56,804 nt of DNA. It comes from Paenarthrobacter sp. Z7-10 (GTDB lineage: Bacteria > Actinomycetota > Actinomycetes > Actinomycetales > Micrococcaceae). Positions 1 through 56,804 of the stretch are shown here, piece after piece. The position numbers were made by a program, and so were the translations under genes. A model generated the notes under the pieces. The model worked only from the letters and a program-made list of their open reading frames with translations, was not told the DNA's origin and did no database searches. Where the stretch lies: positions 1 to 56,804 of the forward strand of contig NZ_JADPVH010000025.1 in assembly GCF_026932795.1 (NCBI RefSeq). The letters are read 5' to 3'. Each line of letters begins with the position of its first letter. Within the stretch, counting starts at the first letter, position 1.

Positions 1-27
1 AGGGCCACCCGGATTCCGGGTGGCCCT
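1..27. terminator. GC-rich hairpin, probable bidirectional terminator
   Basis: A perfect inverted repeat with arms GGGCCACCCGG and CCGGGTGGCCC and a short central loop sits at the left edge of the window, downstream of the minus-strand fba-DUF3151 pair. There is no strong T-tract on the plus side and the other side lies outside the window. It probably ends the fba operon and/or a convergent upstream gene. Confidence 0.55.
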
Positions 28-113
28 GGTTTGTGCCCGGCGGTGGATTTCAGTTGCCGGCCCGGCGTCGGCTGCTCACCGGCAGCGATCGGCATCAACC
101 ACTCAACGGGCCT

Positions 114-548
114 TCAGGAGGCTTCGATTGCCTCCGCTGCCGCCGGATCCGAATCACTGAGCAAGGTCCTGATCCGCTGCGCCTCATCCTGCTCGCCAAT
201 AGCGCCCGCCGCACGGCCCAGCGCGTACAGGGCGCGCAGGAAGCCGCGGTTGCCCTCATGTTCGAAAGGAACCGGACCGGTACCGCGCCAGCCATTGCGG
301 CGCAGGTTATCCAGTCCGCGGTGGTACCCGGTCCGCGCGTAAGCGTACGACTCGATGGTGCGCCCCTCAGCGAAAGCTTCGTCGGCCAGAATGGCCCACA
401 GGAGTGAAGATGTTGGGTGCCGGGCAGCCAAGTCAGCGGCCTCGTCCCCTGCCGCGAGCCGGTCTGTGATCTCCGGCTCTGGGGGCAGCAGGGTCGGCTC
501 CGGCCCGAGCAGATTCCGGCGGAACTCCGCGGACATCCCGGGCGCCAT
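114..548 (-). CDS. DUF3151 family protein
   Basis: A 144-residue soluble protein of the actinobacterial DUF3151 family, which is regularly found directly downstream of class II fructose-bisphosphate aldolase. The body is alpha-helical and TPR-like (the 'ALYALGRAAGAIGEQDEAQRI' region near residues 105-125) and carries the family motif YARTGYHRGLDNLRRNGW near residues 70-87. No catalytic motif or membrane segment is visible. The chosen ATG abuts the fba stop codon with no gap, so translation is probably coupled; an internal Met at residue 5 is an alternative start. The function of the family is unknown, and the pairing with fba suggests a link to central metabolism that is not established here. 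Confidence 0.85.
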   Translation of the reverse strand: MAPGMSAEFRRNLLGPEPTLLPPEPEITDRLAAGDEAADLAARHPTSSLLWAILADEAFAEGRTIESYAYARTGYHRGLDNLRRNGWRGTGPVPFEHEGNRGFLRALYALGRAAGAIGEQDEAQRIRTLLSDSDPAAAEAIEAS

Positions 549-1568
549 CTACAGGGCCTTTCCAGCGGAGCCGAGCTCCTGGGCGGCCACCACCACGCGC
601 GCTGCCAGCCCCTTTTCGGCCGCGGCGCCCCAGACCCGCGGATCATAGGTCTTCTTGTTGCCGACCTCGCCGTCCACCTTGAGAACGCCGTCGTAGTTCC
701 TGAGCATATGATCCGCCACCGGACGCGTGTAAGCGTACTGAGTGTCCGTATCGATGTTCATCTTGATGACCCCGTAGGAGACGGCATCCCTAATTTCCTG
801 CTGGCTGGAGCCGGAGCCGCCGTGGAAGACAAGGTCGAAGGGACTCTCCTTGCCCAGCCGGGCCCCGACCTGCTCCTGGATGTCCTTGAGGATCTCCGGG
901 CGAAGCTTGACGCCACCTGGCTTGTACACGCCATGGACATTACCGAAGGTCAAGGCGGTAATGTAGCGGCCATTCTCGCCGGCGCCCAGCGCCTCGACGG
1001 TGGCCAGACCATCGGCGACAGTGGTGTACAGCTTGTCATTGATTGCGTTCTCCACCCCGTCTTCCTCGCCGCCGACGGCACCGATCTCGACCTCAAGGAT
1101 GATGTGAGCCGCCGATGTGCGGGCCAACAGCTGGGCTCCAATGCGCAGGTTTTCATCCAGCGTCTCGGCCGAGCCGTCCCACATGTGGGAATTGAAGATC
1201 GGATCCTTGCCGGCCTTGACGGCGGCCTCGGACTCGGCCAGCAGCGGAAGGACGAAACTCTCCAGCTTGTCCTTCGGGCAATGGTCCGTATGCAGAGCCA
1301 CATTGATCGGATAATTACGGGCCACTTCCCGGGCAAAAGCCGCGAACCCCAGCGAACCGGCCACCATGTCCTTCACCCCAGCGCCGGACCAGTAAGCGGC
1401 ACCACCCGTGGACACCTGGATGATGCCATCGCTGCCCGCATCCGCGAACCCCTGCAGTGCGGCGTTCAGGGTCTGCGAGGAGGTGACGTTCACCGCAGGG
1501 TAGGCGAAGCCGCCGGCCTTGGCACGGTCGATCATGTCGGCATACTTGTCCGGGGTTGCGATAGGCAT
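549..1568 (-). CDS. fba: Fructose-bisphosphate aldolase, class II
   Basis: This cytosolic zinc-dependent glycolytic/gluconeogenic enzyme reversibly cleaves fructose-1,6-bisphosphate to dihydroxyacetone phosphate and glyceraldehyde-3-phosphate. The 339-residue product has the family's usual length. It shows the metal-binding HTDHCP motif near residues 93-98, the NVHGVYKP histidine near residue 210, the FHGGSGSS phosphate/zinc loop near residue 250 and NIDTDTQYAYTRP near residue 275. The N-terminus MPIATPDKYADMI is typical of the actinobacterial long type, and the ATG is preceded by AAGGAGCC. It heads a two-gene unit with the DUF3151 gene. Nothing appears degenerate. Confidence 0.97.
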   Translation of the reverse strand: MPIATPDKYADMIDRAKAGGFAYPAVNVTSSQTLNAALQGFADAGSDGIIQVSTGGAAYWSGAGVKDMVAGSLGFAAFAREVARNYPINVALHTDHCPKDKLESFVLPLLAESEAAVKAGKDPIFNSHMWDGSAETLDENLRIGAQLLARTSAAHIILEVEIGAVGGEEDGVENAINDKLYTTVADGLATVEALGAGENGRYITALTFGNVHGVYKPGGVKLRPEILKDIQEQVGARLGKESPFDLVFHGGSGSSQQEIRDAVSYGVIKMNIDTDTQYAYTRPVADHMLRNYDGVLKVDGEVGNKKTYDPRVWGAAAEKGLAARVVVAAQELGSAGKAL

Positions 1569-1674
1569 ACTGGCTCCTTGGGGAATGGAATTGATGGCAG
1601 TCGTACGGTGGCGGTTATCTACATCCTAGCCATTGCCGCAGGGCAGGCGAAGATCCAGCCATTCCAAGGAGCCG

Positions 1675-2379
1675 CTAAACCCGCTGGCCAAAAACATGCC
1701 GGCGCAGCCAGGCATGCATGGCGATCGCCGCAGCAGCTGAGGCGTTGATGGACCGGGTGGAGCCGAACTGCGCGATGGACAGAGTGGCCTGTGCACTGCG
1801 ATGGACCTGATCGGTCAGGCCGGGACCTTCCTGACCGAAAACCAGGACGCAATCCCGCGGCAGGTCATAGGTCTCCAGCGGAACGGAATCGGGAAAATTG
1901 TCGATGCCAATGACAGCCAGCCCTTCGGCCGAGGCCCAGTTGACAAACTCTTCGACCGTGGGGTGATGGCGGACATGCTGATACCGGTCCGTCACCATCG
2001 CTCCGCGACGGTTCCACCGCCGTCGACCGATGATGTGCACTTCCTTGGCCATAAAGGCATTCGCACACCGCACCACGGAGCCAATGTTAAGGTCGTGCTG
2101 CCAGTTTTCAATGGCCACATGGAAGTTGTGGCGCTTCGAATCCAGGTCCGCGACGATTGCCTCGTGGTTCCAGTACCGGTACCCGTCCACCACATTCCGT
2201 CGATCACCGTTGGCCAGCAGTTCCGGGTCCCATTGGCCGCCGGCGGGCAGATTTCCCTGCCAGGGTCCCACGCCGACGGCGGACTCGGGTGTCATCTCGG
2301 AGCCTGGCTCGGGCGGCCCGGAACGCCCGCCCGAACTGTTCGCGGAAGGGAAGGAGGTGGAATCGGGCTCACGGCTCAT
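1675..2379 (-). CDS. SpoU/TrmH-family RNA 2'-O-methyltransferase
   Basis: A SAM-dependent RNA ribose methyltransferase of the SPOUT (trefoil-knot) superfamily, 234 residues. The three SpoU motifs are present: motif 1 NIGSVVRCANAF (about residues 97-108), motif 2 LVFGQEGPGLT (about 180-190) and motif 3 with SINASAAAAIAMHAW near 208-222. Residues 1-55 are Ser/Gly/Pro-rich and likely disordered. Which RNA (tRNA or rRNA) it modifies cannot be told from sequence. The start looks leaderless: a TAGGGT -10 box at 2387-2392 lies 7 nt upstream of the ATG and there is no Shine-Dalgarno. It is upstream of fba but separated from it by about 100 nt. Confidence 0.9.
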   Translation of the reverse strand: MSREPDSTSFPSANSSGGRSGPPEPGSEMTPESAVGVGPWQGNLPAGGQWDPELLANGDRRNVVDGYRYWNHEAIVADLDSKRHNFHVAIENWQHDLNIGSVVRCANAFMAKEVHIIGRRRWNRRGAMVTDRYQHVRHHPTVEEFVNWASAEGLAVIGIDNFPDSVPLETYDLPRDCVLVFGQEGPGLTDQVHRSAQATLSIAQFGSTRSINASAAAAIAMHAWLRRHVFGQRV

Positions 2380-2392
2380 TTACCCCACCCTA
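2380..2392 (-). promoter_or_regulatory. Leaderless-type -10 element of the SpoU methyltransferase gene
   Basis: TAGGGT (revcomp of 2387-2392) fits TANNNT and lies 7 nt before the ATG, so the predicted transcription start coincides with the start codon. The -35 region is not obvious. Confidence 0.45.
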
Positions 2393-2451
2393 GCCGCGGA
2401 ATCTGAAAGACTGGAGCTGGAACGTTCCGCTTTCCCGACCGGAGGAACCCT

Positions 2452-3246
2452 GTGGCCTTGAATGAACCGCGCAGAGCCAAAGACATTGAATGCTGGCTGA
2501 CCGATATGGACGGTGTGCTGATCCATGAAAACCAGGCCGTTCCCGGAGCCGCCGAGCTGATCCAGCGATGGGTGGATACGTCCAGGCGGTTCCTCGTGCT
2601 GACGAACAACTCCATCTACACTCCGCGTGACCTGTGCGCCCGGTTGAAGGCCTCCGGCCTGGACGTGCCGGAGGAGAATCTGTGGACCTCCGCCTTGGCC
2701 ACCGCCCAGTTCCTCAAGGGCCAGCTCCCGCATGGCCGCGCTTTTGTCATCGGCGAAGCCGGCCTGACCACCGCTTTGCACGAGGCGGGTTTTATCCTGA
2801 CCGATCAGGAGCCGGACTATGTGGTCCTGGGGGAAACCCGGACCTATTCGTTCGAGGCCATTACAAAGGCCATCCGCCTGATCGGTGCGGGCGCACGCTT
2901 CATCGCCACCAACCCGGACGCCACCGGCCCTTCCAGGGAAGGACCGCTGCCGGCAACGGGAGCCATCGCCGCGCTGATCACCAAGGCCACCAACCGCGAA
3001 CCGTACGTCGTGGGTAAACCCAATCCGATGATGTTCCGGTCCGCGATGAATCAAATCGAGGCACATTCGGAAACGACGGCCATGATCGGGGATCGGATGG
3101 ATACGGACATCATCGCCGGAATGGAAGCGGGGCTGCACACCGTGCTCGTGCTGACCGGCATCACCCACCGGGCGGATATCGAGGCGTACCCTTTCCGGCC
3201 CGATGAGGTGCTGGATTCGGTGGCGGACCTGATTCCGCACATCTGA
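2452..3246 (+). CDS. HAD-IIA (NagD-like) sugar/nucleotide phosphatase
   Basis: A 264-residue member of the haloacid dehalogenase superfamily, subclass IIA. Visible motifs are DMDGVLIHE (nucleophile Asp, about residue 18), LTNNS (motif II, about 51), the lysine in GKPNP (motif III, about 189) and GDRMDTDI (motif IV, about 213), with the large C2 cap between motifs II and III. The family hydrolyses sugar phosphates, nucleotides or p-nitrophenyl-type phosphates; the real substrate cannot be predicted. Start is GTG at 2452, chosen because GGAGGA at 2441-2446 gives correct spacing. It is divergent from the SpoU methyltransferase gene and convergent with pyrE. Confidence 0.92.
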   Translation: MALNEPRRAKDIECWLTDMDGVLIHENQAVPGAAELIQRWVDTSRRFLVLTNNSIYTPRDLCARLKASGLDVPEENLWTSALATAQFLKGQLPHGRAFVIGEAGLTTALHEAGFILTDQEPDYVVLGETRTYSFEAITKAIRLIGAGARFIATNPDATGPSREGPLPATGAIAALITKATNREPYVVGKPNPMMFRSAMNQIEAHSETTAMIGDRMDTDIIAGMEAGLHTVLVLTGITHRADIEAYPFRPDEVLDSVADLIPHI

Positions 3247-3279
3247 ACCAACCGCAGGGAGCATCTTCCGCCAGATGTC

Positions 3280-3368
3280 CCGACCAGCGGAGCCGCCCGG
3301 CGGGGAACCGCGGCGCAGCCTGTTCCGACCAGCGGAGCCGCCCGGCGGGGAACCGCGGCGCAGCCTGT
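3280..3368. repeat. Two tandem copies of a 45-bp GC-rich repeat
   Basis: Copy 1 (3280-3324) and copy 2 (3325-3368) are identical over 44 nt. The unit starts CCGACCAGCGGAGCCGCC and ends CGCGGCGCAGCCTGT. It fills the gap between two convergent genes (HAD phosphatase and pyrE) and contains the short palindrome CCGCCCGGCGG, so each unit could fold. The role may be transcription termination or mRNA 3'-end protection; no T-tract follows. Confidence 0.9.
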
Positions 3369-3369
3369 G

Positions 3370-3948
3370 TTACTGATCCAAGCCCAGGTCGTTCTTACTG
3401 AAGGCAAAGAGGTACGGAACCTTGGCTTCAGCTTCAATCCGTTCCTTGGCGCCGGTGTCACGGTCCACGATGACGGCGACGGCGACCACCTCTGCGCCGG
3501 CTCTGGCCAACGCTTCCACCGCAGCCAGGGCGGAGCCACCCGTCGTCGAGGTGTCCTCCAGGGCGACAACCCGCCGGCCCCGCACCTCGGGGCCTTCCAC
3601 TTGGCGGCCCATGCCATAGGACTTCTGCGCCTTGCGCACCACAAAGGCGTCAATCTTGCGGTCCGCGTCCGCTGCAGCATGCATAACGGCCGTCCCCACT
3701 GGATCGGCGCCCATCGTCAAACCACCAACGGACTGCACACCCTGGATTCCCGCCTCATCGAGCAGCGCCAGCATCACCACTCCCACCAGTTTGGACGCTT
3801 CGTGGTGCAGCGTGATGCGGCGCAGGTCGATGTAGTAGTCCGCCTCGGCGCCGCTGGAGAGGATAACCTTCCCACGGACGACGGCCAGCTCTTTGATCAG
3901 TTCCAGGAGCCGGGCTCGGGCAGCAGTAAGGTCGGGCGCTTCAATCAT
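3370..3948 (-). CDS. pyrE: Orotate phosphoribosyltransferase
   Basis: Converts orotate and PRPP to orotidine-5'-phosphate in de novo pyrimidine synthesis (cytosol). The 192-residue product carries the PRPP-binding loop [15 protein letters not shown] near residues 127-141, the catalytic-loop lysines in [17 protein letters not shown] (about 103-119) and the N-terminal [14 protein letters not shown] orotate-site segment. Length and motifs match actinobacterial PyrE. It is monocistronic. The start looks leaderless: TAGACT at 3955-3960 (minus strand) is 6 nt before the ATG, with no Shine-Dalgarno. The stop lies just after the 45-bp tandem repeats. Confidence 0.96.
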
Positions 3949-3960
3949 GCCCCAAGTCTA
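3949..3960 (-). promoter_or_regulatory. Leaderless-type -10 element of pyrE
   Basis: TAGACT (revcomp of 3955-3960), 6 nt upstream of the pyrE ATG, matches the TANNNT consensus placed for leaderless initiation. Confidence 0.45.
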
Positions 3961-4015
3961 ATAGGCCGGGCGTATTGGACTGCCCCTCGCGCTGCCTCCA
4001 CCGGCGCCTGCACAG

Positions 4016-4028
4016 TAGGCTTACAGTC
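4016..4028 (+). promoter_or_regulatory. Leaderless-type -10 element of nadE
   Basis: TAGGCT at 4016-4021 lies 7 nt before the ATG at 4029 with no Shine-Dalgarno between. This supports 4029 over the longer open frame beginning at 3975. Confidence 0.45.
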
Positions 4029-4850
4029 ATGCGCGAACTCCAGTCCCGGATCATTGCCGAATTGGGCGTCAGGCCCGTCATCGACCCCGCCGCGGAGATC
4101 CGCACGCGCGTTGATTTTCTCAAAGATTACGCCCGGGCGACCGGCACCAACGGCTTCGTGCTGGGCATCAGCGGCGGCCTGGATTCCTCGTTGGCGGGAC
4201 GCTTGGCGCAGTTGGCGGTGCAGGAACTCCAGGCCGAGGGCAAGGACGCGGATTTCATCGCCGTCCGGCTGCCCTACCGGATCCAGCAGGATGAGGAGGA
4301 CGCGCAGGCCGCGTTGGCCTTCATCCAACCAAAAACCTCCTGGGTCTATGACGTCGCCCAGGCTGTGGATGGATTCCAGGACGCGTACGCCGCAGCCACG
4401 GGCGAACCCCTCTCCGACTTCAGCAAAGGAAACATCAAGGCGCGGGCGCGGATGATTGCCCAGTATGCCCTTGCCGGTCAACATAACCTGTTGGTGATCG
4501 GCACGGATCACGGCGCGGAGTCGGTCACCGGGTTTTTCACCAAATACGGCGACGGCGGAGCGGATGTGCTGCCGCTGTTCACGTTGAACAAGAGGCAAAA
4601 CCGGGCTCTGCTGCGTCAGTTGGGTGCCCCGGAGAGGCTCTACAACAAGATTCCGACGGCGGACCTGCTCGACGATCGGCCAGGCCGCACCGACGAAGAC
4701 GAGCTGGGGCTGACCTACGAGCAGATCGATGACTATCTGGAGGGCAAGGAGATCGGATCCGCCGCCGCGGATTCAATCGAACGGCGCTATCTGGCCACCC
4801 GGCACAAGCGCACCGTCCCAGTCAGTGTGCTCGATAACTGGTGGAAGTGA
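4029..4850 (+). CDS. nadE: Ammonia-dependent NAD+ synthetase
   Basis: The last step of NAD biosynthesis: deamido-NAD + ATP + NH3 to NAD+. A 273-residue product matches the E. coli-type short NadE, which lacks a glutaminase domain. The ATP-pyrophosphatase P-loop SGGLDSS is near residues 45-51, followed by family motifs [44 protein letters not shown] and [15 protein letters not shown]. The frame stays open to 3975, but the conserved N-terminus ([14 protein letters not shown]) starts at 4029 and a -10 box sits just upstream. It runs co-directionally into xth. Confidence 0.96.
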
Positions 4851-4920
4851 ACCGGCTGCCGATTTCGCCGTTCTCCTGCCAAGGGAGCCGTCGGCGGCGG
4901 AAGTAGGTAAGTTGGAGTCC

Positions 4921-5724
4921 ATGAAGATTGCCACCTGGAATGTCAACTCCCTCCGCGCCCGCGCCGATCGGCTGGAAAACTGGCTGCAGCGCTCGAATGT
5001 GGATGTGCTGGCCATCCAGGAAACCAAATGCAAGGACGAAAACTTTCCCTGGGAGCTCTTCGAAAAGAACGGCTACGAGGTGGCGCACCACGGCTTCAAT
5101 CAGTGGAACGGCGTGGCCATCGCGTCCCGGGTGGGGCTCGACGACGTCGAACGCGGCTTTGCGGGTCAGCCTGCGTTCGGCAAGGCCGGCACGGAGCCGC
5201 AGCAGGAGGCCCGCGCCCTGGCCGCAACGTGTGGTGGAGTCCGGATCTGGAGCCTGTACGTTCCCAATGGGCGGACCCTCCTTGACCCGCACATGCCGTA
5301 CAAACTCTCCTGGCTGGCTGCGCTCCGCAGCCAGGCCAGCGGGTGGCTCGCCGCGGACCCGGAGGCACAGATCGCGCTGCTGGGCGACTGGAACATCGCT
5401 CCACGCGATGAGGACGTCTGGGACATCGACTATTTCGTCCGCGAAAGCATGACGCATGTCAGCGCGCCGGAACGCGCAGCCTTCCAGGCCTTCGAGGACG
5501 CCGGGTTCTCCGACGTGGTGCGGCCGCTGCGGCCAGGACCGGGGGTCTACACCTATTGGGACTACACTCAGCTGCGTTTCCCCCGCAAAGAAGGCATGCG
5601 CATTGACTTTGTGCTGGCATCACCGGCGCTGGCGAGCCGGGTGACGGATGCCCTGATTGACCGTGAGGAACGAAAAGGCAAGGGCGCCTCGGATCACGCC
5701 CCGGTCCTGGTGGAACTGGGCTAG
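4921..5724 (+). CDS. xth: Exodeoxyribonuclease III (AP endonuclease family 1)
   Basis: A base-excision-repair nuclease with 3'-5' exonuclease and abasic-site endonuclease activity. The 267-residue product has E. coli Xth length. Motifs: WNVNSLRAR (N-terminal Asn metal site), IQETKCKDENFPW (catalytic Glu), LYVPNGR (Tyr), LLGDWNIAP (Asp/Asn), RIDFVLASP and the C-terminal SDHAPV (Asp-His). The frame is open upstream to 4729 but overlaps nadE there; the ATG at 4921 starts the conserved sequence and follows GGAG at a sensible spacing. The next open frame begins 3 nt after the stop, suggesting co-transcription. Confidence 0.96.
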   Translation: MKIATWNVNSLRARADRLENWLQRSNVDVLAIQETKCKDENFPWELFEKNGYEVAHHGFNQWNGVAIASRVGLDDVERGFAGQPAFGKAGTEPQQEARALAATCGGVRIWSLYVPNGRTLLDPHMPYKLSWLAALRSQASGWLAADPEAQIALLGDWNIAPRDEDVWDIDYFVRESMTHVSAPERAAFQAFEDAGFSDVVRPLRPGPGVYTYWDYTQLRFPRKEGMRIDFVLASPALASRVTDALIDREERKGKGASDHAPVLVELG

Positions 5725-5727
5725 GAC

Positions 5728-6570
5728 GTGCACAACGGTCTTTATCTGGGCGGCACCTCCCTCCCCTTTGTTTCCAGCCTGCGGGTCTTCTGCGCCCTGA
5801 AGCACTTCACTGCATTGGAACAGCGCTACATCGAAGAGCATCTGCTCGAGGACCAGAGCCGAACCGCAGTCGACGCGCAGGAGCTGGTGGATTCGTTGGG
5901 CCGCGTTACCCGGCCCAACGGCGATCCGCTGCCCACCGGGACCGCGGACCGGGTTCGGACCCTGCAGCTGATCAACGACGGGCCGGTGTTGTATTCCCCC
6001 AACCAGACGGTGATTCGGGCTTGGACGGCCGTCTCCGACATCCACCACGGAAGCACCAGCGAGCTGGCATCCATGCTGGTGCCGGAGCGCTTCTAGGCCC
6101 CGCACGAACAGCGCACCGAAGCCACCCCCGGCTACCGCAGCCACATCTTCACCAGAATCTCCACCTGGGGCATCCCGTTCAGCTGGTTCATCCTCGTTGC
6201 CGAGACGGACCGGACCGAAGTGGTGGAGTCCGCCGGCCGCGTTCTGACCGTACGGATCCAAGTACCGCTGGCGACCGCGCTGGAGCGGTCCAGCGCCACT
6301 TTGCGGATGCTGGAAGCCACTGCACCGGATATGGACATGTACGACGAGCTGGACGGGGTGCACAACTGGGCGCAGGATTTTCCGCCCGATTCGGTGCTGG
6401 AACTGGACTACGGGCCGCTGGCGGACCGTGTATATCCGGATGAATCACCCATGGACGTCCGGCTCGGCCTGGAATGCCTTGCCGAAGGTGACCTGACAGG
6501 CGCCGCAGCGGCCTATCGGCGTTTAGCCTCACGATGGATTCCCATCCGGCAACTGGCGCGCGCATCCTGA
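5728..6570 (+). pseudogene. Uncharacterised gene interrupted by an in-frame TAG
   Basis: One continuous frame of 280 sense-like codons is cut by a single in-frame TAG at 6094-6096 (codon 123). Upstream lies a 122-codon piece beginning GTG-CAC-AAC, 3 nt after the xth stop. Downstream, 157 further codons run in the same frame with the same strong third-position G/C bias, to a TGA at 6568-6570. No frameshift is needed, so a single base change would restore the full length. I do not recognise the family. Visible features are charged soluble segments, a hydrophobic stretch WGIPFSWFILVA soon after the TAG, and a helical C-terminus (LGLECLAEGDLTGAAAAYRRLA). Options are a recent nonsense mutation, a sequencing error, or stop readthrough. 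The 3' end is convergent with a lacI-type gene. Confidence 0.75.
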
Positions 6571-6571
6571 G

Positions 6572-7627
6572 TCAGAGCTGCAATGTCTGGCGGCCGAAGG
6601 AATCGCTGCTGGCGGGATTTCGCGGCGGCGCCGTCGAGCTCCGGAGCACCAGATGCTGCGCTGCCACCGTGTCCCGGATGGCTCCGGGCAGGCCGTCGAG
6701 TTCATCCATCAGCATCCGTGCCGCCACCATGCCGTGTTTTAGCGGGTCCTGCCGGATAGTCGTTAGACCGGCCGGCTGGGAGAATTCGTGATCGTCGATG
6801 CCGATCACCGACAGGTCCTGGGGTATCCGGATGCCACGGCGGTTTGCCTCGAAGATCAGTCCCAGGGCCATCTCATCCGAGGCGCAGAAAACTGCCGTAG
6901 GAAGCGGGCCGGGGGCATCAAAGAGTCGCTGAGCCGCCCTGACACCGTTGGCCACCGTGTAATCCCCCGTCAGATCCCACTCAGGGCGTGGCCGCAGCCC
7001 GGCGCGTGCAAGCGCCGCTTCGAACCCCTCGGTCCGCAGCCGGGGGACAGTGAAGTTTTGGTCGTCCTGGCGGCCGCCATGCAGATGGGCAATGTCACGG
7101 TGACCCAGCGCAATGAGGTGCTCGGTGGCCACGGAGGCTGCCAGGGCATCATCGATCCGGACGCTGGCGCAGCCCGCTACCGGACCGCCCATGGCGATCA
7201 GCGGGATTTCGATGCGGTGCAGATGGTCCAGCTCCTCCGCCGTCAGCGAGAGGCAGAGCACCACCAGGGCGTCAATCTGCTTGCGCACCATGTTGCGGTT
7301 GAACAGCCGGTCCCGGTCCTTGGCGAAGCCGCCGAGGCTGAACAACAGCAAATTGTAGGTGCTGGCCCGAAGCGCCTTGTCCACGCCCTCGATGGACCTG
7401 GCAAAATACCACCTGTCCACGAAGGGCGTCACGACTCCTATAGTCCGTGTCCTCCCCGTCGCCAGCGTGCTGGCGGACGGAGAGGCAACGTAACCAAGGG
7501 CATCTGCAACTGCGAGAATGCGTGCCCGGGTTGCCGGGTTGACGCGTGGCAGGCCCCGAATAGCCCGGGATACGGTGGCCGTGGAAACATTTGCCTCGGC
7601 GGCCACATCCCCAATACTCACGGGCAT
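6572..7627 (-). CDS. LacI-family transcriptional repressor of the adjacent sugar importer
   Basis: A 351-residue LacI/GalR regulator. The N-terminal helix-turn-helix SIGDVAAEANVSTATVSRAI (residues 4-23) is followed by the hinge region and a periplasmic-binding-protein-like sugar domain (RTIGVVTPFVDRWYF, VRIDDALAASVATEHLIALGH, FCASDEMALGLIFEANRRG, VIGIDDHEFSQPAGLTTIRQD). The frame is open upstream to 7873, but ATG 7627 starts the HTH directly and has GGAGGAA before it. It is the last gene of the importer operon. The palindromic LacI-type site at 11447-11464 upstream of the binding-protein gene is its likely operator. The inducer is unknown. Confidence 0.92.
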   Translation of the reverse strand: MPVSIGDVAAEANVSTATVSRAIRGLPRVNPATRARILAVADALGYVASPSASTLATGRTRTIGVVTPFVDRWYFARSIEGVDKALRASTYNLLLFSLGGFAKDRDRLFNRNMVRKQIDALVVLCLSLTAEELDHLHRIEIPLIAMGGPVAGCASVRIDDALAASVATEHLIALGHRDIAHLHGGRQDDQNFTVPRLRTEGFEAALARAGLRPRPEWDLTGDYTVANGVRAAQRLFDAPGPLPTAVFCASDEMALGLIFEANRRGIRIPQDLSVIGIDDHEFSQPAGLTTIRQDPLKHGMVAARMLMDELDGLPGAIRDTVAAQHLVLRSSTAPPRNPASSDSFGRQTLQL

Positions 7628-7716
7628 CGGTATTCCTCCCTTCCTACTGCAATTCCCCGGTACTGGTGCTTTCGCGGGGACCCCCGGCGGGTATTCAGCG
7701 GAGGCAGCGGCGGATG

Positions 7717-7968
7717 TCAGGTCCGCCGGCGGGCGGCGCGGGCAGGCAGTTTCCGGCGCAGCCGCACCATGCCCCAGAGCGCCAGCACCAAGGCCAGCAA
7801 CCCCAAGGCCCAGCCCAACGCGGGCGCACCCGTGACCTCCATCCAGACAGTGATACCCAAAAGCAGCAGGCACCAGAAGCCGAGGAACCCGATGAGAAGA
7901 TCGAAGTCTTCTCCCGACCTCTGCCGGCCCGCATTACGGGCGGCGGAGTCCGGAACCCGGTGTTTCAT
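7717..7968 (-). CDS. Small two-helix membrane protein of the sugar ABC operon
   Basis: An 83-residue protein with a short charged N-terminus (MKHRVPDSAARNAGRQRSGED) and two hydrophobic segments (about residues 24-44 and 50-68), ending in a very basic tail (RLRRKLPARAARRRT). I do not recognise a named family. The ATG overlaps the stop of the upstream permease gene (TAATG), indicating translational coupling; this overlap and the TM pattern favour it over the other-frame ORF at 7695-7934. It could be an accessory or assembly protein of the importer. Confidence 0.7.
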   Translation of the reverse strand: MKHRVPDSAARNAGRQRSGEDFDLLIGFLGFWCLLLLGITVWMEVTGAPALGWALGLLALVLALWGMVRLRRKLPARAARRRT

Positions 7969-8861
7969 TACTTGACCGCTCCCGCCGTCAGGCCTGCCAC
8001 GATCTTGCGCTGGAAGACCAGCACCATGATCACCAGTGGAATGGTGACAATGGTTCCGGCTGCCATGACCGTGGTGTAGGGCTCCTGATGCGGCTGGGCG
8101 CCCGCGAACGAGGCGATAGCCACAGTGACTGTCTGCGTGGCGTCGTTAGAGAGCTGACTGGCAATCAGGTATTCATTCCACGCCGAGATGAACGCCAGGA
8201 TGGCCGTGGTGAAGACCGCGGGAGCGGCCAGTGGCATGATGACCTTGCGGAAGGCCTGCCCCTGAGTACAGCCGTCAATGCGGGCTGCCTCCTCCAGCTC
8301 CCAGGGCATCTCACGGAAGAACGACGTTAAGGTGTACACCGTCAGCGGCAGGACGAAGGAGATATCGGGAATGATCAGCGCCTGGTAGGTGCCGATCCAG
8401 GAGAGGTCGGTAAAGAGCTGGAACAGAGGGGTCACCAGGGCGACACCGGGGAACATGGACGCACCGAGGATGAAGCCCAGGACCAGGAATTTACCCCGAA
8501 AGTTCAGCCGGGCTAGGGCATATGCGGCAAAAACCCCGACAACGAGGGCAATCACCGTGCTGACGATTCCAATGATGAGGCTGTTGAGCAGCGCCCGGCC
8601 GAAATGGTTGCCCAAGTCTGTGGAAAATGCAGTAACAAAGTTGTCCATGGTGACATGGGTGAAAAAGGGTGTGGCATCGAAGGTATACCCGACGTCACGG
8701 AAGGCGGTGACCATCATCCAGTACGCGGGCAGCAGGCACCAGAGCACGATGATGGCGGCGCTGATATAGGTCCGGGACGAGGCCCAGCGCTGACGGTTTC
8801 GAGCCTTTGTTTTAGGCGCGGAATCCGTCGCTGACAGGCGGGTGGCTGTGGCTGCGGTCAT
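7968..8861 (-). CDS. Carbohydrate ABC transporter permease, MalG type
   Basis: A 297-residue inner-membrane subunit of a CUT1-family sugar importer with six predicted TM helices. It has the cytoplasmic EAA loop that contacts the ATPase (EEAARIDGCTQGQAFRKVIMPLAAP, about residues 188-212; the conserved EAA---G is visible) and the C-terminal membrane end FQRKIVAGLTAGAVK typical of MalG-like proteins. Its start overlaps the upstream permease stop by 4 nt (ATGA). No ATP-binding subunit is encoded in the operon; as is common in actinobacteria, a shared MsiK-type ATPase elsewhere may energise it (inference). Confidence 0.93.
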   Translation of the reverse strand: MTAATATRLSATDSAPKTKARNRQRWASSRTYISAAIIVLWCLLPAYWMMVTAFRDVGYTFDATPFFTHVTMDNFVTAFSTDLGNHFGRALLNSLIIGIVSTVIALVVGVFAAYALARLNFRGKFLVLGFILGASMFPGVALVTPLFQLFTDLSWIGTYQALIIPDISFVLPLTVYTLTSFFREMPWELEEAARIDGCTQGQAFRKVIMPLAAPAVFTTAILAFISAWNEYLIASQLSNDATQTVTVAIASFAGAQPHQEPYTTVMAAGTIVTIPLVIMVLVFQRKIVAGLTAGAVK

Positions 8862-9892
8862 TTCTCTTTCTCCTTTCCACCGGGGTTTGTGGATTCGACG
8901 GCATTAGCGCCCAGGAACCGCACGAAGATGAAGGCCACCAAAAAGATGACGATGAATGTGATGGTCGATAGTGCCGCGGCGCTGTTGAAGCCCTGCCTGA
9001 TTTGGTCCACCACCAGGATCGAGAGCGTCGTGGTGTTGTTCGAGCCTCCGGTCATGATGGCTGGAAGGTCGTACATGCGCAAAGCGTCGAGGGTGCGGAA
9101 CAGGATGGCCACCATCAGGGCCGGCTTGACCAGGGGCAGGGTGATTTGTGTAAAGCGCTGCCACGCCGAGGCACCATCCACCCGGGCCGCCTCGTACACC
9201 TGTTCCGGGATGATTTGCAGGCCTGCCAGGATCAGTAAGGCCATGAACGGGGTGGTTTTCCACACATCGGCGATGATGATGGCCCAGCGCGCCGGCCATT
9301 CGCTGCCGGTCCACAGGATGCTGGTGCCGAAGAGTTGGTTGGCAATGCCCTGGAAAGCGAAAATGAAGAACCACAGTTTGGCTGTAACCGCCGTTGGAAT
9401 GGCCCACGGCACCAGGACGGAGGCCCGCAGCAGGCTGCGTCCGCGGAAGGCCCTCGCCATGATGATGGCCATCCAAAACCCGATAATGGTTTCAAGTACG
9501 ACTGTTACAGCGGTGAAGAAGAAAGTCGTTCCGAAGGCAGTCCAGAATTGAGAGCCCAGCGTTCCCGGCGGACAGCTGATCGATGCTCCCGCCACTGAAC
9601 ACTGCTGCAGGATCCAGTGCGAATAGTTCGATACTCCGGCGAAACCGCCTGCCACAAACAAGCCTGTGGCGGGGTCCAAGCCGGAGTCCTTCTGAAAGGA
9701 CATAATGATCGCGTTGATCACGGGATACAAAATAACGATGGCCAGCAGCAGGAGGCTGGGAGCGACAAGGAGCGTCGCCACCCGACCCTGGGTTGTCGCT
9801 TTTCGGTCCTGCCCGACCTCTTTGTTGGCGTCCTTGTTGCCTTTCGGGTTACCTGACTTGACCGCCTGGCGCGGCTGCGCTTCGGTAGACAT
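8858..9892 (-). CDS. Carbohydrate ABC transporter permease, MalF type
   Basis: A 344-residue membrane subunit. The first ~45 residues are hydrophilic (charged Lys/Asn/Asp), followed by six hydrophobic segments and the EAA motif EAARVDGASAWQRFTQITLPL (near residues 240-260). A first extracytoplasmic loop carries two cysteines (QQCSVAGASISCPPG), possibly a disulfide. The frame is open to 9952, but ATG 9892 is preceded by GGAGGGG and begins the conserved part. It overlaps the MalG-type gene by 4 nt and follows the binding-protein gene across a hairpin-bearing gap. Confidence 0.93.
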   Translation of the reverse strand: MSTEAQPRQAVKSGNPKGNKDANKEVGQDRKATTQGRVATLLVAPSLLLLAIVILYPVINAIIMSFQKDSGLDPATGLFVAGGFAGVSNYSHWILQQCSVAGASISCPPGTLGSQFWTAFGTTFFFTAVTVVLETIIGFWMAIIMARAFRGRSLLRASVLVPWAIPTAVTAKLWFFIFAFQGIANQLFGTSILWTGSEWPARWAIIIADVWKTTPFMALLILAGLQIIPEQVYEAARVDGASAWQRFTQITLPLVKPALMVAILFRTLDALRMYDLPAIMTGGSNNTTTLSILVVDQIRQGFNSAAALSTITFIVIFLVAFIFVRFLGANAVESTNPGGKEKEK

Positions 9893-9993
9893 GCCCCTCC
9901 TTTCCGCGTGGGCCTCATTGCCCGCTGTCTTGATTAACCCCGTGGGGACCATACCGGCGGCGATTCAAGAACCGCGGTGCGGACCGAGGGTCG

Positions 9994-10029
9994 AACGGCG
10001 GCGGGCGGACTGACCCACCCGCCGCCGTT
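9994..10029 (-). promoter_or_regulatory. Intercistronic stem-loop after the binding-protein gene
   Basis: A perfect 12-bp GC-rich stem (arms AACGGCGGCGGG and CCCGCCGCCGTT) with a 12-nt loop lies just after the stop of the solute-binding-protein gene and before the permease genes, with no T-run. This placement is typical of stem-loops that stabilise binding-protein mRNA or attenuate read-through, allowing more binding protein than permease. Confidence 0.6.
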
Positions 10030-10042
10030 GCACTACTGGCTG

Positions 10043-11338
10043 CTACTGACTCCCAGCGGCCTGTATGGCACTTTGCATGTCGGACAGCGCCTGGTCAACG
10101 GGCTTTTGACCCTGCATTGCTGCGTAGGCGTTATCCTGGATGGCCTTCGTCACCGCCGGGTAGAACGGGGTGACCGGCCGGGGTACAGCATTCTGCAGCG
10201 CCGTCTTCAGCACCGGCAGGTATGGCAGCTGCTTGACCAGTGCCGCATCGTCGTACAAAGCCGTCAACACCGGCGCAAGCGAACCCTGCGTGGCGTAGAA
10301 CTTCTCCGTTTCCTCGCTGGTCATAAACGTCAGGAAGTCCTTGGCTGTTGCCTTGTTCTTGGAGTAGACGCTGACGGCCAGATTGTGGCCGCCCAGCGAG
10401 GAGGCACCTGGCTTGTCCGCGGTCATCCCCGGCAAGGGTGCAATACCGAACGTTGACTTGACCTTGGATGAGCCATCGGTCTTGGCCAGGTTGTACACGT
10501 AGGGCCAGTTGCGCAGGAACAACAGCTTGCCGGCTTCGAAAGCCTGGCGCCCCTGCTCTTCCTGGAAGGTGATGGCCTCCTTGGGAATATTTCCATCCTT
10601 ATAGGCCTTCACCAGATTATTCAGGCCGGCTTTGGCCTGGTCCGTGTTGACGGTGGGTTTCCCATCCGGGCCCACAATGGTACCGCCGGCGGTATTAATC
10701 GCCTCGGCCGCGTTTACCGTCAGGCCCTCGTATTTGGCGAACTGGCCCGCATAACAGCCCATGTTCTTGGCCTTCGCGATGGAGCACATGCTCATCATTT
10801 CGTCCCAGGTCTTGGGAGGCGTAGGCACCAGGTCCTTGCGGTAGTACAGAATTCCGCCATCGGACGTCTGCGGGGCGGCATAGAGCGTGCCGTTGTATGT
10901 GGCGGTCTTCACCGTGGCCGGCAGCATCTTCGACGTGTCGATGGACATCTTGTCTTTGAGTGGCTGCAGCCAGCTCTTGGCAGCAAATTCTGCGGTCCAG
11001 ACGACGTCCACATCGACGACGTCATAATTGACGTTCTTTGCCTGGAAATTCTTCACCAGGTCATCGTGCTGCTGATCCGCCTGGTCCGATTGTTCCTTAA
11101 AGGTGACCTTCTGGTCCGGATGAGCCGCATTCCACTTATCCACCAGCGGCCTGACAACGTTGCTGTTGTCCTTCCCCTGAACGTAAGTGATGGGGCCCCT
11201 GCCATCCAGGTTGTTTCCAGCGTCCCCGCCGGCCGCTGCGCCCGAGGAGCCCCCGGACCCTCCGCCACCGCAAGCCGCCAGTGACAGCGCCAGCACCCCG
11301 AGGACTGCTATTGGGGTAAGTCTTTTTGTTTTTCTCAT
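10043..11338 (-). CDS. Extracellular carbohydrate-binding lipoprotein of ABC importer
   Basis: A 431-residue family-1 solute-binding protein. A lipoprotein signal peptide is clear: basic MRKTKR, a hydrophobic core, then lipobox LAAC followed by a Gly/Ser-rich tether. The body has the usual family pieces (ITYVQGKDNSNVVRPLVDKWNAAHP; VDVVWTAEFAAKSWLQPL; GTLYAAPQTSDGGILYYRKDLVP; GGHNLAVSVYSKNKATAKDFLTFM). The substrate is presumably an oligo- or disaccharide; the ORF alone does not say which. The chosen ATG follows a purine-rich GGAAGGAAGAG region; the frame is open further to 11425 but that part overlaps the promoter. It is the first gene of the operon. Confidence 0.93.
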   Translation of the reverse strand: MRKTKRLTPIAVLGVLALSLAACGGGGSGGSSGAAAGGDAGNNLDGRGPITYVQGKDNSNVVRPLVDKWNAAHPDQKVTFKEQSDQADQQHDDLVKNFQAKNVNYDVVDVDVVWTAEFAAKSWLQPLKDKMSIDTSKMLPATVKTATYNGTLYAAPQTSDGGILYYRKDLVPTPPKTWDEMMSMCSIAKAKNMGCYAGQFAKYEGLTVNAAEAINTAGGTIVGPDGKPTVNTDQAKAGLNNLVKAYKDGNIPKEAITFQEEQGRQAFEAGKLLFLRNWPYVYNLAKTDGSSKVKSTFGIAPLPGMTADKPGASSLGGHNLAVSVYSKNKATAKDFLTFMTSEETEKFYATQGSLAPVLTALYDDAALVKQLPYLPVLKTALQNAVPRPVTPFYPAVTKAIQDNAYAAMQGQKPVDQALSDMQSAIQAAGSQ

Positions 11339-11423
11339 ACCTGCGCTCTTCCTTCCAACCAAACCGAGCCGAACCGTGCGCGGCGAAAATTCCGCTCCAA
11401 CCACACGGCGGGTGATGAGCATC

Positions 11424-11453
11424 ACTCTAGTTAGTGGGCCGCGCTCTGTGCAA
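11424..11453 (-). promoter_or_regulatory. Promoter of the sugar ABC operon
   Basis: On the minus strand, TTGCAC (-35, 11448-11453) and TAGAGT (-10, 11424-11429) are separated by 18 nt, about 80 nt upstream of the binding-protein start. The -35 lies inside the LacI-type operator, an arrangement fitting repression by occlusion. Confidence 0.5.
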
Positions 11454-11464
11454 GCGCTTACACA
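11447..11464. promoter_or_regulatory. LacI-family operator
   Basis: An 18-bp near-perfect palindrome, TGTGCAAGCGCTTACACA, is centred on GCGC with only one mismatched pair of positions. The AAGCGCTT core is typical of LacI-family sites. It overlaps the -35 of the operon that ends with the LacI gene at 6572-7627, so autoregulation is likely. Confidence 0.7.
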
Positions 11465-11530
11465 AAGAGTAATAGGTCTGTAACCCAGCAGCGAGGGAAC
11501 CGGGCCGTGCTGGCCGCTGCAGAGCCGCGG

Positions 11531-12151
11531 CTACCGGACCCGTTCGGCCCTGGTGAACCGCGTTCGCGCGCCGGCGCCGATGCAGAGCAGGACCGGTAGC
11601 CGGCGTCCAAGGACGGCATCCAGTGCGCTCACCAAGGCCGAAACATCGGCCGCAACCTGCTGCGGAGCCGCGCCTTGGCGGGGGAGGACGCGAATCTTGA
11701 GTCCGGTCCGGCCACGGACCTCGTATGCAGTAACCGTGGCCGAAACCAAGTCGGTCCGATCGGCAAGAGCGGATTTGAGTGCCTGTTCGGCCACGGCGCT
11801 GCTGATGGTCACCCGGCCCGAGCCGGGAGCTTGGGCGGAATCCCCATAGCCGCGGGCCAGAACTCCGACCCGGCCCTTGCCCTGATTTGCCATCAAGGCA
11901 ACGAGAGCGACTACCAGCACAATCAATCCCAGCGAAACGACAATCCAGACCCAACTGCTGGTCTGGCCGGGCAGCGTGGTCCGGCTCGTCAGGCTCCGGA
12001 GTTGCTTGGTGGCCGTTCCCGCCCAAGCGTGCCACCAGCGATCGACGGCGGGCAGTCCCGCCAGGGCAGCGAGCGAAAGACCGGCGGCCAGGAAGAACAG
12101 ACCCACCAGCGCCAGCAGCACACGATTGAGCACCCGCGGTGTACCGTTCAT
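11531..12151 (-). CDS. AmaP-like envelope-stress membrane anchor protein
   Basis: A 206-residue protein with two TM helices (about residues 10-32 and 67-88) separated by a periplasmic-facing loop, then a cytoplasmic Asp23-like alpha/beta domain (VTISSAVAEQALKSALADRTDLVSATVTAYEVRGRTGLKIRVLP). This is the arrangement of AmaP, which anchors Asp23 to the membrane in Firmicutes; actinobacterial homologues are poorly studied. It is the fifth and last gene of the operon, overlapping the preceding gene by 4 nt. Confidence 0.75.
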   Translation of the reverse strand: MNGTPRVLNRVLLALVGLFFLAAGLSLAALAGLPAVDRWWHAWAGTATKQLRSLTSRTTLPGQTSSWVWIVVSLGLIVLVVALVALMANQGKGRVGVLARGYGDSAQAPGSGRVTISSAVAEQALKSALADRTDLVSATVTAYEVRGRTGLKIRVLPRQGAAPQQVAADVSALVSALDAVLGRRLPVLLCIGAGARTRFTRAERVR

Positions 12152-12849
12152 ACCCCAATCACCCCGGTGCGGCCCACGTTGACGTGCACAGCAGGCCGTG
12201 GTGTCAGCGCCATCTGGCGGATTTCCTGCTCGACGGCCGCCAGGACGGCAGCCTCGGGAACGGCAACTCCGGAGGTGGGACGGATGTTGACCACCGCTTC
12301 CCGGCGGGAAACGATCACCATGACCTGTTCAGGGGTTACCCCGGCGGCCAGCCGAGCCGTTCTCGCGAGCGCCGCGGCTATGACCTCATCGTCGACCACG
12401 ACGGCCAGCCGGGGATCCGACAGCACGTGCTTGGCTCGTTTACCGGGCAGCACCGAGGTCACGAAGAACATCAGGCCCAGCAATGCGAGGACAACACCAA
12501 TCACTCCCAGCAGAGGCCGCGATACGCCATCGGGCAGATTGGACGCACGCTGCACAGCGGTAAGCGGGTCTACAAGCCAGGCAGGCTGCCCAATGGCGCG
12601 CAGGGTCGACTCCAACAGCGCATAGATTGCCAGCAGCGTCACGAGAAGGGCCGCCACACCCGCAAGGATTGCCCGTGAGGAAAGCGTCTCGCGCCTGACC
12701 ATGCGCTGCATCCAGTCCTGCCCGGGATTCCCAGGATCTGCCGACGCGGCATTCCCGGGGTCCACAACCGCCTCGGCATTCGCGAAACTGTCAGTCGCCT
12801 CGGGACCGCCGCCGTCCGGCCGCATTCCTGGCATGGAGGAACCCGTCAT
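12148..12849 (-). CDS. DUF6286-type two-TM protein of the Asp23 operon
   Basis: A 233-residue protein: a disordered Gly/Asp/Ala-rich N-terminus (residues 1-45), TM1 near 58-80, a loop, TM2 near 110-130, then a cytoplasmic Asp23-related domain (VVVDDEVIAAALARTARLAAGVTPEQVMVIVSRREAVVNIRPTSG...). The topology resembles AmaP and the product of the next gene, suggesting paralogy within the operon. The DUF6286 assignment is from memory of actinobacterial Asp23 loci. It overlaps both neighbours by 4 nt. Confidence 0.7.
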   Translation of the reverse strand: MTGSSMPGMRPDGGGPEATDSFANAEAVVDPGNAASADPGNPGQDWMQRMVRRETLSSRAILAGVAALLVTLLAIYALLESTLRAIGQPAWLVDPLTAVQRASNLPDGVSRPLLGVIGVVLALLGLMFFVTSVLPGKRAKHVLSDPRLAVVVDDEVIAAALARTARLAAGVTPEQVMVIVSRREAVVNIRPTSGVAVPEAAVLAAVEQEIRQMALTPRPAVHVNVGRTGVIGV

Positions 12850-13229
12850 TGGACGCGGCCCGCCACGGAATGCCTGGTTCCGGTCATGCGGATGTCCACC
12901 CGTCCCAAAGTGGAACCGCTGAGTTCGCTGACCCGGGCAAGAATTGCTGCCCGCCCTGCCACGGCGCGGTCCCAGATCGGACCACCGCTGGCGGCCACGC
13001 GCTGCGGATCACGGACGACGGCGGTCAGCGGCGGAACGCCGATCGGCAGGGCCAGCGACAGCGCCAGCAGGCCGCCGTCGTCGCTCCAGCTGACCCGCAC
13101 ATCCGCAGGACCGACGTCGAAATACTCCGCCGCCGACGCCTGCGCGATGGAGGTCAGCGCCTGCGACGTGATGCGGTTGTGCCCCACCAGCCGGTCCATG
13201 CCTGCTTCCTGACGGGCCAGGTCCGTCAC
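12846..13229 (-). CDS. Small Asp23-like domain protein
   Basis: A 127-residue soluble protein resembling the Asp23/Gls24 fold: helix ITSQALTSIAQASAAEYFDVGPADVRVSWSDDGGLLALSLALPI followed by a helix and the closing strand TLGRVDIRMTGT. Lacking TM segments, it is probably a membrane-recruited subunit of the same envelope complex. There are 4-nt overlaps on both sides. Confidence 0.65.
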   Translation of the reverse strand: MTDLARQEAGMDRLVGHNRITSQALTSIAQASAAEYFDVGPADVRVSWSDDGGLLALSLALPIGVPPLTAVVRDPQRVAASGGPIWDRAVAGRAAILARVSELSGSTLGRVDIRMTGTRHSVAGRVQ

Positions 13230-13417
13230 GATGACGAACGCCGTCCGCTGATCGCATCAACGACGCCGCGGAGATCCAGCTTCCCTTCCGCGGCACGGCC
13301 CAGCAGCGCGCCGACGGCCATTAAAACGGCAGCGACGAAAAAACCCCAAAACCCAAAGGCGAAGGCCATGAATGCCAGAAAGGCACCCGCTCCTATCCCG
13401 ACTACGGTCAGATTCAT
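13226..13417 (-). CDS. Small DUF2273-like membrane protein
   Basis: A 63-residue protein dominated by a long Gly/Ala/Phe-rich hydrophobic hairpin (residues 4-41), then a short cytoplasmic tail (EGKLDLRGVVDAISGRR). Size, position next to an Asp23 gene and topology match the DUF2273 proteins of Firmicute Asp23 operons. It overlaps both neighbours by 4 nt, so translation is coupled. Confidence 0.65.
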   Translation of the reverse strand: MNLTVVGIGAGAFLAFMAFAFGFWGFFVAAVLMAVGALLGRAAEGKLDLRGVVDAISGRRSSS

Positions 13418-13977
13418 GGCTGTTCCTTACTGTCGAGGGGCTGTGTTCCGGTCATGGCGTGCTGTGCCTGAACGCGACCGGGCGGAACCGAAACGCTTGG
13501 CCCGGTGCCGAGACGGGACCGGGTCCTGGGCTTGTCGTGCTCATAACCGGAGATATAAACGTTGCTGATTTCAACGTTGACCTCGATGACCCGCAGGCCC
13601 ACCAGATTTTCCACCGCGGCGTAAACAGCCGCCCGGACTTGGTCGGCGAGAAGCTGCAGCGGCCGACCAAATTCTGCCACCAGGGTGATGTCCACTGCCG
13701 CTTCGGTCTCTCCAGCCTCCGCCCGGACACCCTGAGTCAGATCCCCGGCGCCGGCCGCCTCCCGAATGCTACCCAAGGTGTGGACCGAACCTGCACCCAA
13801 GGCGTGGACACCTTCAACGGACCGGGCTGCCACTGCCGCCACCTTGGCCACCGCGGCGTCGGTGATGATTGTGCGCCCTGTCCCGGCGGCCGAGTGCGGC
13901 GAGCGCCGATGACCCGGCCGGAACGGCGGCTGCTGGTCCGGCCGGAACGGGGAATGACTGCCCGTCTGACCGTCCAT
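13414..13977 (-). CDS. Asp23/Gls24 family envelope stress response protein
   Basis: 187 residues. After a disordered Pro/Arg/His-rich N-terminus comes the canonical Asp23 domain (ITDAAVAKVAAVAARSVEGVHAL, then VDITLVAEFGRPLQLLADQVRAAVYAAVENLVGLRVIEVNVEISNVYI). Family members accumulate at the membrane during alkaline or cell-wall stress. It is the first gene of the five-gene operon, with GAAGG before the ATG and a good promoter at 14011-14039. Confidence 0.88.
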   Translation of the reverse strand: MDGQTGSHSPFRPDQQPPFRPGHRRSPHSAAGTGRTIITDAAVAKVAAVAARSVEGVHALGAGSVHTLGSIREAAGAGDLTQGVRAEAGETEAAVDITLVAEFGRPLQLLADQVRAAVYAAVENLVGLRVIEVNVEISNVYISGYEHDKPRTRSRLGTGPSVSVPPGRVQAQHAMTGTQPLDSKEQP

Positions 13978-14010
13978 GAAGCCTACCTTCTCTCTCGTTC
14001 TCTTACCGTA

Positions 14011-14039
14011 ACCCTATGCAGGGACACTGCGGCGGGCAA
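14011..14039 (-). promoter_or_regulatory. Predicted promoter of the Asp23 operon
   Basis: On the minus strand TTGCCC (-35, 14034-14039) and TAGGGT (-10, 14011-14016) are spaced by 17 nt, giving a leader of about 27 nt ahead of the first ATG. Confidence 0.45.
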
Positions 14040-14104
14040 TGCGCCATGGTCGGGAGCGTTGCATCCAGCGCATGGCTGAGTTCCGCTGGCTCTGCCCGTG
14101 GACG

Positions 14105-14149
14105 AAAAAAGACCCGCCGCCCCCCAGCCAAGGGGAACAACGGGTCTTT
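14105..14149 (-). terminator. Rho-independent terminator after tRNA-Phe
   Basis: On the minus strand AAAGACCCG pairs with CGGGTCTTT (9 bp; the intervening segment has its own CCCC/GGGG pairing) and the stem runs into a six-T tract (complement of 14105-14110). It starts just after the tRNA-Phe CCA end and closes the tRNA cluster. Confidence 0.85.
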
Positions 14150-14152
14150 CAG

Positions 14153-14228
14153 TGGTGGCTCCGACCGGCGTCGATCCGGTGACCTTTCGATTTTCAGTCG
14201 AACGCTCTACCAACTGAGCTACAGAGCC
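14153..14228 (-). tRNA. tRNA-Phe (anticodon GAA)
   Basis: 76 nt including an encoded 3' CCA. The acceptor stem GGCTCTG/CGGAGCC, D-arm GCTC..GAGC, anticodon stem TTCGA/TCGAA with loop CTGAAAA, and T-stem ACCGG/CCGGT all form. The T-loop reads ATCGACG, i.e. A rather than T at position 54. It is the last gene of a Glu-Asp-Phe cluster. Confidence 0.95.
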
Positions 14229-14288
14229 ATGATGACAACTATCCTGCATGTGCCACCTGGTTCCTTGGACTTCTCCAAAAAACCACGG

Positions 14289-14362
14289 CGACCCTGACGG
14301 GACTCGAACCCGCGACCTCCGCCGTGACAGGGCGGCGCGCTAACCAACTGCGCTACAGGGCC
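14289..14362 (-). tRNA. tRNA-Asp (anticodon GTC)
   Basis: 74 nt with no encoded CCA. Acceptor GGCCCTG/CAGGGTC with one G-U, anticodon stem CCGCC/GGCGG with loop CTGTCAC, and canonical T-loop TTCGAGT between GCGGG and CCCGT. Confidence 0.96.
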
Positions 14363-14417
14363 TTGCATTTCACTCCAGCCAAAGCACACTGGATGCGTGA
14401 AACAAGAGTTACAGCTT

Positions 14418-14437
14418 AGCAGTCTTTTCGGACTGCT
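14418..14437. other. Short hairpin between tRNA-Glu and tRNA-Asp
   Basis: Arms AGCAGTC and GACTGCT (7 bp) flank a 6-nt loop in the spacer of the tRNA cluster. No T-tract follows on the minus strand, so it is more likely a processing or spacer structure than a terminator. Confidence 0.4.
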
Positions 14438-14452
14438 TTCGTTCCTCTTGAG

Positions 14453-14525
14453 TACCCCCAACGGGATTCGAACCCGTGCCGCCGCCGTGAAAGGGCGGTG
14501 TCCTAGGCCGCTAGACGATGGGGGC
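14453..14525 (-). tRNA. tRNA-Glu (anticodon TTC)
   Basis: 73 nt without an encoded CCA. Acceptor GCCCCCA/TGGGGGT, anticodon stem CCGCC/GGCGG with loop CTTTCAC, T-loop TTCGAAT. It is the first gene of the cluster on the minus strand. Confidence 0.96.
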
Positions 14526-14675
14526 ATCGGACACATTCGAATCTTCAGCAGTTCCCTGCATTGTTCCCGAAGTGGACCTAAGAAACTATATGGCCTGAGT
14601 CTGGAATACACAAAACGGCCGCAGGCCGGTTCGAGGTCGGCAGCACGCTCCAGGGGGCGGCAGCCCGGATGGCAG

Positions 14676-14687
14676 TAATCTGGGTTG
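14676..14687 (+). promoter_or_regulatory. Leaderless-type -10 element of the metallopeptidase gene
   Basis: TAATCT at 14676-14681 is 6 nt upstream of GTG 14688, with no Shine-Dalgarno before any candidate start. It decides for the GTG over the TTG at 14685 or the internal ATG at 14736. Confidence 0.45.
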
Positions 14688-15095
14688 GTGGCTTCCAATC
14701 CGCTTTCGTCGCTGCCATCTTTCGGCAGATTTGAGATGAGCCGCGCGGAATTCGAGGATGCCGTTGACGACGCTGTTGCGGACATTCCCGCCGAACTCGT
14801 CAAGGCGATCAGCAACGTGGGCATCGTGGTTGAGGAACGCTATGTGCCGGAGCCCGGCGAAGATTCCGATACCGTTCTACTCGGTCTATACCAGGGCACG
14901 CCGCTGACCGAACGCGGCAGTTGGTGGGACGCCGGTTCGCTGCCCGACCGCATCACCATCTACCGCCAGCCTATTTTGGAGATGTGCCTCTCGAGGGAGG
15001 AGGTGACACGGGAAATCCGCGTCACGGTTGTGCACGAAATTGCCCACCACTTTGGGATTGATGATGACCGGCTCCATCAGCTGGGCTGGGGTTAA
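14688..15095 (+). CDS. Metallopeptidase family (DUF1025-type zincin) protein
   Basis: A 135-residue single-domain putative zinc peptidase. It carries the HExxHxxGxxD-type site HEIAHHFGIDDD near residues 116-127, preceded by the family strand RITIYRQPILEMC and the helix EVTREIRVTVV. Such mini-zincins are widespread in actinobacteria; substrates are unknown. No signal peptide is seen, so it is probably cytosolic. GTG 14688 is chosen for the adjacent -10 box; the conserved block MSRAEFEDAVDDAVADIPAEL begins only at 14736, which is the alternative start. Confidence 0.88.
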   Translation: MASNPLSSLPSFGRFEMSRAEFEDAVDDAVADIPAELVKAISNVGIVVEERYVPEPGEDSDTVLLGLYQGTPLTERGSWWDAGSLPDRITIYRQPILEMCLSREEVTREIRVTVVHEIAHHFGIDDDRLHQLGWG

Positions 15096-15444
15096 GCCGC
15101 CGTCGTGGGCTGGGGTAAGCCTCTCGCAGGCTTCGATCGGTTCACGTTCCACGGGTAGCACGCGGCGTCGATAGGTCGGGCGTTACGGAACACGCCGTGG
15201 AGACATCCAGCAGGGCACCCTACAAATAATCTATGTTATTGATGTGATTAGTGTTGCCAAAGTGACACTGGTCCAAGTAGCCTCAGGACTGCTGTTGTGA
15301 ACGCAGACAGGCTTATGCCGCGGTGCCCGTATCCAGGAAGGATCCGGCCGACCGCCAAACCAGCTTCCTTGATCACCCGATCACTCATGGTCGAACCTCT
15401 GCCCATGAGCGCGTTCATGCGCCGGACCCTAGTGAGGTTATGGA
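15096..15444. other. Gene-free stretch upstream of the NlpC/P60 gene
   Basis: About 350 nt without a convincing gene. It contains an unusually AT-rich segment at roughly 15221-15265 (runs such as ACAAATAATCTATG) that may hold the promoter of the hydrolase gene. I looked for the cyclic-di-AMP (ydaO) riboswitch core often found before actinobacterial NlpC/P60 genes and do not see it. Small open frames here overlap each other and lack ribosome-binding sites. Confidence 0.5.
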
Positions 15445-17094
15445 ATGAATTTGGCGTCGCGATGCCCCTCGAGCCCCGGACAACCGGCGCTCGCGCAAGC
15501 CTGGGCCGGTAAATTCCGAAACCCCGCCCGCGTAATGGCAATCGCAGCCACCAGCGCCCTGCTATTGGGCGCATTCGTTCCGGCTGCCGCGGCATCGGTG
15601 CCGACCACGTCCCAGCCCACGCGGACCTCCGCCCCTTTTGCCGGTATCTTTCCGGCCAGCCCCGCGCTTCCCAGCCCGGAGGACATCGCCGCAGCGCAGA
15701 AAAACGAGGCTTCCACCTCAGCCGAGGTGGCCAAAATCGAAGTATTGCTTGAGGGTGCCAACGAGAATCTGCAGGCCACGACCACAGCGTCAATGAGTGC
15801 CAACGATGCGTACACCGGTGCACTGGTCGCCGCCCAGGATCGCAGGTCCACCGCGGAAACGGCGGAATCCAAGGCCCAAGCCGCCGCTGCGGTGTACCTT
15901 AAGGCCAAAACCCAGGTCGGACAGCTTGCCGGCGATTTGTACCGGAACGGCGGAATGACCCCCACCGTGCAGTCGATGCTCAGCGGCGCATCCTCCACGG
16001 ATGCGCTGTACCAAGCTTCGACGCTGATGGCCATTGGCGAAAACCGGACGAGGACCTTCCAAAGCGCCAAATCGGCCGCCGCCACGGCACAGGCACTGCG
16101 TGCCCAAGCTGATCACGCACGAACAGCGGCCGACGACGCCGCCAAGGCCGCCGAGGAATCGAAGGTTCGGGCGGAGAACGCGAACGACGCGCAGAACGCA
16201 ATGGTAGCGAACAACGCCAAGCAACACACGGTATTGGTCGGACAGCTGGCCACGCTGCACCACACCACCGTCGCGCTGGAGAGCGTGCGTGTCACGGTAC
16301 TGCAGAAACAAAAGGATGACGCCCGGCTGGCCTCGATCATTGCGGCGTCGGCGGAGCAGTCTGTGCAAACTGCTGCGTCCCCGGCCGAGACCGGCAGCGC
16401 GTCGGGAAGCAACGCGCCGAGCAATCCAGCCAGCAGCGGCGACAATGCGGAGGCAACCGCAATGTCCGCGCTAACTCAGCCGTCACCTATTCCGGCACCG
16501 ACGCCAGCCAAACCGAAACCAATCCCTGCACCGGTGCAGCGGAAGCCGTCCCCGGCACCAGCTCCCGCACCTGCCCCAGTACCGGCTCCGGCACCTGCCC
16601 CAGTACCGGCTCCAGCCCCCGCTCCCGCCCCGGCGCCTGCACCAGCTCCTGCTCCCGCCCCAGCTCCTGCTCCCGCCCCGGCGCCTGCACCCGCACCCGC
16701 ACCAACACCGCCGTCGACTGGCTCTGGCATTAGTGGCATGGTGAAATACGCTCTTTCCAGGGTGGGGGGACCGTACGTTTGGGGCGGCAATGGACCGGTG
16801 GGCTTCGACTGCTCCGGTTTGGTCCAGCAGGCCTTTGCCTCGGTGGGCATCAGCGTCGCCCGCCAGGGATCTGACCAATTCCTGCAGGCGCCGGTGCGGG
16901 TGCCGCTGTCGCAGATGCGTTACGGCGACCTGCTGGTGTTCGATCAGCAGCCGAATGGACGCTTCAACCACATCGCCATTTACATCGGCAACAACAAGGT
17001 CGTGCAGGCGCTGAGCCCGGCGCAGGGCATCCAGGTTACTGATCTGTCCTGGATGGCCGGCATGTCGCTCTACCCCATGGCAGCCCGGTACTGA
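15445..17094 (+). CDS. Secreted NlpC/P60 peptidoglycan endopeptidase with coiled coil and Pro-Ala linker
   Basis: A 549-residue exported cell-wall hydrolase. Signal peptide: basic N-terminus, hydrophobic core (VMAIAATSALLLGAF), cleavage likely after AAA near residue 50. A long Ala-rich coiled-coil region (about 75-320) resembles the autoinhibitory coiled coil of RipA-like enzymes. It is followed by a Pro-Ala linker (about 348-424) and a C-terminal NlpC/P60 domain (about 430-549). Catalytic Cys456 lies in FDCSGLV and His509 in NHIAIYIG; the expected third polar residue follows. It likely cleaves D-Glu to diamino-acid bonds in stem peptides during cell separation. The ATG has GTGAGG 7 nt upstream. 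Monocistronic. Confidence 0.93.
   Translation: MNLASRCPSSPGQPALAQAWAGKFRNPARVMAIAATSALLLGAFVPAAAASVPTTSQPTRTSAPFAGIFPASPALPSPEDIAAAQKNEASTSAEVAKIEVLLEGANENLQATTTASMSANDAYTGALVAAQDRRSTAETAESKAQAAAAVYLKAKTQVGQLAGDLYRNGGMTPTVQSMLSGASSTDALYQASTLMAIGENRTRTFQSAKSAAATAQALRAQADHARTAADDAAKAAEESKVRAENANDAQNAMVANNAKQHTVLVGQLATLHHTTVALESVRVTVLQKQKDDARLASIIAASAEQSVQTAASPAETGSASGSNAPSNPASSGDNAEATAMSALTQPSPIPAPTPAKPKPIPAPVQRKPSPAPAPAPAPVPAPAPAPVPAPAPAPAPAPAPAPAPAPAPAPAPAPAPAPAPTPPSTGSGISGMVKYALSRVGGPYVWGGNGPVGFDCSGLVQQAFASVGISVARQGSDQFLQAPVRVPLSQMRYGDLLVFDQQPNGRFNHIAIYIGNNKVVQALSPAQGIQVTDLSWMAGMSLYPMAARY
16552..16713 (+). repeat. Pro-Ala low-complexity repeat within the hydrolase gene
   Basis: A nearly uninterrupted run of CCx-GCx dipeptide codons, with embedded longer near-repeats built on GCTCCTGCTCCCGCCCC and CCAGTACCGGCTCC units. 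It encodes a rigid, wall-spanning linker before the catalytic domain. Such tracts expand and contract readily. Confidence 0.9.
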
Positions 17095-17207
17095 ACCGAC
17101 GCCGCCACGCTGCTCCGACCCCTGCTGAACCGATCCCCGAGCCGCTGACCCGATCCCGCGGAATCGCACCGCGCCGCCGTCAGGCTGCATTTACTCCGCT
17201 GGACGCC

Positions 17208-18230
17208 CTAGACGCCCAACATCGGGCCGAAGGACGCCCGGTCTGCCAGCCGCGGATCGGGCCTATCCTGGACCACCATGACCGGGCCCTTGGCATGATG
17301 CAGCACCCCGTCCGTCGTCGAACCCAGCAGCATGCCGGCGAACCCGCCGCGGCCGCGGGTCCCCAACACCAGCAGCTCTGATGACTTCGTCGCGTCGATG
17401 AGCACCTCCACCGGCGATCCTTCGACCAGGTGCGCCTCGATGCTCAGTGACGGAAAGTGGCTGGACAGCCAAGCGCGACCGGCCTGCAGCTGCACCCGAA
17501 TTTCATGGAACAACGCGTCCCGGTCCAACGGAGCGGGTACCCAGGCCATGGACCCACTGTAGGGCGGAACCGCACAGATAACCTTCAGGGACCGGCCAGC
17601 CAGCACGGCCTGCTCGGCCGCCTTAAGTACGGCCAGTCGCGCCTGATCGGATCCGTCCACGCCAACCGTGATCTGGTTGAGCACCTCGGCAGTGGAGGGC
17701 CTGTCCTGACGGCCGGGAGCATGGGCGGTTTCGCCCAAACGGTCTGCGCAGCTCAACGGTACGGTGACGGTCGGACATTTGGCGTGCGCCGGCAGGGCAC
17801 TGCTGACCGAACCCAGCAGCCGGCCTACGAAGCCTCCCTTGCCGCGTGAGCCAAAGACCAGCAGCTCGGCCGTTTCGGACATGTCCAGCAGCACGCCAGC
17901 AGCATCGCCATTGAGCACCCGCGCGTCCAGTTCGACGTCGAAGTCTGCGACCTTCGCCGCTGCCTGCTGGAGGACCGCCTCCGCGCCTTCCCGAATGACG
18001 TCGTCGTCCACCGTGGCGTATCCGCCGTCCAGCCCGGAGGCGGCAAAGATGGGAACACTGTAGGCCGTTATCAGATGAAGCGGGCGACGACGCCGCAAGG
18101 CCTCGCGGGCCGCCCAGATCAGTGCGCAGTTTCCCTGATCGGAACCGTCCACGCCAACCGCGATTCCAGTCGGTGCCGGCAGCAGCTCCGGTTGATCCCC
18201 GGCGCCCATCCTGGCCCTTGATTCGGACAT
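17208..18230 (-). CDS. Tandem-domain universal stress protein
   Basis: A 340-residue protein of two UspA domains (about residues 22-165 and 178-328). Each starts with a G(I/V)xVGVDGS strand and ends in an ATP-binding loop of type GxxGxGG: FGSRGKGGFVGRLLGS in the first, LGTRGRGGFAGMLLGS in the second. It is therefore likely of the ATP-binding class. Actinobacterial tandem Usps are often induced in hypoxia or stationary phase. Start 18230 is preferred over the open frame to 18287 because AGAGGAGG precedes it. It is monocistronic and divergent from the next gene. Confidence 0.93.
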   Translation of the reverse strand: MSESRARMGAGDQPELLPAPTGIAVGVDGSDQGNCALIWAAREALRRRRPLHLITAYSVPIFAASGLDGGYATVDDDVIREGAEAVLQQAAAKVADFDVELDARVLNGDAAGVLLDMSETAELLVFGSRGKGGFVGRLLGSVSSALPAHAKCPTVTVPLSCADRLGETAHAPGRQDRPSTAEVLNQITVGVDGSDQARLAVLKAAEQAVLAGRSLKVICAVPPYSGSMAWVPAPLDRDALFHEIRVQLQAGRAWLSSHFPSLSIEAHLVEGSPVEVLIDATKSSELLVLGTRGRGGFAGMLLGSTTDGVLHHAKGPVMVVQDRPDPRLADRASFGPMLGV

Positions 18231-18638
18231 GGCGTGCCTCCTCTGTGCGCCCCGCTGCCCCGTTGCAGCGGTTCGGGCCGGAAACAACTGGCCCTACTGG
18301 TGACTATTCCCCGTTCATTATGCTCCGTCAAGTTTCACCCGGAGACAGCTCCACTGCGGCCCTGTTTCCGCTAAAACGGTCCCAACCCCGCGGATCGGGA
18401 CGCAGCCTCCGGCTATGGTGACGGCAGACTCCGTGAATGTTTATGCACAGAGTGAGGGTACTTCTATCCAGCGTGGGAAAAGTTATGTATTCTTCGAGCA
18501 ACCGCTGAACCGATAGGAGTCTGTCAGAACGCCAGTCGGTGATGCTCCGAGAACCCTTGGCCGTTGGCTTGCCTCTGCTCTGCTGAGCCATGTCGGGCGG
18601 AAACAACCGTGCCACTACCGATCCAGGAGGATCGATCC
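18231..18638. other. 408-nt divergent intergenic region
   Basis: Lies between the universal stress protein gene and the Rossmann-fold gene and should contain both promoters. Ribosome-binding sites are visible at each end (AGAGGAGG on the minus side, AGGAGG at 18626-18631 on the plus side). Relatively A/T-rich patches occur at 18430-18500. I cannot assign specific operators and see no credible gene. Confidence 0.5.
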
Positions 18639-19250
18639 ATGACGAGTGTGCCGTTAGCGCCGCAGCTGGCAGAGTCCACCACCACAGTGGTCATTGGATC
18701 GGGTTTTTCCGGTTTAGCCGTCGCCAGTGAACTGAGCCGGCAAGGCGTAGCGTCCATCGTGGTGGATGGGCTCGAACTTATGGGCGCAGCCCTGCCGCTG
18801 CGCCGCGTGGGGTTAGCCGAGCCGGGAGCGCTGAGCGAGCGCGGCGAGATTCTGCGGCTGCTGTGGCACTATGCGGAAACTCATCATGTTGATGTCCGCC
18901 GATCCACGCACGCCCTGGAGTTGCGGATGGCAGCGCCCCATCTGCCGGGAGCCCTGCCGCTGCCCAAGAAGTGGATCATCCGAACTGCCGAGGGCCTCCT
19001 GCTAGCTGACAATGTCGTTTTCACCCGGTGCGGCCAGAATCAGCTCCGCAGAATCCTGGCGTCGCTGGGCATCAAGATTGGGCGGGACGTTCCGAACGCC
19101 ATGCGCGCCCTTGGACTGTACCTGGTGGGTGTGGGCGATCTGATCAGTCCTACCACCCGGGAAATACTGCATCAGGCCAAGGCTGTCAGCAACGCCATTT
19201 CCGCCACGATTTCCGCAGCCGACATCCCGGAACTGACCGTGTTGGCCTGA
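18639..19250 (+). CDS. Orphan Rossmann-fold (FAD/NAD(P)-binding-like) protein
   Basis: A 203-residue protein. The N-terminal beta-alpha-beta dinucleotide motif GSGFSGLAVASEL (about residues 20-32) is of the FAD-dependent oxidoreductase type. A mid-region strand/helix follows (LLWHYAETHHVDVRRSTHALEL, then LLADNVVFTRCGQNQLRRILASLGI), but there is no second GxGxxG, no ATG/GD FAD motif and no redox CxxC. It is therefore much shorter than monooxygenases or thioredoxin reductases. It could be a truncated oxidoreductase that became a sensor or chaperone-like protein, or a stand-alone family. The ATG follows AGGAGG; the frame is open upstream to 18564. Confidence 0.7.
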   Translation: MTSVPLAPQLAESTTTVVIGSGFSGLAVASELSRQGVASIVVDGLELMGAALPLRRVGLAEPGALSERGEILRLLWHYAETHHVDVRRSTHALELRMAAPHLPGALPLPKKWIIRTAEGLLLADNVVFTRCGQNQLRRILASLGIKIGRDVPNAMRALGLYLVGVGDLISPTTREILHQAKAVSNAISATISAADIPELTVLA

Positions 19251-19314
19251 AACCGCCCTCGGTCACGCGTCCCCTCGGGCATTTTCCGGAACCTCCCCTG
19301 AAACCGCCCAGTGG

Positions 19315-20073
19315 TCAGCTGTCCTCCCGGCCATCATCAGTACCGTCCTCCGCCGCTTCCTCCCGGCTGTCTTCCCGTCCAAGCCGCCGCTTGGCAATGA
19401 AACCCAGGCCCGCCACAACGAGCACCAGCACAACAATGATCACGGCGATACCCCAAGGGAAACTGCCCGCCGACTGCGCAGCTGCGGGCGTGCCGGGCTG
19501 CAGCGGAGTCTGGGTTCCGGCCGCTGAACCACCGCTGGAACCACCCGTGGTGGTAAAGCTGAACGTCCCATCAACCGGGTGGCTGTCAGAAGAAACCAGG
19601 CGCCACAGCACTGTATATTTGCCGGCCGGAGCTCCGGCCATCACTTGCTGCGTCGCCACGTGGTCAACAACCTGCACCGGCCCCTCGGCCCAGTTGCGGC
19701 CATTGGCGTCATTGATTTGGATGGCCGAGCCGAGCGCACCAGGAGTGTTATTAAGCGTGATGCTGACCTTATCCGGCATATCCGCCACCGTTGATCCGTC
19801 GGCCGGGCTGGTGGATTCCGCCACATCATGGGCTGAGGCAGCCGGGGCAGCACCGAACAATGCGAGCAGTAGAACCGCCGCGGTGAGCACCACAGTGCTC
19901 AGCCGGCGCAGCGCGCGTTCCGAGGAAGGCAGGCCGCCAGATGTGCACGCAGCGCGCGGACGCCAGGAACCGGAAAAATCGACATCACGCCACGTGCGCC
20001 CGGTACTGTGCGAAGCGCAGCCGGTCGGTGAGACGCATTCTGTTCCGGTTACTGTCTGTTGCGCTGCTGTCAT
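19315..20073 (-). CDS. CopC-domain secreted, membrane-anchored copper-binding protein
   Basis: A 252-residue protein. The hydrophobic signal core (about 60-76) ends at AAPAASA, so the mature chain would begin with His82 (HDVAESTSPADGSTV), the N-terminal copper ligand of CopC proteins. A second ligand histidine lies in SSDSHPVDGTFSF. The CopC beta-sandwich ends near residue 180. A Gly/Ser linker, a TM helix (about 205-228) and an acidic tail follow, a YobA/CopC-like layout without a CopD domain. The first 58 residues before the signal core are unusually long; the true start may be an internal GTG, so the 5' end is uncertain. Confidence 0.82.
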   Translation of the reverse strand: MTAAQQTVTGTECVSPTGCASHSTGRTWRDVDFSGSWRPRAACTSGGLPSSERALRRLSTVVLTAAVLLLALFGAAPAASAHDVAESTSPADGSTVADMPDKVSITLNNTPGALGSAIQINDANGRNWAEGPVQVVDHVATQQVMAGAPAGKYTVLWRLVSSDSHPVDGTFSFTTTGGSSGGSAAGTQTPLQPGTPAAAQSAGSFPWGIAVIIVVLVLVVAGLGFIAKRRLGREDSREEAAEDGTDDGREDS

Positions 20074-20252
20074 GTTCGGCTTCCGCTCTTAGTGGATGGA
20101 GACCTCTGCCGGAGGGATACAGGGCTGTACCTCACGTTACGCCAAAGTGCCATCGGCCGACCGCGCTCCGGCCGGCCTGGGACGCCGGCCGACCGCACTA
20201 TTATTCTAAATAGTCATATCTTTTCTTCGCCTCTAGTGCTGGAGGGCATTCC

Positions 20253-21695
20253 ATGGCGTCTCAGGGCTCCGTTCTTGACCGTTATTTCCATATCACCGCC
20301 CGGGGATCCAATTTTTCCCGCGAGATCAGGGGAGGCTTCGCCACCTTCTTCGCGATGAGCTACATCGTTGTGCTGAACCCGCTGATCCTTTCGGGGGCTG
20401 ACTCCTCCGGTGGTGTGCTGGGACTGGAACGCGTTGCCGCCGCAACGGCACTTGTGGCAGGCATCCTGACCATACTGATGGGGGCCTGGGCCAAGCATCC
20501 CTTCGCCCTGGCGACCGGCCTTGGCGTCAATGCCTTTGTCGCAGTTACGGTCGCCACCCATCCAGGCCTTACTTGGCCGGACATGATGGGCTTGGTGATG
20601 ATTTCCGGAATTACGATGTTCATCCTCGTGCTGACCGGTTTTCGAACCGCCGTTTTCAAGGCCGTTCCCGATGGACTGAAAACCGCCATTGTGGTGGGCA
20701 TTGGGCTCTTTATTGCCCTGATCGGCCTCGTGAATGCCGGCTTCGTCCGTCGCATCCCGGATGCCTCCGGAACCACAGTGCCGGTGGGGCTTGGCTTCGA
20801 CGGCAAACTGCTGGGCTGGCCCACACTGGTTTTCGTCGTCGGCCTGGTCCTCACCATTGCGCTGGTGGTCCGCAAGGTCAAAGGCGCCATTTTGATAGGC
20901 ATCATCGCTGCCACCATCCTGGCCAACATCCTCGAACTCACCCTTCACATCGGACCAAGCTTTGATGGCAAGGTCTCCAACCCGGCAGGCTGGTCGCTGG
21001 TGGCCCCGGAACTTTCCAAGTGGTCCCTTCCCGACCTGAGCCTGATCGGCAAGTTCAATCTCTTCGGCTCGTTTGCCCACCTGGGCGCGCTGGCCGCGGT
21101 GCTGCTGGCGTTTGTGATCCTGCTCAGCATCTTCTTTGACGCCATGGGCACCATGGTGGGGCTCGCCGGCGAGGCTGGCACGCTGCAAAAGGACGGCACC
21201 ATCCCCAACGTCGACCGGGTGCTGCTCGTTGACGCCGCCGGTGCCATCATCGGCGGCGGAGCTTCCGTGTCCTCCAACCAGATCTACGTTGAATCCGGCG
21301 CCGGCATCGGAGAAGGCGCCCGCACCGGCTTGGCATCGGTGGTGACGGGGCTGTTGTTCCTGGTGGCCATGTTCGTCACCCCGCTGATTAAACTGGTCCC
21401 CTTCGAAGCGGTGGCACCGGCCCTCGTCGTCGTCGGCTTCCTGATGGTTTCCCAGGTCGGCAAGATCGATTGGGCCGACTGGGGCATCGCCCTTCCCGCG
21501 TTCCTGACCTTTACCCTGATGCCGTTTACTTACTCGATCGCCAACGGGCTGGGGGCCGGGTTCATCGCCTATGTCCTGATCCGCAGTTTTCAAGGCCGCG
21601 CCCGCGAAATACATCCACTGATGTGGGCGGTAGCGGCCGCGTTCCTGCTCTTCTTCGGCATTGGCCCCATTGAGCAGATCTTCGGAATCAGCTAG
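20253..21695 (+). CDS. NCS2 (AzgA-type) purine permease
   Basis: A 480-residue membrane transporter of the AzgA branch of the NCS2 family, which takes up adenine, guanine or hypoxanthine by proton symport. Typical motifs are RGGFATFFAMSYIVVLNPLIL in TM1, ATGLGVNAF in TM3, FDAMGTMVGLAGEAG and GASVSSNQIYVESGAGIGEGARTGL near TM10. About 12-13 hydrophobic segments span the whole length. The ATG has GGAGGG 6-7 nt upstream. Monocistronic; no purine-riboswitch-like structure is recognised in the 180-nt upstream gap. Confidence 0.92.
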   Translation: MASQGSVLDRYFHITARGSNFSREIRGGFATFFAMSYIVVLNPLILSGADSSGGVLGLERVAAATALVAGILTILMGAWAKHPFALATGLGVNAFVAVTVATHPGLTWPDMMGLVMISGITMFILVLTGFRTAVFKAVPDGLKTAIVVGIGLFIALIGLVNAGFVRRIPDASGTTVPVGLGFDGKLLGWPTLVFVVGLVLTIALVVRKVKGAILIGIIAATILANILELTLHIGPSFDGKVSNPAGWSLVAPELSKWSLPDLSLIGKFNLFGSFAHLGALAAVLLAFVILLSIFFDAMGTMVGLAGEAGTLQKDGTIPNVDRVLLVDAAGAIIGGGASVSSNQIYVESGAGIGEGARTGLASVVTGLLFLVAMFVTPLIKLVPFEAVAPALVVVGFLMVSQVGKIDWADWGIALPAFLTFTLMPFTYSIANGLGAGFIAYVLIRSFQGRAREIHPLMWAVAAAFLLFFGIGPIEQIFGIS

Positions 21696-21895
21696 CTTTC
21701 CGGCGCCGAAAACTTCGCATCCGAGACACCTTGCGAAACCCCACCTAGCTAGGCGGCGATACTCCGAGGGGTCCGGCGCGGTGTCCCGCCGGCCGAGCGG
21801 GGCCCGTTCTGCTCCCGCGGACGGGATCTGTCATGCCGGACAGCTCCTGGCCGCCCCGACTGGTTTAACCCTCGGCAATGCTGTGGAGTTGAAGA

Positions 21896-23044
21896 ATGGA
21901 TTTCCCTGCTTTGGACGTTGATGCTTTCGCGCACGCATGGACCGGAAGGAACGACGGCGACGGCGACGGACATCGCCGGTGGTGGCAGGCGGTGGAGCCT
22001 TGGCCCGGGACGCCGGAGACCGGTGCCGCCCGGCCTCCGCAGCCGGAGCGGCCGACCACGGAGCCGCCTCACGCCGAGCAACCTGCCTGCCCTGCCGTAA
22101 TTCTTGGATTCCGCAGCGATGAGGGCGTCAGGCGGAATCACGGACGCAGAGGTGCAGCCTCAGCCCCAGCGGAAATCCGGTCAGCCCTCGGCTCGCTGGC
22201 CTTCCACGCCAAGCGCCCGGTGTACGACGCCGGCGATATAGTCGTGGGCGTCGAACCGGATAACGGCCGCCACGCCGGGGGCGAACCAGACGGCGGCCAC
22301 GCGGGGGCCGAAGCGAACAGCGGCGACGACGCAGGGGTGGAACCGGAAAGCAGCGGTGTCGTCGGGGACGCGAAAGCCGGCGGTCCGGCCGGGGACGCGC
22401 TCGCGGCGGGCCAGCGGCGCGCCGGGGCCGCCATCACGGCACTGCTCGATGCCGGTGCCCTGCCAGTGGTGTTCGGGGGCGGGCATGAAACCGCCTTTGC
22501 CAGTTACCTCGGAGTATCCGCCTCGAAGCGCATCCGTGATGGCGCGCGGCTTGGTGTGCTCAACCTCGATGCGCACTTCGACCTCCGGAACGCGCCGGTT
22601 CCGAGCTCGGGGACGCCGTTCCTGCAGATGGCGCATGCCGAAGCCGCCGCCGGCCGCACGCTCAACTACGCCGTCGTCGGCATCAGCGAACCGAACAACA
22701 CCCGCGCGCTTTTCGATACCGCCGACCGGCTGGACGTGAAATATCTTCCGGACGAGGAGTGCACCGAAGATCGGACCCGGGAGTTCGTCGAGTCCTTCCT
22801 GGCCACGGTGGACGCGGTCTACCTGACCATTGACCTGGACGTAATGCCCGCCTCAGTGGCCCCCGGTGTCAGCGCGCCCGCCGCGTTCGGTGTTCCGCTG
22901 CCGGTCATCGTGGCCATCTGCGGCCAGGTTGCCGCCAGCGGCAAGCTGTTCCACGCCGACCTGGCCGAGCTGAATCCGGACTTCGATGTTGACTCCCGGA
23001 CAGCGATGGTGGCCGCCCGGCTGGTACACACACTGCTGCGCTGA
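21896..23044 (+). CDS. hutG: Formimidoylglutamase (HutG, ureohydrolase family)
   Basis: Hydrolyses N-formimidoyl-L-glutamate to glutamate and formamide, the last step of one histidine-degradation route; binuclear Mn enzyme. Metal ligands are visible in GGGHETAF (His about 197), NLDAHFDLR (Asp-x-His-x-x-x-Asp near 229) and TIDLDVMPASVAPG (Asp-x-Asp near 306). At 382 residues it is longer than the usual ~310-330. Two low-complexity insertions explain this: Pro/Glu-rich at about 39-63 and Gly/Asp/Glu/Ala-rich at about 119-168. GGAG precedes the ATG. It is convergent with hutH. Confidence 0.92.
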   Translation: MDFPALDVDAFAHAWTGRNDGDGDGHRRWWQAVEPWPGTPETGAARPPQPERPTTEPPHAEQPACPAVILGFRSDEGVRRNHGRRGAASAPAEIRSALGSLAFHAKRPVYDAGDIVVGVEPDNGRHAGGEPDGGHAGAEANSGDDAGVEPESSGVVGDAKAGGPAGDALAAGQRRAGAAITALLDAGALPVVFGGGHETAFASYLGVSASKRIRDGARLGVLNLDAHFDLRNAPVPSSGTPFLQMAHAEAAAGRTLNYAVVGISEPNNTRALFDTADRLDVKYLPDEECTEDRTREFVESFLATVDAVYLTIDLDVMPASVAPGVSAPAAFGVPLPVIVAICGQVAASGKLFHADLAELNPDFDVDSRTAMVAARLVHTLLR

Positions 23045-23132
23045 GTTCCGCTGGAAGGTGGACCTCGCTCAGGCGCGCCCTGCCGGCGGTCGCGCCGGCC
23101 GAGCGGAACGGCCACTTCCAGCTGCCGGTTGG

Positions 23133-24707
23133 TTAGTGCAGCGGTCCAACGGCGGATTCGGCGGCGGCGCGAATGGCACCGCTGGCGATCAGCCGGTCTG
23201 CTTCGTTAAGTTCGGGCGACAGGAACCGGTCCGCGCCGGCGCCGGCGACTGTTTCGCGCAGCACCGCCAGGACGGCGGCTCCAGCCGGGCCGGGCTGCAG
23301 CGGGGCGCGCATATCGATGGCCCGCGCCGCCGCCACCAGTTCGATGGCCAGTACACGGCGAAGGTTTTCCACCGACGAACGCAGCTTTCGGGCGGCATGC
23401 CAGCCCATAGATACGTGATCCTCCTGCATGGCGGAGCTGGGAATCGAATCCACGGACGCCGGCACGGCCAGCCGCTTGCTGTCCGAGACAAGCCCCGCCT
23501 GCGTGTATTGGGCGATCATCAAGCCGGAATCCACTCCGGGGTCCCCCGCCAGGAAAGCCGGCAGTCCATGCGAGCGCGCCGGATCAAGCATCCGGTCCGT
23601 GCGTCGCTCCGCGATCGAAGCGACGTCCGCTGCCACAATGGCCAGGAAGTCCAGCACGTAGGCCACCGGAGCGCCGTGGAAGTTTCCATTGGAGCTGACC
23701 CGGCCGTCCGGGAGCACCACCGGGTTATCGATGGTGGCGGCCAGTTCGCGGGTGGCCACCAGGAAGGCATGGTCCACGGTATCCCGGGCGGCTCCGGCGA
23801 CCTGCGGGGCGCAGCGCAGCGAGTAGGCATCCTGGACCCGGCTGTCCCCCACCCGGTGCGAGGCGACCATCGGGGAATCGGAGAGAACCCGGAACATATT
23901 GTCCGCGCTTGCCGCCTGGCCGGGGTGCGGGCGAAGTGCGGCGTGCAGCTCCGGCCGGAAAACCTGGTCCGTTCCGAGCAGGCCTTCCACCGACAACGCC
24001 GCGGTGATGTCCGCCGTCGTCATCAACTCCCGCAGATCCGCAATGGCCATCAGCAGCATGCCCAGCATGCCGTCGGTGCCATTAATCAGCGCCAGGCCTT
24101 CCTTTTCGGCCAGCAGCACCGGCTCAATGCCGTGCTCGGCCAAAAGGTCCGCAACCGGGCGTCCCGAACCGCCGAACAGCGTGCCGTCCGGGCCGGTCGC
24201 CTCACCCTCGCCCATCAGCACCAGCGCGCAGTGCGAGAGCGGAGCGAGGTCGCCGGAGCAGCCCAGCGAGCCGAATTCACGCACCACCGGGGTGATCCCT
24301 GCATTGAGCACATCCACCATGGTCTGCACGACGACCGGGCGAACGCCGGTGCGGCCGGAGGCGAGTGTCCTGGCGCGCAGGAACATCAGCGCCCGCACCA
24401 CCTCGCGCTCCACCGCCGGTCCCATCCCGGCCGCATGGCTGCGGATCAGGGATTTCTGCAGCTGCGTGCGCTGATCCGCCGGGATGTGCCGGTTCGCCAA
24501 CGCACCGAACCCGGTCGAAATGCCGTACGCCGGGACGTCCGAGTGGGCCAGCTCGTCGATGTGCGCCCGGACGCGGGCCACCGTCTGCAGCGCTTCGGGC
24601 GTGAGCGTCACCTTGGCGTTCCGGCGGGCGACGGCGATCACGTCTTCGGCGGTGGTGCCGGCGACGGAGAGAAGGACTTCGCGGGTTTCGAGGGTTTCTG
24701 CGGTCAC
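23133..24707 (-). CDS. hutH: Histidine ammonia-lyase
   Basis: Deaminates L-histidine to trans-urocanate using the autocatalytic MIO group. The 524-residue product contains the conserved YGISTGFGAL (catalytic Tyr near 61) and the MIO loop GSLGCSGDLAPLSH near 146-159, with Cys150-Ser151-Gly152 instead of the usual Ala-Ser-Gly. Other conserved blocks are DGMLGMLLMAI, QDAYSLRCAPQ and the C-terminal SMGWHAARKLRSS. Start is GTG 24707, just after AAAGG, which begins the conserved N-terminus; the frame stays open to 25034 inside hutU. It follows hutU by 43 nt in one operon. Confidence 0.95.
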   Translation of the reverse strand: MTAETLETREVLLSVAGTTAEDVIAVARRNAKVTLTPEALQTVARVRAHIDELAHSDVPAYGISTGFGALANRHIPADQRTQLQKSLIRSHAAGMGPAVEREVVRALMFLRARTLASGRTGVRPVVVQTMVDVLNAGITPVVREFGSLGCSGDLAPLSHCALVLMGEGEATGPDGTLFGGSGRPVADLLAEHGIEPVLLAEKEGLALINGTDGMLGMLLMAIADLRELMTTADITAALSVEGLLGTDQVFRPELHAALRPHPGQAASADNMFRVLSDSPMVASHRVGDSRVQDAYSLRCAPQVAGAARDTVDHAFLVATRELAATIDNPVVLPDGRVSSNGNFHGAPVAYVLDFLAIVAADVASIAERRTDRMLDPARSHGLPAFLAGDPGVDSGLMIAQYTQAGLVSDSKRLAVPASVDSIPSSAMQEDHVSMGWHAARKLRSSVENLRRVLAIELVAAARAIDMRAPLQPGPAGAAVLAVLRETVAGAGADRFLSPELNEADRLIASGAIRAAAESAVGPLH

Positions 24708-24750
24708 GACGGTGTACCTTTCATTGTGATCGAGTGAGCACTTGATGGGC

Positions 24751-26454
24751 TTATTTGCCTTCTGACATGGGGATCCGGACACCGCGCTCGGCGGCCACTT
24801 CCAGCGCCCGGTCGTAACCGGCGTCGGCGTGCCGGATGACCCCCATCCCCGGGTCATTGGTGAGCAGGCGCTCCAGCTTTTGCGCAGCCAGTTCGGTACC
24901 GTCGGCCACGGAGACCTGGCCGGCGTGGATGGACCGGCCAATGCCGACGCCACCGCCATGGTGGATGGAAACCCAGGTGGCGCCCGAGGCAGTGTTGAGC
25001 AGGGCATTGAGGAGCGGCCAGTCCGCGATCGCATCGGACCCGTCCGCCATGGACTCCGTCTCGCGGTATGGGGAGGCGACGGAGCCGGAGTCCAGGTGGT
25101 CGCGGCCGATCACTATGGGCGCCTTGACCTTGCCGTCGGCGACGAGCTGGTTGAACAGGACACCGGCCTTGGCCCGCTCCCCATAGCCCAGCCAGCAGAT
25201 GCGGGCCGGCAACCCCTCAAATTCCACATGCTCCGCGGCGGCGTTGAGCCAGCGGTGCAGATGGGCATTGTCGGGAAAAAGTTCCTTCAGAGCTTGGTCG
25301 GTGACCCTGATATCTTCGGGATCCCCGGAGAGGGCAACCCAGCGGAACGGGCCCATTCCTTCGCAGAACAATGGGCGGATGTAGGCGGGCACGAAACCGG
25401 GGAACGCGAAGGCGCGGTCGTAGCCACCCTTACGGGCCTCGTCCCGGATGGAGTTGCCGTAGTCAAAGACCTCGGCACCGGCATCCTGGAATTCCACCAT
25501 GGCCTGCACGTTGCGGGCCATCGCGTTCTGCGCCTTCTTCGTAAACCCGTCCGGATCTTCCTTGGCCTCGGCTGCCCACTCTTCCACGCTGTATTCGGTG
25601 GGCAGATAACTCAGCGGATCATGCGCGCTGGTCTGATCGGTGACAATGTCCACGGTGAATTCGCCGGCCTTGTGGCGGCGCAGCAATTCCGGGAAGACCT
25701 CGGCGGCGTTGCCGACGTAACCAACGGACAATGGGCGCCGTTCGGACTTGGCTTGGAGCACCTTGGCCAGAGCCGCATCCAAGTCCGTTTCGACGTCGTC
25801 GAGGTACCGCTTGCCCGCGCGGCGCTCCAACCGCGTCTTGTCGACATCTACGATCAGGGCCGCTCCGCCGTTGAGGGTAACGGCCAGCGGCTGTGCGCCG
25901 CCCATTCCACCGCAACCGGCGGTGAGCGTCAGCGTGCCGGCGAGCGTTCCGCCGAAGCGCTTATCAGCTATGGCGGCGAAGGTTTCATAAGTGCCCTGCA
26001 GGATGCCCTGAGTGCCGATGTAAATCCAGGAACCGGCCGTCATCTGGCCGTACATCATCAGCCCCTCGGCCTCCAGCCGGCGGAATTCCGGCCAATTGGC
26101 CCAGTCCCCGACCAGGTTGGAGTTCGCAATCAGCACCCGCGGAGCCCACTCGTTGGTACGAAAGACTCCTACCGGCTTGCCGGACTGCACCAGCAGCGTT
26201 TCGTCCTTCTCCATAGTGGTCAGGGTGCGGGTAATGGCATCAAATGCGTCCCAGCTGCGCACCGCCCGGCCGGTGCCGCCGTAAACCACCAGGTCATCCG
26301 GGCGCTCGGCAACTTCGGGATCCAGATTGTTCATCAGCATCCGCAGCGGCGCCTCCGTCTGCCAGCTCTTCGCCGTCAGCTCGGTACCGCGGGCCGCCTT
26401 GACCGGGCGGGCTCCGCGGGAAAAATCAACACCATGAGTTTGGGCGGGTGCCAT
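24751..26454 (-). CDS. hutU: Urocanate hydratase
   Basis: Converts urocanate to 4-imidazolone-5-propionate with NAD+ as electrophilic cofactor. The 567-residue product has normal length. Landmarks: [15 protein letters not shown] near the N-terminus, [35 protein letters not shown] (NAD-binding glycine-rich segment near 178-195), [10 protein letters not shown] (conserved Cys) and [17 protein letters not shown] near the C-terminus. The ATG has TAGGAG at correct spacing. First gene of hutUH; regulation by the adjacent IclR gene is likely. Confidence 0.97.
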
Positions 26455-26723
26455 GTCAGCTCCTAAGGATCAGCAAACGAGGGTAACGGGATGTGTCTTC
26501 GGTGATTGGCTTGGCCAGCATGTCAGCACTGCCCTCGGCCAGCCGCTTGGCTGCTCGAGGCGTCCAAGTCATTCCGGGACGCGGCGATCGAAAATATCCT
26601 TACTTCTATGAAAGCCTGTGCGCCGGTCCGCACCAAGGGGTTTTCGGACGGGGTTGTCTTGTATCTCAGACATCCACCGCAGGGACTGGGTCCAGCGTTC
26701 GGGTGGGGCGCGGGCGGAGCCGG

Positions 26724-27518
26724 TTACACACCCGGCCGGCCGTGGATTCGGTTCGACAACTCATCGGCCACTTTCTGTACCCGGCGGGCAAGGTCCAGCC
26801 ACTGTTCTGCTGGCACCTTGTCTTCCAGGAACGTCACGGCAACGGCCGCTGTTGGCCAGCCGACGTGATCAGTGACAGCCGCCGCAACTGAGCCGAATCC
26901 AGGCGTCACTTCGCCATGCTCTGTGGCGTACCCACGCTGCCGGACCTGCTCCAGGTGAGCCTGCAGCATCGAGTACTTCAGGATGGGACTCTCGGTTTCG
27001 TGCCGCGCGGTGAAGGCTGCCGCATTGGGATATAGGGCCCGGACCTGGGACTTGGGCAGCGCAGCGAGGATGGCTCGCCCGCTGGCGGTGAGATGGCTGG
27101 GCAGCCGGACGCCGACGTCTGTCACCAGCGACGGCCGGTTCTTGGCCCGCTCTTCGACAATATAGACGACATCACGTCCGTGCATCACGGCAAGGTGCGC
27201 ACTTTCACCAATTCCGTCCACCAGCGCGGCGAGCAGCGGACGTCCCAGTCTCGACAGCGGCTCCTGCCGGGAATAAGCGGAGCTTAGTTCGAAGGCACTG
27301 ATGCCCAGTCCGTAACGCTGCTCCTCATGCAGATGCAGGACGAATCCGTTCTGTTCCATCACCGACAGCAAGTGGTAGACGCTGGACCGGGGCAGGCCCA
27401 AGCTGGCTGCGATGGTGGATGCCGCCATCGGTCCGCGCCGGGAAGCGAGCAACTTCAGCAAGCGCAAGGTGTTTTCCGCAGCCGGCACTTTGGATGGCCG
27501 CGTGGTATTGCTGGTCAA
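26724..27518 (-). CDS. IclR-family regulator, probable hut regulator
   Basis: A 264-residue regulator: winged-helix DNA-binding domain (about 12-75; ENTLRLLKLLASRRGPMAASTIAASLGLPRSSVYHLLSVME) and an IclR effector domain (LAALVDGIGESAHLAVMHGRDVVYIVEERA; LTASGRAILAAL; GEVTPGFGSVAAAVTDH). It lies immediately upstream of hutU, co-directional, with a 269-nt gap that should hold the hutU promoter. A TTG start at 27518 is preferred because GAGGAA lies just before it and the N-terminus is then typical; the frame stays open to 27590. Inducer is likely histidine or urocanate (inference). Confidence 0.87.
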   Translation of the reverse strand: MTSNTTRPSKVPAAENTLRLLKLLASRRGPMAASTIAASLGLPRSSVYHLLSVMEQNGFVLHLHEEQRYGLGISAFELSSAYSRQEPLSRLGRPLLAALVDGIGESAHLAVMHGRDVVYIVEERAKNRPSLVTDVGVRLPSHLTASGRAILAALPKSQVRALYPNAAAFTARHETESPILKYSMLQAHLEQVRQRGYATEHGEVTPGFGSVAAAVTDHVGWPTAAVAVTFLEDKVPAEQWLDLARRVQKVADELSNRIHGRPGV

Positions 27519-27608
27519 GGTTCCTCGTTCGTGCCGGAAGAGTCGAACGTTTGGAGTTGTACCCGGTGAGTGCGGCTGCAGCCGCGCCACCGGTGCAGAA
27601 GCGAACCG

Positions 27609-28406
27609 TCAGCGGGCAGACCAGCCACCATCCATAGTGTAGGACGCACCTGTCACCATGGCTGCCGGTCCGGAGACCAGCCAGCCGACCAGGGATGCGA
27701 CCTCCTCCGGTTCCACCAGCCGTTTGATCGCGCTCTCGGTGAGCATCACCTTGTTCAGGACCTCGGCCTCGCTGATGCCGTGCACCTTCGCCTGATCCGC
27801 GATCTGTGCCTCCACCAGCGCTGTGCGCACGTAGCCGGGGTTCACGCAGTTGCTGGTCACCCCATGTTCGCCACCCTCCAGCGCCGCCACTTTGGAAAGC
27901 CCCTCGAGGCCGTGCTTGGCCGCCACATAAGCGCCCTTGAAGGGCGACGCCCGCAACCCGTGCACCGATGAAATGTTCACGATCCGGCCAAATCCCTGGT
28001 CATACATGTGCGGCAGCGCCGCACGGATCAGCAGAAAGGGAACCTCAAGCATCAGCGTCAGGATGCGGCGGAAATCCGCCGGATCAAACTCCTGCAGCGC
28101 ACTGATGCGTTGGATGCCGGCGTTGTTGACCAGAATGTCTGCGTCCAGGACCAGCCCGGCCAGCGCTGAGGTGTCGGACAGATCCACGGCCCAGGTTTCG
28201 CCGTCGACCTCGCTGGCCAATCGCACTGCCGACGCTTCGTTCATGTCAGCGATGGTGACGTGCGCGCCTTTAGCCGCAAGTTCCCGCACGACGGCGGCCC
28301 CGATGCCGCTGGCCCCGCCCGTCACCAAGGCCCGCCGTCCCGACAGCGGGCGGTCGGCGGACGTCGCGCTGGAAGCCGGATCCGGCAGCGGGCTGTTGTC
28401 CTGCAT
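27609..28406 (-). CDS. SDR-family dehydrogenase, 3-hydroxybutyrate dehydrogenase-like
   Basis: A 265-residue short-chain dehydrogenase: cofactor motif TGGASGIG near residues 29-36, acidic DMNEAS after strand 2 (NAD preference), NNAGIQ near 97, catalytic Ser in NISSVHG and YVAAK. The QR and HGLRASPFKGAYVAAKHG segments resemble D-3-hydroxybutyrate dehydrogenases, so conversion of 3-hydroxybutyrate to acetoacetate is the best guess. The ATG follows AGGAGAAG; the frame is open to 28445. It lies upstream of the IclR gene on the same strand, with about a 90-nt gap. Confidence 0.85.
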   Translation of the reverse strand: MQDNSPLPDPASSATSADRPLSGRRALVTGGASGIGAAVVRELAAKGAHVTIADMNEASAVRLASEVDGETWAVDLSDTSALAGLVLDADILVNNAGIQRISALQEFDPADFRRILTLMLEVPFLLIRAALPHMYDQGFGRIVNISSVHGLRASPFKGAYVAAKHGLEGLSKVAALEGGEHGVTSNCVNPGYVRTALVEAQIADQAKVHGISEAEVLNKVMLTESAIKRLVEPEEVASLVGWLVSGPAAMVTGASYTMDGGWSAR

Positions 28407-28567
28407 CGTCTTCTCCTGGTTTGTCGGGGCGCCGGCTGTGTTCATGTCCCCACTTCAGCACGTGCCCCGGCGGAACGCAACGCACACGCCGCCCTACCCT
28501 CCCGGCTCCATCTGCGAAACCCCAGCTTGGCCGCCAGACCCGGGAACTCTCCGGGGTCTGGTGGGGT

Positions 28568-29524
28568 TCATGGCGTTTCGGCCGGCGGAGGAGCGGGAGT
28601 GGAGGGATCCGCGGCATGAATCGGTGGAGAGGAGGGATGGTCCCGGGGAAGCGGACGTGGATTGTCGGTGAGCACGGCGGCTGGTCGGCCGAACTGGCGC
28701 ACTTGGCGGTCATTCCAGAGCTGGGCCGGCATCGCGCCCCCGAGCAACGTGCGGGGCAGCAGCGGGTTTTCACCGAGCGGCGCGTCGCTTCCGGCCAGGA
28801 TGATATTGCCGTAGCGCCTGCCCTTGAGCATCGGGGGGTCGGCGATGATCACGGTATGGGCAAATTCCGCAGCGAGGGTCGCCGCCTCCTGACGGGCCAC
28901 CACCAGGGACGGCGGAGCACCGCAGTTGATCACGTACACCCCGGCCGGAGCCAGCACCCGATGAACCTGTGCCGTAAACTCGGCCGTAGTGAGCGGTTTG
29001 GGCGTTACCGGTCCGGCGAAGACGTCCCGAATAATCAAGTCGCGGCTGCTGTCGGGCAGCGATTCCGTCACCGCCCGGGCCTCACCCGCCCGGATCTTCA
29101 GCTGCGGGGCACGCGGCAGGTTGAACCAAATCCGGACAAGGTCAGCCAGCCTGGAGTCGATTTCGACGACGAGATTGTGCGAGTCCGGGTAGGCGGCGAC
29201 CAGGTAGCGCGCCATCGAGCAGGCCGCACCACCGAGGTGCAGCACGCGATGCCGGGCCGGCGCGGGGAATGACGCGGTTGCCCACTGGCTCTCCACCAGG
29301 GCAACAATCCAGCGCATGTACTCGAAATCCAGCCGAAGCGGGTCCGACAGGTCCACATGGGAACTTTGGACGCCGTTGAGCTTGAGCAACCAACCATCCG
29401 GATTATCGCCGTCCGGGATGAGTTCCGCCGTTCCGGTGTCAATGTCGTAGCTGCCGGCCGCGGGGCCGTCCCCGCGCTGCCCTGAATTCTCTGCCGGTGG
29501 GCGGCTGCTTCGCTGCCTGCCCAT
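28568..29524 (-). CDS. Spermidine-synthase-like methyltransferase-fold protein
   Basis: A 318-residue Rossmann protein of the polyamine synthase/SAM-methyltransferase type: VLHLGGAACSMARYL (motif I), VVEIDSRLADLVRIWFNL (motif II, acidic residue), RDLIIRDVFAG (motif post-I). It lacks the clear N-terminal beta-hairpin tetramerisation domain of true SpeE, so polyamine activity is uncertain. N- and C-termini are low-complexity (Pro-rich tail PPAETP). The start at 29524 overlaps the upstream GNAT stop (TGATG), coupling translation; the frame remains open to 29602. Confidence 0.8.
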   Translation of the reverse strand: MGRQRSSRPPAENSGQRGDGPAAGSYDIDTGTAELIPDGDNPDGWLLKLNGVQSSHVDLSDPLRLDFEYMRWIVALVESQWATASFPAPARHRVLHLGGAACSMARYLVAAYPDSHNLVVEIDSRLADLVRIWFNLPRAPQLKIRAGEARAVTESLPDSSRDLIIRDVFAGPVTPKPLTTAEFTAQVHRVLAPAGVYVINCGAPPSLVVARQEAATLAAEFAHTVIIADPPMLKGRRYGNIILAGSDAPLGENPLLPRTLLGGAMPAQLWNDRQVRQFGRPAAVLTDNPRPLPRDHPSSPPIHAADPSTPAPPPAETP

Positions 29525-30063
29525 CAGCGGCGCACGCCGGACGTACGCTGGCCCTGCCCGGCCTGGTGCCGGCGGACCATCCGGATCTCCGGCAGATTGC
29601 ACCAGGAGTCCGGCAGCAGCTTATGGGCCCCGTCGGGGACAAAACCATTTTTGGCATAGAACGCCTGCGCCCTCGGGTTCTCCGCCAGCACCCAGAGAAA
29701 TGCCGGCGCCGTTCCAACCGCGGCATCCAGCAGCGCCTGCCCCACGCCGTGGCCGTGCACGCGTTCCAGCGCGTAGATCATCTGCAGTTCCAGTTCGGTT
29801 GGCGCGTCGTCATCCCTGCCGGGACCGGCGTGGGCAATGCCGACCAACTGGCCGTCGTCGTCGTCGTACGCCAGCAGCGGAACGTAACCGGACAGCAGGG
29901 CGTCACGGCGCTGCTCAATCCGCGCCGCAATGTTCGCCCTGCGGCCGGCAAAAAACTCCGGTGGCAACAGTGGCCCGTAGGCCTCCTCGTGCGCCGCCGT
30001 ATGCATCCGAACCAGCTCCTCGGCGTCCTCAGCCGTGGCGGCGCGGATGCTGAAGGCTCTCAT
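29524..30063 (-). CDS. GNAT-family N-acetyltransferase
   Basis: A 179-residue acetyl-CoA-dependent acyltransferase. Motif A is seen as LELQMIYALERVHGHGVGQALLDAAV (CoA pyrophosphate loop, about residues 93-118) and motif B as NPRAQAFYAKNGFVPDGAHKLLPD (about 129-152). The acceptor is unknown. The start appears leaderless (TAGCAT, 6 nt upstream). It is translationally coupled to the spermidine-synthase-like gene, so the substrate could be a polyamine or small amine (speculative). Confidence 0.88.
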   Translation of the reverse strand: MRAFSIRAATAEDAEELVRMHTAAHEEAYGPLLPPEFFAGRRANIAARIEQRRDALLSGYVPLLAYDDDDGQLVGIAHAGPGRDDDAPTELELQMIYALERVHGHGVGQALLDAAVGTAPAFLWVLAENPRAQAFYAKNGFVPDGAHKLLPDSWCNLPEIRMVRRHQAGQGQRTSGVRR

Positions 30064-30075
30064 CTGGCCATGCTA
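30064..30075 (-). promoter_or_regulatory. Leaderless-type -10 element of the GNAT gene
   Basis: TAGCAT (revcomp of 30070-30075) is 6 nt before the ATG; no Shine-Dalgarno is visible. Confidence 0.4.
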
Positions 30076-30089
30076 ACCGACGTGGCGCT

Positions 30090-30413
30090 CTACGTGCCTT
30101 CCTGAATCGCCTTCTCCAGCCGCTGGACCTTCGCCGTGAGTTCACCGCTGTAGCCGGGGCGGATATCAGCCTTGAGCACAAGCGAGACCCTGGATCCGTA
30201 GGCGCCCGCAGCCTGCGTCGCCCGCTTGATCACGTCCATCACCTCATCCCACTCGCCCTCAAGTTCGGTGAACATTGAGCTTGTGGAATGCGGAAGTCCC
30301 GACTCCCGGACCACTTTCACGGCAGCCGCGACCGCGTGGTGAACCGAGGCATTATCTGATGTCGTGCCGTTCGCCGGAGTGCCGGAGGGTGCCACCGAAA
30401 ACGCTGCAATCAT
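30090..30413 (-). CDS. MTH1187/UPF0045-family thiamine-binding protein
   Basis: A 107-residue ferredoxin-fold protein of the MTH1187/YqgV (DUF77) family, members of which bind thiamine or related ligands. Family features are the N-terminal strand MIAAFSVAP, VHHAVAAAVKVVRESGLPHSTSSMFTELEG (central helix and Ser/Met pocket) and RVSLVLKADIRPGY. The start overlaps the ferredoxin stop by 4 nt, so the two are translated together. Confidence 0.85.
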   Translation of the reverse strand: MIAAFSVAPSGTPANGTTSDNASVHHAVAAAVKVVRESGLPHSTSSMFTELEGEWDEVMDVIKRATQAAGAYGSRVSLVLKADIRPGYSGELTAKVQRLEKAIQEGT

Positions 30414-30616
30414 GACTGGTCCTCCTCAGCCCAGGCAATGGCCTGCGCTGGGCACAGGAAGATGGCCTTGTCCACATTGCCGCGCTGTTCTGCGGCCGGT
30501 TCCTCGGTCAGCAGGATGACCCGGCCGTCCTCCGGATCCTGATCAAAGACCTTGGGTGCGACCATCAGACAGTTGCCGCTGCTGACGCAGCTGTAGGGCT
30601 CAATTTCAACTTTCAT
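30410..30616 (-). CDS. [3Fe-4S]-type ferredoxin
   Basis: A 68-residue small acidic electron carrier. Cys10, Cys16 and Cys55 (in FLCPAQAI) fit the C-x5-C...CP spacing of actinobacterial ferredoxins whose central position lacks a fourth cysteine, hence a [3Fe-4S] cluster. Such proteins usually serve cytochromes P450 or oxygenases, but none is encoded nearby. The ATG has a strong GGAGGAAA. The frame is open upstream to 31333, but that lies antisense to the TetR gene. First gene of a two-gene unit. Confidence 0.88.
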   Translation of the reverse strand: MKVEIEPYSCVSSGNCLMVAPKVFDQDPEDGRVILLTEEPAAEQRGNVDKAIFLCPAQAIAWAEEDQS

Positions 30617-30709
30617 CGTGTTTCCTCCGACGCTCGACTCTCCCTCGCGCAGCCCGGCCGGCTGCAGGTCTTTCAACTCCATTGTCCCCTGTACCGCCGA
30701 CCGCGTTGC

Positions 30710-30721
30710 TAGTCTCTGGAC
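30710..30721 (+). promoter_or_regulatory. Leaderless-type -10 element of the TetR gene
   Basis: TAGTCT at 30710-30715 lies 6 nt upstream of ATG 30722, with no Shine-Dalgarno. Confidence 0.45.
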
Positions 30722-31375
30722 ATGTCGGAGATGGGTGCCAAGCCGCGGAGGGCGGATGCGGCGCGCAACATCGACAAAATCATCGTGGCCGCCCGGGAAT
30801 GTTTCCGGCGCGACGGGCCGGATGTTTCGCTGCACGTCATAGCCCGGGAGGCAGGCGTTGGTCCTGCCACGCTGTTCCGCAACTTCGCCGATAAGGAGCA
30901 GCTGGTCCTGGCGGCGCTGTCCCAGCGGCTGAGCGTTAAAGTCGCGCCGGTCGCGGCCGCGGCGTTGCGGGCCGACGACGCCGCGCAAGGCCTCTTGTCC
31001 GTCACCGCAGCGCTGCTGGAAGTGGCCAGCGAGGAGCTGAACCTGCTCGCGGCCGCGACCAGCCGCCAGCGCCTGCTGGTCGGCGCTACCTTCCCACTGC
31101 TGGAATCCCTGCGGACCCTGCTGGCCCGGGGCCAGGAACAGGGCGCAATCCGCGCCGACCTGAGCCCCAATGATGTGGTGCCGTTGCTCGCCATGACCGT
31201 CGGCGCGCTCGAAACGAACGTACGGGGATCCGACTCCTGGCGGCGCTACCTGTTGATTCTCGCTGACGGCATACTGACACCGGCTGCGGCACGGCCGCTG
31301 CCGGAAGCTGATCCAGTTCCTGGCGTTGGTCATCGCTCACCCCGCAGGCCGCGACCGGCGCATCCCCTCGGCTGA
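30722..31375 (+). CDS. TetR-family transcriptional regulator
   Basis: A 217-residue repressor-type protein. The N-terminal HTH (KIIVAARECFRRDGPDVSLHVIAREAGVGPATLFRNFADKEQLVLAAL, about residues 19-66) is typical; a helical ligand domain follows (LLSVTAALLEVASEELNLLAAATSRQRLL). The tail from about 195 is Pro/Arg-rich. It is divergent from the ferredoxin/thiamine-binding pair across a 105-nt gap, making that pair a likely target. Confidence 0.9.
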   Translation: MSEMGAKPRRADAARNIDKIIVAARECFRRDGPDVSLHVIAREAGVGPATLFRNFADKEQLVLAALSQRLSVKVAPVAAAALRADDAAQGLLSVTAALLEVASEELNLLAAATSRQRLLVGATFPLLESLRTLLARGQEQGAIRADLSPNDVVPLLAMTVGALETNVRGSDSWRRYLLILADGILTPAAARPLPEADPVPGVGHRSPRRPRPAHPLG

Positions 31376-31379
31376 ACCG

Positions 31380-31691
31380 CTATCCCCAGCCCAGCAGACG
31401 CAGGCCGGCAGCCGCGGCGGCGCCCACCAGCACCACCACCAGGAACGGCGCCCGCAGGCTCAGCGCGGCGGCCGCGGCGGCGAGCGCCCCGAGCCGGGCA
31501 TCCGGAACCAGCCGCTGCCCGCTGACGACCGTGTTCAGAACCGTCAGCGAAGCCAGCAGGCCAATCGTGAGCGTACCGGCCACCCTTGCCATCCGCGGAT
31601 GGTTCATCCATTTGGATGGGACAAGATAGCCCAACAGTTTAGTGCCGAACGCCAACCCGGCTGCCAACAGGACCCATGGCCACAGGTTCAC
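31380..31691 (-). CDS. azlD: AzlD-type branched-chain amino acid exporter small subunit
   Basis: A 103-residue protein with about four hydrophobic helices (VLLAAGLAFGTKLLGYLVP; RVAGTLTIGLLASLTVLNTV; ALAAAAAALSLRAPFLVVVLVGAAAAAGLRLLG). With AzlC it forms the LIV-E class exporter for branched-chain amino acids or analogues. The GTG at 31691 overlaps the azlC stop (GTGA), which selects this start; the frame continues open to 31868 inside azlC. Last gene of the gdpD-azlD operon, convergent with the TetR gene 4 nt away. Confidence 0.85.
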   Translation of the reverse strand: MNLWPWVLLAAGLAFGTKLLGYLVPSKWMNHPRMARVAGTLTIGLLASLTVLNTVVSGQRLVPDARLGALAAAAAALSLRAPFLVVVLVGAAAAAGLRLLGWG

Positions 31692-32428
31692 GGCGGTGGC
31701 CGCCGGGGACGGGGGCCACCGTCCGCATGCGGCTGAACGTCCGGCTCCAGCCCTTCCTGCTCGTGGCCGTGGCGGAACCATCCGATCAGCCCGGCAACCA
31801 CCGCGGCCAGCAGAATCGGAACACCGGGCGGCACGAGCGGTACGGCCAGCACCGTGGCCAGCGCACACACTACGGCGATGGCGGCCGGCTGGCGGCCCTT
31901 AATCCGAGGCCAGAGCAGCCCCAAAAAGGCGGCCGCAGCGGCGCCATCCAGACCCCATTGTTTGGGATCCCCCATGGTGCTGCCCAGCAAGGCACCAGCG
32001 GCAGTGAACACGTTCCACAGCACGAACACGCCGATTCCCGCCACCCAGAAACCCCGCCGCTGCTCGAGGGGATCCTGTTGACCGGTGCTGGTCGCAGTCG
32101 ATTCGTCGATGGTCAGCTGCGCCGCGAGCAGCCTCAACGCTCCGCGAGGGCGCAGCAGCGCGTTGAGCTGCATCCCATAAACCCCGTTGCGTATCCCGAG
32201 CAGGGCGGCCGCGCCCATCGCCGCGATCCCGCTGCCGCCGCCGCCGATCACTGCGATAAAAGCGAACTGCGAACCACCGCTGAACAGCAGCAGGCTCAGT
32301 GCCATGGTCTGCCAGAACAGCAGCCCCGCCGCCGCGGAAAGCGCGCCAAAGGAGACGCCGTAGAGGCCGGTCGCCAGGCTGATGGACAGGCCGATCCGTG
32401 CCGCTGGCGACGCCAGCAAAGCCCTCAC
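31688..32428 (-). CDS. azlC: AzlC-type branched-chain amino acid exporter large subunit
   Basis: A 246-residue membrane protein with the AzlC signature (ISLATGLYGVSFGALSAAAGL near the N-terminus, then LLFSGGSQFAFIAVIGGGGSGIAAMGAAALLGIRNGVYGMQL and DESTATSTGQ) and about seven hydrophobic segments. A GTG at 32428 is chosen because it makes a GTGA overlap with the stop of the DoxX-type gene; GTG 32452 is an alternative. The C-terminal tail is hydrophilic (HGHEQEGLEPDVQPHADGG). Confidence 0.87.
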   Translation of the reverse strand: MRALLASPAARIGLSISLATGLYGVSFGALSAAAGLLFWQTMALSLLLFSGGSQFAFIAVIGGGGSGIAAMGAAALLGIRNGVYGMQLNALLRPRGALRLLAAQLTIDESTATSTGQQDPLEQRRGFWVAGIGVFVLWNVFTAAGALLGSTMGDPKQWGLDGAAAAAFLGLLWPRIKGRQPAAIAVVCALATVLAVPLVPPGVPILLAAVVAGLIGWFRHGHEQEGLEPDVQPHADGGPRPRRPPP

Positions 32429-32820
32429 CTGCGGCGCAGGCTCCAGGCCCACAGGACCAGCGGGAGCTGCAACGGCAGTCGGAGCGAATGCACAACCTGC
32501 CCGCGCCGGGTTCCACTGGGGCCGAAGGCGCGCCGCAGGGCAAAGATATGGCCCGCCGTGAAACCGGCGAACATCAGGGCGGTTGCGGTTGCGGCGGCCT
32601 TGCGGGTGCCCGGAAGCAGCAGCCCGACGGCGGCGGCAGCCTCCAGCACGGCGCTCGAGCTGACCCATTCCTGGCGGGACATGACGCCAAAACCGCCGTT
32701 CGTGTCCGTGCATAGGCTGCGTGGTATGACCGGATAGTAGAACTTGGGATCCCGAAGGTGCTTGATCGTGCTCGCACTCAGCAGGGCCGACAGGGCGAGG
32801 GCCGAATAGTCGATCCTCAC
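32425..32820 (-). CDS. DoxX-like four-helix membrane protein
   Basis: A 131-residue protein with four TM segments (about 5-20, 55-72, 77-96 and 107-127) and charged loops, resembling DoxX/DoxD-type small membrane proteins. The KHLRDPKFYYPVIPRSL segment after TM1 is characteristic of actinobacterial members. Its role is unknown. It overlaps GH15 upstream and azlC downstream by about 4 nt each. Confidence 0.72.
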   Translation of the reverse strand: MRIDYSALALSALLSASTIKHLRDPKFYYPVIPRSLCTDTNGGFGVMSRQEWVSSSAVLEAAAAVGLLLPGTRKAAATATALMFAGFTAGHIFALRRAFGPSGTRRGQVVHSLRLPLQLPLVLWAWSLRRR

Positions 32821-34667
32821 ACCGAGGCCGCTTCGTCGTCGCGAACAGCGGTGCGCACCTCGTCGCCTGCCTCAAGGCTGAGGCGCTCGGACCCGTGCAG
32901 CGCGTCTGCCGCACGCACCAGAGCCAGGTGCGAAAATGCCTGCGGAAAGTTTCCTGCCATGCGTCCCAGGGAAACCGCATATTCCTCGCTTAGCAGCCCC
33001 AGGTCGTTGGACAGACCGACCAGCCGGTCCATCAGTTTTTTGGCATCTGCGCGCCGGCCGGTATGCGCGTACTGTTCCACCAGCCAGAAGGAGCAGGCGA
33101 GGAACGGATGTTCGCCGGGAGCCAGGCCGTCCACTCCGGATTCGGTCCGATAGCGCAGCAGCAGGCCGTCGTCGTCGAGCAGTTCACGTTCCATCTGCGC
33201 CACCGTGCCCACCATCATGGGATCGTCGTAGGGCAGGAACCCCACCTGCGGGATCACCAGCAGCGAGGCATCCGTCTGCGAACCACCGTAGGTCTGGGTG
33301 AAGGAATTCAATTCCCGGTTAAAACCGCGGGCGCAGATTTCCTTGCGCAAACCATCCCGCAGTTCCTCCCAGCGCTTGAGCGGTCCCGGCAGATCGTGAT
33401 CGCGAACGGCCCGCACCGCGGAATCGAAGGCTGCCCACATCATCACCCGCGAATGGGTGAAATACTTTGGCTCGCCGCGCATTTCCCAGATGCCCTGATC
33501 CTTGTCCTCGAGATGCTTCTCGGCGAAGTTCATTAGCGAGCGCTGCAGCGGCCAGGAGAAGTGGTCCTCCTTGCCGCCGCCCAGCCGCAGCTTTTCCAGC
33601 GCCACCATCACCTCGCCCACCACGTCGGCCTGGTATTGGGTGACGGCACCGTTGCCCACATGCACCGGTGTTGAGTTTTCGTAGCCGGAGAGATTGGGAA
33701 GGTCGTACTCCTCCAACTGACGCTCACCCGCCACGCCGTACATGATCTGCAGGTCCTCCGGATCGCCCGCAACTGCCCGCAGCAGCCAGTTGCGCCAGTG
33801 CAGCGCCTCCTGGGCGTACCCGTGCGTCAGCATCGCCTCCAACGTCAGCGCCGCGTCACGGAGCCAACAGTACCTGTAGTCCCAGTTTCGGGCACCGCCG
33901 AAATCCTCCGGGAGCGAGGTTGTGGGCGCGGCCACAATGCCGCCGGTATCCTCATGCGTCAGGGCCCGGAGCACCAGCAGCGAGCGCCTTACCGAACTGG
34001 CATATTCGCCATCCAGGACACAACTGGCGGCCCATTCAGACCAGTATTTGACCGTCAGTTCCAGGGCGGCATCAATGTATATGGCGGCCGGAATGCTCCG
34101 GTGCGAGGGATACCAGGCCAATTCCAAATCCGAGGTTTCGCCAGCCGCAACGGTAAATTCCCCCACGTGCATATGATCGGAGGCCTTGGGCAGCGGGTGG
34201 GAGCGCAGCACCAGCGCGTCCGGGCCGGCCACCGCCATCAGCACCTGGCGGCCATCGGCGTCGGGCATCCGGCTCATCCACGGCAGCACCTCACCATAGC
34301 CGAAGCGGACTTTCAGTTCCTGGCGCATCCGCACGCTGCCGGTCAGGCCCTCAACCCGGCGCACCAACGAGGCGCGCCTGTCCCCCACCGGCATGAATTC
34401 GGTGATCCGGACGCTGCCGCCGTCGGCCTGCCAATCCGTCTGCAGCACGAAGGTTCCGTCCAGGTAGCGTCGGGCGACGACGACGGCGTTTGCCGCCTCG
34501 GGCGCAAGCAGCCAGCGGCCGGCATCCTCGGTGCCCAGCAACGCACCGAAAACAGACGGCGAATCGAAACGCGGGAAGCATAGCCAATCAACACTGCCGG
34601 ACCGCGAAACCAGCGGCCCGGTATGCATGTCGGACAGGAGCGCATAATCCTCGATACGTGATGCCAT
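32817..34667 (-). CDS. Glycoside hydrolase family 15 (trehalase/glucoamylase)
   Basis: A 616-residue cytosolic GH15 enzyme (no signal peptide), probably a trehalase or glucan-releasing glucoamylase as in mycobacteria. Domains are an N-terminal beta-sandwich (about 1-220; IEDYALLSDMHTGPLVSRSGSVDWLC) and a C-terminal (alpha/alpha)6 barrel. Barrel motifs are RNWDYRYCWLRDAALTLEAML near 265, MYGVAGERQLEEYDLPNLSGYENSTPVHVGN (catalytic acid region) and GEHPFLACSFWLVEQYA (second carboxylate) near 525. ATG 34667 is chosen; the frame is open to TTG 34679, which overlaps the gdpD stop. Middle of a five-gene overlapping operon. Confidence 0.92.
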   Translation of the reverse strand: MASRIEDYALLSDMHTGPLVSRSGSVDWLCFPRFDSPSVFGALLGTEDAGRWLLAPEAANAVVVARRYLDGTFVLQTDWQADGGSVRITEFMPVGDRRASLVRRVEGLTGSVRMRQELKVRFGYGEVLPWMSRMPDADGRQVLMAVAGPDALVLRSHPLPKASDHMHVGEFTVAAGETSDLELAWYPSHRSIPAAIYIDAALELTVKYWSEWAASCVLDGEYASSVRRSLLVLRALTHEDTGGIVAAPTTSLPEDFGGARNWDYRYCWLRDAALTLEAMLTHGYAQEALHWRNWLLRAVAGDPEDLQIMYGVAGERQLEEYDLPNLSGYENSTPVHVGNGAVTQYQADVVGEVMVALEKLRLGGGKEDHFSWPLQRSLMNFAEKHLEDKDQGIWEMRGEPKYFTHSRVMMWAAFDSAVRAVRDHDLPGPLKRWEELRDGLRKEICARGFNRELNSFTQTYGGSQTDASLLVIPQVGFLPYDDPMMVGTVAQMERELLDDDGLLLRYRTESGVDGLAPGEHPFLACSFWLVEQYAHTGRRADAKKLMDRLVGLSNDLGLLSEEYAVSLGRMAGNFPQAFSHLALVRAADALHGSERLSLEAGDEVRTAVRDDEAASV

Positions 34668-34675
34668 GATTCCAC

Positions 34676-35542
34676 TCAATCACAATTGACTGGAAGCAGG
34701 CCACGAATCCGCGCCGGAAGGTTGGTGGTGATTTCCTGCACCCCCAGCTCGATGCACAGCTGCAGGTCCTCGGGTTCATCGACGGTCCAGACCCGCAGCC
34801 GCGAACCAGCACTCAGCCAGGACCTGACCCGGTCCGGATGGCTCCGGAGGTAATCCACGCCCGGTCCGGCCAGTCCCACCTCACCGGCGTCGAGCAGCCG
34901 CTCCGCCTCAGCCTGCACGGCCCGCAGCTTCGCGGCCCGGGCGGCCCCCGCCTCCGAATCGGCCGCTGCCTCCGCCTCGAGCGCCGCCGACTCAACGTCG
35001 TCGAGCAATTGGCACAGACAGCCGGCCGGAACGCTGCGGGCCAGATACTTCACCGACTGCGGATGGAAGCTCATGAAAGAGACCCGAATATTGCCCAGAT
35101 GCGAGTTCTCCGGTACCCATCCCGCCGCACGCAGTTCCTGCAGCGTCCGGGCTTCCAACCGCTCGTCGAAGCCCTTCGGGTGCTTGAACTCGATGGCCAG
35201 CGCCAGCTCCCGTCCGGCAGCGTGCAGGATTGAGAGCAATTCGGCCAGCGTGAGGAACTGCTGCGCTGTGCCGCCGAACTGCGCCGGCACGGCGGCGCCC
35301 TTCCAGGCCGAAAAATCCAGCTCCCGCAGCTGCGCCAGAGTCATCGAGGCCACCGGCCCGGACCCGTTGGAGGTGCGGTCGACCGTATTGTCATGCAGCA
35401 GAACCAACTCCTGGTCACTGCTCAGATGCAGGTCACATTCCACCCCGTCCACGCCGTCGGCCAGCGCCTGCAGATAGGCCGCACGGGTGTGTTCCGCAAA
35501 ATGTCCGCTCGAACCCCGATGCGCGTAGATCAATGGCCTCAT
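34676..35542 (-). CDS. Glycerophosphodiester phosphodiesterase
   Basis: A 288-residue GDPD TIM-barrel enzyme releasing glycerol-3-phosphate from lipid-derived diesters. Motifs: HRGSSGHFAEHT at the N-terminus (catalytic His, Arg), VECDLHLSSD (Glu/Asp metal ligands), LLHDNTVDRTSNGSG (second catalytic His), AIEFKHP. An Ala/Glu-rich insertion near residues 180-210 (LEAEAAADSEAGAARAAKLRAVQAEAERLL) is unusual and probably helical. ATG 35542 is preferred over TTG 35560. First gene of the gdpD-GH15-DoxX-azlCD unit, divergent from DUF445. Confidence 0.92.
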   Translation of the reverse strand: MRPLIYAHRGSSGHFAEHTRAAYLQALADGVDGVECDLHLSSDQELVLLHDNTVDRTSNGSGPVASMTLAQLRELDFSAWKGAAVPAQFGGTAQQFLTLAELLSILHAAGRELALAIEFKHPKGFDERLEARTLQELRAAGWVPENSHLGNIRVSFMSFHPQSVKYLARSVPAGCLCQLLDDVESAALEAEAAADSEAGAARAAKLRAVQAEAERLLDAGEVGLAGPGVDYLRSHPDRVRSWLSAGSRLRVWTVDEPEDLQLCIELGVQEITTNLPARIRGLLPVNCD

Positions 35543-35604
35543 GGCACCACGGTATTGCAATCACTGCGGTGGGGACAGCACCGGCAGCAGCGGGCAGCTT
35601 AACT

Positions 35605-35616
35605 TAGTCTTGCTGT
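35605..35616 (+). promoter_or_regulatory. Leaderless-type -10 element of the DUF445 gene
   Basis: TAGTCT at 35605-35610 lies 6 nt upstream of ATG 35617 and no Shine-Dalgarno is visible. Confidence 0.45.
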
Positions 35617-36978
35617 ATGGCGACTACCGAAAAATCCGATCCGTCCAGGGACTCCACGGCCGCGCGTCCAACAGGCCGTGTCGCATCGGGGGGTTCCGGG
35701 GCGGCCATCGGTATGGTGGCCGCCGCCGTTCCGGCCAGCGACCGGGAGAAAGCCTCGGCCCTGCGCCGGATGAAGGGCTCGGCGCTGTCCCTGCTGGTGC
35801 TGTTTGCCATTATCTTCACCGTTTCCTTCGGACTGCAGGGCCAATATCCGTGGCTCGAGTACGTGCGGGCAGCCAGCGAAGGCGGCATGGTCGGCGCCCT
35901 CGCGGACTGGTTCGCCGTGACGGCGCTGTTCAGGTACCCGATGGGACTGAAGATCCCGCACACCGCGATCATCCCCAACCGCAAGGACGCGATTGGCGCC
36001 AGTCTGGGCGAGTTCGTGGAAACCAATTTCCTGTCCGAGACCGTGGTGCGGCAAAAATTGGCAGGCATGGGGCTGGTGCAGACCGTAGGTTCCTGGCTCG
36101 CCACTCCGGCCGGTGCCGAGCGCGTCGCCACCGAGGGCTCCGCACTGATCCGCGGCATGATGGCGGTCCTGAACGATGACGACGTCCGTGACGTGATCGA
36201 ATCCATGGTCCGCAAGCACCTGATCGATCCCCCCTGGGGGCCGCCGATCGGCCGGATAGCGGAACAGATCTTTAACGACGGCCATCACCATCAGCTGGTC
36301 GATCTGCTGGTGGACCGCTCCACCGAGTGGGTGGAGCGCAACCACGAAGTCATCAGCCGCCTGGTTTCCGACCGCTCCCCCACCTGGGTGCCGACATTCG
36401 TGGACTCGCTGATGGGGGACAAGATCTACACCGAACTGCACAAGTTCGCCAGGGCGGTGCAGCGGGATCCGCAGCACCAGGTCCGGCTGCAGCTCGACGA
36501 TTACCTCAAGGACCTGGCCAAGGAACTCCAGCACGATCCCATCATGATTGCCCGGGCCGAGTCGATTAAGGCTCAGGTGCTCGACGATCCGCGGGTCCGC
36601 GAGCTGGCCGGGCGGACCTGGACGACGGTGAAGTCCGCGCTGTTGACCGCCGTCGACGACCCGGACAGCGAGCTGCGGATTAAGTTCACTGCCGCCGTGC
36701 GGGATTTCGGCAAGCGGCTGGTCCAGGACCACGAGCTGGCGGCGAAGGCCAACGCCTGGATCGGCGACGCCGCCTCTTATTTGGTGCGGACTTACCGGCA
36801 TGAGATCGCCTCGATCATTTCCGACACGGTGGGACGCTGGGACGCGAAGGAAACCTCGGAAAAAATTGAGCTGCAGGTGGGCCGGGACCTGCAGTACATC
36901 CGGATCAACGGAACGGTGGTGGGCGGGCTGGCAGGGCTGGCCATTTTCGCCGTGGCACACCTGGTGTTCCCCGGCTGA
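35617..36978 (+). CDS. DUF445 (YjiN-type) membrane protein
   Basis: A 453-residue protein. After a low-complexity N-terminus come TM1 (about 54-74) and the DUF445 signature EGGMVGALADWFAVTALFRYPMGLKIPHTAIIPNRKDAIGASLGEFVETNFLS (about 87-140). A long, charged, largely helical middle follows and a second TM lies at the very end (about 432-450). The two ends would thus be membrane-embedded with a large soluble helical domain between. The function is unknown. It is convergent with pxpC. Confidence 0.9.
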   Translation: MATTEKSDPSRDSTAARPTGRVASGGSGAAIGMVAAAVPASDREKASALRRMKGSALSLLVLFAIIFTVSFGLQGQYPWLEYVRAASEGGMVGALADWFAVTALFRYPMGLKIPHTAIIPNRKDAIGASLGEFVETNFLSETVVRQKLAGMGLVQTVGSWLATPAGAERVATEGSALIRGMMAVLNDDDVRDVIESMVRKHLIDPPWGPPIGRIAEQIFNDGHHHQLVDLLVDRSTEWVERNHEVISRLVSDRSPTWVPTFVDSLMGDKIYTELHKFARAVQRDPQHQVRLQLDDYLKDLAKELQHDPIMIARAESIKAQVLDDPRVRELAGRTWTTVKSALLTAVDDPDSELRIKFTAAVRDFGKRLVQDHELAAKANAWIGDAASYLVRTYRHEIASIISDTVGRWDAKETSEKIELQVGRDLQYIRINGTVVGGLAGLAIFAVAHLVFPG

Positions 36979-37016
36979 GCCGGCGCCGGCGCGGAACCGC
37001 CGGTCTGATCAGCCGG
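36971..37016. terminator. Inverted repeat at the DUF445/pxpC convergence
   Basis: Arms CCGGCTGA (36971-36978) and TCAGCCGG (37009-37016) are perfect inverses. They contain the stop codons of the two convergent genes. The GC-rich intervening 30 nt also folds (CCGGCG/CGCCGG pieces). It may act as a bidirectional terminator, though no T-tract is seen. Confidence 0.4.
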
Positions 37017-37881
37017 CGAAGAACCGCACTTTCTGTCCCGGCCGGGCCTGCGCAAGCAGGTCGAGGTCCGCCCGGACGACGACGGCGATCACCGGATAGC
37101 CGCCCGTCACCGGGTGGTCGGCCAGGAAAATGGTCGGCAATCCTGACGGCGGCACCTGCAGCGCCCCGCTGACCATGCCCTCGCTGGGCAGCTCCCCGCG
37201 GCGCAGCTGGGTCAGGGGTTTGCCCAGCAGCCGTGCGCCAATCCGATTGCTGTCCGCCGAAATCTCCCACTCCTGGCCGGTCAGCCGATGCCAGGAGGAG
37301 GCATCAAACCAGTCCCGCCGCGGGCCCGCGCTGATCCGCAGCGCGATCACCTGCTCGGGTCGTGGCGGTGCCTTCACCGTCAACTGCCGGATCCGCTCCG
37401 CGGTATCCGTCCCAGCCGGGCCGCGCTCCAGCAGATCACCGGCCTGCAGTGGCCGGGGGCCCATTCCGGAGAGAATGTCCGCACTGGCGGAGCCCAACAG
37501 CGACGGGGTCTGCAGACCGCCCTGGACGGACAGGTAGTAGCGCAGGCCGGCCGCCGCTGTGCCGATCTTCAGCGTCGAACCGGGGGCCAGCTCCAGCGCC
37601 GTGTTCAGCGGCCGGCTGCTGCCCCCGCACTCCAGCTCTCCGCGGGCACCCGTCACAGCAACCACTGCGGCGGCTCGAAACTCCAGCTCCAGGCCACCGA
37701 GCAGGATCTCCAGTCCCGCCGCGCCGTCGTTGTTAGCCACCAGCCGGTTCGCCAGCCGCAGCGATCGTCCATCCAGCGCTCCGGAGGGACCCAGGCCCAT
37801 AGCGGCCTGGCCGGGCCGGCCCAGATCCTCCACCAACGTCAGCGGACCGGGACGGCGCACCTGCGCGAAGACGGTACCCAC
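37009..37881 (-). CDS. pxpC: 5-oxoprolinase subunit C (KipA/biotin-dependent carboxyltransferase-like)
   Basis: A 290-residue component of the PxpABC ATP-dependent 5-oxoprolinase, which opens pyroglutamate to glutamate. Family signature: VEDLGRPGQAAMGLGPSGALDGRSLRLANRLVAN near residues 17-50, YYLSVQGGLQTPSLLGSASAD, and the C-terminal SNRIGARLLGKPL...SEGMVSGALQVPPSGLPTIFLADHPVTGGYPVIAVV. It begins directly after the pxpB stop. It is the last gene of the EcsC-pxpA-pxpB-pxpC unit. Confidence 0.92.
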   Translation of the reverse strand: MGTVFAQVRRPGPLTLVEDLGRPGQAAMGLGPSGALDGRSLRLANRLVANNDGAAGLEILLGGLELEFRAAAVVAVTGARGELECGGSSRPLNTALELAPGSTLKIGTAAAGLRYYLSVQGGLQTPSLLGSASADILSGMGPRPLQAGDLLERGPAGTDTAERIRQLTVKAPPRPEQVIALRISAGPRRDWFDASSWHRLTGQEWEISADSNRIGARLLGKPLTQLRRGELPSEGMVSGALQVPPSGLPTIFLADHPVTGGYPVIAVVVRADLDLLAQARPGQKVRFFAG

Positions 37882-38541
37882 TCAGACCTCCCGGAAGCGC
37901 ACGCGCGTGCCGGGTCGGATCAGGGCCGCTGCGCCGTCGTCGTGCGCATTCCACAGCACGGCGTCCGTGTGCCCGATCAATTGCCAGCCGCCCGGGGAGG
38001 AGGCGGGGTAAATTCCGCTGAATTCGCCGGCCAGCCCCACTGCACCGGCGGGGACAACCGTGCGCGGGGTGCCGCGCCGGGGAACCTGAAGCCGGTCATG
38101 GTCGGTGACCAGGTAGGCGAAACCGGGTGCGAAACCCGTGAAGGCGGCGGTCCAGGGCGAAGAGGTGTGAAGTGCGACGACCTCCTCCGGCGATACGCCC
38201 AGGGATTGGGCCACCGACACCAGATCCGGCCCATCGTAGTTGACATCGACCCGCACTTCGTCGGTCCCTGCCTCTGCACCGGCAATCGGGGTGGTTTCCT
38301 GCAGCCAGCGCCGCACCACTGCACCGGCGATGAGGGCGGGATCGAAGTTGACCAGCACGGTGCGCGCGGCGGGCACCACATCGACCACGCCGCTGGGGCG
38401 ATGCACGGACAAACCGCGGTACAAGGCCAGCACCGCCGTCAGATCCGGCAGCTCCGCGAGCACCGCGCTGTCGCCGCAGGGCAGCAGCACCAGCCCGGCC
38501 TGCGCCGCGTCGGCGGACGAACCTGCCGCGATTCCCGGCAT
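37882..38541 (-). CDS. pxpB: 5-oxoprolinase subunit B (KipI-like)
   Basis: A 219-residue product. Family pieces are LLPCGDSAVLAELPDLTAVLALYRGL near the N-terminus, GVVDVVPAARTVLVNFDP, VDVNYDGPDLVSVAQSLGVSPEEVVALHTSSPWTAAFTGFAPGFAYL and VPRRGTPRTVVPAGAVGLAGEFSGIYPASSPGGWQLIG. ATG 38541 starts 22 nt after the pxpA stop; the frame stays open to 38652 within pxpA. The next gene follows without a gap. Confidence 0.93.
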   Translation of the reverse strand: MPGIAAGSSADAAQAGLVLLPCGDSAVLAELPDLTAVLALYRGLSVHRPSGVVDVVPAARTVLVNFDPALIAGAVVRRWLQETTPIAGAEAGTDEVRVDVNYDGPDLVSVAQSLGVSPEEVVALHTSSPWTAAFTGFAPGFAYLVTDHDRLQVPRRGTPRTVVPAGAVGLAGEFSGIYPASSPGGWQLIGHTDAVLWNAHDDGAAALIRPGTRVRFREV

Positions 38542-38563
38542 GGCGGGACCGCCGGAAACTTCC

Positions 38564-39313
38564 TCAGCAGAAGGCAGCAATGGGAACCTTCGCACTCTGC
38601 AGGCCGGCGCGCACCGCGCGGGCCATGCCGACCGCCCCGGGACTGTCGCCATGCACGCAGAGCGAGTCGACCTCGAGGGTCAATACCGTGCCGTCCACGG
38701 CCGTCACGGTGCCGGAGACGGCCATTTGCACCGCCCGGCGTGCCACCGGCTCCGGCTCCAGCAGCAGTGCCCCGGCCTCTCCACGCGGCACCAAGGTCCC
38801 GTCGGGGCGGTAGCCGCGGTCGACGAAGGCTTCGCGGACGAATCGCTGTCCATTCTCCGCCGCGACAGCAGCTATTTTCGAGCCCGCCAGTCCGAGCATC
38901 GGCAGCCGCGGATCGAAATCCCGGACCGCGTCGCCTACTGCCTTCGCCTGTGCCGCATCATGGACAATCCGGTTGTAAAGCGCGCCGTGCGGTTTCACAT
39001 ACGACACGGCGCCACCCGCCGCCCTGGCCATTCCATCCAAGGCCGCCAACTGGTACAGCACATCGCCGTAAAGCTCGTCGCGGCCGATGTCCATGGCCCT
39101 GCGACCAAAGCCGGCCAGGTCCCGGTAACTGACGTGCGCACCGATGCGCACCTTGTTAACAACGGCGGCGCGGATGGTGCCCAGCATGGTGAGCGGATCG
39201 CCCGCATGGAAGCCGCACGCCACATTGGCGCTGCTGACCAGGGTCAGCAGCGCCTCGTCGTCGCCCATCCGCCACGCGCCGAACGATTCGCCGAGATCAG
39301 CGTTGAGGTCCAT
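38564..39313 (-). CDS. pxpA: 5-oxoprolinase subunit A (LamB/YcsF family)
   Basis: A 249-residue product. Signatures: DLNADLGESFGAWRMGDDEALLTLVSSANVACGFHAGDPLTM at the N-terminus, GAHVSYRDLAGFGRRAMDI, VKPHGALYN and the C-terminal DSLCVHGDSPGAV. The ATG at 39313 follows GGAAGGACAGG; the long open frame upstream to 39457 overlaps the EcsC gene and is not conserved. It overlaps the EcsC 3' end by 17 nt, so the two are coupled. Confidence 0.95.
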   Translation of the reverse strand: MDLNADLGESFGAWRMGDDEALLTLVSSANVACGFHAGDPLTMLGTIRAAVVNKVRIGAHVSYRDLAGFGRRAMDIGRDELYGDVLYQLAALDGMARAAGGAVSYVKPHGALYNRIVHDAAQAKAVGDAVRDFDPRLPMLGLAGSKIAAVAAENGQRFVREAFVDRGYRPDGTLVPRGEAGALLLEPEPVARRAVQMAVSGTVTAVDGTVLTLEVDSLCVHGDSPGAVGMARAVRAGLQSAKVPIAAFC

Positions 39314-40175
39314 TCCTGTCCTTCCGTCCACCCAACCGCGGCAGCGCCGGCAGGGTCCGCCGGCGCACCGGCACGTCCACCCCGCGCGCCGCTCGTTTTT
39401 GTTCCAGCTCCGCGGCAAGTTCCGGCGGGAAAAACTCGGGGGCAGGGCCGAAGGCATTCTTGGTTGCCGTGACCACCGCGCGGCCCATCATCAGGTTTCC
39501 CGCTCCGCCTATCACGGCTCCGATGCCAAACGGAATGGCCCGGCCCACGATGGCGCTCCCCTCGCGCACCAACAGCCGACGCAGGAAGGCCTTCTGCAGC
39601 CGGCCGCCGATTCCTTTGACCGCGGAAAGCGGCATGCTCTTGCCCACCACGGATCCCCATGCCTGCATGGAGGTGCGGCCGGTGCCGAGCGCATGTCCGG
39701 TCAGGCCCTGCACCATTGCGGTGCCTTCCTCTCCGAGCATGATGGCCATCACCATGGTGCGGGCGCGCTCCGGGTCCTGCAGCCGGACGCCGTGCAGTTC
39801 AGCCACGGACTGCGCGTAGAGTGCGGTGGTCTCCAGGAAAACGACCGTCGCCGCGGCGGAAATTGACAGCGACGCCACGGTGCCCAACCCAGGAACGATG
39901 GCCGTTGCTCCGATGGCCGCGCCTCCACCCGTGACCGCCGAGATGAAATCGCGTTCCAATTTCCTGCTCAGCTCCGCCGTGTTGGCGTGCGGATGACGGC
40001 GCCGAAGTCGACGCAGGTTGGCCAACACGAGCGGCCGTTGCACGTCGACCGCCCGCAGCAGTGCCTTGGCCACCGCCGGAGTGGGCTTGCCTTCACGGTC
40101 AAAAGCCGCCTGCGTGGCGATCCTCACCGCCGGGTTGGGCTTGGACGCGGAGCGCTTGCTGTTCTTTCGTGCCAT
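39297..40175 (-). CDS. EcsC-family protein
   Basis: A 292-residue protein of the EcsC family (named from the third gene of the Bacillus ecs ABC locus; activity unknown). It has a basic N-terminus, a Gly/Ala-rich hydrophobic stretch VTGGGAAIGATAIVPGLGTVASLSISAAATVVFLETTALYAQSVAELHG (about 80-130) and a second such stretch RAIPFGIGAVIGGAGNLMMGRAVV near 210-235, suggesting membrane association. It starts the oxoprolinase operon. ATG 40175 is preferred over TTG 40178. Confidence 0.85.
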   Translation of the reverse strand: MARKNSKRSASKPNPAVRIATQAAFDREGKPTPAVAKALLRAVDVQRPLVLANLRRLRRRHPHANTAELSRKLERDFISAVTGGGAAIGATAIVPGLGTVASLSISAAATVVFLETTALYAQSVAELHGVRLQDPERARTMVMAIMLGEEGTAMVQGLTGHALGTGRTSMQAWGSVVGKSMPLSAVKGIGGRLQKAFLRRLLVREGSAIVGRAIPFGIGAVIGGAGNLMMGRAVVTATKNAFGPAPEFFPPELAAELEQKRAARGVDVPVRRRTLPALPRLGGRKDRNGPQR

Positions 40176-40400
40176 CAAAACCCCTGACCTTGATCTTCCT
40201 CCAAGCCTAGAACACAGTTGGCCGGTGCGCTTGCCTGCGGCTCACATCGGCGCTCACACCCCTGCTCACGCCCTGCTCACATCGCGGCTCACATCGGTGC
40301 TGACCTTGTCAGCAGGTGGTCGCGCCGGTACTGTCCTTGAAAGAAGCACGGACCGAAAGGGCCCGTGGCGGAAGTTCCACCCTGGATGAAGGAGCAGCAG

Positions 40401-40658
40401 ATGCGCATTGGATCAACGATATTCCTGATCGTTGTTGGCGCCATTCTCGCATTCGCCATCGACCCGACCCTTGTCACCTTTGTGGACCTGAAACTGGTCG
40501 GCTACATCCTGATCGTTGCGGGCGTCATCGGATTGGTGATTTCCCTGATCATGGCCGCTCCCCGCCGACAGCACCGGATCACCGAAAGCCGCAGCGCGGT
40601 GGATCCGGGAACCGGCGAGGCCGTCACCCGGAACGAGACCCGGGACACCGGCATCTGA
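40401..40658 (+). CDS. Small DUF6458-type membrane protein
   Basis: An 85-residue protein with two adjacent TM helices (about 5-19 and 26-49; GSTIFLIVVGAILAFAID and LVGYILIVAGVIGLVISLIM), then a hydrophilic tail of about 35 residues. This is a common actinobacterial small-protein family (DUF6458) with unknown function. The ATG follows AAGGAG, which selects it over the open frame from 40365. Confidence 0.85.
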   Translation: MRIGSTIFLIVVGAILAFAIDPTLVTFVDLKLVGYILIVAGVIGLVISLIMAAPRRQHRITESRSAVDPGTGEAVTRNETRDTGI

Positions 40659-40946
40659 TTTTCCTTTCGCCTGCACACGTCATTTCGACTGCACAGATCC
40701 TTTCGCATGGGCAAACACGACACCAGATTCTCTCTCGGCTGCTCCCGCACAACGCGTGATTTCCGCCGGACGGGCGGTGGTTCGTAGAGTCGCACCAGCG
40801 GTGGCTGCAGCCCTGCGCGCCCAGAAACCCGCGGGCTAAATTGAGAGCGCATTATCGGTTATATGCTCCAACGTGTAAGATTGATGGTCTGCCCGGAGCT
40901 AAAAACTTCATGTCGCAAGCAAATGACCTCCACAGGAGAAGCGCAA

Positions 40947-42539
40947 ATGCCCATAGACCCAAGTACAACTTCCTCCCCAACCGGCGCGCAGCGCGCCAAA
41001 CGAACGCCGCCTCCAAGCCGGCTTCCCCACCTGAAGCGGCGCCGACTGGATGTCGGCCACATCAATATCGTCAACAAGCCGATGCTCAAAAAAGCGGTCG
41101 GCGGCACCATTGTCGGCAACACCATGGAATGGTACGACGTCGGCGTCTTCGGATACCTCATCACCACGATGGGTCCGGTCTTCCTGCCGAAGGCGGATCC
41201 AACCGTGCAGACACTTTTCCTGCTCGGAACCTTCGCGGCCACCTTCCTGGCGCGCCCGCTGGGCGGGGTCATCTTCGGCTGGCTCGGCGACAAGATCGGC
41301 CGGCAGCGGGTGCTCGCCACCACCCTGCTGATCATGGCCGCCTCCACGTTTGCCCTGGGACTGGTCCCCGGCTACGCCCAGATTGGAATCTGGGGAGCCG
41401 TCCTGCTGGTTGCGGTCAAGCTGATACAAGGGTTTTCCACCGGCGGAGAATATGCCGGTGCCACCACCTTTGTCAGCGAATACGCCCCGGACAAGCGCCG
41501 CGGGTTCTTTGCCAGCTTCCTGGACATGGGCAGCTACCTCGGCTTCGCCATTGGCGCCGCCCTCGTATCGGTTCTCCAGCTGATCCTGGGGCAACCCGCC
41601 ATGGAAGCATGGGGCTGGCGACTGCCGTTCCTGCTGGCCGGACCGCTGGGCCTGATCGCCATCTACTTCCGCAGCAAGATCGAAGAATCCCCCCAGTTCC
41701 AAGCCACCCTGGATGCCCAGGAAGCAGTGGCCAAGGACGCACAAGCCACTGATGCAGATGTGGCCAAGGGCCCGATCGGCATCGTCAAGGCCTACTGGCG
41801 CCAGATCGTGCTCGCCATGATCCTGGTTGCCGCGGCCAACACGGTGGGCTACGCGCTGACCTCCTACATGCCGACATACCTAACGGAATCCAAGGGCTAT
41901 GACGAACTCCACGGCACCATCCTGACCATTCCGGTGCTGGTGCTTATGGCTGTCTGCATCCCGCTGACGGGACGGCTGTCGGACCGAATTGGCCGCCGCC
42001 CGGTTCTGTGGGTGGGAGCCGGAAGCACTGTCGTGCTGGCGATTCCCGCCTTTATGCTTATCGGCATCGGGTCCATCTGGTCCACTTTGCTCGGTCTGGC
42101 ACTTGTCGCCTTCCCCGTGACGTTCTATGTGGCCAACCTCGCCTCGGCCCTGCCGGCGCTCTTCCCCACCTCCAGCCGTTACGGTGGCATGGGCATCGCC
42201 TACAACTTCTCCGTGGCGATCTTTGGCGGCACCACTCCGTTCATCCTCAAGGGGCTCATTGCACTCACCGGCAATGACATGATGCCGGCGTACTATCTGG
42301 TGTTCACATCCGCCATCGGAGCCATTGCCATCTACTTCCTCAAAGAATCCGCCCGGAAACCGCTGCCCGGATCCATGCCCAGCGTGGCCACCTCGGCGGA
42401 GGCACACGAGCTGGTGGCCGAGCAGGATCAAAATCCGCACCTCGACATGGACATCATGCCGTTCGATGAGACGTACGAGTCCATCCCGGAAGCCGACGAT
42501 GCCCATACTGCTTCGTCGGACACTCGCGTTCAGCAGTAG
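40947..42539 (+). CDS. MFS transporter, metabolite:H+ symporter (ProP/MHS-like)
   Basis: A 530-residue 12-TM transporter. MHS hallmarks: GNTMEWYDVGVFGYLITTMGPVF in TM1, GWLGDKIGRQRVL (MFS motif A, loop 2-3), GFSTGGEYAGATTFVSEYAPDKRRGFFAS in TM4-5 and the second GRLSDRIGRRPVL in loop 8-9. N- and C-terminal tails are long and acidic/polar. Substrates in this group are betaine, proline, alpha-ketoglutarate, shikimate and the like. Start 40947 follows AGGAG; the frame is open to 40863. Nearby genes do not reveal the substrate. Confidence 0.9.
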   Translation: MPIDPSTTSSPTGAQRAKRTPPPSRLPHLKRRRLDVGHINIVNKPMLKKAVGGTIVGNTMEWYDVGVFGYLITTMGPVFLPKADPTVQTLFLLGTFAATFLARPLGGVIFGWLGDKIGRQRVLATTLLIMAASTFALGLVPGYAQIGIWGAVLLVAVKLIQGFSTGGEYAGATTFVSEYAPDKRRGFFASFLDMGSYLGFAIGAALVSVLQLILGQPAMEAWGWRLPFLLAGPLGLIAIYFRSKIEESPQFQATLDAQEAVAKDAQATDADVAKGPIGIVKAYWRQIVLAMILVAAANTVGYALTSYMPTYLTESKGYDELHGTILTIPVLVLMAVCIPLTGRLSDRIGRRPVLWVGAGSTVVLAIPAFMLIGIGSIWSTLLGLALVAFPVTFYVANLASALPALFPTSSRYGGMGIAYNFSVAIFGGTTPFILKGLIALTGNDMMPAYYLVFTSAIGAIAIYFLKESARKPLPGSMPSVATSAEAHELVAEQDQNPHLDMDIMPFDETYESIPEADDAHTASSDTRVQQ

Positions 42540-42569
42540 CAGGAAATTGCACAGCACGACGACGACGCA

Positions 42570-42600
42570 AGGCGGTGCGCGCAACCTGCGCGTGCCGCCT
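42570..42600 (+). terminator. Strong hairpin after the MHS transporter gene
   Basis: A 14-bp stem (two G-U pairs) with arms AGGCGGTGCGCGCA and TGCGCGTGCCGCCT and a 3-nt loop is followed by AGCTTTGACTTATTG. It lies 31 nt after the stop and before a convergent SDR gene. Confidence 0.7.
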
Positions 42601-42726
42601 AGCTTTGACTTATTGCGTTCCGGATCCACCTAAACCTATTCCGGATCGGCACGGAATTTCCTGCTGACGGGAGCGAAGTCCCGCAGCTTACCGGCGCGGG
42701 ATCCCGCCGCGGCCAGCCAAAAAGTC

Positions 42727-43485
42727 TCAGCGACCGCGCCTGCCGGCCGCAGCGCCGAGCCCTGCGGGAACAAAACGGCTTCCGGCCGCCAGCAGCGCAT
42801 AGCGTTTCGAGGGGATCGAAACAGCCTTTCCACTCAGGGCATCGGCCAGGCCTTCGCGGACCACCCGGTCCGGGCGCAGCCACATCCACTCCGGAATGGC
42901 CCGGGTCGATGCCCCCATCCGCTGATGGAATTCGGTGTGCACAAAGCCGGGGCAAACCGCCGTCATCGTCACTCCGCGGGGGCCGTACTCCAGGTTCGCC
43001 CACCGGCTGAAGCTGATGAGCCAAGCCTTGCAGGCGCCGTAGCTGCCACGCGGAATGAAGCCGGCCATGCTGGCCACATTGATGATCCGTCCATGACCAT
43101 GCTCCAGCATGACACCCAAGGCTGCATGCATCAACTGCATCGGCGTCGTGACAAGGATCCGCAAATGTGCTGATTCCTGGTCCAGGGTGTTTTCATCAAA
43201 GGGTTTGGGCAGGCCATACCCCGCGTTGTTCACCAGGATCGTTATCCGTTCGCGCACCTGCCGGAGCCGCGCGGCCACCCGGTCGACGGCGTCGTTCGTT
43301 TCCAGATCCGCGACGATGGTTTCCACCGCCACGCCGAAGTCCTGCCGAAGGGTTGCAGCCCCCGTGGCCAGCCGTTCGGCATCTCTGGCCACCAGCACCA
43401 AGTTGTAGTGCTTCGCCCCCAGCTGGCGGGCAAATTCTGCCCCCAATCCCGCCGTCGCTCCGGTAATCAATGCAGTTTCAGTCAT
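42727..43485 (-). CDS. SDR-family oxidoreductase (DltE/YqjQ-like)
   Basis: A 252-residue classical short-chain dehydrogenase: GATAGLGAEFARQL cofactor loop near residue 9, NNAGYGLP near 87, MAGFIPRGSYGACKAWL with catalytic Tyr-x-x-x-Lys near 152-156, and CPGFVHTEFHQRMG. The substrate is unknown. The start seems leaderless (TAGCAT 5 nt upstream of the ATG at 43485); the frame is open to 43710 but that part is not conserved. Confidence 0.88.
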   Translation of the reverse strand: MTETALITGATAGLGAEFARQLGAKHYNLVLVARDAERLATGAATLRQDFGVAVETIVADLETNDAVDRVAARLRQVRERITILVNNAGYGLPKPFDENTLDQESAHLRILVTTPMQLMHAALGVMLEHGHGRIINVASMAGFIPRGSYGACKAWLISFSRWANLEYGPRGVTMTAVCPGFVHTEFHQRMGASTRAIPEWMWLRPDRVVREGLADALSGKAVSIPSKRYALLAAGSRFVPAGLGAAAGRRGR

Positions 43486-43496
43486 GCCCCATGCTA
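43486..43496 (-). promoter_or_regulatory. Leaderless-type -10 element of the SDR gene
   Basis: TAGCAT (revcomp of 43491-43496) is separated from the ATG by GGGGC only. Confidence 0.4.
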
Positions 43497-43600
43497 CCGA
43501 CGCCCTGCCCGCGAAGCCCCACTTCCCTTGCCTGCCCCACCCATCTCCCAGCCGGCCCGCAGGAGCCACCTCTTGGTTGGAATCAGGGCGAGCGGTGGAG

Positions 43601-43918
43601 TTAGGGCGAGGGCCAGTCCGTGCACTGGGTATACACGTCGTGCCTGCTGACGAACCGGGCGATGAACGCGCAATGCGGAATAATCCGCTTTCCGGAAGCC
43701 ACCACATCATCGAGGGCGTAGCGGGCCAGCACCTTCGCCAGACCGCGGCCGCTGAAACCGTCCGCGGTTTCGGTATGGAGAAAATCCACGTGCCCGGGCA
43801 GGTCCCTAAAGTCCACGGCGCAGGCCGCTTTGCCGGCGACCTGCAGCTCGTAGCGGTGCTCCACGTCGTTGCGGTGCATTGTCACATCGTTGTGGAAACT
43901 TTCTGCAGTATCGATCAT
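43601..43918 (-). CDS. Small GNAT-fold (YidJ/NATD1-type) acetyltransferase-like protein
   Basis: A 105-residue protein of the minimal GCN5-related family (NATD1/YjdJ-like). Core motifs: RYELQVAGKAACAVDFRDLPGHVDFLHTETADGFSGRGLAKVLARYALDDVVASGKRIIPHCAFIARFVSRH, with the CoA loop GFSGRGLA and the conserved C..P.C-like RIIPHCAF-..-Y end. The start at 43918 is uncertain since AAGG directly abuts the ATG; the frame is open to 44038. It is divergent from pta. Confidence 0.85.
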   Translation of the reverse strand: MIDTAESFHNDVTMHRNDVEHRYELQVAGKAACAVDFRDLPGHVDFLHTETADGFSGRGLAKVLARYALDDVVASGKRIIPHCAFIARFVSRHDVYTQCTDWPSP

Positions 43919-44095
43919 CCTTCGAGCTTGGCACTTTGGCTCCCCGCTGGCAATGGATCGTGGCCACCTGCGCGCAACGGCGTTTACGGTTAGCGTTGCA
44001 CTTGGGACCGAGGGCAAAGTCGACGCAAAAGTCGACACTTAAAACGTCCGCCCGCGCTGGATGACTTGTGCAGCCTCAGAGATGCAGGAGAGACA

Positions 44096-46204
44096 ATGAG
44101 CCGAGGTATCTACGTCAGCGCCACCACCGCGGGATCCGGAAAGTCGCTGATCACGCTTGGCCTGGCGGATATGCTGCACCGGCACGCGGACCGGATCGGC
44201 TTCTTTCGGCCCATCGTCCAGGTGCAGGATCCCACGCAGGATCCGATGGTGGCGCTGATGCGCCGCACTTTCAACTTGGACGACACGCGGTGCCGCGGCG
44301 GGCTGACGGACCAGCAGGCGCGCACCATGCTCGCCGCGGGCCGGCGCGAGGACATCGACACCGCATGCGTGGCCATCTACAGTGAAATCGCCAGCAACTG
44401 CGACGTGGTGATTGTCGAAGGAACGGACCTCACCGGGCACGACGCCGCTGTCGAGTTCGATCTGAACGCACGCCTTGCGAATAACCTGGGTTGCCTGGTG
44501 GTGGCGGTCGTCGGTGCGCGCGGCATGACCGCCGACGAGGCCGCCGACGCGGTTGACGTGGCACGCCGGGAACTGGATGCCGCGCAATGCTCGCTGCTGG
44601 CGATGATGGTCAACCGGGCGGACGAGGCCGAAGTCACCCGCATCGGCGCCGCCGTGCGGCCGGGCGCCTCCCGGCGGCCGGTCTACGTCTTTCCGGAGCT
44701 CGAGGAGCTCTCCCGTCCCACCGTCGCCACGGTGGCCGCTGCGTTGGGCGGCGGGCAGATCGCTGGAAGCTCAAACCTGGAACGCGATGTCACAGGCATC
44801 AAGGTCGCCGCCATGAACGTCGGAAATTTTTTGTCCGTCCTGCGCGACGGTGAGCTGGTAATCACCCCGGGTGACCGGGCGGACGTCATGGTCGCCACGC
44901 TTGCCTCCGCGCTTTCCGCCGAATTCCCGGTTCCTTCCGCCTTGGTGCTTACCGGCGGGCTCTCCCCCGATGCCCATATCTATCCCCTGCTGGCTCAGGC
45001 TCCCTTTCCGGTCTTCGCCGTTGCCGAAGACACCTACCAGACGGCGAAACGGATCAGTGAGGTGCGCGGGGAGATTGCCACCGGCGAGCGCCGCAAGGCC
45101 GCTGCGGCACTGGGCGCGTGGGCGAAAGCGGTGGATGAACCTGAACTGCTGGAACGCCTCACGTTGCCGCGGCCCGAACGGATGACACCTCTGCGGTTCC
45201 TGCATGAACTGATCGAACGGGCCAGGTCCGCCCGGCGGCATATTGTGCTGCCCGAGGGTTTGGACGTGCGGATCCTGCGCGCGGCCGAGATCCTGCACCG
45301 CCGGGATGTCTGTGAGCTCACCCTGCTTGGACCGGTGCACCAGATCCGGGAACTGGCGTCGGCCCACGGAATCGACCTCACCGGCCTGCACCTGAGCGAT
45401 CCGGCCACGAGCGAACTGCGCGAAGACTTCGCGGTGGAGTATGCGCGGCTTCGCGCCCATAAGGGCATCGAGCTGCAGGCCGCCCGGGAGGTGATGCTGG
45501 ACGGTTCCTATTTTGGCACCATGATGGTCCAGCTCGGCATCATGGACGGCATGGTTTCCGGAGCCGCGCACACCACTGCCAACACGATTCGGCCGGCCCT
45601 GGAGTTTGTTAAAACGCAGGAGGGGGTCAGGATCGTTTCGTCGGTTTTTCTGATGCTGCTCACCGATCGGGTTCTGGTGTACGGCGACTGTGCCGTCAAC
45701 CCCGATCCCGATGAGGAACAGCTGGCGGACATCGCCATAGCGTCAGCGGGAACAGCAGCCCAGTTTGGCATCGTTCCGCGCATTGCCATGCTCTCCTACT
45801 CCACCGGGGGTTCCGGCGCCGGGGAGGCAGTGGATCAGGTTCGCCGGGCCACCGCCCTGGTCCATGCCCGCCGCCCGGATCTCGCGGTTGATGGTCCGCT
45901 GCAGTACGACGCCGCCGTCAACGCCTCCATTGCCTTGTCCAAAATGCCCGGATCCTCCGTCGCGGGGCAGGCAACCGTCTTCATTTTTCCCGACCTGAAT
46001 ACCGGCAACAACACCTACAAGGCGGTGCAGCAATCCTCCGGGGCGGTCGCCGTGGGGCCGGTCCTGCAGGGCCTGCGCAAGCCGGTCAACGATCTCTCCC
46101 GCGGCTGCACCGTCGAGGACATCGTCAATACGGTGGCGATCACCGTCGTGCAGTCCCACACCCTGGCACCCGCCGCAGTTCCGCAATCAGAAGGACAGGT
46201 CTGA
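44096..46204 (+). CDS. pta: Phosphate acetyltransferase (long, DRTGG-domain type)
   Basis: Interconverts acetyl-CoA + phosphate and acetyl phosphate + CoA. The 702-residue product has three parts: an N-terminal P-loop-like domain (about 1-210; SATTAGSGKSLITLGLADML), a DRTGG-like regulatory domain (about 215-330; KVAAMNVGNFLSVL, then GELVITPGDRADVMV) and the C-terminal PTA_PTB catalytic domain (about 380-695; HIVLPEGLDVRILRAAEIL, MVSGAAHTTANTIRPAL, FVYGDCAVNPDP). ATG 44096 follows GGAGAG; the frame is open to 44066. ackA starts 2 nt after the stop. Confidence 0.96.
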   Translation: MSRGIYVSATTAGSGKSLITLGLADMLHRHADRIGFFRPIVQVQDPTQDPMVALMRRTFNLDDTRCRGGLTDQQARTMLAAGRREDIDTACVAIYSEIASNCDVVIVEGTDLTGHDAAVEFDLNARLANNLGCLVVAVVGARGMTADEAADAVDVARRELDAAQCSLLAMMVNRADEAEVTRIGAAVRPGASRRPVYVFPELEELSRPTVATVAAALGGGQIAGSSNLERDVTGIKVAAMNVGNFLSVLRDGELVITPGDRADVMVATLASALSAEFPVPSALVLTGGLSPDAHIYPLLAQAPFPVFAVAEDTYQTAKRISEVRGEIATGERRKAAAALGAWAKAVDEPELLERLTLPRPERMTPLRFLHELIERARSARRHIVLPEGLDVRILRAAEILHRRDVCELTLLGPVHQIRELASAHGIDLTGLHLSDPATSELREDFAVEYARLRAHKGIELQAAREVMLDGSYFGTMMVQLGIMDGMVSGAAHTTANTIRPALEFVKTQEGVRIVSSVFLMLLTDRVLVYGDCAVNPDPDEEQLADIAIASAGTAAQFGIVPRIAMLSYSTGGSGAGEAVDQVRRATALVHARRPDLAVDGPLQYDAAVNASIALSKMPGSSVAGQATVFIFPDLNTGNNTYKAVQQSSGAVAVGPVLQGLRKPVNDLSRGCTVEDIVNTVAITVVQSHTLAPAAVPQSEGQV

Positions 46205-46206
46205 AA

Positions 46207-47409
46207 ATGCTGATTCTGGTGCTCAATTCCGGATCTTCCTCGATAAAGTACCAGCTGCGCCAGGTACCCGTCCCGGATGATCCTCTGCGGGCAGCCGACG
46301 GTCCGCAAAGCAATGGCGCCGACGACGGCGGACGGGTCATCACCGGCGGCTTGGTTGAGCGCATCGGCGACCGCGCAGCGGGACCCGACAGCGTCAGCGA
46401 CCACGCCGAGGCGCTGGAGCGGATTGCCCTGGCGGTCAACGAGGCGCTCGACGGTCAGGAGCTCGATGCGGTGGGGCACCGGGTGGTGCACGGCGGCGAG
46501 CGCTTCAGCGCCCCGGTGCTGATCGACAATGAAATTACCCGCGCCATCGAGCGGCTCAATCCGCTGGCGCCGCTGCACAATCCGGCCAACGTTTTGGGCA
46601 TCCGTGCCATCACCGATAAGTGGCCCGCACTGCCACAGGTCGCGGTGTTCGACACGGCCTTCCACCGCACGCTGCCGGAGTTCGCCTGGCGTTACGCGGT
46701 CCCGGACGTGCTCTACCGCAATTTTGGCATCCGCCGCTACGGTTTTCACGGCACCTCGCACGAGTTCGTCGCGCACCAGGCGGCGAAGCTGCTGGGCGTG
46801 GAGCTGGGCGCCTTTTGTGCGGTGATTGCGCATCTGGGCAATGGTGCGTCGGTCGCTGCCATCCAGGACGGCGTGAGCGTTGACACCTCCATGGGGTTCA
46901 CTCCGCTGGAGGGGCTCGTGATGGGGACTCGGTCGGGGGACATCGACCCCTCCATCCTGGTCTTCCTGGCCCGGCAGGGAATGGACGCAGACGAGATCGA
47001 TGACCTGCTGAACCGGGATTCCGGGCTCCAGGCGCTGGCCGGCAATAATGACATGCGCTCCGTGGTGGAATCGGCCGAAGCCGGAAATCACCGGGCCGTG
47101 CTGGCACTGGCGGTCAGCTCGTATCGGCTGGCCAAGTACATAGGTGGTTACCACGTGGCCGTTGGCGGTGCGCAGGCCTTGGTTTTCACTGCCGGCATCG
47201 GAGAGAATTCCTGGCAGTTCCGCCAGCTGGTGGCCGGACGGTTGAGCGCTCTGGGCATTAAGCTCGACGACGACGCCAACCGGAAGCGCAGCAAGGAACC
47301 TCGGGTGATCAGCACGGCGGATTCAGACATCGCCGTCCTGGTGGTGCCAACGGACGAGGAGCGGGCGATCGCGGAGGCGACGGCCGCCGTCGTCGTCAGC
47401 TCCCGCTGA
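46207..47409 (+). CDS. ackA: Acetate kinase
   Basis: Interconverts acetate + ATP and acetyl phosphate + ADP. The 400-residue product carries NSGSSSIKYQL at the N-terminus (phosphate binding), FDTAFHRTLP near 150, RYGFHGTSHEFVAHQAA near 178, HLGNGASVAAI and TPLEGLVMGTRSGDIDP (catalytic Arg/Asp) and FTAGIGENS. Residues 20-45 (PDDPLRAADGPQSNGADDGG) are a polar insertion. AAGGACAGG inside the pta end acts as RBS. Together with pta it forms a reversible acetate/acetyl-CoA node. Confidence 0.96.
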   Translation: MLILVLNSGSSSIKYQLRQVPVPDDPLRAADGPQSNGADDGGRVITGGLVERIGDRAAGPDSVSDHAEALERIALAVNEALDGQELDAVGHRVVHGGERFSAPVLIDNEITRAIERLNPLAPLHNPANVLGIRAITDKWPALPQVAVFDTAFHRTLPEFAWRYAVPDVLYRNFGIRRYGFHGTSHEFVAHQAAKLLGVELGAFCAVIAHLGNGASVAAIQDGVSVDTSMGFTPLEGLVMGTRSGDIDPSILVFLARQGMDADEIDDLLNRDSGLQALAGNNDMRSVVESAEAGNHRAVLALAVSSYRLAKYIGGYHVAVGGAQALVFTAGIGENSWQFRQLVAGRLSALGIKLDDDANRKRSKEPRVISTADSDIAVLVVPTDEERAIAEATAAVVVSSR

Positions 47410-47435
47410 GCAACCGTAAGTACCCGGTGGAACGA

Positions 47436-48158
47436 TCAGCCCTGCCGGGCCTCGCCCAGCGGACAGGCCCAGAGCGCGCTCACTCCGGCTGCCCGCTCCG
47501 CAGCGATTAAGGCCAGTTCCAACCGCCGCACCGCTGGCACATACTCGCCATCCGCTGCCGCGCGATGCACGTCTGCCTCACGCATGGCCCGGAACAGCCG
47601 GGCCGTTTCCGGCTGCCTGACGTCGGACATGGCGGGAAAGTCGATCAGGTTCCCGAGCTCCAGTTCGTAGCAGCGCCAGCGGGCCAGTGCGGCCTCGTGC
47701 CGGGCAGTGGCGGGAACAAAGGAACGCTGTACCGTGCGGCGTGCCCGCCGCCGGTGGCGGAAATCCTCAGCGGCGGGAGTGCCAAGATAAGCCGCCACGG
47801 CGGTTCCGGCCGCCAGGAAGGCCATCCCGGCACCGGCTACAGGACTATAAATTGCCGGAATCAGCACGCATGGCAGCAACAGGGCCAAGGCCAGGAAGCA
47901 ATTCCAGAAAACCGCATCTCCACTTCGGGAGCGGCCTTTTTCCGCGCTGCCGCGCAGGCTCCACACGCGCAGGCCGCCGACGCTCAGGTCGTCACTGAGC
48001 ATGTCATCACCCGGCAGGTCATCACCCGGCAGGTCATCACCGCGCTGGTTAATATCGCGCGGGTCACCGGCGCGCAGCCAAAAGACGAGGACGGCAAGAA
48101 CGCCCACTACGACCACGGCACAGCTGCCCAGCTGCAGGAAAACCCCGATGGCGCTCAT
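47436..48158 (-). CDS. Uncharacterised three-helix membrane protein with GDDLP repeats
   Basis: A 240-residue protein I do not recognise. TM1 is about 3-27; a polar loop (about 30-80) carries the repeats GDDLPGDDLPGDDMLSDDL; TM2 and TM3 follow (about 85-125; NCFLALALLLPCVLIPAIYS and GMAFLAAGTAVAAYLG). The C-terminal half (about 130-240) is cytoplasmic, basic then helical (RHRRRARRTVQRSFVPATARHEAALARWRCYELELGNLIDF). Similar layouts occur in actinobacterial proteins of unknown role. ATG 48158 follows GGAGGTGAAGG; the frame is open to 48224. Convergent with ackA. Confidence 0.75.
   Translation of the reverse strand: MSAIGVFLQLGSCAVVVVGVLAVLVFWLRAGDPRDINQRGDDLPGDDLPGDDMLSDDLSVGGLRVWSLRGSAEKGRSRSGDAVFWNCFLALALLLPCVLIPAIYSPVAGAGMAFLAAGTAVAAYLGTPAAEDFRHRRRARRTVQRSFVPATARHEAALARWRCYELELGNLIDFPAMSDVRQPETARLFRAMREADVHRAAADGEYVPAVRRLELALIAAERAAGVSALWACPLGEARQG
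48003..48044. repeat. 15-bp tandem repeat inside the membrane-protein gene
   Basis: GTCATCACCCGGCAG occurs at 48003-48017 and 48018-48032, followed by a partial third copy to about 48044. It encodes GDDLP-type acidic repeats on the minus strand. The 15-bp unit keeps the frame, so copy number may vary without disrupting the gene. Confidence 0.85.
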
Positions 48159-48314
48159 TCCTTCACCTCCAATAGGGGCGATTGCCATTGCTTCCATTGG
48201 AGTCCCTGCCGGGCAAATAATCAATGCCCCGGAATGAGGGACCGCCCTTGGCTGGGTTCAACCCCGCCAACGCGCGCAGGCACCCCGCCATCGGTTCAGG
48301 CGTGATGGCCTGGC

Positions 48315-48719
48315 TCAGGAAGTTATAGCCAGGGCGTCGATTTCCACGAGCATGACCTCGTGCGGGAGGTCAACGAAAACTGTGGTGCGGCTGGGCAGTG
48401 CGCCGCCGGGCACGTTTTCCTGGATAAACTCACCGTAGACCTCGTTCATGGCGGCGAAGTCCGCGCGTTTGGTGAGATATACCCGGAACATCAGCACGTC
48501 TTCCACCGAGGATCCCCCGGCCAGCAGGATCGCCCTGATATTCTCCAAAGTCCGCCGGGTCTGGACGCGAACGTCCCCTTCGCCGATGTACTGGTTCGTT
48601 TCCGGATCCATGGGTCCCTGGCCGGAGACCTGAAAAAATCCGCCCTTTTGGATTCCCTGGCTGAAGACATGGGCCGGAGCCGGAGCATTTTCGGTCAGTA
48701 CAACATTTTTTTCACTCAT
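48315..48719 (-). CDS. RidA-family enamine/imine deaminase
   Basis: A 134-residue protein of the RidA (YjgF/UK114) family, which hydrolyses reactive 2-aminoacrylate-type enamines and imines released by PLP dehydratases. Landmarks: FFQVSGQGPMDPETNQYIG near 28-46, TRRTLENIRAILLAGGSSVEDVLMFRVYLTKRADF, and the C-terminal catalytic-arginine segment ALPSRTTVFVDLP with EVMLVEIDALA. Its start overlaps the IclR gene by 8 nt. Position in the cluster suggests it assists the PLP enzyme encoded at 50815-52194. Confidence 0.93.
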   Translation of the reverse strand: MSEKNVVLTENAPAPAHVFSQGIQKGGFFQVSGQGPMDPETNQYIGEGDVRVQTRRTLENIRAILLAGGSSVEDVLMFRVYLTKRADFAAMNEVYGEFIQENVPGGALPSRTTVFVDLPHEVMLVEIDALAITS

Positions 48720-49476
48720 GTGTGGTCCTTTCGGGATTTACCCAGCCCAAGTCCGCGGAAATGGCCTCGGTGCCGGCTTTGAGATCGGGCAGCAATTTCA
48801 GCAGATCGCTGTAGCCAAGCAGCACGACGGGAACGGAGAAGGATGCGGCCGCGATAACGCGCCCGCTGGCGTCCCGGACAGGGGCTGCAATACAGTGCAC
48901 GAAGGACTCATGCTCTGCATTGTCATGCGCCCAACCCTGTTCCTTCACTTCCACCAGTTCGGCCAGCAGTTGTTCAGGCGTGGTGATCGTATTGGCCGTG
49001 AGCTTGATGTAGTCCAGCCCCCTGGCAATGTGTTCCTGGCGGGCGGGCGGCATGTCGGCCAGCAGCACTTTGGCGACGGCTGCGGAGTGCAGCGCCGCGG
49101 TCAGTCCCACCCTGGAATACATCCGTACCGGGTGATGTGATTCGAACTTGTCGATGTACACCACCTCACCGCCCTCGAAGGCAGCCAAGTGGACCGTGTG
49201 TCCGGTCCGGGCGTTGAGTTCGGCAAGATGAGAATGCGCCACCGTGCGGATGTCGCGCTGCTCCAGTGCCTTGGAGGACAATTCAAAGAATTTCGAGCCC
49301 AGCCTGAAGCGCTGACTTTCGTCGCGCACCACGAACCGCTTCTCCTCCATTGCGTGCAGCAGCCGCATAACTGTGGTTTTGTGCACCGATGCCTTGCCGG
49401 CGAGGTCATCCAGGGTGGCCGGCTTTTGGGCCAGCTCCGCCAGCAGGTCAAGGGCCCGGCTCAGACTCTGGCTCAT
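48712..49476 (-). CDS. IclR-family regulator of the 48-57 kb catabolic cluster
   Basis: A 254-residue regulator: N-terminal winged helix (SLSRALDLLAELAQKPATLDDLAGKASVHKTTVMRLLHAMEEKRFV, about 3-50) and effector-binding domain (GHTVHLAAFEGGEVVYIDKFES; HSAAVAKVLLADMPP; CIAAPVRDASGRVIAAASFSVP). It overlaps the kinase gene by 4 nt and RidA by 8 nt. It probably binds the 22-bp inverted repeat at 50738-50759 and controls both divergent operons. Confidence 0.92.
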   Translation of the reverse strand: MSQSLSRALDLLAELAQKPATLDDLAGKASVHKTTVMRLLHAMEEKRFVVRDESQRFRLGSKFFELSSKALEQRDIRTVAHSHLAELNARTGHTVHLAAFEGGEVVYIDKFESHHPVRMYSRVGLTAALHSAAVAKVLLADMPPARQEHIARGLDYIKLTANTITTPEQLLAELVEVKEQGWAHDNAEHESFVHCIAAPVRDASGRVIAAASFSVPVVLLGYSDLLKLLPDLKAGTEAISADLGWVNPERTTHE

Positions 49477-50594
49477 GGCGCCTCTTCAGGCATTGCGGCT
49501 GCCCCCTCCACTCCGGCCATCATCCGCATAGCGGCCCACTCCTCATCACTTCCGGCCAGAATGGCCGCCACCATGTGTGCCGGCGGCAGCGCGCCCCGGT
49601 CGCCATTCACAATCAGCGTACTTGCCGCGCTCAGATGTCCGCGGCGCAGGCAGGATTTTTGGTCCAGGCCGAGGGCCATTCCGCTCAAATATCCGGCCGC
49701 GAAGGCATCCCCGGCTCCAACGGGCTCCACTACCTCCACCCGCAAGGCGGGAACGTCCACCCGGCTTCCGTCCCGGCAGAGCGCGGTGGCAGAAATGTCG
49801 GCGTTCTTGATCACCAGGACCTCTGGATCCGGCAGCAGCCGGCGTAGCCGGCTCTCGTCGTCGGTACCGAAGGCAAGCTCGGCCTCATCGCGTCCCATCA
49901 GGACCACGTCGGCGAGGTTGGCCAGCTCCGCCAGGATGGAAGCATCCCGTCCGGCCCACAGCGCCGGGCGCCAATTGACGTCAAAGCTGATGATCCGGCC
50001 CTTTCGTTCGGCGCGGAGAATGGCCCGGGAAAGCTCCGCGCAGTCCTCCGACAGCGCCGCGGTGATGCCGCTGAGGTGGATCAGCGCGGCCTCCCGCAGC
50101 AGCGACGCCACGGCGGGATTGGCCAGTGTTGCCGGACCCATGGCGGAGGCCGCCGAGCCGCTGCGGTAGTAGATGACCGAGCTCATTCCGGCGGCCGGGC
50201 CGTCCGCCTGCCCGAGGACGGGAGGTCCGCCGACTCTGCCGCCTATGCCCTCTTTGTCGCCTATGCCGGGGTCCGCAGGCACGACGACGGACGGGTCGCC
50301 GGCGGGGGTCACGGCGGGAACCTTGACGTACAAGCCCGTGGGCCGAACCGGATCCACCTCCACCCCCGAGGTTCCGACGCCGTGCGCGCGCAAGTCGTTC
50401 AGGATGCGCGTACCGAACCCGTCCCGGCCCACCCTGCCGATCCAGTGCGCCGGCAGGCCCATGCTGCTCAGCCCCATGGCGACATTTGATTCCGCCCCGC
50501 CGATGCCAAACAGAAGTTCGGTGGCTTCGTGCAGCGGCGCGGCCCGGGGGGTGAGCATGGCCATGGTTTCACCGATGCAGACGGCTGACGGCAC
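49473..50594 (-). CDS. PfkB-family sugar kinase, 2-keto-3-deoxygluconate kinase-like
   Basis: A 373-residue ribokinase-fold kinase. Signatures: CIGETMAMLTP at the start, GGAESNVAMGLSSMGLPAHWIGRVGRDGFG (PfkB motif 1, about 33-61), FDVNWRPALWAG (typical of KdgK), VGAGDAFAAGYLSGMALG (motif 2, catalytic Asp). A Gly-rich insertion (about 97-136) is unusual and lengthens the protein beyond the usual ~310-330. GTG 50594 is chosen because GAGAGGAAG lies upstream; the frame is open to 50846. With the KDPG aldolase at 53858 it implies phosphorylation of 2-keto-3-deoxygluconate. Confidence 0.85.
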   Translation of the reverse strand: MPSAVCIGETMAMLTPRAAPLHEATELLFGIGGAESNVAMGLSSMGLPAHWIGRVGRDGFGTRILNDLRAHGVGTSGVEVDPVRPTGLYVKVPAVTPAGDPSVVVPADPGIGDKEGIGGRVGGPPVLGQADGPAAGMSSVIYYRSGSAASAMGPATLANPAVASLLREAALIHLSGITAALSEDCAELSRAILRAERKGRIISFDVNWRPALWAGRDASILAELANLADVVLMGRDEAELAFGTDDESRLRRLLPDPEVLVIKNADISATALCRDGSRVDVPALRVEVVEPVGAGDAFAAGYLSGMALGLDQKSCLRRGHLSAASTLIVNGDRGALPPAHMVAAILAGSDEEWAAMRMMAGVEGAAAMPEEAP

Positions 50595-50715
50595 GAGCGG
50601 CACTTCCTCTCGGTGGTTGAAGCTGTTGGCGGGGTGAGCCCCGAGTGCGCGTAATTCCGGCCGGACGAACCGGACGAACGGGCCCGGCGGCGGCCTTGAC
50701 TGACGAACTGCACCC

Positions 50716-50745
50716 ATGTTAGACATGTTTTCAGCAGTGTTGCAA
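50716..50745 (-). promoter_or_regulatory. Promoter of the kinase-IclR-ridA operon
   Basis: On the minus strand TTGCAA (-35, 50740-50745) and TAACAT (-10, 50716-50721) are 18 nt apart, about 115 nt upstream of the kinase start. The -35 lies inside the inverted repeat at 50738-50759. A second short inverted repeat, CATGT-TAG-ACATG (50715-50727), overlaps the -10. Confidence 0.45.
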
Positions 50746-50759
50746 CCATCGTTGCAACA
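50738..50759. promoter_or_regulatory. 22-bp inverted repeat, likely IclR operator
   Basis: Perfect 9-bp arms TGTTGCAAC and GTTGCAACA are separated by CATC. Each arm holds the self-complementary TTGCAA. It sits between the divergent kinase and PLP-enzyme operons and overlaps the predicted -35 of the former. Size and symmetry suit IclR-family operators. Confidence 0.7.
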
Positions 50760-50814
50760 TACGCAATGCCTGTACCGCCCCGGCCGCCGCCGGCATCCGA
50801 AGGGACTTACGGCT

Positions 50815-52194
50815 TTGAATTCATTTTCCACAGCTGCCGCCGACAATCCCGGCTCCGCAGGGCAAACCGGCCAGCAGATCAGCGCCGAGGCCGTGGACCA
50901 GTTGCAGGACGAGGTACTGGACTGGCGCTACAAGGCCGCCCCCGCTTCCGCGTCCGGCCAAACCGCCGGCGATTTTACCCGCTCCGGAAAGAGCCTGGCC
51001 GACCTGCAGACCCCGCTGCTGACCCTGGATGCCGGTGCTCTGCGGGAGAACATGGATCATCTGGCCGCGTGGTGCGCCCGGCACGGCGTTCTGTTGGCCC
51101 CGCACGGAAAAACCACCATGGCACCTCAGCTCTGGTCCGAGCAGCTGCGCCGCGGGGCGTGGGGCATCTCGCTGGCCAACCTCGCCCAGCTGCGGGTGGC
51201 GCGCGCCTTCGGTGTGCACCGGCTGATGCTCGCCAACTCGCTGACGGATCCACACGCGATAAGGTGGGTGGCCGGCGAATCCAGCCGGGAAAACCCGATC
51301 CTGTCCTGGGTTGATTCGGTGCAGACGGTCGAACTGCTTGAACGCACGCTCGCTGCGATGGAGGGCAAGGTGGTCCTCGACGTCCTGGTTGAAGTGGGCG
51401 GCCTGGGCGGACGCACCGGTGCCCGGGGCTTTGATGCCGCGCTGGAGGTTGCCCGCGCCGCGGCTAACTCCGACTTCCTGCGGCTGCGGGGCATCAGCGG
51501 CTACGAGGGATCACTGGCCCACGCCGCGGATCCGGAGAGCCTGGCCAAGGTGCGTAACTTCCTGCTGGAAATGAAGTCCGTCCATCAGGAACTGCTGGCG
51601 GCCAAGCTGTATGCCGCGGACGCGGATATTGTGCTGACGGCCGGCGGAAGCGCCTACTTCGACACCGTGGTGGAGGTGCTCGGTCCCTGCATTGGGGCAG
51701 CGGCAGCGGAATCCGGAAAAGCGGAAGATACCAAGGAGCAGCGCGTTGATCTGGTCATCCGCAGCGGGGCCTACATCATCCACGACGACGGCTTCTACCG
51801 CCAGATCTCCCCCTTTTCCCGGCACGGCGCGCAGCCGCTGCGCGCCGGAATGCACGGCTGGGCCCGGGTGGTTTCCAGCCCCGAGCCAGGACTGGCCATC
51901 CTGGATGCCGGCAAGCGCGATCTGCCGGTGGATGAAGGACTTCCGGTTCCACAGGCCATCGGCTCCGGACTGGGCGCCCCGATGCGGCCGCTGGCGGGCA
52001 GCATCACCGCCGTCAATGACCAGCACTGTTTCCTGCGCTTTGACGCCGCTGCCAGCCAGGTTCTTCCGGGCGACGTGGTGCGCCTTGGACTCTCGCATCC
52101 CTGCACCGCTTTCGATAAATGGACGCTTATCCCCGTCCTCGCGGACACCGAAAATGACCAGAGGGTCGTGGACCTGGTCCACACTTTTTTCTAG
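50815..52194 (+). CDS. PLP-dependent D-threonine-aldolase/D-serine-dehydratase-like deaminase
   Basis: A 459-residue fold-type III PLP enzyme of the alanine-racemase-barrel family that includes D-threonine aldolase, D-serine dehydratase and D-glucosaminate dehydratase. Motifs: LQTPLLTLDAGALRENMDHLAAWCARHGVLLAPHGKTTMAPQLW, with the Schiff-base lysine near 99; VLVEVGGLGGRTGARG; TAGGSAYFDTV; and the C-terminal metal/substrate segment GLSHPCTAFDKWTLIPV (His, Cys). Start TTG 50815 follows AAGGGA; the frame is open upstream to 50716. In this cluster, amino-sugar-acid (D-glucosaminate) deamination is the best guess; D-serine-type deamination is possible. Confidence 0.85.
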   Translation: MNSFSTAAADNPGSAGQTGQQISAEAVDQLQDEVLDWRYKAAPASASGQTAGDFTRSGKSLADLQTPLLTLDAGALRENMDHLAAWCARHGVLLAPHGKTTMAPQLWSEQLRRGAWGISLANLAQLRVARAFGVHRLMLANSLTDPHAIRWVAGESSRENPILSWVDSVQTVELLERTLAAMEGKVVLDVLVEVGGLGGRTGARGFDAALEVARAAANSDFLRLRGISGYEGSLAHAADPESLAKVRNFLLEMKSVHQELLAAKLYAADADIVLTAGGSAYFDTVVEVLGPCIGAAAAESGKAEDTKEQRVDLVIRSGAYIIHDDGFYRQISPFSRHGAQPLRAGMHGWARVVSSPEPGLAILDAGKRDLPVDEGLPVPQAIGSGLGAPMRPLAGSITAVNDQHCFLRFDAAASQVLPGDVVRLGLSHPCTAFDKWTLIPVLADTENDQRVVDLVHTFF

Positions 52195-52200
52195 GCGCCC

Positions 52201-53865
52201 ATGACTGATCATTTCTCCGCCGCTCAACCGGCACACGCCACCCTGATCCGCAATGCCACAGTGGTGGACGGCACCGGCGCACCGCGCCGGCCCTTGGACG
52301 TCGTCGTCGACCGCGGCCGAATCAACCGGCTGGCTCCTCCCGGAACGTTGGACGCCGCCGGGTTTAGAATGGCGAACGTCATCGACGCCGATGGCCTGGT
52401 ACTGAGTCCCGGTTTCATCGACATGCACGCCCATTCGGACCTGCAGCTGCTGCTCAATCCGGCCCATTACGCCAAACTCAGCCAGGGCGTCACGACGGAG
52501 CTGCTGGGACAGGACGGGCTGTCCTACGCGCCGGTGGATGACGTGGTGCTGGCAGGGGTGCGGGCGAAAATCGCCGGCTGGAACGATGATCCGGCAGACT
52601 TTGATTTCTCCTGGCGCAGCGTACGCGGGTACCTGGACCGGCTGGATGAAGGGATCGCAACGAACGCGGCCTATCTGGTTCCCCAGGGCACCATCCGTGC
52701 CATGGTGATGGGCTTCGAGCAGGCCGAAGCGACGGCGGAGCAAGTGGCGCGGATGCAGGCGCTGGTCCGCACGGCGATGGACGAGGGGGCGGTAGGGATG
52801 TCCTCCGGCCTGACCTACACTCCCGGCATGTACGCCAGCACCGAGGAATTGGCCGCGCTGTGCCGCACGGTGGCTTCCTGCGGCGGTTTTTACGCCCCGC
52901 ATCACGGCTCCTACGGGAAGGGCGCGTTGACGGCGTACGCCGAAATGATCGAGCTCAGCCGCGTCACCGGCTGCCCGCTGCACCTGTCCCATGCCACCAT
53001 GAACTTCGCCCCGAACAAGGGACGTGCGGGGGAGCTGCTGGCGCTGATCGAGCAGGCATTGGACGACGGCGTCGACATCACCTTGGATACGTATCCTTAC
53101 CTTCCCGGCGCCACCACGCTCGCCGCTATCCTGCCCAGTTGGGCATCTTCGGGCGGGAGCGAGGCGACACTGGAACGGCTGGCCGACCCGGCTTGCCTGG
53201 CCAGGATCCGGACGGACCTTGAGGTCAACGGCTCCGATGGCTGTCACGGCGTGGTGGTCGAATGGGAGACCCTGGAGATCAGCGGAGTCCGCGACTCGAC
53301 CCTGACCGGCTGCGTCGGCAAGACCATAGCCGGCATCGCGGCGGAAAGCGGGCGGCCGGCATTCGAAGTGTTCGTTCAGATCCTGCGCACGGACCGGATG
53401 GCGACCGGGATCCTGCAGCACGTGGGGCATGAGGAGAACGTCCGGGCCATTCTGGTGCATAGCACCCATACCGGTGGAAGCGATGGCATCCTGGTGGGAG
53501 CCAAGCCGCACCCGCGGTCCTGGGGAACCTTTCCCCGCTTCCTGGGCCATTACTGCCGCGAATTGGGTCTGCTCAGCCTGGAGGACATGGTCCACCATCT
53601 CACCGGCCGCCCCGCCGCCCGGCTCAAACTCGACAGGCGTGGACTGATTCGTCCCGGCTTTGCCGCCGACCTGGTGATCTTCGATCCGAAAACCATCACG
53701 GACACCGCCAGCTTCGAGGAGCCCCGCCAGCCCGCCACCGGAATCGAGTACGTCTTCGTCAACGGCACAGCCGCCATTGCGGCCGGGAGTCCCACCGGGG
53801 CGTTGGCCGGGAGAGCCCTAAGACACACCAGCAACAGCGAAGGAAAGACCACAGCTCATGACTGA
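52201..53865 (+). CDS. N-acyl-D-amino-acid deacylase (amidohydrolase family)
   Basis: A 554-residue metal-dependent amidohydrolase of the D-aminoacylase family. Features: N-terminal beta-domain, FIDMHAHSDLQ (His-x-His, about 75-77), GVTTELLGQDGLSYAP (about 96-111), YAPHHGSYGKG, PLHLSHATMNFAPNKG (metal/substrate His) and HTGGSDGILVGAKPHPRSWGTFPRFLGHY (catalytic Asp). Most characterised D-aminoacylases have a zinc-binding Cys in GNCG; here the same spot reads GQDG (Asp105). The ATG starts 6 nt after the previous stop; the 3' end overlaps the aldolase gene by 8 nt. The proposed job is to deacetylate an N-acetyl-amino-sugar acid; N-acetyl-D-amino acids are the alternative. Confidence 0.9.
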   Translation: MTDHFSAAQPAHATLIRNATVVDGTGAPRRPLDVVVDRGRINRLAPPGTLDAAGFRMANVIDADGLVLSPGFIDMHAHSDLQLLLNPAHYAKLSQGVTTELLGQDGLSYAPVDDVVLAGVRAKIAGWNDDPADFDFSWRSVRGYLDRLDEGIATNAAYLVPQGTIRAMVMGFEQAEATAEQVARMQALVRTAMDEGAVGMSSGLTYTPGMYASTEELAALCRTVASCGGFYAPHHGSYGKGALTAYAEMIELSRVTGCPLHLSHATMNFAPNKGRAGELLALIEQALDDGVDITLDTYPYLPGATTLAAILPSWASSGGSEATLERLADPACLARIRTDLEVNGSDGCHGVVVEWETLEISGVRDSTLTGCVGKTIAGIAAESGRPAFEVFVQILRTDRMATGILQHVGHEENVRAILVHSTHTGGSDGILVGAKPHPRSWGTFPRFLGHYCRELGLLSLEDMVHHLTGRPAARLKLDRRGLIRPGFAADLVIFDPKTITDTASFEEPRQPATGIEYVFVNGTAAIAAGSPTGALAGRALRHTSNSEGKTTAHD

Positions 53866-54493
53866 CGAGGAATTCATCGCCCGCCTTGCCGCCGACCGCT
53901 CCCTGGTGGTGGTCCGCGCACCCGTCATTCCGGATGCGGCCCAACTCTGCCAGGCGTTGGCCGACGGCGGCATCCGCAGCATCGAGCTGACGTTCACCAC
54001 CCCCGACGTGCTGCGGCACCTGAGCGCCGCCGTCGCAGCGGCCGACGGGCATGGCGCCGTCGTCGGCGTGGGAACCATTCTCACCGCCGACCAGGCCCGC
54101 GCTGCCGTCGACGCCGGTGCGCAGTTCCTGGTCACCCCCGGGCTGCGCCCCGCTGTGGCAAAGGTGGCGGTCGAGGCCGGCATTCCGTTGTGCCTGGGCG
54201 CCATGACGCCCACAGAGGTGGCCCAGGCCATGGACCTGGGCTCGGCGGTGGTGAAGATCTTTCCTGCCCGGCAGCTCGGACCGGCCTACCTGAAGGACCT
54301 GCAGGGACCCTATCCCGGAGTCCAGCTGCTCCCTTCCGGCGGGATCAGCGCCGCCAACGCGCTGGACTACCTCAACGCCGGAGCTGTGGCCGTTTGCTGC
54401 GGCACCAGCGTGGTGCCGCCGGCCGCCGTGGCGGAGGGAAAATGGTCGGATATCACCGCGCGGGCCACCGCCTTCACCGGGGCGCTGAATTGA
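53858..54493 (+). CDS. eda: KDPG/KHG-type aldolase
   Basis: A 211-residue class I aldolase cleaving 2-keto-3-deoxy-6-phosphogluconate to pyruvate and glyceraldehyde-3-phosphate (or the 4-hydroxy-2-oxoglutarate analogue). Landmarks: IRSIELTFTTPDV with catalytic Glu43, GVGTILTADQA, FLVTPGL, Schiff-base Lys133 in VVKIFPARQLGPAYLKDLQGP, and the phosphate loop PSGGISAANALDYLNAGAVAVCCGTSVVP. It overlaps the deacylase by 8 nt (translational coupling), a strong hint that it serves the same pathway. Confidence 0.93.
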   Translation: MTDEEFIARLAADRSLVVVRAPVIPDAAQLCQALADGGIRSIELTFTTPDVLRHLSAAVAAADGHGAVVGVGTILTADQARAAVDAGAQFLVTPGLRPAVAKVAVEAGIPLCLGAMTPTEVAQAMDLGSAVVKIFPARQLGPAYLKDLQGPYPGVQLLPSGGISAANALDYLNAGAVAVCCGTSVVPPAAVAEGKWSDITARATAFTGALN

Positions 54494-54566
54494 CCACCGC
54501 GCGCCCGAAGAGTGGAGCCGGAGCGGTCGGCGCCGCTGCTGACAAAGAGCACGGGCGCGTGACAGG

Positions 54567-55151
54567 ATGAGCCATGTGAGCACCGTGTCCGCCACTGGGA
54601 GCAGCGGAAAGCCCGGAGACCTGCCACGCAGCGGTCCACGCGTGCTGGTTCTCATGGGGGTCTCCGGCTGCGGCAAAACCACTGTTGCTGCGCTCCTTTC
54701 CGATCAACTCGGCTGGGACTTTGAAGAAGGCGATTCCCTGCACCCGCAGGCCAATGTGGACAAGATGGCTGCCGGTCATCCGCTCAACGACGAGGACCGG
54801 TGGCCCTGGCTGGACAAGGTGGCCGAATGGATCAACGGTCGGTTGGACGCGCACCAGAACGGCATCGTGACCTGTTCCGCGCTTAAGCGCTCTTACCGGG
54901 CCAAACTTGCCCGGCCCGGCGTCATCTTCGTGTATTTGAACGGAGACCAGGAGACTATCGCCGCCCGGCTGGCCAGGCGGCAGGGACATTTCATGCCGGC
55001 CGCCCTGCTGGCCAGCCAGTTCGCCGATCTTGAGGAACCCGGCCCGGATGAGGCCGCCCTGTGGGTCAGCGTTGGACCCCCTCCGGGTGAAATCGTCCGG
55101 ACCATAACCGAGGACCTATCCCTCGGACAACAGACGCCCACCATTAACTAA
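54567..55151 (+). CDS. gntK: Gluconokinase (GntK family)
   Basis: A 194-residue P-loop kinase: Walker A GVSGCGKTT (about 31-39), then EEGDSLHPQANVDKMAAGHPLNDEDRWPWL and SALKRSYRAKL, matching GntK-type gluconokinases that make 6-phosphogluconate. Residues 1-23 are a Ser/Gly-rich extension. GACAGG precedes the ATG; a 73-nt gap separates it from the aldolase. The cluster may therefore process gluconate alongside the amino-sugar acid, or this kinase may act on another aldonate. Confidence 0.9.
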   Translation: MSHVSTVSATGSSGKPGDLPRSGPRVLVLMGVSGCGKTTVAALLSDQLGWDFEEGDSLHPQANVDKMAAGHPLNDEDRWPWLDKVAEWINGRLDAHQNGIVTCSALKRSYRAKLARPGVIFVYLNGDQETIAARLARRQGHFMPAALLASQFADLEEPGPDEAALWVSVGPPPGEIVRTITEDLSLGQQTPTIN

Positions 55152-55167
55152 GGACAGGAGAAGAGTG

Positions 55168-56730
55168 ATGAGTCTTTTAACCCACCTTCAACCCGCCGCG
55201 GCCTATCTGGCCGCCGGCGATGACACAATGGCAAAAATCCATGAACCTTGGGTTGGCCATGACAGCCAAGTGCTGATTATCACCGCGATAGGCATCGGCA
55301 TCGTCGTGGGCCTGATCGTCTGGCTCAAGATGCACCCGTTCCTGGCCTTGACCATCGGCTCGCTTTTCGTCGGCATCGGTTCCGGCATTGCGCTCGGATC
55401 CGTCGCGCACTCCTTCGAAACCGGTGTGGGGGCGGTGTTGGGCAACGTTGGTGTGCTCATTGTCCTTGGCGCCATGCTCGGTAAACTGCTGGCGGATTCC
55501 GGCGGTGCGGACGAAATCGTGGACACCCTGCTCAAGGGAAGCCCGCGGGCGCTGCCCTGGAAGATGGCACTCGTTGCCTTCATTATCGGCATCCCAATGT
55601 TCTTTGAAATCGGCTTGGTGCTGCTGATACCCGTTATTATGCTCGCGGTCAAACGTTCCAAGGGCCCGGCCATGTTGCTGGCCATCCCCGCACTGGCCGG
55701 GTTGTCAGTGCTGCACGGATTCATTCCGCCGCACCCCGGACCACTCGTTGCGATCGCAAACCTGCACGCCGACGTCGGCATCACCTTGGCCATCGGCCTG
55801 GTCATCGCGGTTCCCACCGTCGCCATCGCCGGTCCACTGTTCTCGCGGTTCGCCGCCAAGTGGGTCCCGATCGGGGCCCAGGGCGCCGGTGGCGGACTGA
55901 TCGGTGCAGGTGCACGGACGGGCTCCGGCTCCCCGGCTGCCGCGGCAGGGTCCGTCGGGCTCTCCCCCCGTGACACCGGCACCGGAAGCGCGGTCTCCGC
56001 GGAAGTCTCCGCGGAGACCGGAGCCATGGCCGAAGGACGCAGCCGTGATCCCGAGGCCCGGCGCAGCCCCACCTTCACCTGGACATTGATCACCGTCCTC
56101 TCGCCCGTGGTGCTGATGCTGATCCGCGCCGCCTCCGACCTGTGGATGAGCAAGGACGCGGCACTCTACCCGTTCCTGCAGTTCATCGGTGAGCCCATCG
56201 TTGCCCTGCTGATTGCCGTGCTGCTGGCCATGATCACCTTCGGCACCTCAGTCGGCTTCTCCGCCTCAACCCTGACCAGCAAGCTCAGCGAGTCCCTGAT
56301 GCCCATTGTCAGCGCCACCATGATCGTCGGCGCCGGCGGCGGGTTCAAGCAGGTCCTGGTCGACGGCGGAACGGGCATCGCAATCGGCAAGATCGCTGTC
56401 GCCGTAAGCATCTCGGCGATCCTGCTGGGCTGGATCGTTGCGGTGATGATCCGGCTGGCGACAGGCTCTGCCACCGTCGCCACCATTACCGCCTCGGGCA
56501 TCGTGGCGCCGCTGGCATCATCACTTCCGCCCACCCATCTGGCACTGGTGGTGCTGGCCGTTGGAGCCGGGTCGCTGTTCTTCTCGCATGTAAACGACGC
56601 CGGATTCTGGCTGGTCAAGGAATACTTTGGCATGACCGTTGGGCAGACCATCAAGACTTGGTCGGTGATGGAGACGATCATCTCCGTCGTCGGCCTGATC
56701 CTGGTGTCTCTGCTGTCCCTGGTCTTGTAG
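55168..56730 (+). CDS. GntP-family aldonate:H+ symporter
   Basis: A 520-residue permease with about 12-14 hydrophobic segments. GntP motifs: GAMLGKLLADSGGADEIVDTLL, IPMFFEIGLVLLIPVI, GLSVLHGFIPPHPGPLVAI near residues 185-205, and C-terminal SLFFSHVNDAGFWLVKEYFGMTVGQTIKTWSVMETI. A polar, Gly/Ala/Ser-rich cytoplasmic loop (about 240-300) is longer than usual. The family imports gluconate, idonate, D-serine and related acids, fitting a role as the pathway's uptake system. AGGAG precedes ATG 55168, which is preferred over GTG 55165. Confidence 0.93.
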   Translation: MSLLTHLQPAAAYLAAGDDTMAKIHEPWVGHDSQVLIITAIGIGIVVGLIVWLKMHPFLALTIGSLFVGIGSGIALGSVAHSFETGVGAVLGNVGVLIVLGAMLGKLLADSGGADEIVDTLLKGSPRALPWKMALVAFIIGIPMFFEIGLVLLIPVIMLAVKRSKGPAMLLAIPALAGLSVLHGFIPPHPGPLVAIANLHADVGITLAIGLVIAVPTVAIAGPLFSRFAAKWVPIGAQGAGGGLIGAGARTGSGSPAAAAGSVGLSPRDTGTGSAVSAEVSAETGAMAEGRSRDPEARRSPTFTWTLITVLSPVVLMLIRAASDLWMSKDAALYPFLQFIGEPIVALLIAVLLAMITFGTSVGFSASTLTSKLSESLMPIVSATMIVGAGGGFKQVLVDGGTGIAIGKIAVAVSISAILLGWIVAVMIRLATGSATVATITASGIVAPLASSLPPTHLALVVLAVGAGSLFFSHVNDAGFWLVKEYFGMTVGQTIKTWSVMETIISVVGLILVSLLSLVL

Positions 56731-56769
56731 CTGCCTAAACGCTGACCAGGATATCCCGCTCGAAAAAGC

Positions 56770-56804
56770 AGCAGGGGTGGAAGCTTGACGCTTCCACCCC
56801 TGCT
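56770..56804. terminator. Strong terminator at the right edge
   Basis: A perfect 15-bp stem (arms AGCAGGGGTGGAAGC and GCTTCCACCCCTGCT, loop TTGAC) ends exactly at the window edge. The A-run GAAAAAG just before it provides a T-tract on the minus strand, so it can end a convergent gene beyond the window; the plus-strand 3' context is outside. Confidence 0.85.

Follow-up and report, generated by a model that had tools for sequence, protein, structure and literature searches.

A conserved divergent gene unit in Actinomycetota that may catabolize N-acetyl-D-glucosaminate or a related amino-sugar acid

The window (the whole stretch of DNA that we analysed) is 56,804 nucleotides from Paenarthrobacter sp. 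Z7-10. A sequence-only reading had named eight genes near its end, and open reading frames together with Pfam and NCBIfam models confirmed their identities. The features are listed below; fractions are loci with a match among the 80 best named Actinomycetota loci ("named loci").

48315..48719, minus strand: RidA-family enamine/imine deaminase (PF01042, 2e-29; 79/80)
48712..49476, minus strand: IclR-family regulator (PF01614, 2e-46; 77/80)
49473..50603, minus strand: PfkB-type 2-keto-3-deoxygluconate (KDG) kinase, KdgK (PF00294, 1e-41; 70/80)
50738..50759, no strand: palindromic operator TGTTGCAAC-N4-GTTGCAACA, in the gap between the divergent operons
50815..52194, plus strand: PLP-dependent fold-type III enzyme, proposed aminosugar-acid deaminase (ammonia-lyase/dehydratase) (PF14031; PDB 3gwq, 3e-56; 80/80)
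52201..53865, plus strand: D-aminoacylase-like amidohydrolase (the deacylase), proposed N-acetyl-aminosugar-acid deacetylase (PF07969, 3e-45; residue comparison, tree and AU test below; 80/80)
53858..54493, plus strand: KDPG (KHG) aldolase, Eda (TIGR01182, 5e-55, above cut-off; 51/80)
54567..55151, plus strand: gluconokinase, GntK (TIGR01313, 3e-56, above cut-off; a local addition)
55165..56730, plus strand: GntP-family permease (TIGR00791, 1e-123, above cut-off; GntP in 60/80)

Eda scores 186 bits against the TIGR01182 cut-off of 156, and the C-terminal domain of the PLP enzyme scores 63.1 bits (4e-17) against the Pfam cut-off of 22 for PF14031. The best NCBIfam model for the kinase is a KDG/KDGal kinase (2e-42), under its cut-off, and the nearest model for the regulator is KdgR (4e-52), at 177 bits and below the cut-off of 275. 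The reading frame of the deacylase has no internal stop. The likeliest start of kdgK is the GTG at 50603 or 50594. The start of the PLP gene is not fixed: its ORF is open from an ATG at 50716, and the likeliest start is 3' of the palindrome, such as the TTG at 50815. With these starts, the gap between the divergent operons is about 210 bp. The operons had been described as tightly overlapping. Genes do overlap or abut, but only inside each operon; the operons themselves are separate, and the impression of an overlap between them comes from taking the longest ORFs.

The inverted repeat that had been noticed in this region is real: TGTTGCAAC-CATC-GTTGCAACA, at 50738-50759, has perfect 9-bp arms and is the sole perfect copy in the window's genome. 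We searched 32 loci (the window, L002, and 30 family loci) for the core TTGCAAC-N4-GTTGCAA with at most one mismatch. It is present in the gap between kdgK and the PLP gene in 24 of the 32 and nowhere else in those loci. So, the palindrome is a conserved operator that is common to both operons, and the IclR regulator may bind it. The window's genome also contains one further weak palindrome site, with two mismatches (C54:34821).

The core genes, ridA-iclR-kdgK on one side and PLP enzyme-deacylase-eda on the other, form a conserved divergent unit. The unit is complete in 30 of the 40 family loci that we fetched and in 51 of the 80 named loci, and all six genes are divergently arranged in 81/81 complete loci. 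Seven family loci from genus g23 (L074-L080), as well as L070, were excluded from the 32 genomes that we consider syntenic, because, in these, the deacylase-like ORF either lacks some catalytic residues or is on its own. The gluconokinase and the window's type of GntP are local and lie outside the conserved unit. The gluconokinase had been proposed as a pathway member, but this was not borne out, as GntK is beside the unit in 0 of 120 other loci. The window's GntP is only ~33% identical to the GntP of most relatives' clusters; permeases like it are also found at loci L136 and L139. We considered ackA-pta (44066-47409) as the acetate-handling part of the system, and left it out because neither gene is beside the unit in the 120 other loci.

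Judging from its genes, we propose that the unit probably serves to break down an N-acetylated 2-amino-2-deoxy-aldonic acid. Among N-acyl amino-sugar acids, the most likely substrate is N-acetyl-D-glucosaminate (GlcNAc1A), which is the C1-oxidised end of LPMO-cut chitin. The free acid would be imported by GntP, and the amidohydrolase would remove acetate to give D-glucosaminate. The PLP enzyme would eliminate water and ammonia to give KDG, with the enamine/imine cleared by RidA. Given their family memberships, KdgK would convert KDG to KDPG, and Eda would convert KDPG to pyruvate and glyceraldehyde-3-phosphate. Both operons would be controlled by IclR via the one palindrome, whose site is conserved.

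It could be argued that two unrelated modules adjoin in the window: one for gluconate (GntK, GntP, Eda, and KdgK) and one for D-amino acids. GntK and GntP are both present, and gluconate is the classic substrate of GntP. However, KdgK and Eda travel with the PLP enzyme and the deacylase in relatives that have no adjoining GntK, and one conserved operator site is common to the kdgK and PLP genes. Also, we found no 6-phosphogluconate dehydratase (Edd) above cut-off in the window's genome, which a gluconate module would use to form KDPG. Because of the missing Edd and because GntK is not beside the unit elsewhere, we consider the two-module explanation very improbable. Without an Edd above cut-off, KDG from the amino-sugar-acid pathway is the best explanation for the aldolase.

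The sequence-only reading pointed to a marine oxidative-chitin pathway, and this pathway exists as described: the ong pathway consists of the deacetylase OngB, the deaminase OngC, and KdgK, together with a protein of the RidA type that is essential in vivo (PMC9537276, PMC12017989). This system is from Pseudoalteromonas prydzensis (PMC9537276); we also used the homologous locus L039 of strain CF6-2. Because these activities follow one another in the same order when ong breaks down GlcNAc1A (PMC9537276), the ong pathway supports our amino-sugar-acid proposal. By family, ong and the window's unit share a D-aminoacylase-fold deacetylase, a fold-type III PLP deaminase, a KDG kinase, and RidA. For the kinase and RidA, the likeness to the ong cluster is by family only, with the kinase below KDG-kinase cut-offs. 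The KDPG aldolase is shared with the ong versions of Vibrio, Klebsiella, and Serratia. In contrast, ong has an SSS transporter and a MurR/RpiR regulator, while the window's unit has GntP and IclR. The ong cluster also has a GH20, which the actinobacterial unit has only in some relatives and not in the window. A query with OngIT matches only L037-L040. The window's genes are 27.6-33% identical to the ong genes, which is at the edge of the rule of the 2022 screen (four genes >30%). The published distribution of ong is Gammaproteobacteria and one Betaproteobacterium, and OngC acts also on D-serine and D-threonine (PMC9537276).

The deacylase differs from OngB at several sites. In an alignment of 113 deacylase sequences, the HxH motif and two His ligands are kept in all 113 and the catalytic Asp in 112. 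The metal-ligand Cys of OngB is Asp in 113/113 (Asp105 in the window), so the Cys/His/His metal site of the subtype V amidohydrolases (D-aminoacylases) is not found here. The Lys for the alpha-carboxylate in OngB and AfDam is replaced by Thr in 111/113; Glu226 is Tyr and Ser292 (C3 hydroxyl in OngB) is Thr, both in 113/113. Because the Cys ligand, the carboxylate Lys, Glu226, and Ser292 are all changed, OngB's substrate recognition is not transferable to the deacylase. The column for Gln298 of OngB (C5 hydroxyl) is unreliably aligned: Arg is placed there in AfDam too, where the published residue is Leu298. Compared to AfDam (PDB 1m7j, 1rjp), the deacylase has the same fold, HxH, two His ligands, and Tyr194, Tyr285, Arg379, and catalytic Asp positions, but besides the changes of Cys and Lys, the pocket Phe and Met are replaced by Thr (104/113) and Asn (112/113). 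These polar residues support the amino-sugar-acid reading. The likeness to BbDam (3gip) is by fold and PDB match only. The AlphaFold model of the deacylase (mean pLDDT 70.9, 12 rows) informs on the fold only, because the metal-site loop (77-108) is of low confidence. With this predicted model, Foldseek placed D-aminoacylase and OngB structures closest, and ranked those of AfDam, the Klebsiella deacylase, and OngB about equally.

The two enzymes fall outside the groups of the corresponding ong enzymes. In the deacylase tree, the OngB sequences group with AfDam (99*), apart from the window's clade, and placing the window's clade and OngB in one group is rejected (p-AU 5.25e-05, with groups named after the tree was seen). 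The PLP enzyme is 37.5% identical to 3gwq and is in the same fold-type III family by sequence. 3gwq, from Burkholderia xenovorans, was deposited as a D-serine deaminase. In a PLP tree without a biochemically proven D-serine dehydratase, OngC groups with 3gwq, and both lie outside the window's clade. A single clade of OngC and the window's PLP clade is rejected (p-AU 7.77e-06, with groups again named after the tree was seen). Phylogeny against characterised oxidative-chitin enzymes had been suggested as a check, and it indicates that neither enzyme is an orthologue of OngB or OngC. Both were probably recruited independently of their gammaproteobacterial counterparts, in a case of convergence. 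Thus, in the route to pyruvate and glyceraldehyde-3-phosphate that had been put forward, the four activities plus KDPG aldolase do stand in one conserved unit, but they are not transplanted marine ong enzymes.

These comparisons also bear on whether the deacylase, the D-serine-dehydratase-like enzyme, and RidA salvage N-acyl-D-amino acids (of the D-serine or D-threonine type), with the sugar genes as bystanders. Proven D-amino-acid enzymes are known from both families, the deacylase is closer to AfDam (36.9% identity) than to PpOngB (31.5%), and, like D-aminoacylases, it has Thr where OngB has Ser292. Some loci also fit salvage: L003 has the deacylase, the PLP enzyme, and RidA but no match for KdgK or Eda; in L165, the deacylase and RidA adjoin a gene annotated as alanine racemase; and among the 80 named loci, 10 have no match for KdgK and 29 have none for Eda. 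On the other hand, KdgK and Eda are kept in the unit at 81 loci, the side-chain pocket is polar and the conserved Lys is lost, and the unit has GH20, sugar ABC transporter, and lactonase neighbours in some lineages. Because the kinase and the aldolase are conserved in the unit, we consider salvage to be quite unlikely, but we keep it as a rival.

The neighbours of the unit vary, with a GH20 hexosaminidase and a sugar ABC transporter adjoining it in three arrangements in some relatives. A query with OngA (GH20) matched 6 of 40 family loci (L041, L042, L043, L048, L049, and L055), where about 0.3 would be expected by chance (65 matches in 32 genomes of ~4 Mb), and 9 of 80 named loci (Arthrobacter psychrochitiniphilus L083, which is L042's contig, L085, Amycolatopsis L106, L107, L108, L112, L121, L154, and L155). 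In most loci (34/40 family and 71/80 named), it had no match beside the unit. Ten of these GH20 genes were scanned with Pfam and all ten passed. ABC transporter genes were confirmed beside the unit in L043, L048, L055, and L106; the GH20 of L041 is flanked on its other side by xdhC, not by an ABC gene. A lactonase query matched 12 of 80 named loci (including its own source, L141) and 0 of 40 family loci; all three of the lactonase genes that we scanned with Pfam passed. A conserved unit with GH20, sugar ABC transporter, and lactonase neighbours therefore supports an amino-sugar-acid pathway. In some relatives, the ABC transporter and GH20 may feed in oxidised oligosaccharides, and the lactonase may open the 1,5-lactone.

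The same pathway logic could apply to a different N-acyl amino-sugar acid; N-acetyl-D-galactosaminate, for example, would be broken down via KDGal and KDPGal. GalNAc can also be a target of GH20 enzymes, the kinase's best model is for a bifunctional KDG/KDGal kinase, if below cut-off, and the annotations in an ong-like cluster of K. pneumoniae include 2-dehydro-3-deoxygalactonokinase and KDPGal aldolase. However, Eda clears the KDPG/KHG cut-off but, at 110 bits, not that of the KDPGal model NF006600 (207). Also, chitin oxidation is the known large source of GlcNAc1A (PMC12017989). Overall, we view an amino-sugar acid other than GlcNAc1A as unlikely.

The idea that the window's strain is a chitin degrader with LPMOs fails: in its draft genome (134 contigs, completeness 100), we found 0 matches for AA10 LPMOs and no match for GH18. 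Because of this, we suggest that in this strain, the GlcNAc1A pathway is that of a scavenger of the acid. Other genomes with the unit vary. AA10 is present in 23 of the 42 unit-bearing named genomes that we searched, but is missing from 25 of 32 unit-bearing family genomes, including the window's own. Within the family, 21/32 unit-bearing genomes have GH20 vs. 24/263 others, and 7/32 have AA10 vs. 5/263. (If all 40 genomes are kept as unit-bearing, these become 21/40 vs. 24/255 and 7/40 vs. 5/255.) These associations are not phylogenetically independent; at the genus level, p = 0.034 for GH20 and 0.044 for AA10. In a sample of 346 genomes from the phylum, the 9 genomes with both the unit and AA10 are all from one genus.

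More broadly, Actinomycetota may have evolved a pathway for the oxidised chitin monomer independently of Gammaproteobacteria, with a different branch of the D-aminoacylases (with Asp for the Cys ligand and without the carboxylate Lys) and another PLP enzyme leading into the same KDG route. It would occur in many families, including in genomes without AA10 LPMO or GH18, such as the window's own, that live on others' oxidised products. We see this broader scenario as about equally likely to be right or wrong. In the literature that we searched, we found no description of the actinobacterial unit or of the fate of oxidised chitin ends in actinobacteria, and the route has so far been described in Proteobacteria. 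A term search of a review of actinobacterial chitinolysis (PMC6097792) gave no instance of the words "oxidized," "aldonic," "lactone," or "glucosaminic." If our proposal is correct, then the unit fills the oxidised-end gap for much of a phylum, it is the second instance in which enzymes for D-amino acids have been adapted to sugar acids, and it defines a group of deacetylases with a changed metal site that is open to direct assay.

We also note that in three genomes of one genus, an LPMO lies ~19-40 kb from the unit. We give this little weight, because our scan covered three of the intervening genes, all in G143, and these are not chitin genes (they belong to the citrate-synthase, PEP-mutase/ICL, and MmgE/PrpD families). 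In the window's genome, the 20 kb that we examined around its one GH20 gene contains no operator core. That gene is on another contig, near genes for a protein with an ABC-ATPase domain and a member of the enoyl-CoA-hydratase family.

All eight genes that the sequence-only reading had placed at 48315-56730 were found by gene calls and family scans. The minus-strand operon runs kdgK-iclR-ridA, with overlaps of 4 and 8 bp, and the plus-strand operon runs from the fold-type III PLP enzyme gene through the deacylase gene, eda and gntK to gntP, with (in order) a 6-bp gap, an 8-bp overlap, a 73-bp gap and a 13-bp gap. Genes within each operon overlap or abut, but the two divergent operons do not overlap each other. 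The most likely start of the kinase is GTG 50603 or 50594, and that of the PLP gene lies 3' of the palindrome between the operons. The window is an entire contig (C53) of a draft genome of 3.98 Mb (134 contigs, completeness 100). Three features of the window stood out:

49473-50603, minus strand: kdgK, the kinase gene; an insertion of ~35 residues, absent from the kinase of the Arthrobacter comparison locus L002; Pfam match split in two pieces
55165-56730, plus strand: gntP, the permease gene; contains a Gly/Ala/Ser-rich stretch; Pfam match also split in two
56770-56804, 3' of gntP, where the contig ends: inverted repeat of two perfect 15-bp arms around a 5-nt loop, either a terminator or an assembly end

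We propose that this unit breaks down N-acetyl-D-glucosaminate (GlcNAc1A) or a similar acid via KDG and KDPG. In Pseudoalteromonas, OngB deacetylates GlcNAc1A, OngC deaminates the product to KDG, and KdgK phosphorylates it; a RidA protein, OngD, is indispensable in vivo, and a KDPG aldolase gene is present in some ong clusters (PMC9537276, PMC12017989). Judged by protein family, the window's unit would have five activities in common with this pathway. Eda might instead be fed from gluconate via 6-phosphogluconate dehydratase, but this is unlikely, as no such dehydratase in the window's genome scored over the cut-off (247.7 bits vs 708). The gluconokinase, which had been listed with the pathway genes, is local to the window: none of the 120 other loci has one beside the unit. 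Acetate kinase and phosphotransacetylase were also absent beside the unit in all 120. The window's GntP shares only ~33% identity with the usual one, and its type recurs in just two of these loci (L136 and L139); a search of the window's genome with the usual GntP found no second GntP.

The unit is conserved well beyond the window. Among 295 genomes of the family (Micrococcaceae), 40 had a deacylase match at 1e-100, including the window's own, and the remaining 39 genomes gave us 40 loci (one has two copies). Thirty of the 40 loci contain all six core genes (RidA, IclR, KdgK, PLP enzyme, deacylase and Eda); all 30 are divergent, and 26 have the usual type of GntP. The ten incomplete loci are L069 (near a contig edge), L070 (a lone copy), L072 (a second copy without the PLP gene) and seven from genus g23. 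Among named genomes, a scan found at least 545 relatives, and the best 80 span Arthrobacter, Nocardia, Rhodococcus, Kitasatospora, Amycolatopsis, Kribbella, Streptomyces and others. Among these best 80 of at least 545, the PLP enzyme was present in 80, RidA in 79, IclR in 77, KdgK in 70, GntP in 60 and Eda in 51; 51 have all six core genes, all divergent. Because these loci are the best matches, the figures apply to close relatives, and four of the 80 (L083, L089, L091 and L102) are on the same contigs as family loci. The deacylase was found in 12 of 346 genomes sampled across the phylum (at 1e-150, including the window's own) and in one of five from the window's genus (at 1e-60).

The inverted repeat that had been noticed between the operons is conserved too. 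Its core, TTGCAAC-N4-GTTGCAA, occurs in the kdgK/PLP gap without mismatches in 15 of 32 loci (the window, L002 and 30 family loci) and with at most one mismatch in 24; outside the gap, these loci contain no such sites. Among the named loci (L001 and the 80), 26 of 70 testable gaps have the core with up to two mismatches, and there are none elsewhere; at three mismatches it is found in 42 of 70 gaps, with 12 sites elsewhere. The only perfect copy of the full palindrome in the window's genome is in this gap (one other site has two mismatches). We predict that it is the IclR operator.

The enzymes themselves are not OngB and OngC. The window's deacylase is 31.5% identical to PpOngB and 36.9% to the D-aminoacylase AfDam, and its PLP enzyme is 32.0% identical to OngC of strain CF6-2 and 37.5% to 3gwq, which was deposited as a D-serine deaminase. 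In our trees, OngB groups with AfDam (support 99) and OngC with 3gwq (98-99). Constraining the window's clades to group with OngB or OngC was rejected (p-AU = 5.25e-05 and 7.77e-06, from quick trees with long branches and with groups picked once the tree was seen). RidA is 33.0% identical to OngD, and KdgK is 27.6% identical to its ong counterpart over 181 residues.

We compared residues across 113 deacylases of the unit's type (58% identity or more and over 480 residues, from 134 tblastn matches; a genome may recur). All 113 retain the HxH motif, both His ligands, Tyr194, Tyr285 and Arg379, and 112 retain the catalytic Asp. Asp replaces the Cys ligand, Tyr replaces Glu226 and Thr replaces Ser292 in all 113, and Lys254, which is associated with the carboxylate, is replaced by Thr in 111, so the carboxylate must be bound in some other way. 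The pocket has Thr at position 193 (104/113) and Asn at position 256 (112/113), more polar than the Phe and Met of AfDam, which would fit a polyhydroxy side chain. An AlphaFold model has the D-aminoacylase/OngB fold (mean pLDDT 70.9, with a poor metal-site loop). Two more distant D-aminoacylase homologs, from Natrinema (L163) and Rhodovastum (L164), also have Asp at the Cys-ligand position but retain the Lys and Glu; the Asp-type metal site may therefore predate the unit's pathway.

A 2022 screen required four co-occurring genes, each over 30% identical to ong genes. Compared to the CF6-2 genes and PpOngB, the window's unit has three genes at 30-33% and KdgK at 27.6%, just under this rule, which is probably why such units were overlooked. 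Our literature search, mainly of openly accessible papers, found no description of actinobacterial GlcNAc1A catabolism among the matches listed; related sources are a review of actinobacterial chitinolysis (PMC6097792) and an Aeromonas study in which OngB and OngC matches were only distant or absent (PMC11653859).

Some loci have a GH20 gene nearby. An OngA (GH20) query matched six of the 40 family loci (L041, L042, L043, L048, L049, L055), with ~0.3 expected by chance (from 65 matches in 32 genomes of ~4 Mb, at 17 kb per locus), and nine of the 80 named loci (L083, L085, L106, L107, L108, L112, L121, L154, L155); L083 and L042 are one contig. Pfam confirmed GH20 in all ten that were scanned (L041, L043, L048, L049, L055, L085, L106, L112, L154, L155). 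There are three arrangements. In genus g25, GH20 lies on the far side of GntP, within an ABC-GH20-IclR operon in L043 and L048, and with xdhC as its other neighbor in L041. Elsewhere in the Micrococcaceae (L049, L055, L085), it is the far side of RidA that has a GH20-IclR pair, preceded in L055 by two ABC permeases (the L049 and L085 sequences end there). In Amycolatopsis (L106, L112, L155) and Saccharopolyspora (L154), a series of genes comes after GntP: those for a lactonase and a binding protein, one or more permease genes, and GH20. Twelve of the 80 named loci matched a lactonase query, among them its source, Actinospica L141, where the lactonase abuts ridA; none of the 40 family loci did. 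In Kribbella L124, an extracellular solute-binding protein takes GntP's usual place.

At the genome level, GH20 was found in 21 of 32 unit-bearing family genomes vs 24 of 263 others, and AA10 in 7 of 32 vs 5 of 263. The genomes are related; counted by genus, the figures are 7/12 vs 4/20 for GH20 (p = 0.034) and 3/12 vs 0/20 for AA10 (p = 0.044). AA10 was present in 23 of 42 named unit-bearing genomes searched and in 13 of 346 genomes of the phylum sample, where it occurs together with the unit in nine, all from one genus. Three genomes of one genus (G098, G114, G143) have an AA10 LPMO gene at a distance of ~19-40 kb from the unit. The expectation that the window's host degrades chitin with LPMOs fared poorly: we found no AA10 or GH18 in its 134-contig draft, and the single GH20 match lies on a different contig from the unit.

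The pathway originally suggested remains our preferred explanation, with the substrate as a prediction: the five activities and the conserved unit favor it, but the enzymes differ from OngB and OngC. The best explanation is a separate pathway, spread over Actinomycetota and built from other recruits, which in some lineages is coupled with GH20, ABC transport and a lactonase.

Several related loci are worth recording. The seven g23 loci (L074-L080; for example, L075:7665-9227) contain full-length deacylase-like ORFs (41-45% identity), adjoining eda in six, that have all lost the second His of HxH and the His222, Asp368 and Arg379 positions; they are candidate pseudoenzymes. The L070 deacylase has Ala at the catalytic Asp and keeps the other positions checked. 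In an ong-like cluster on a K. pneumoniae plasmid (L040:7986-9425), the deacylase matches PDB 9g5m, whose sequence 9gv8 shares, at 100% identity over 473 residues. The PDB entry was deposited as an N-acyl-D-amino-acid deacylase; despite this name, the plasmid enzyme bears the OngB signature of Ser290-292 and Gln298. Two actinobacterial loci, L003 and L005, have the deacylase (GQDG-type, 36-41% identical to the window's), the PLP enzyme and RidA, with a kinase in L005 and no match for Eda, and possibly serve another N-acyl substrate. The L001 and L003 records are filed as plasmids but look chromosomal: L001 has ftsE, ftsX and smpB, and the L003 record is 11.9 Mb.
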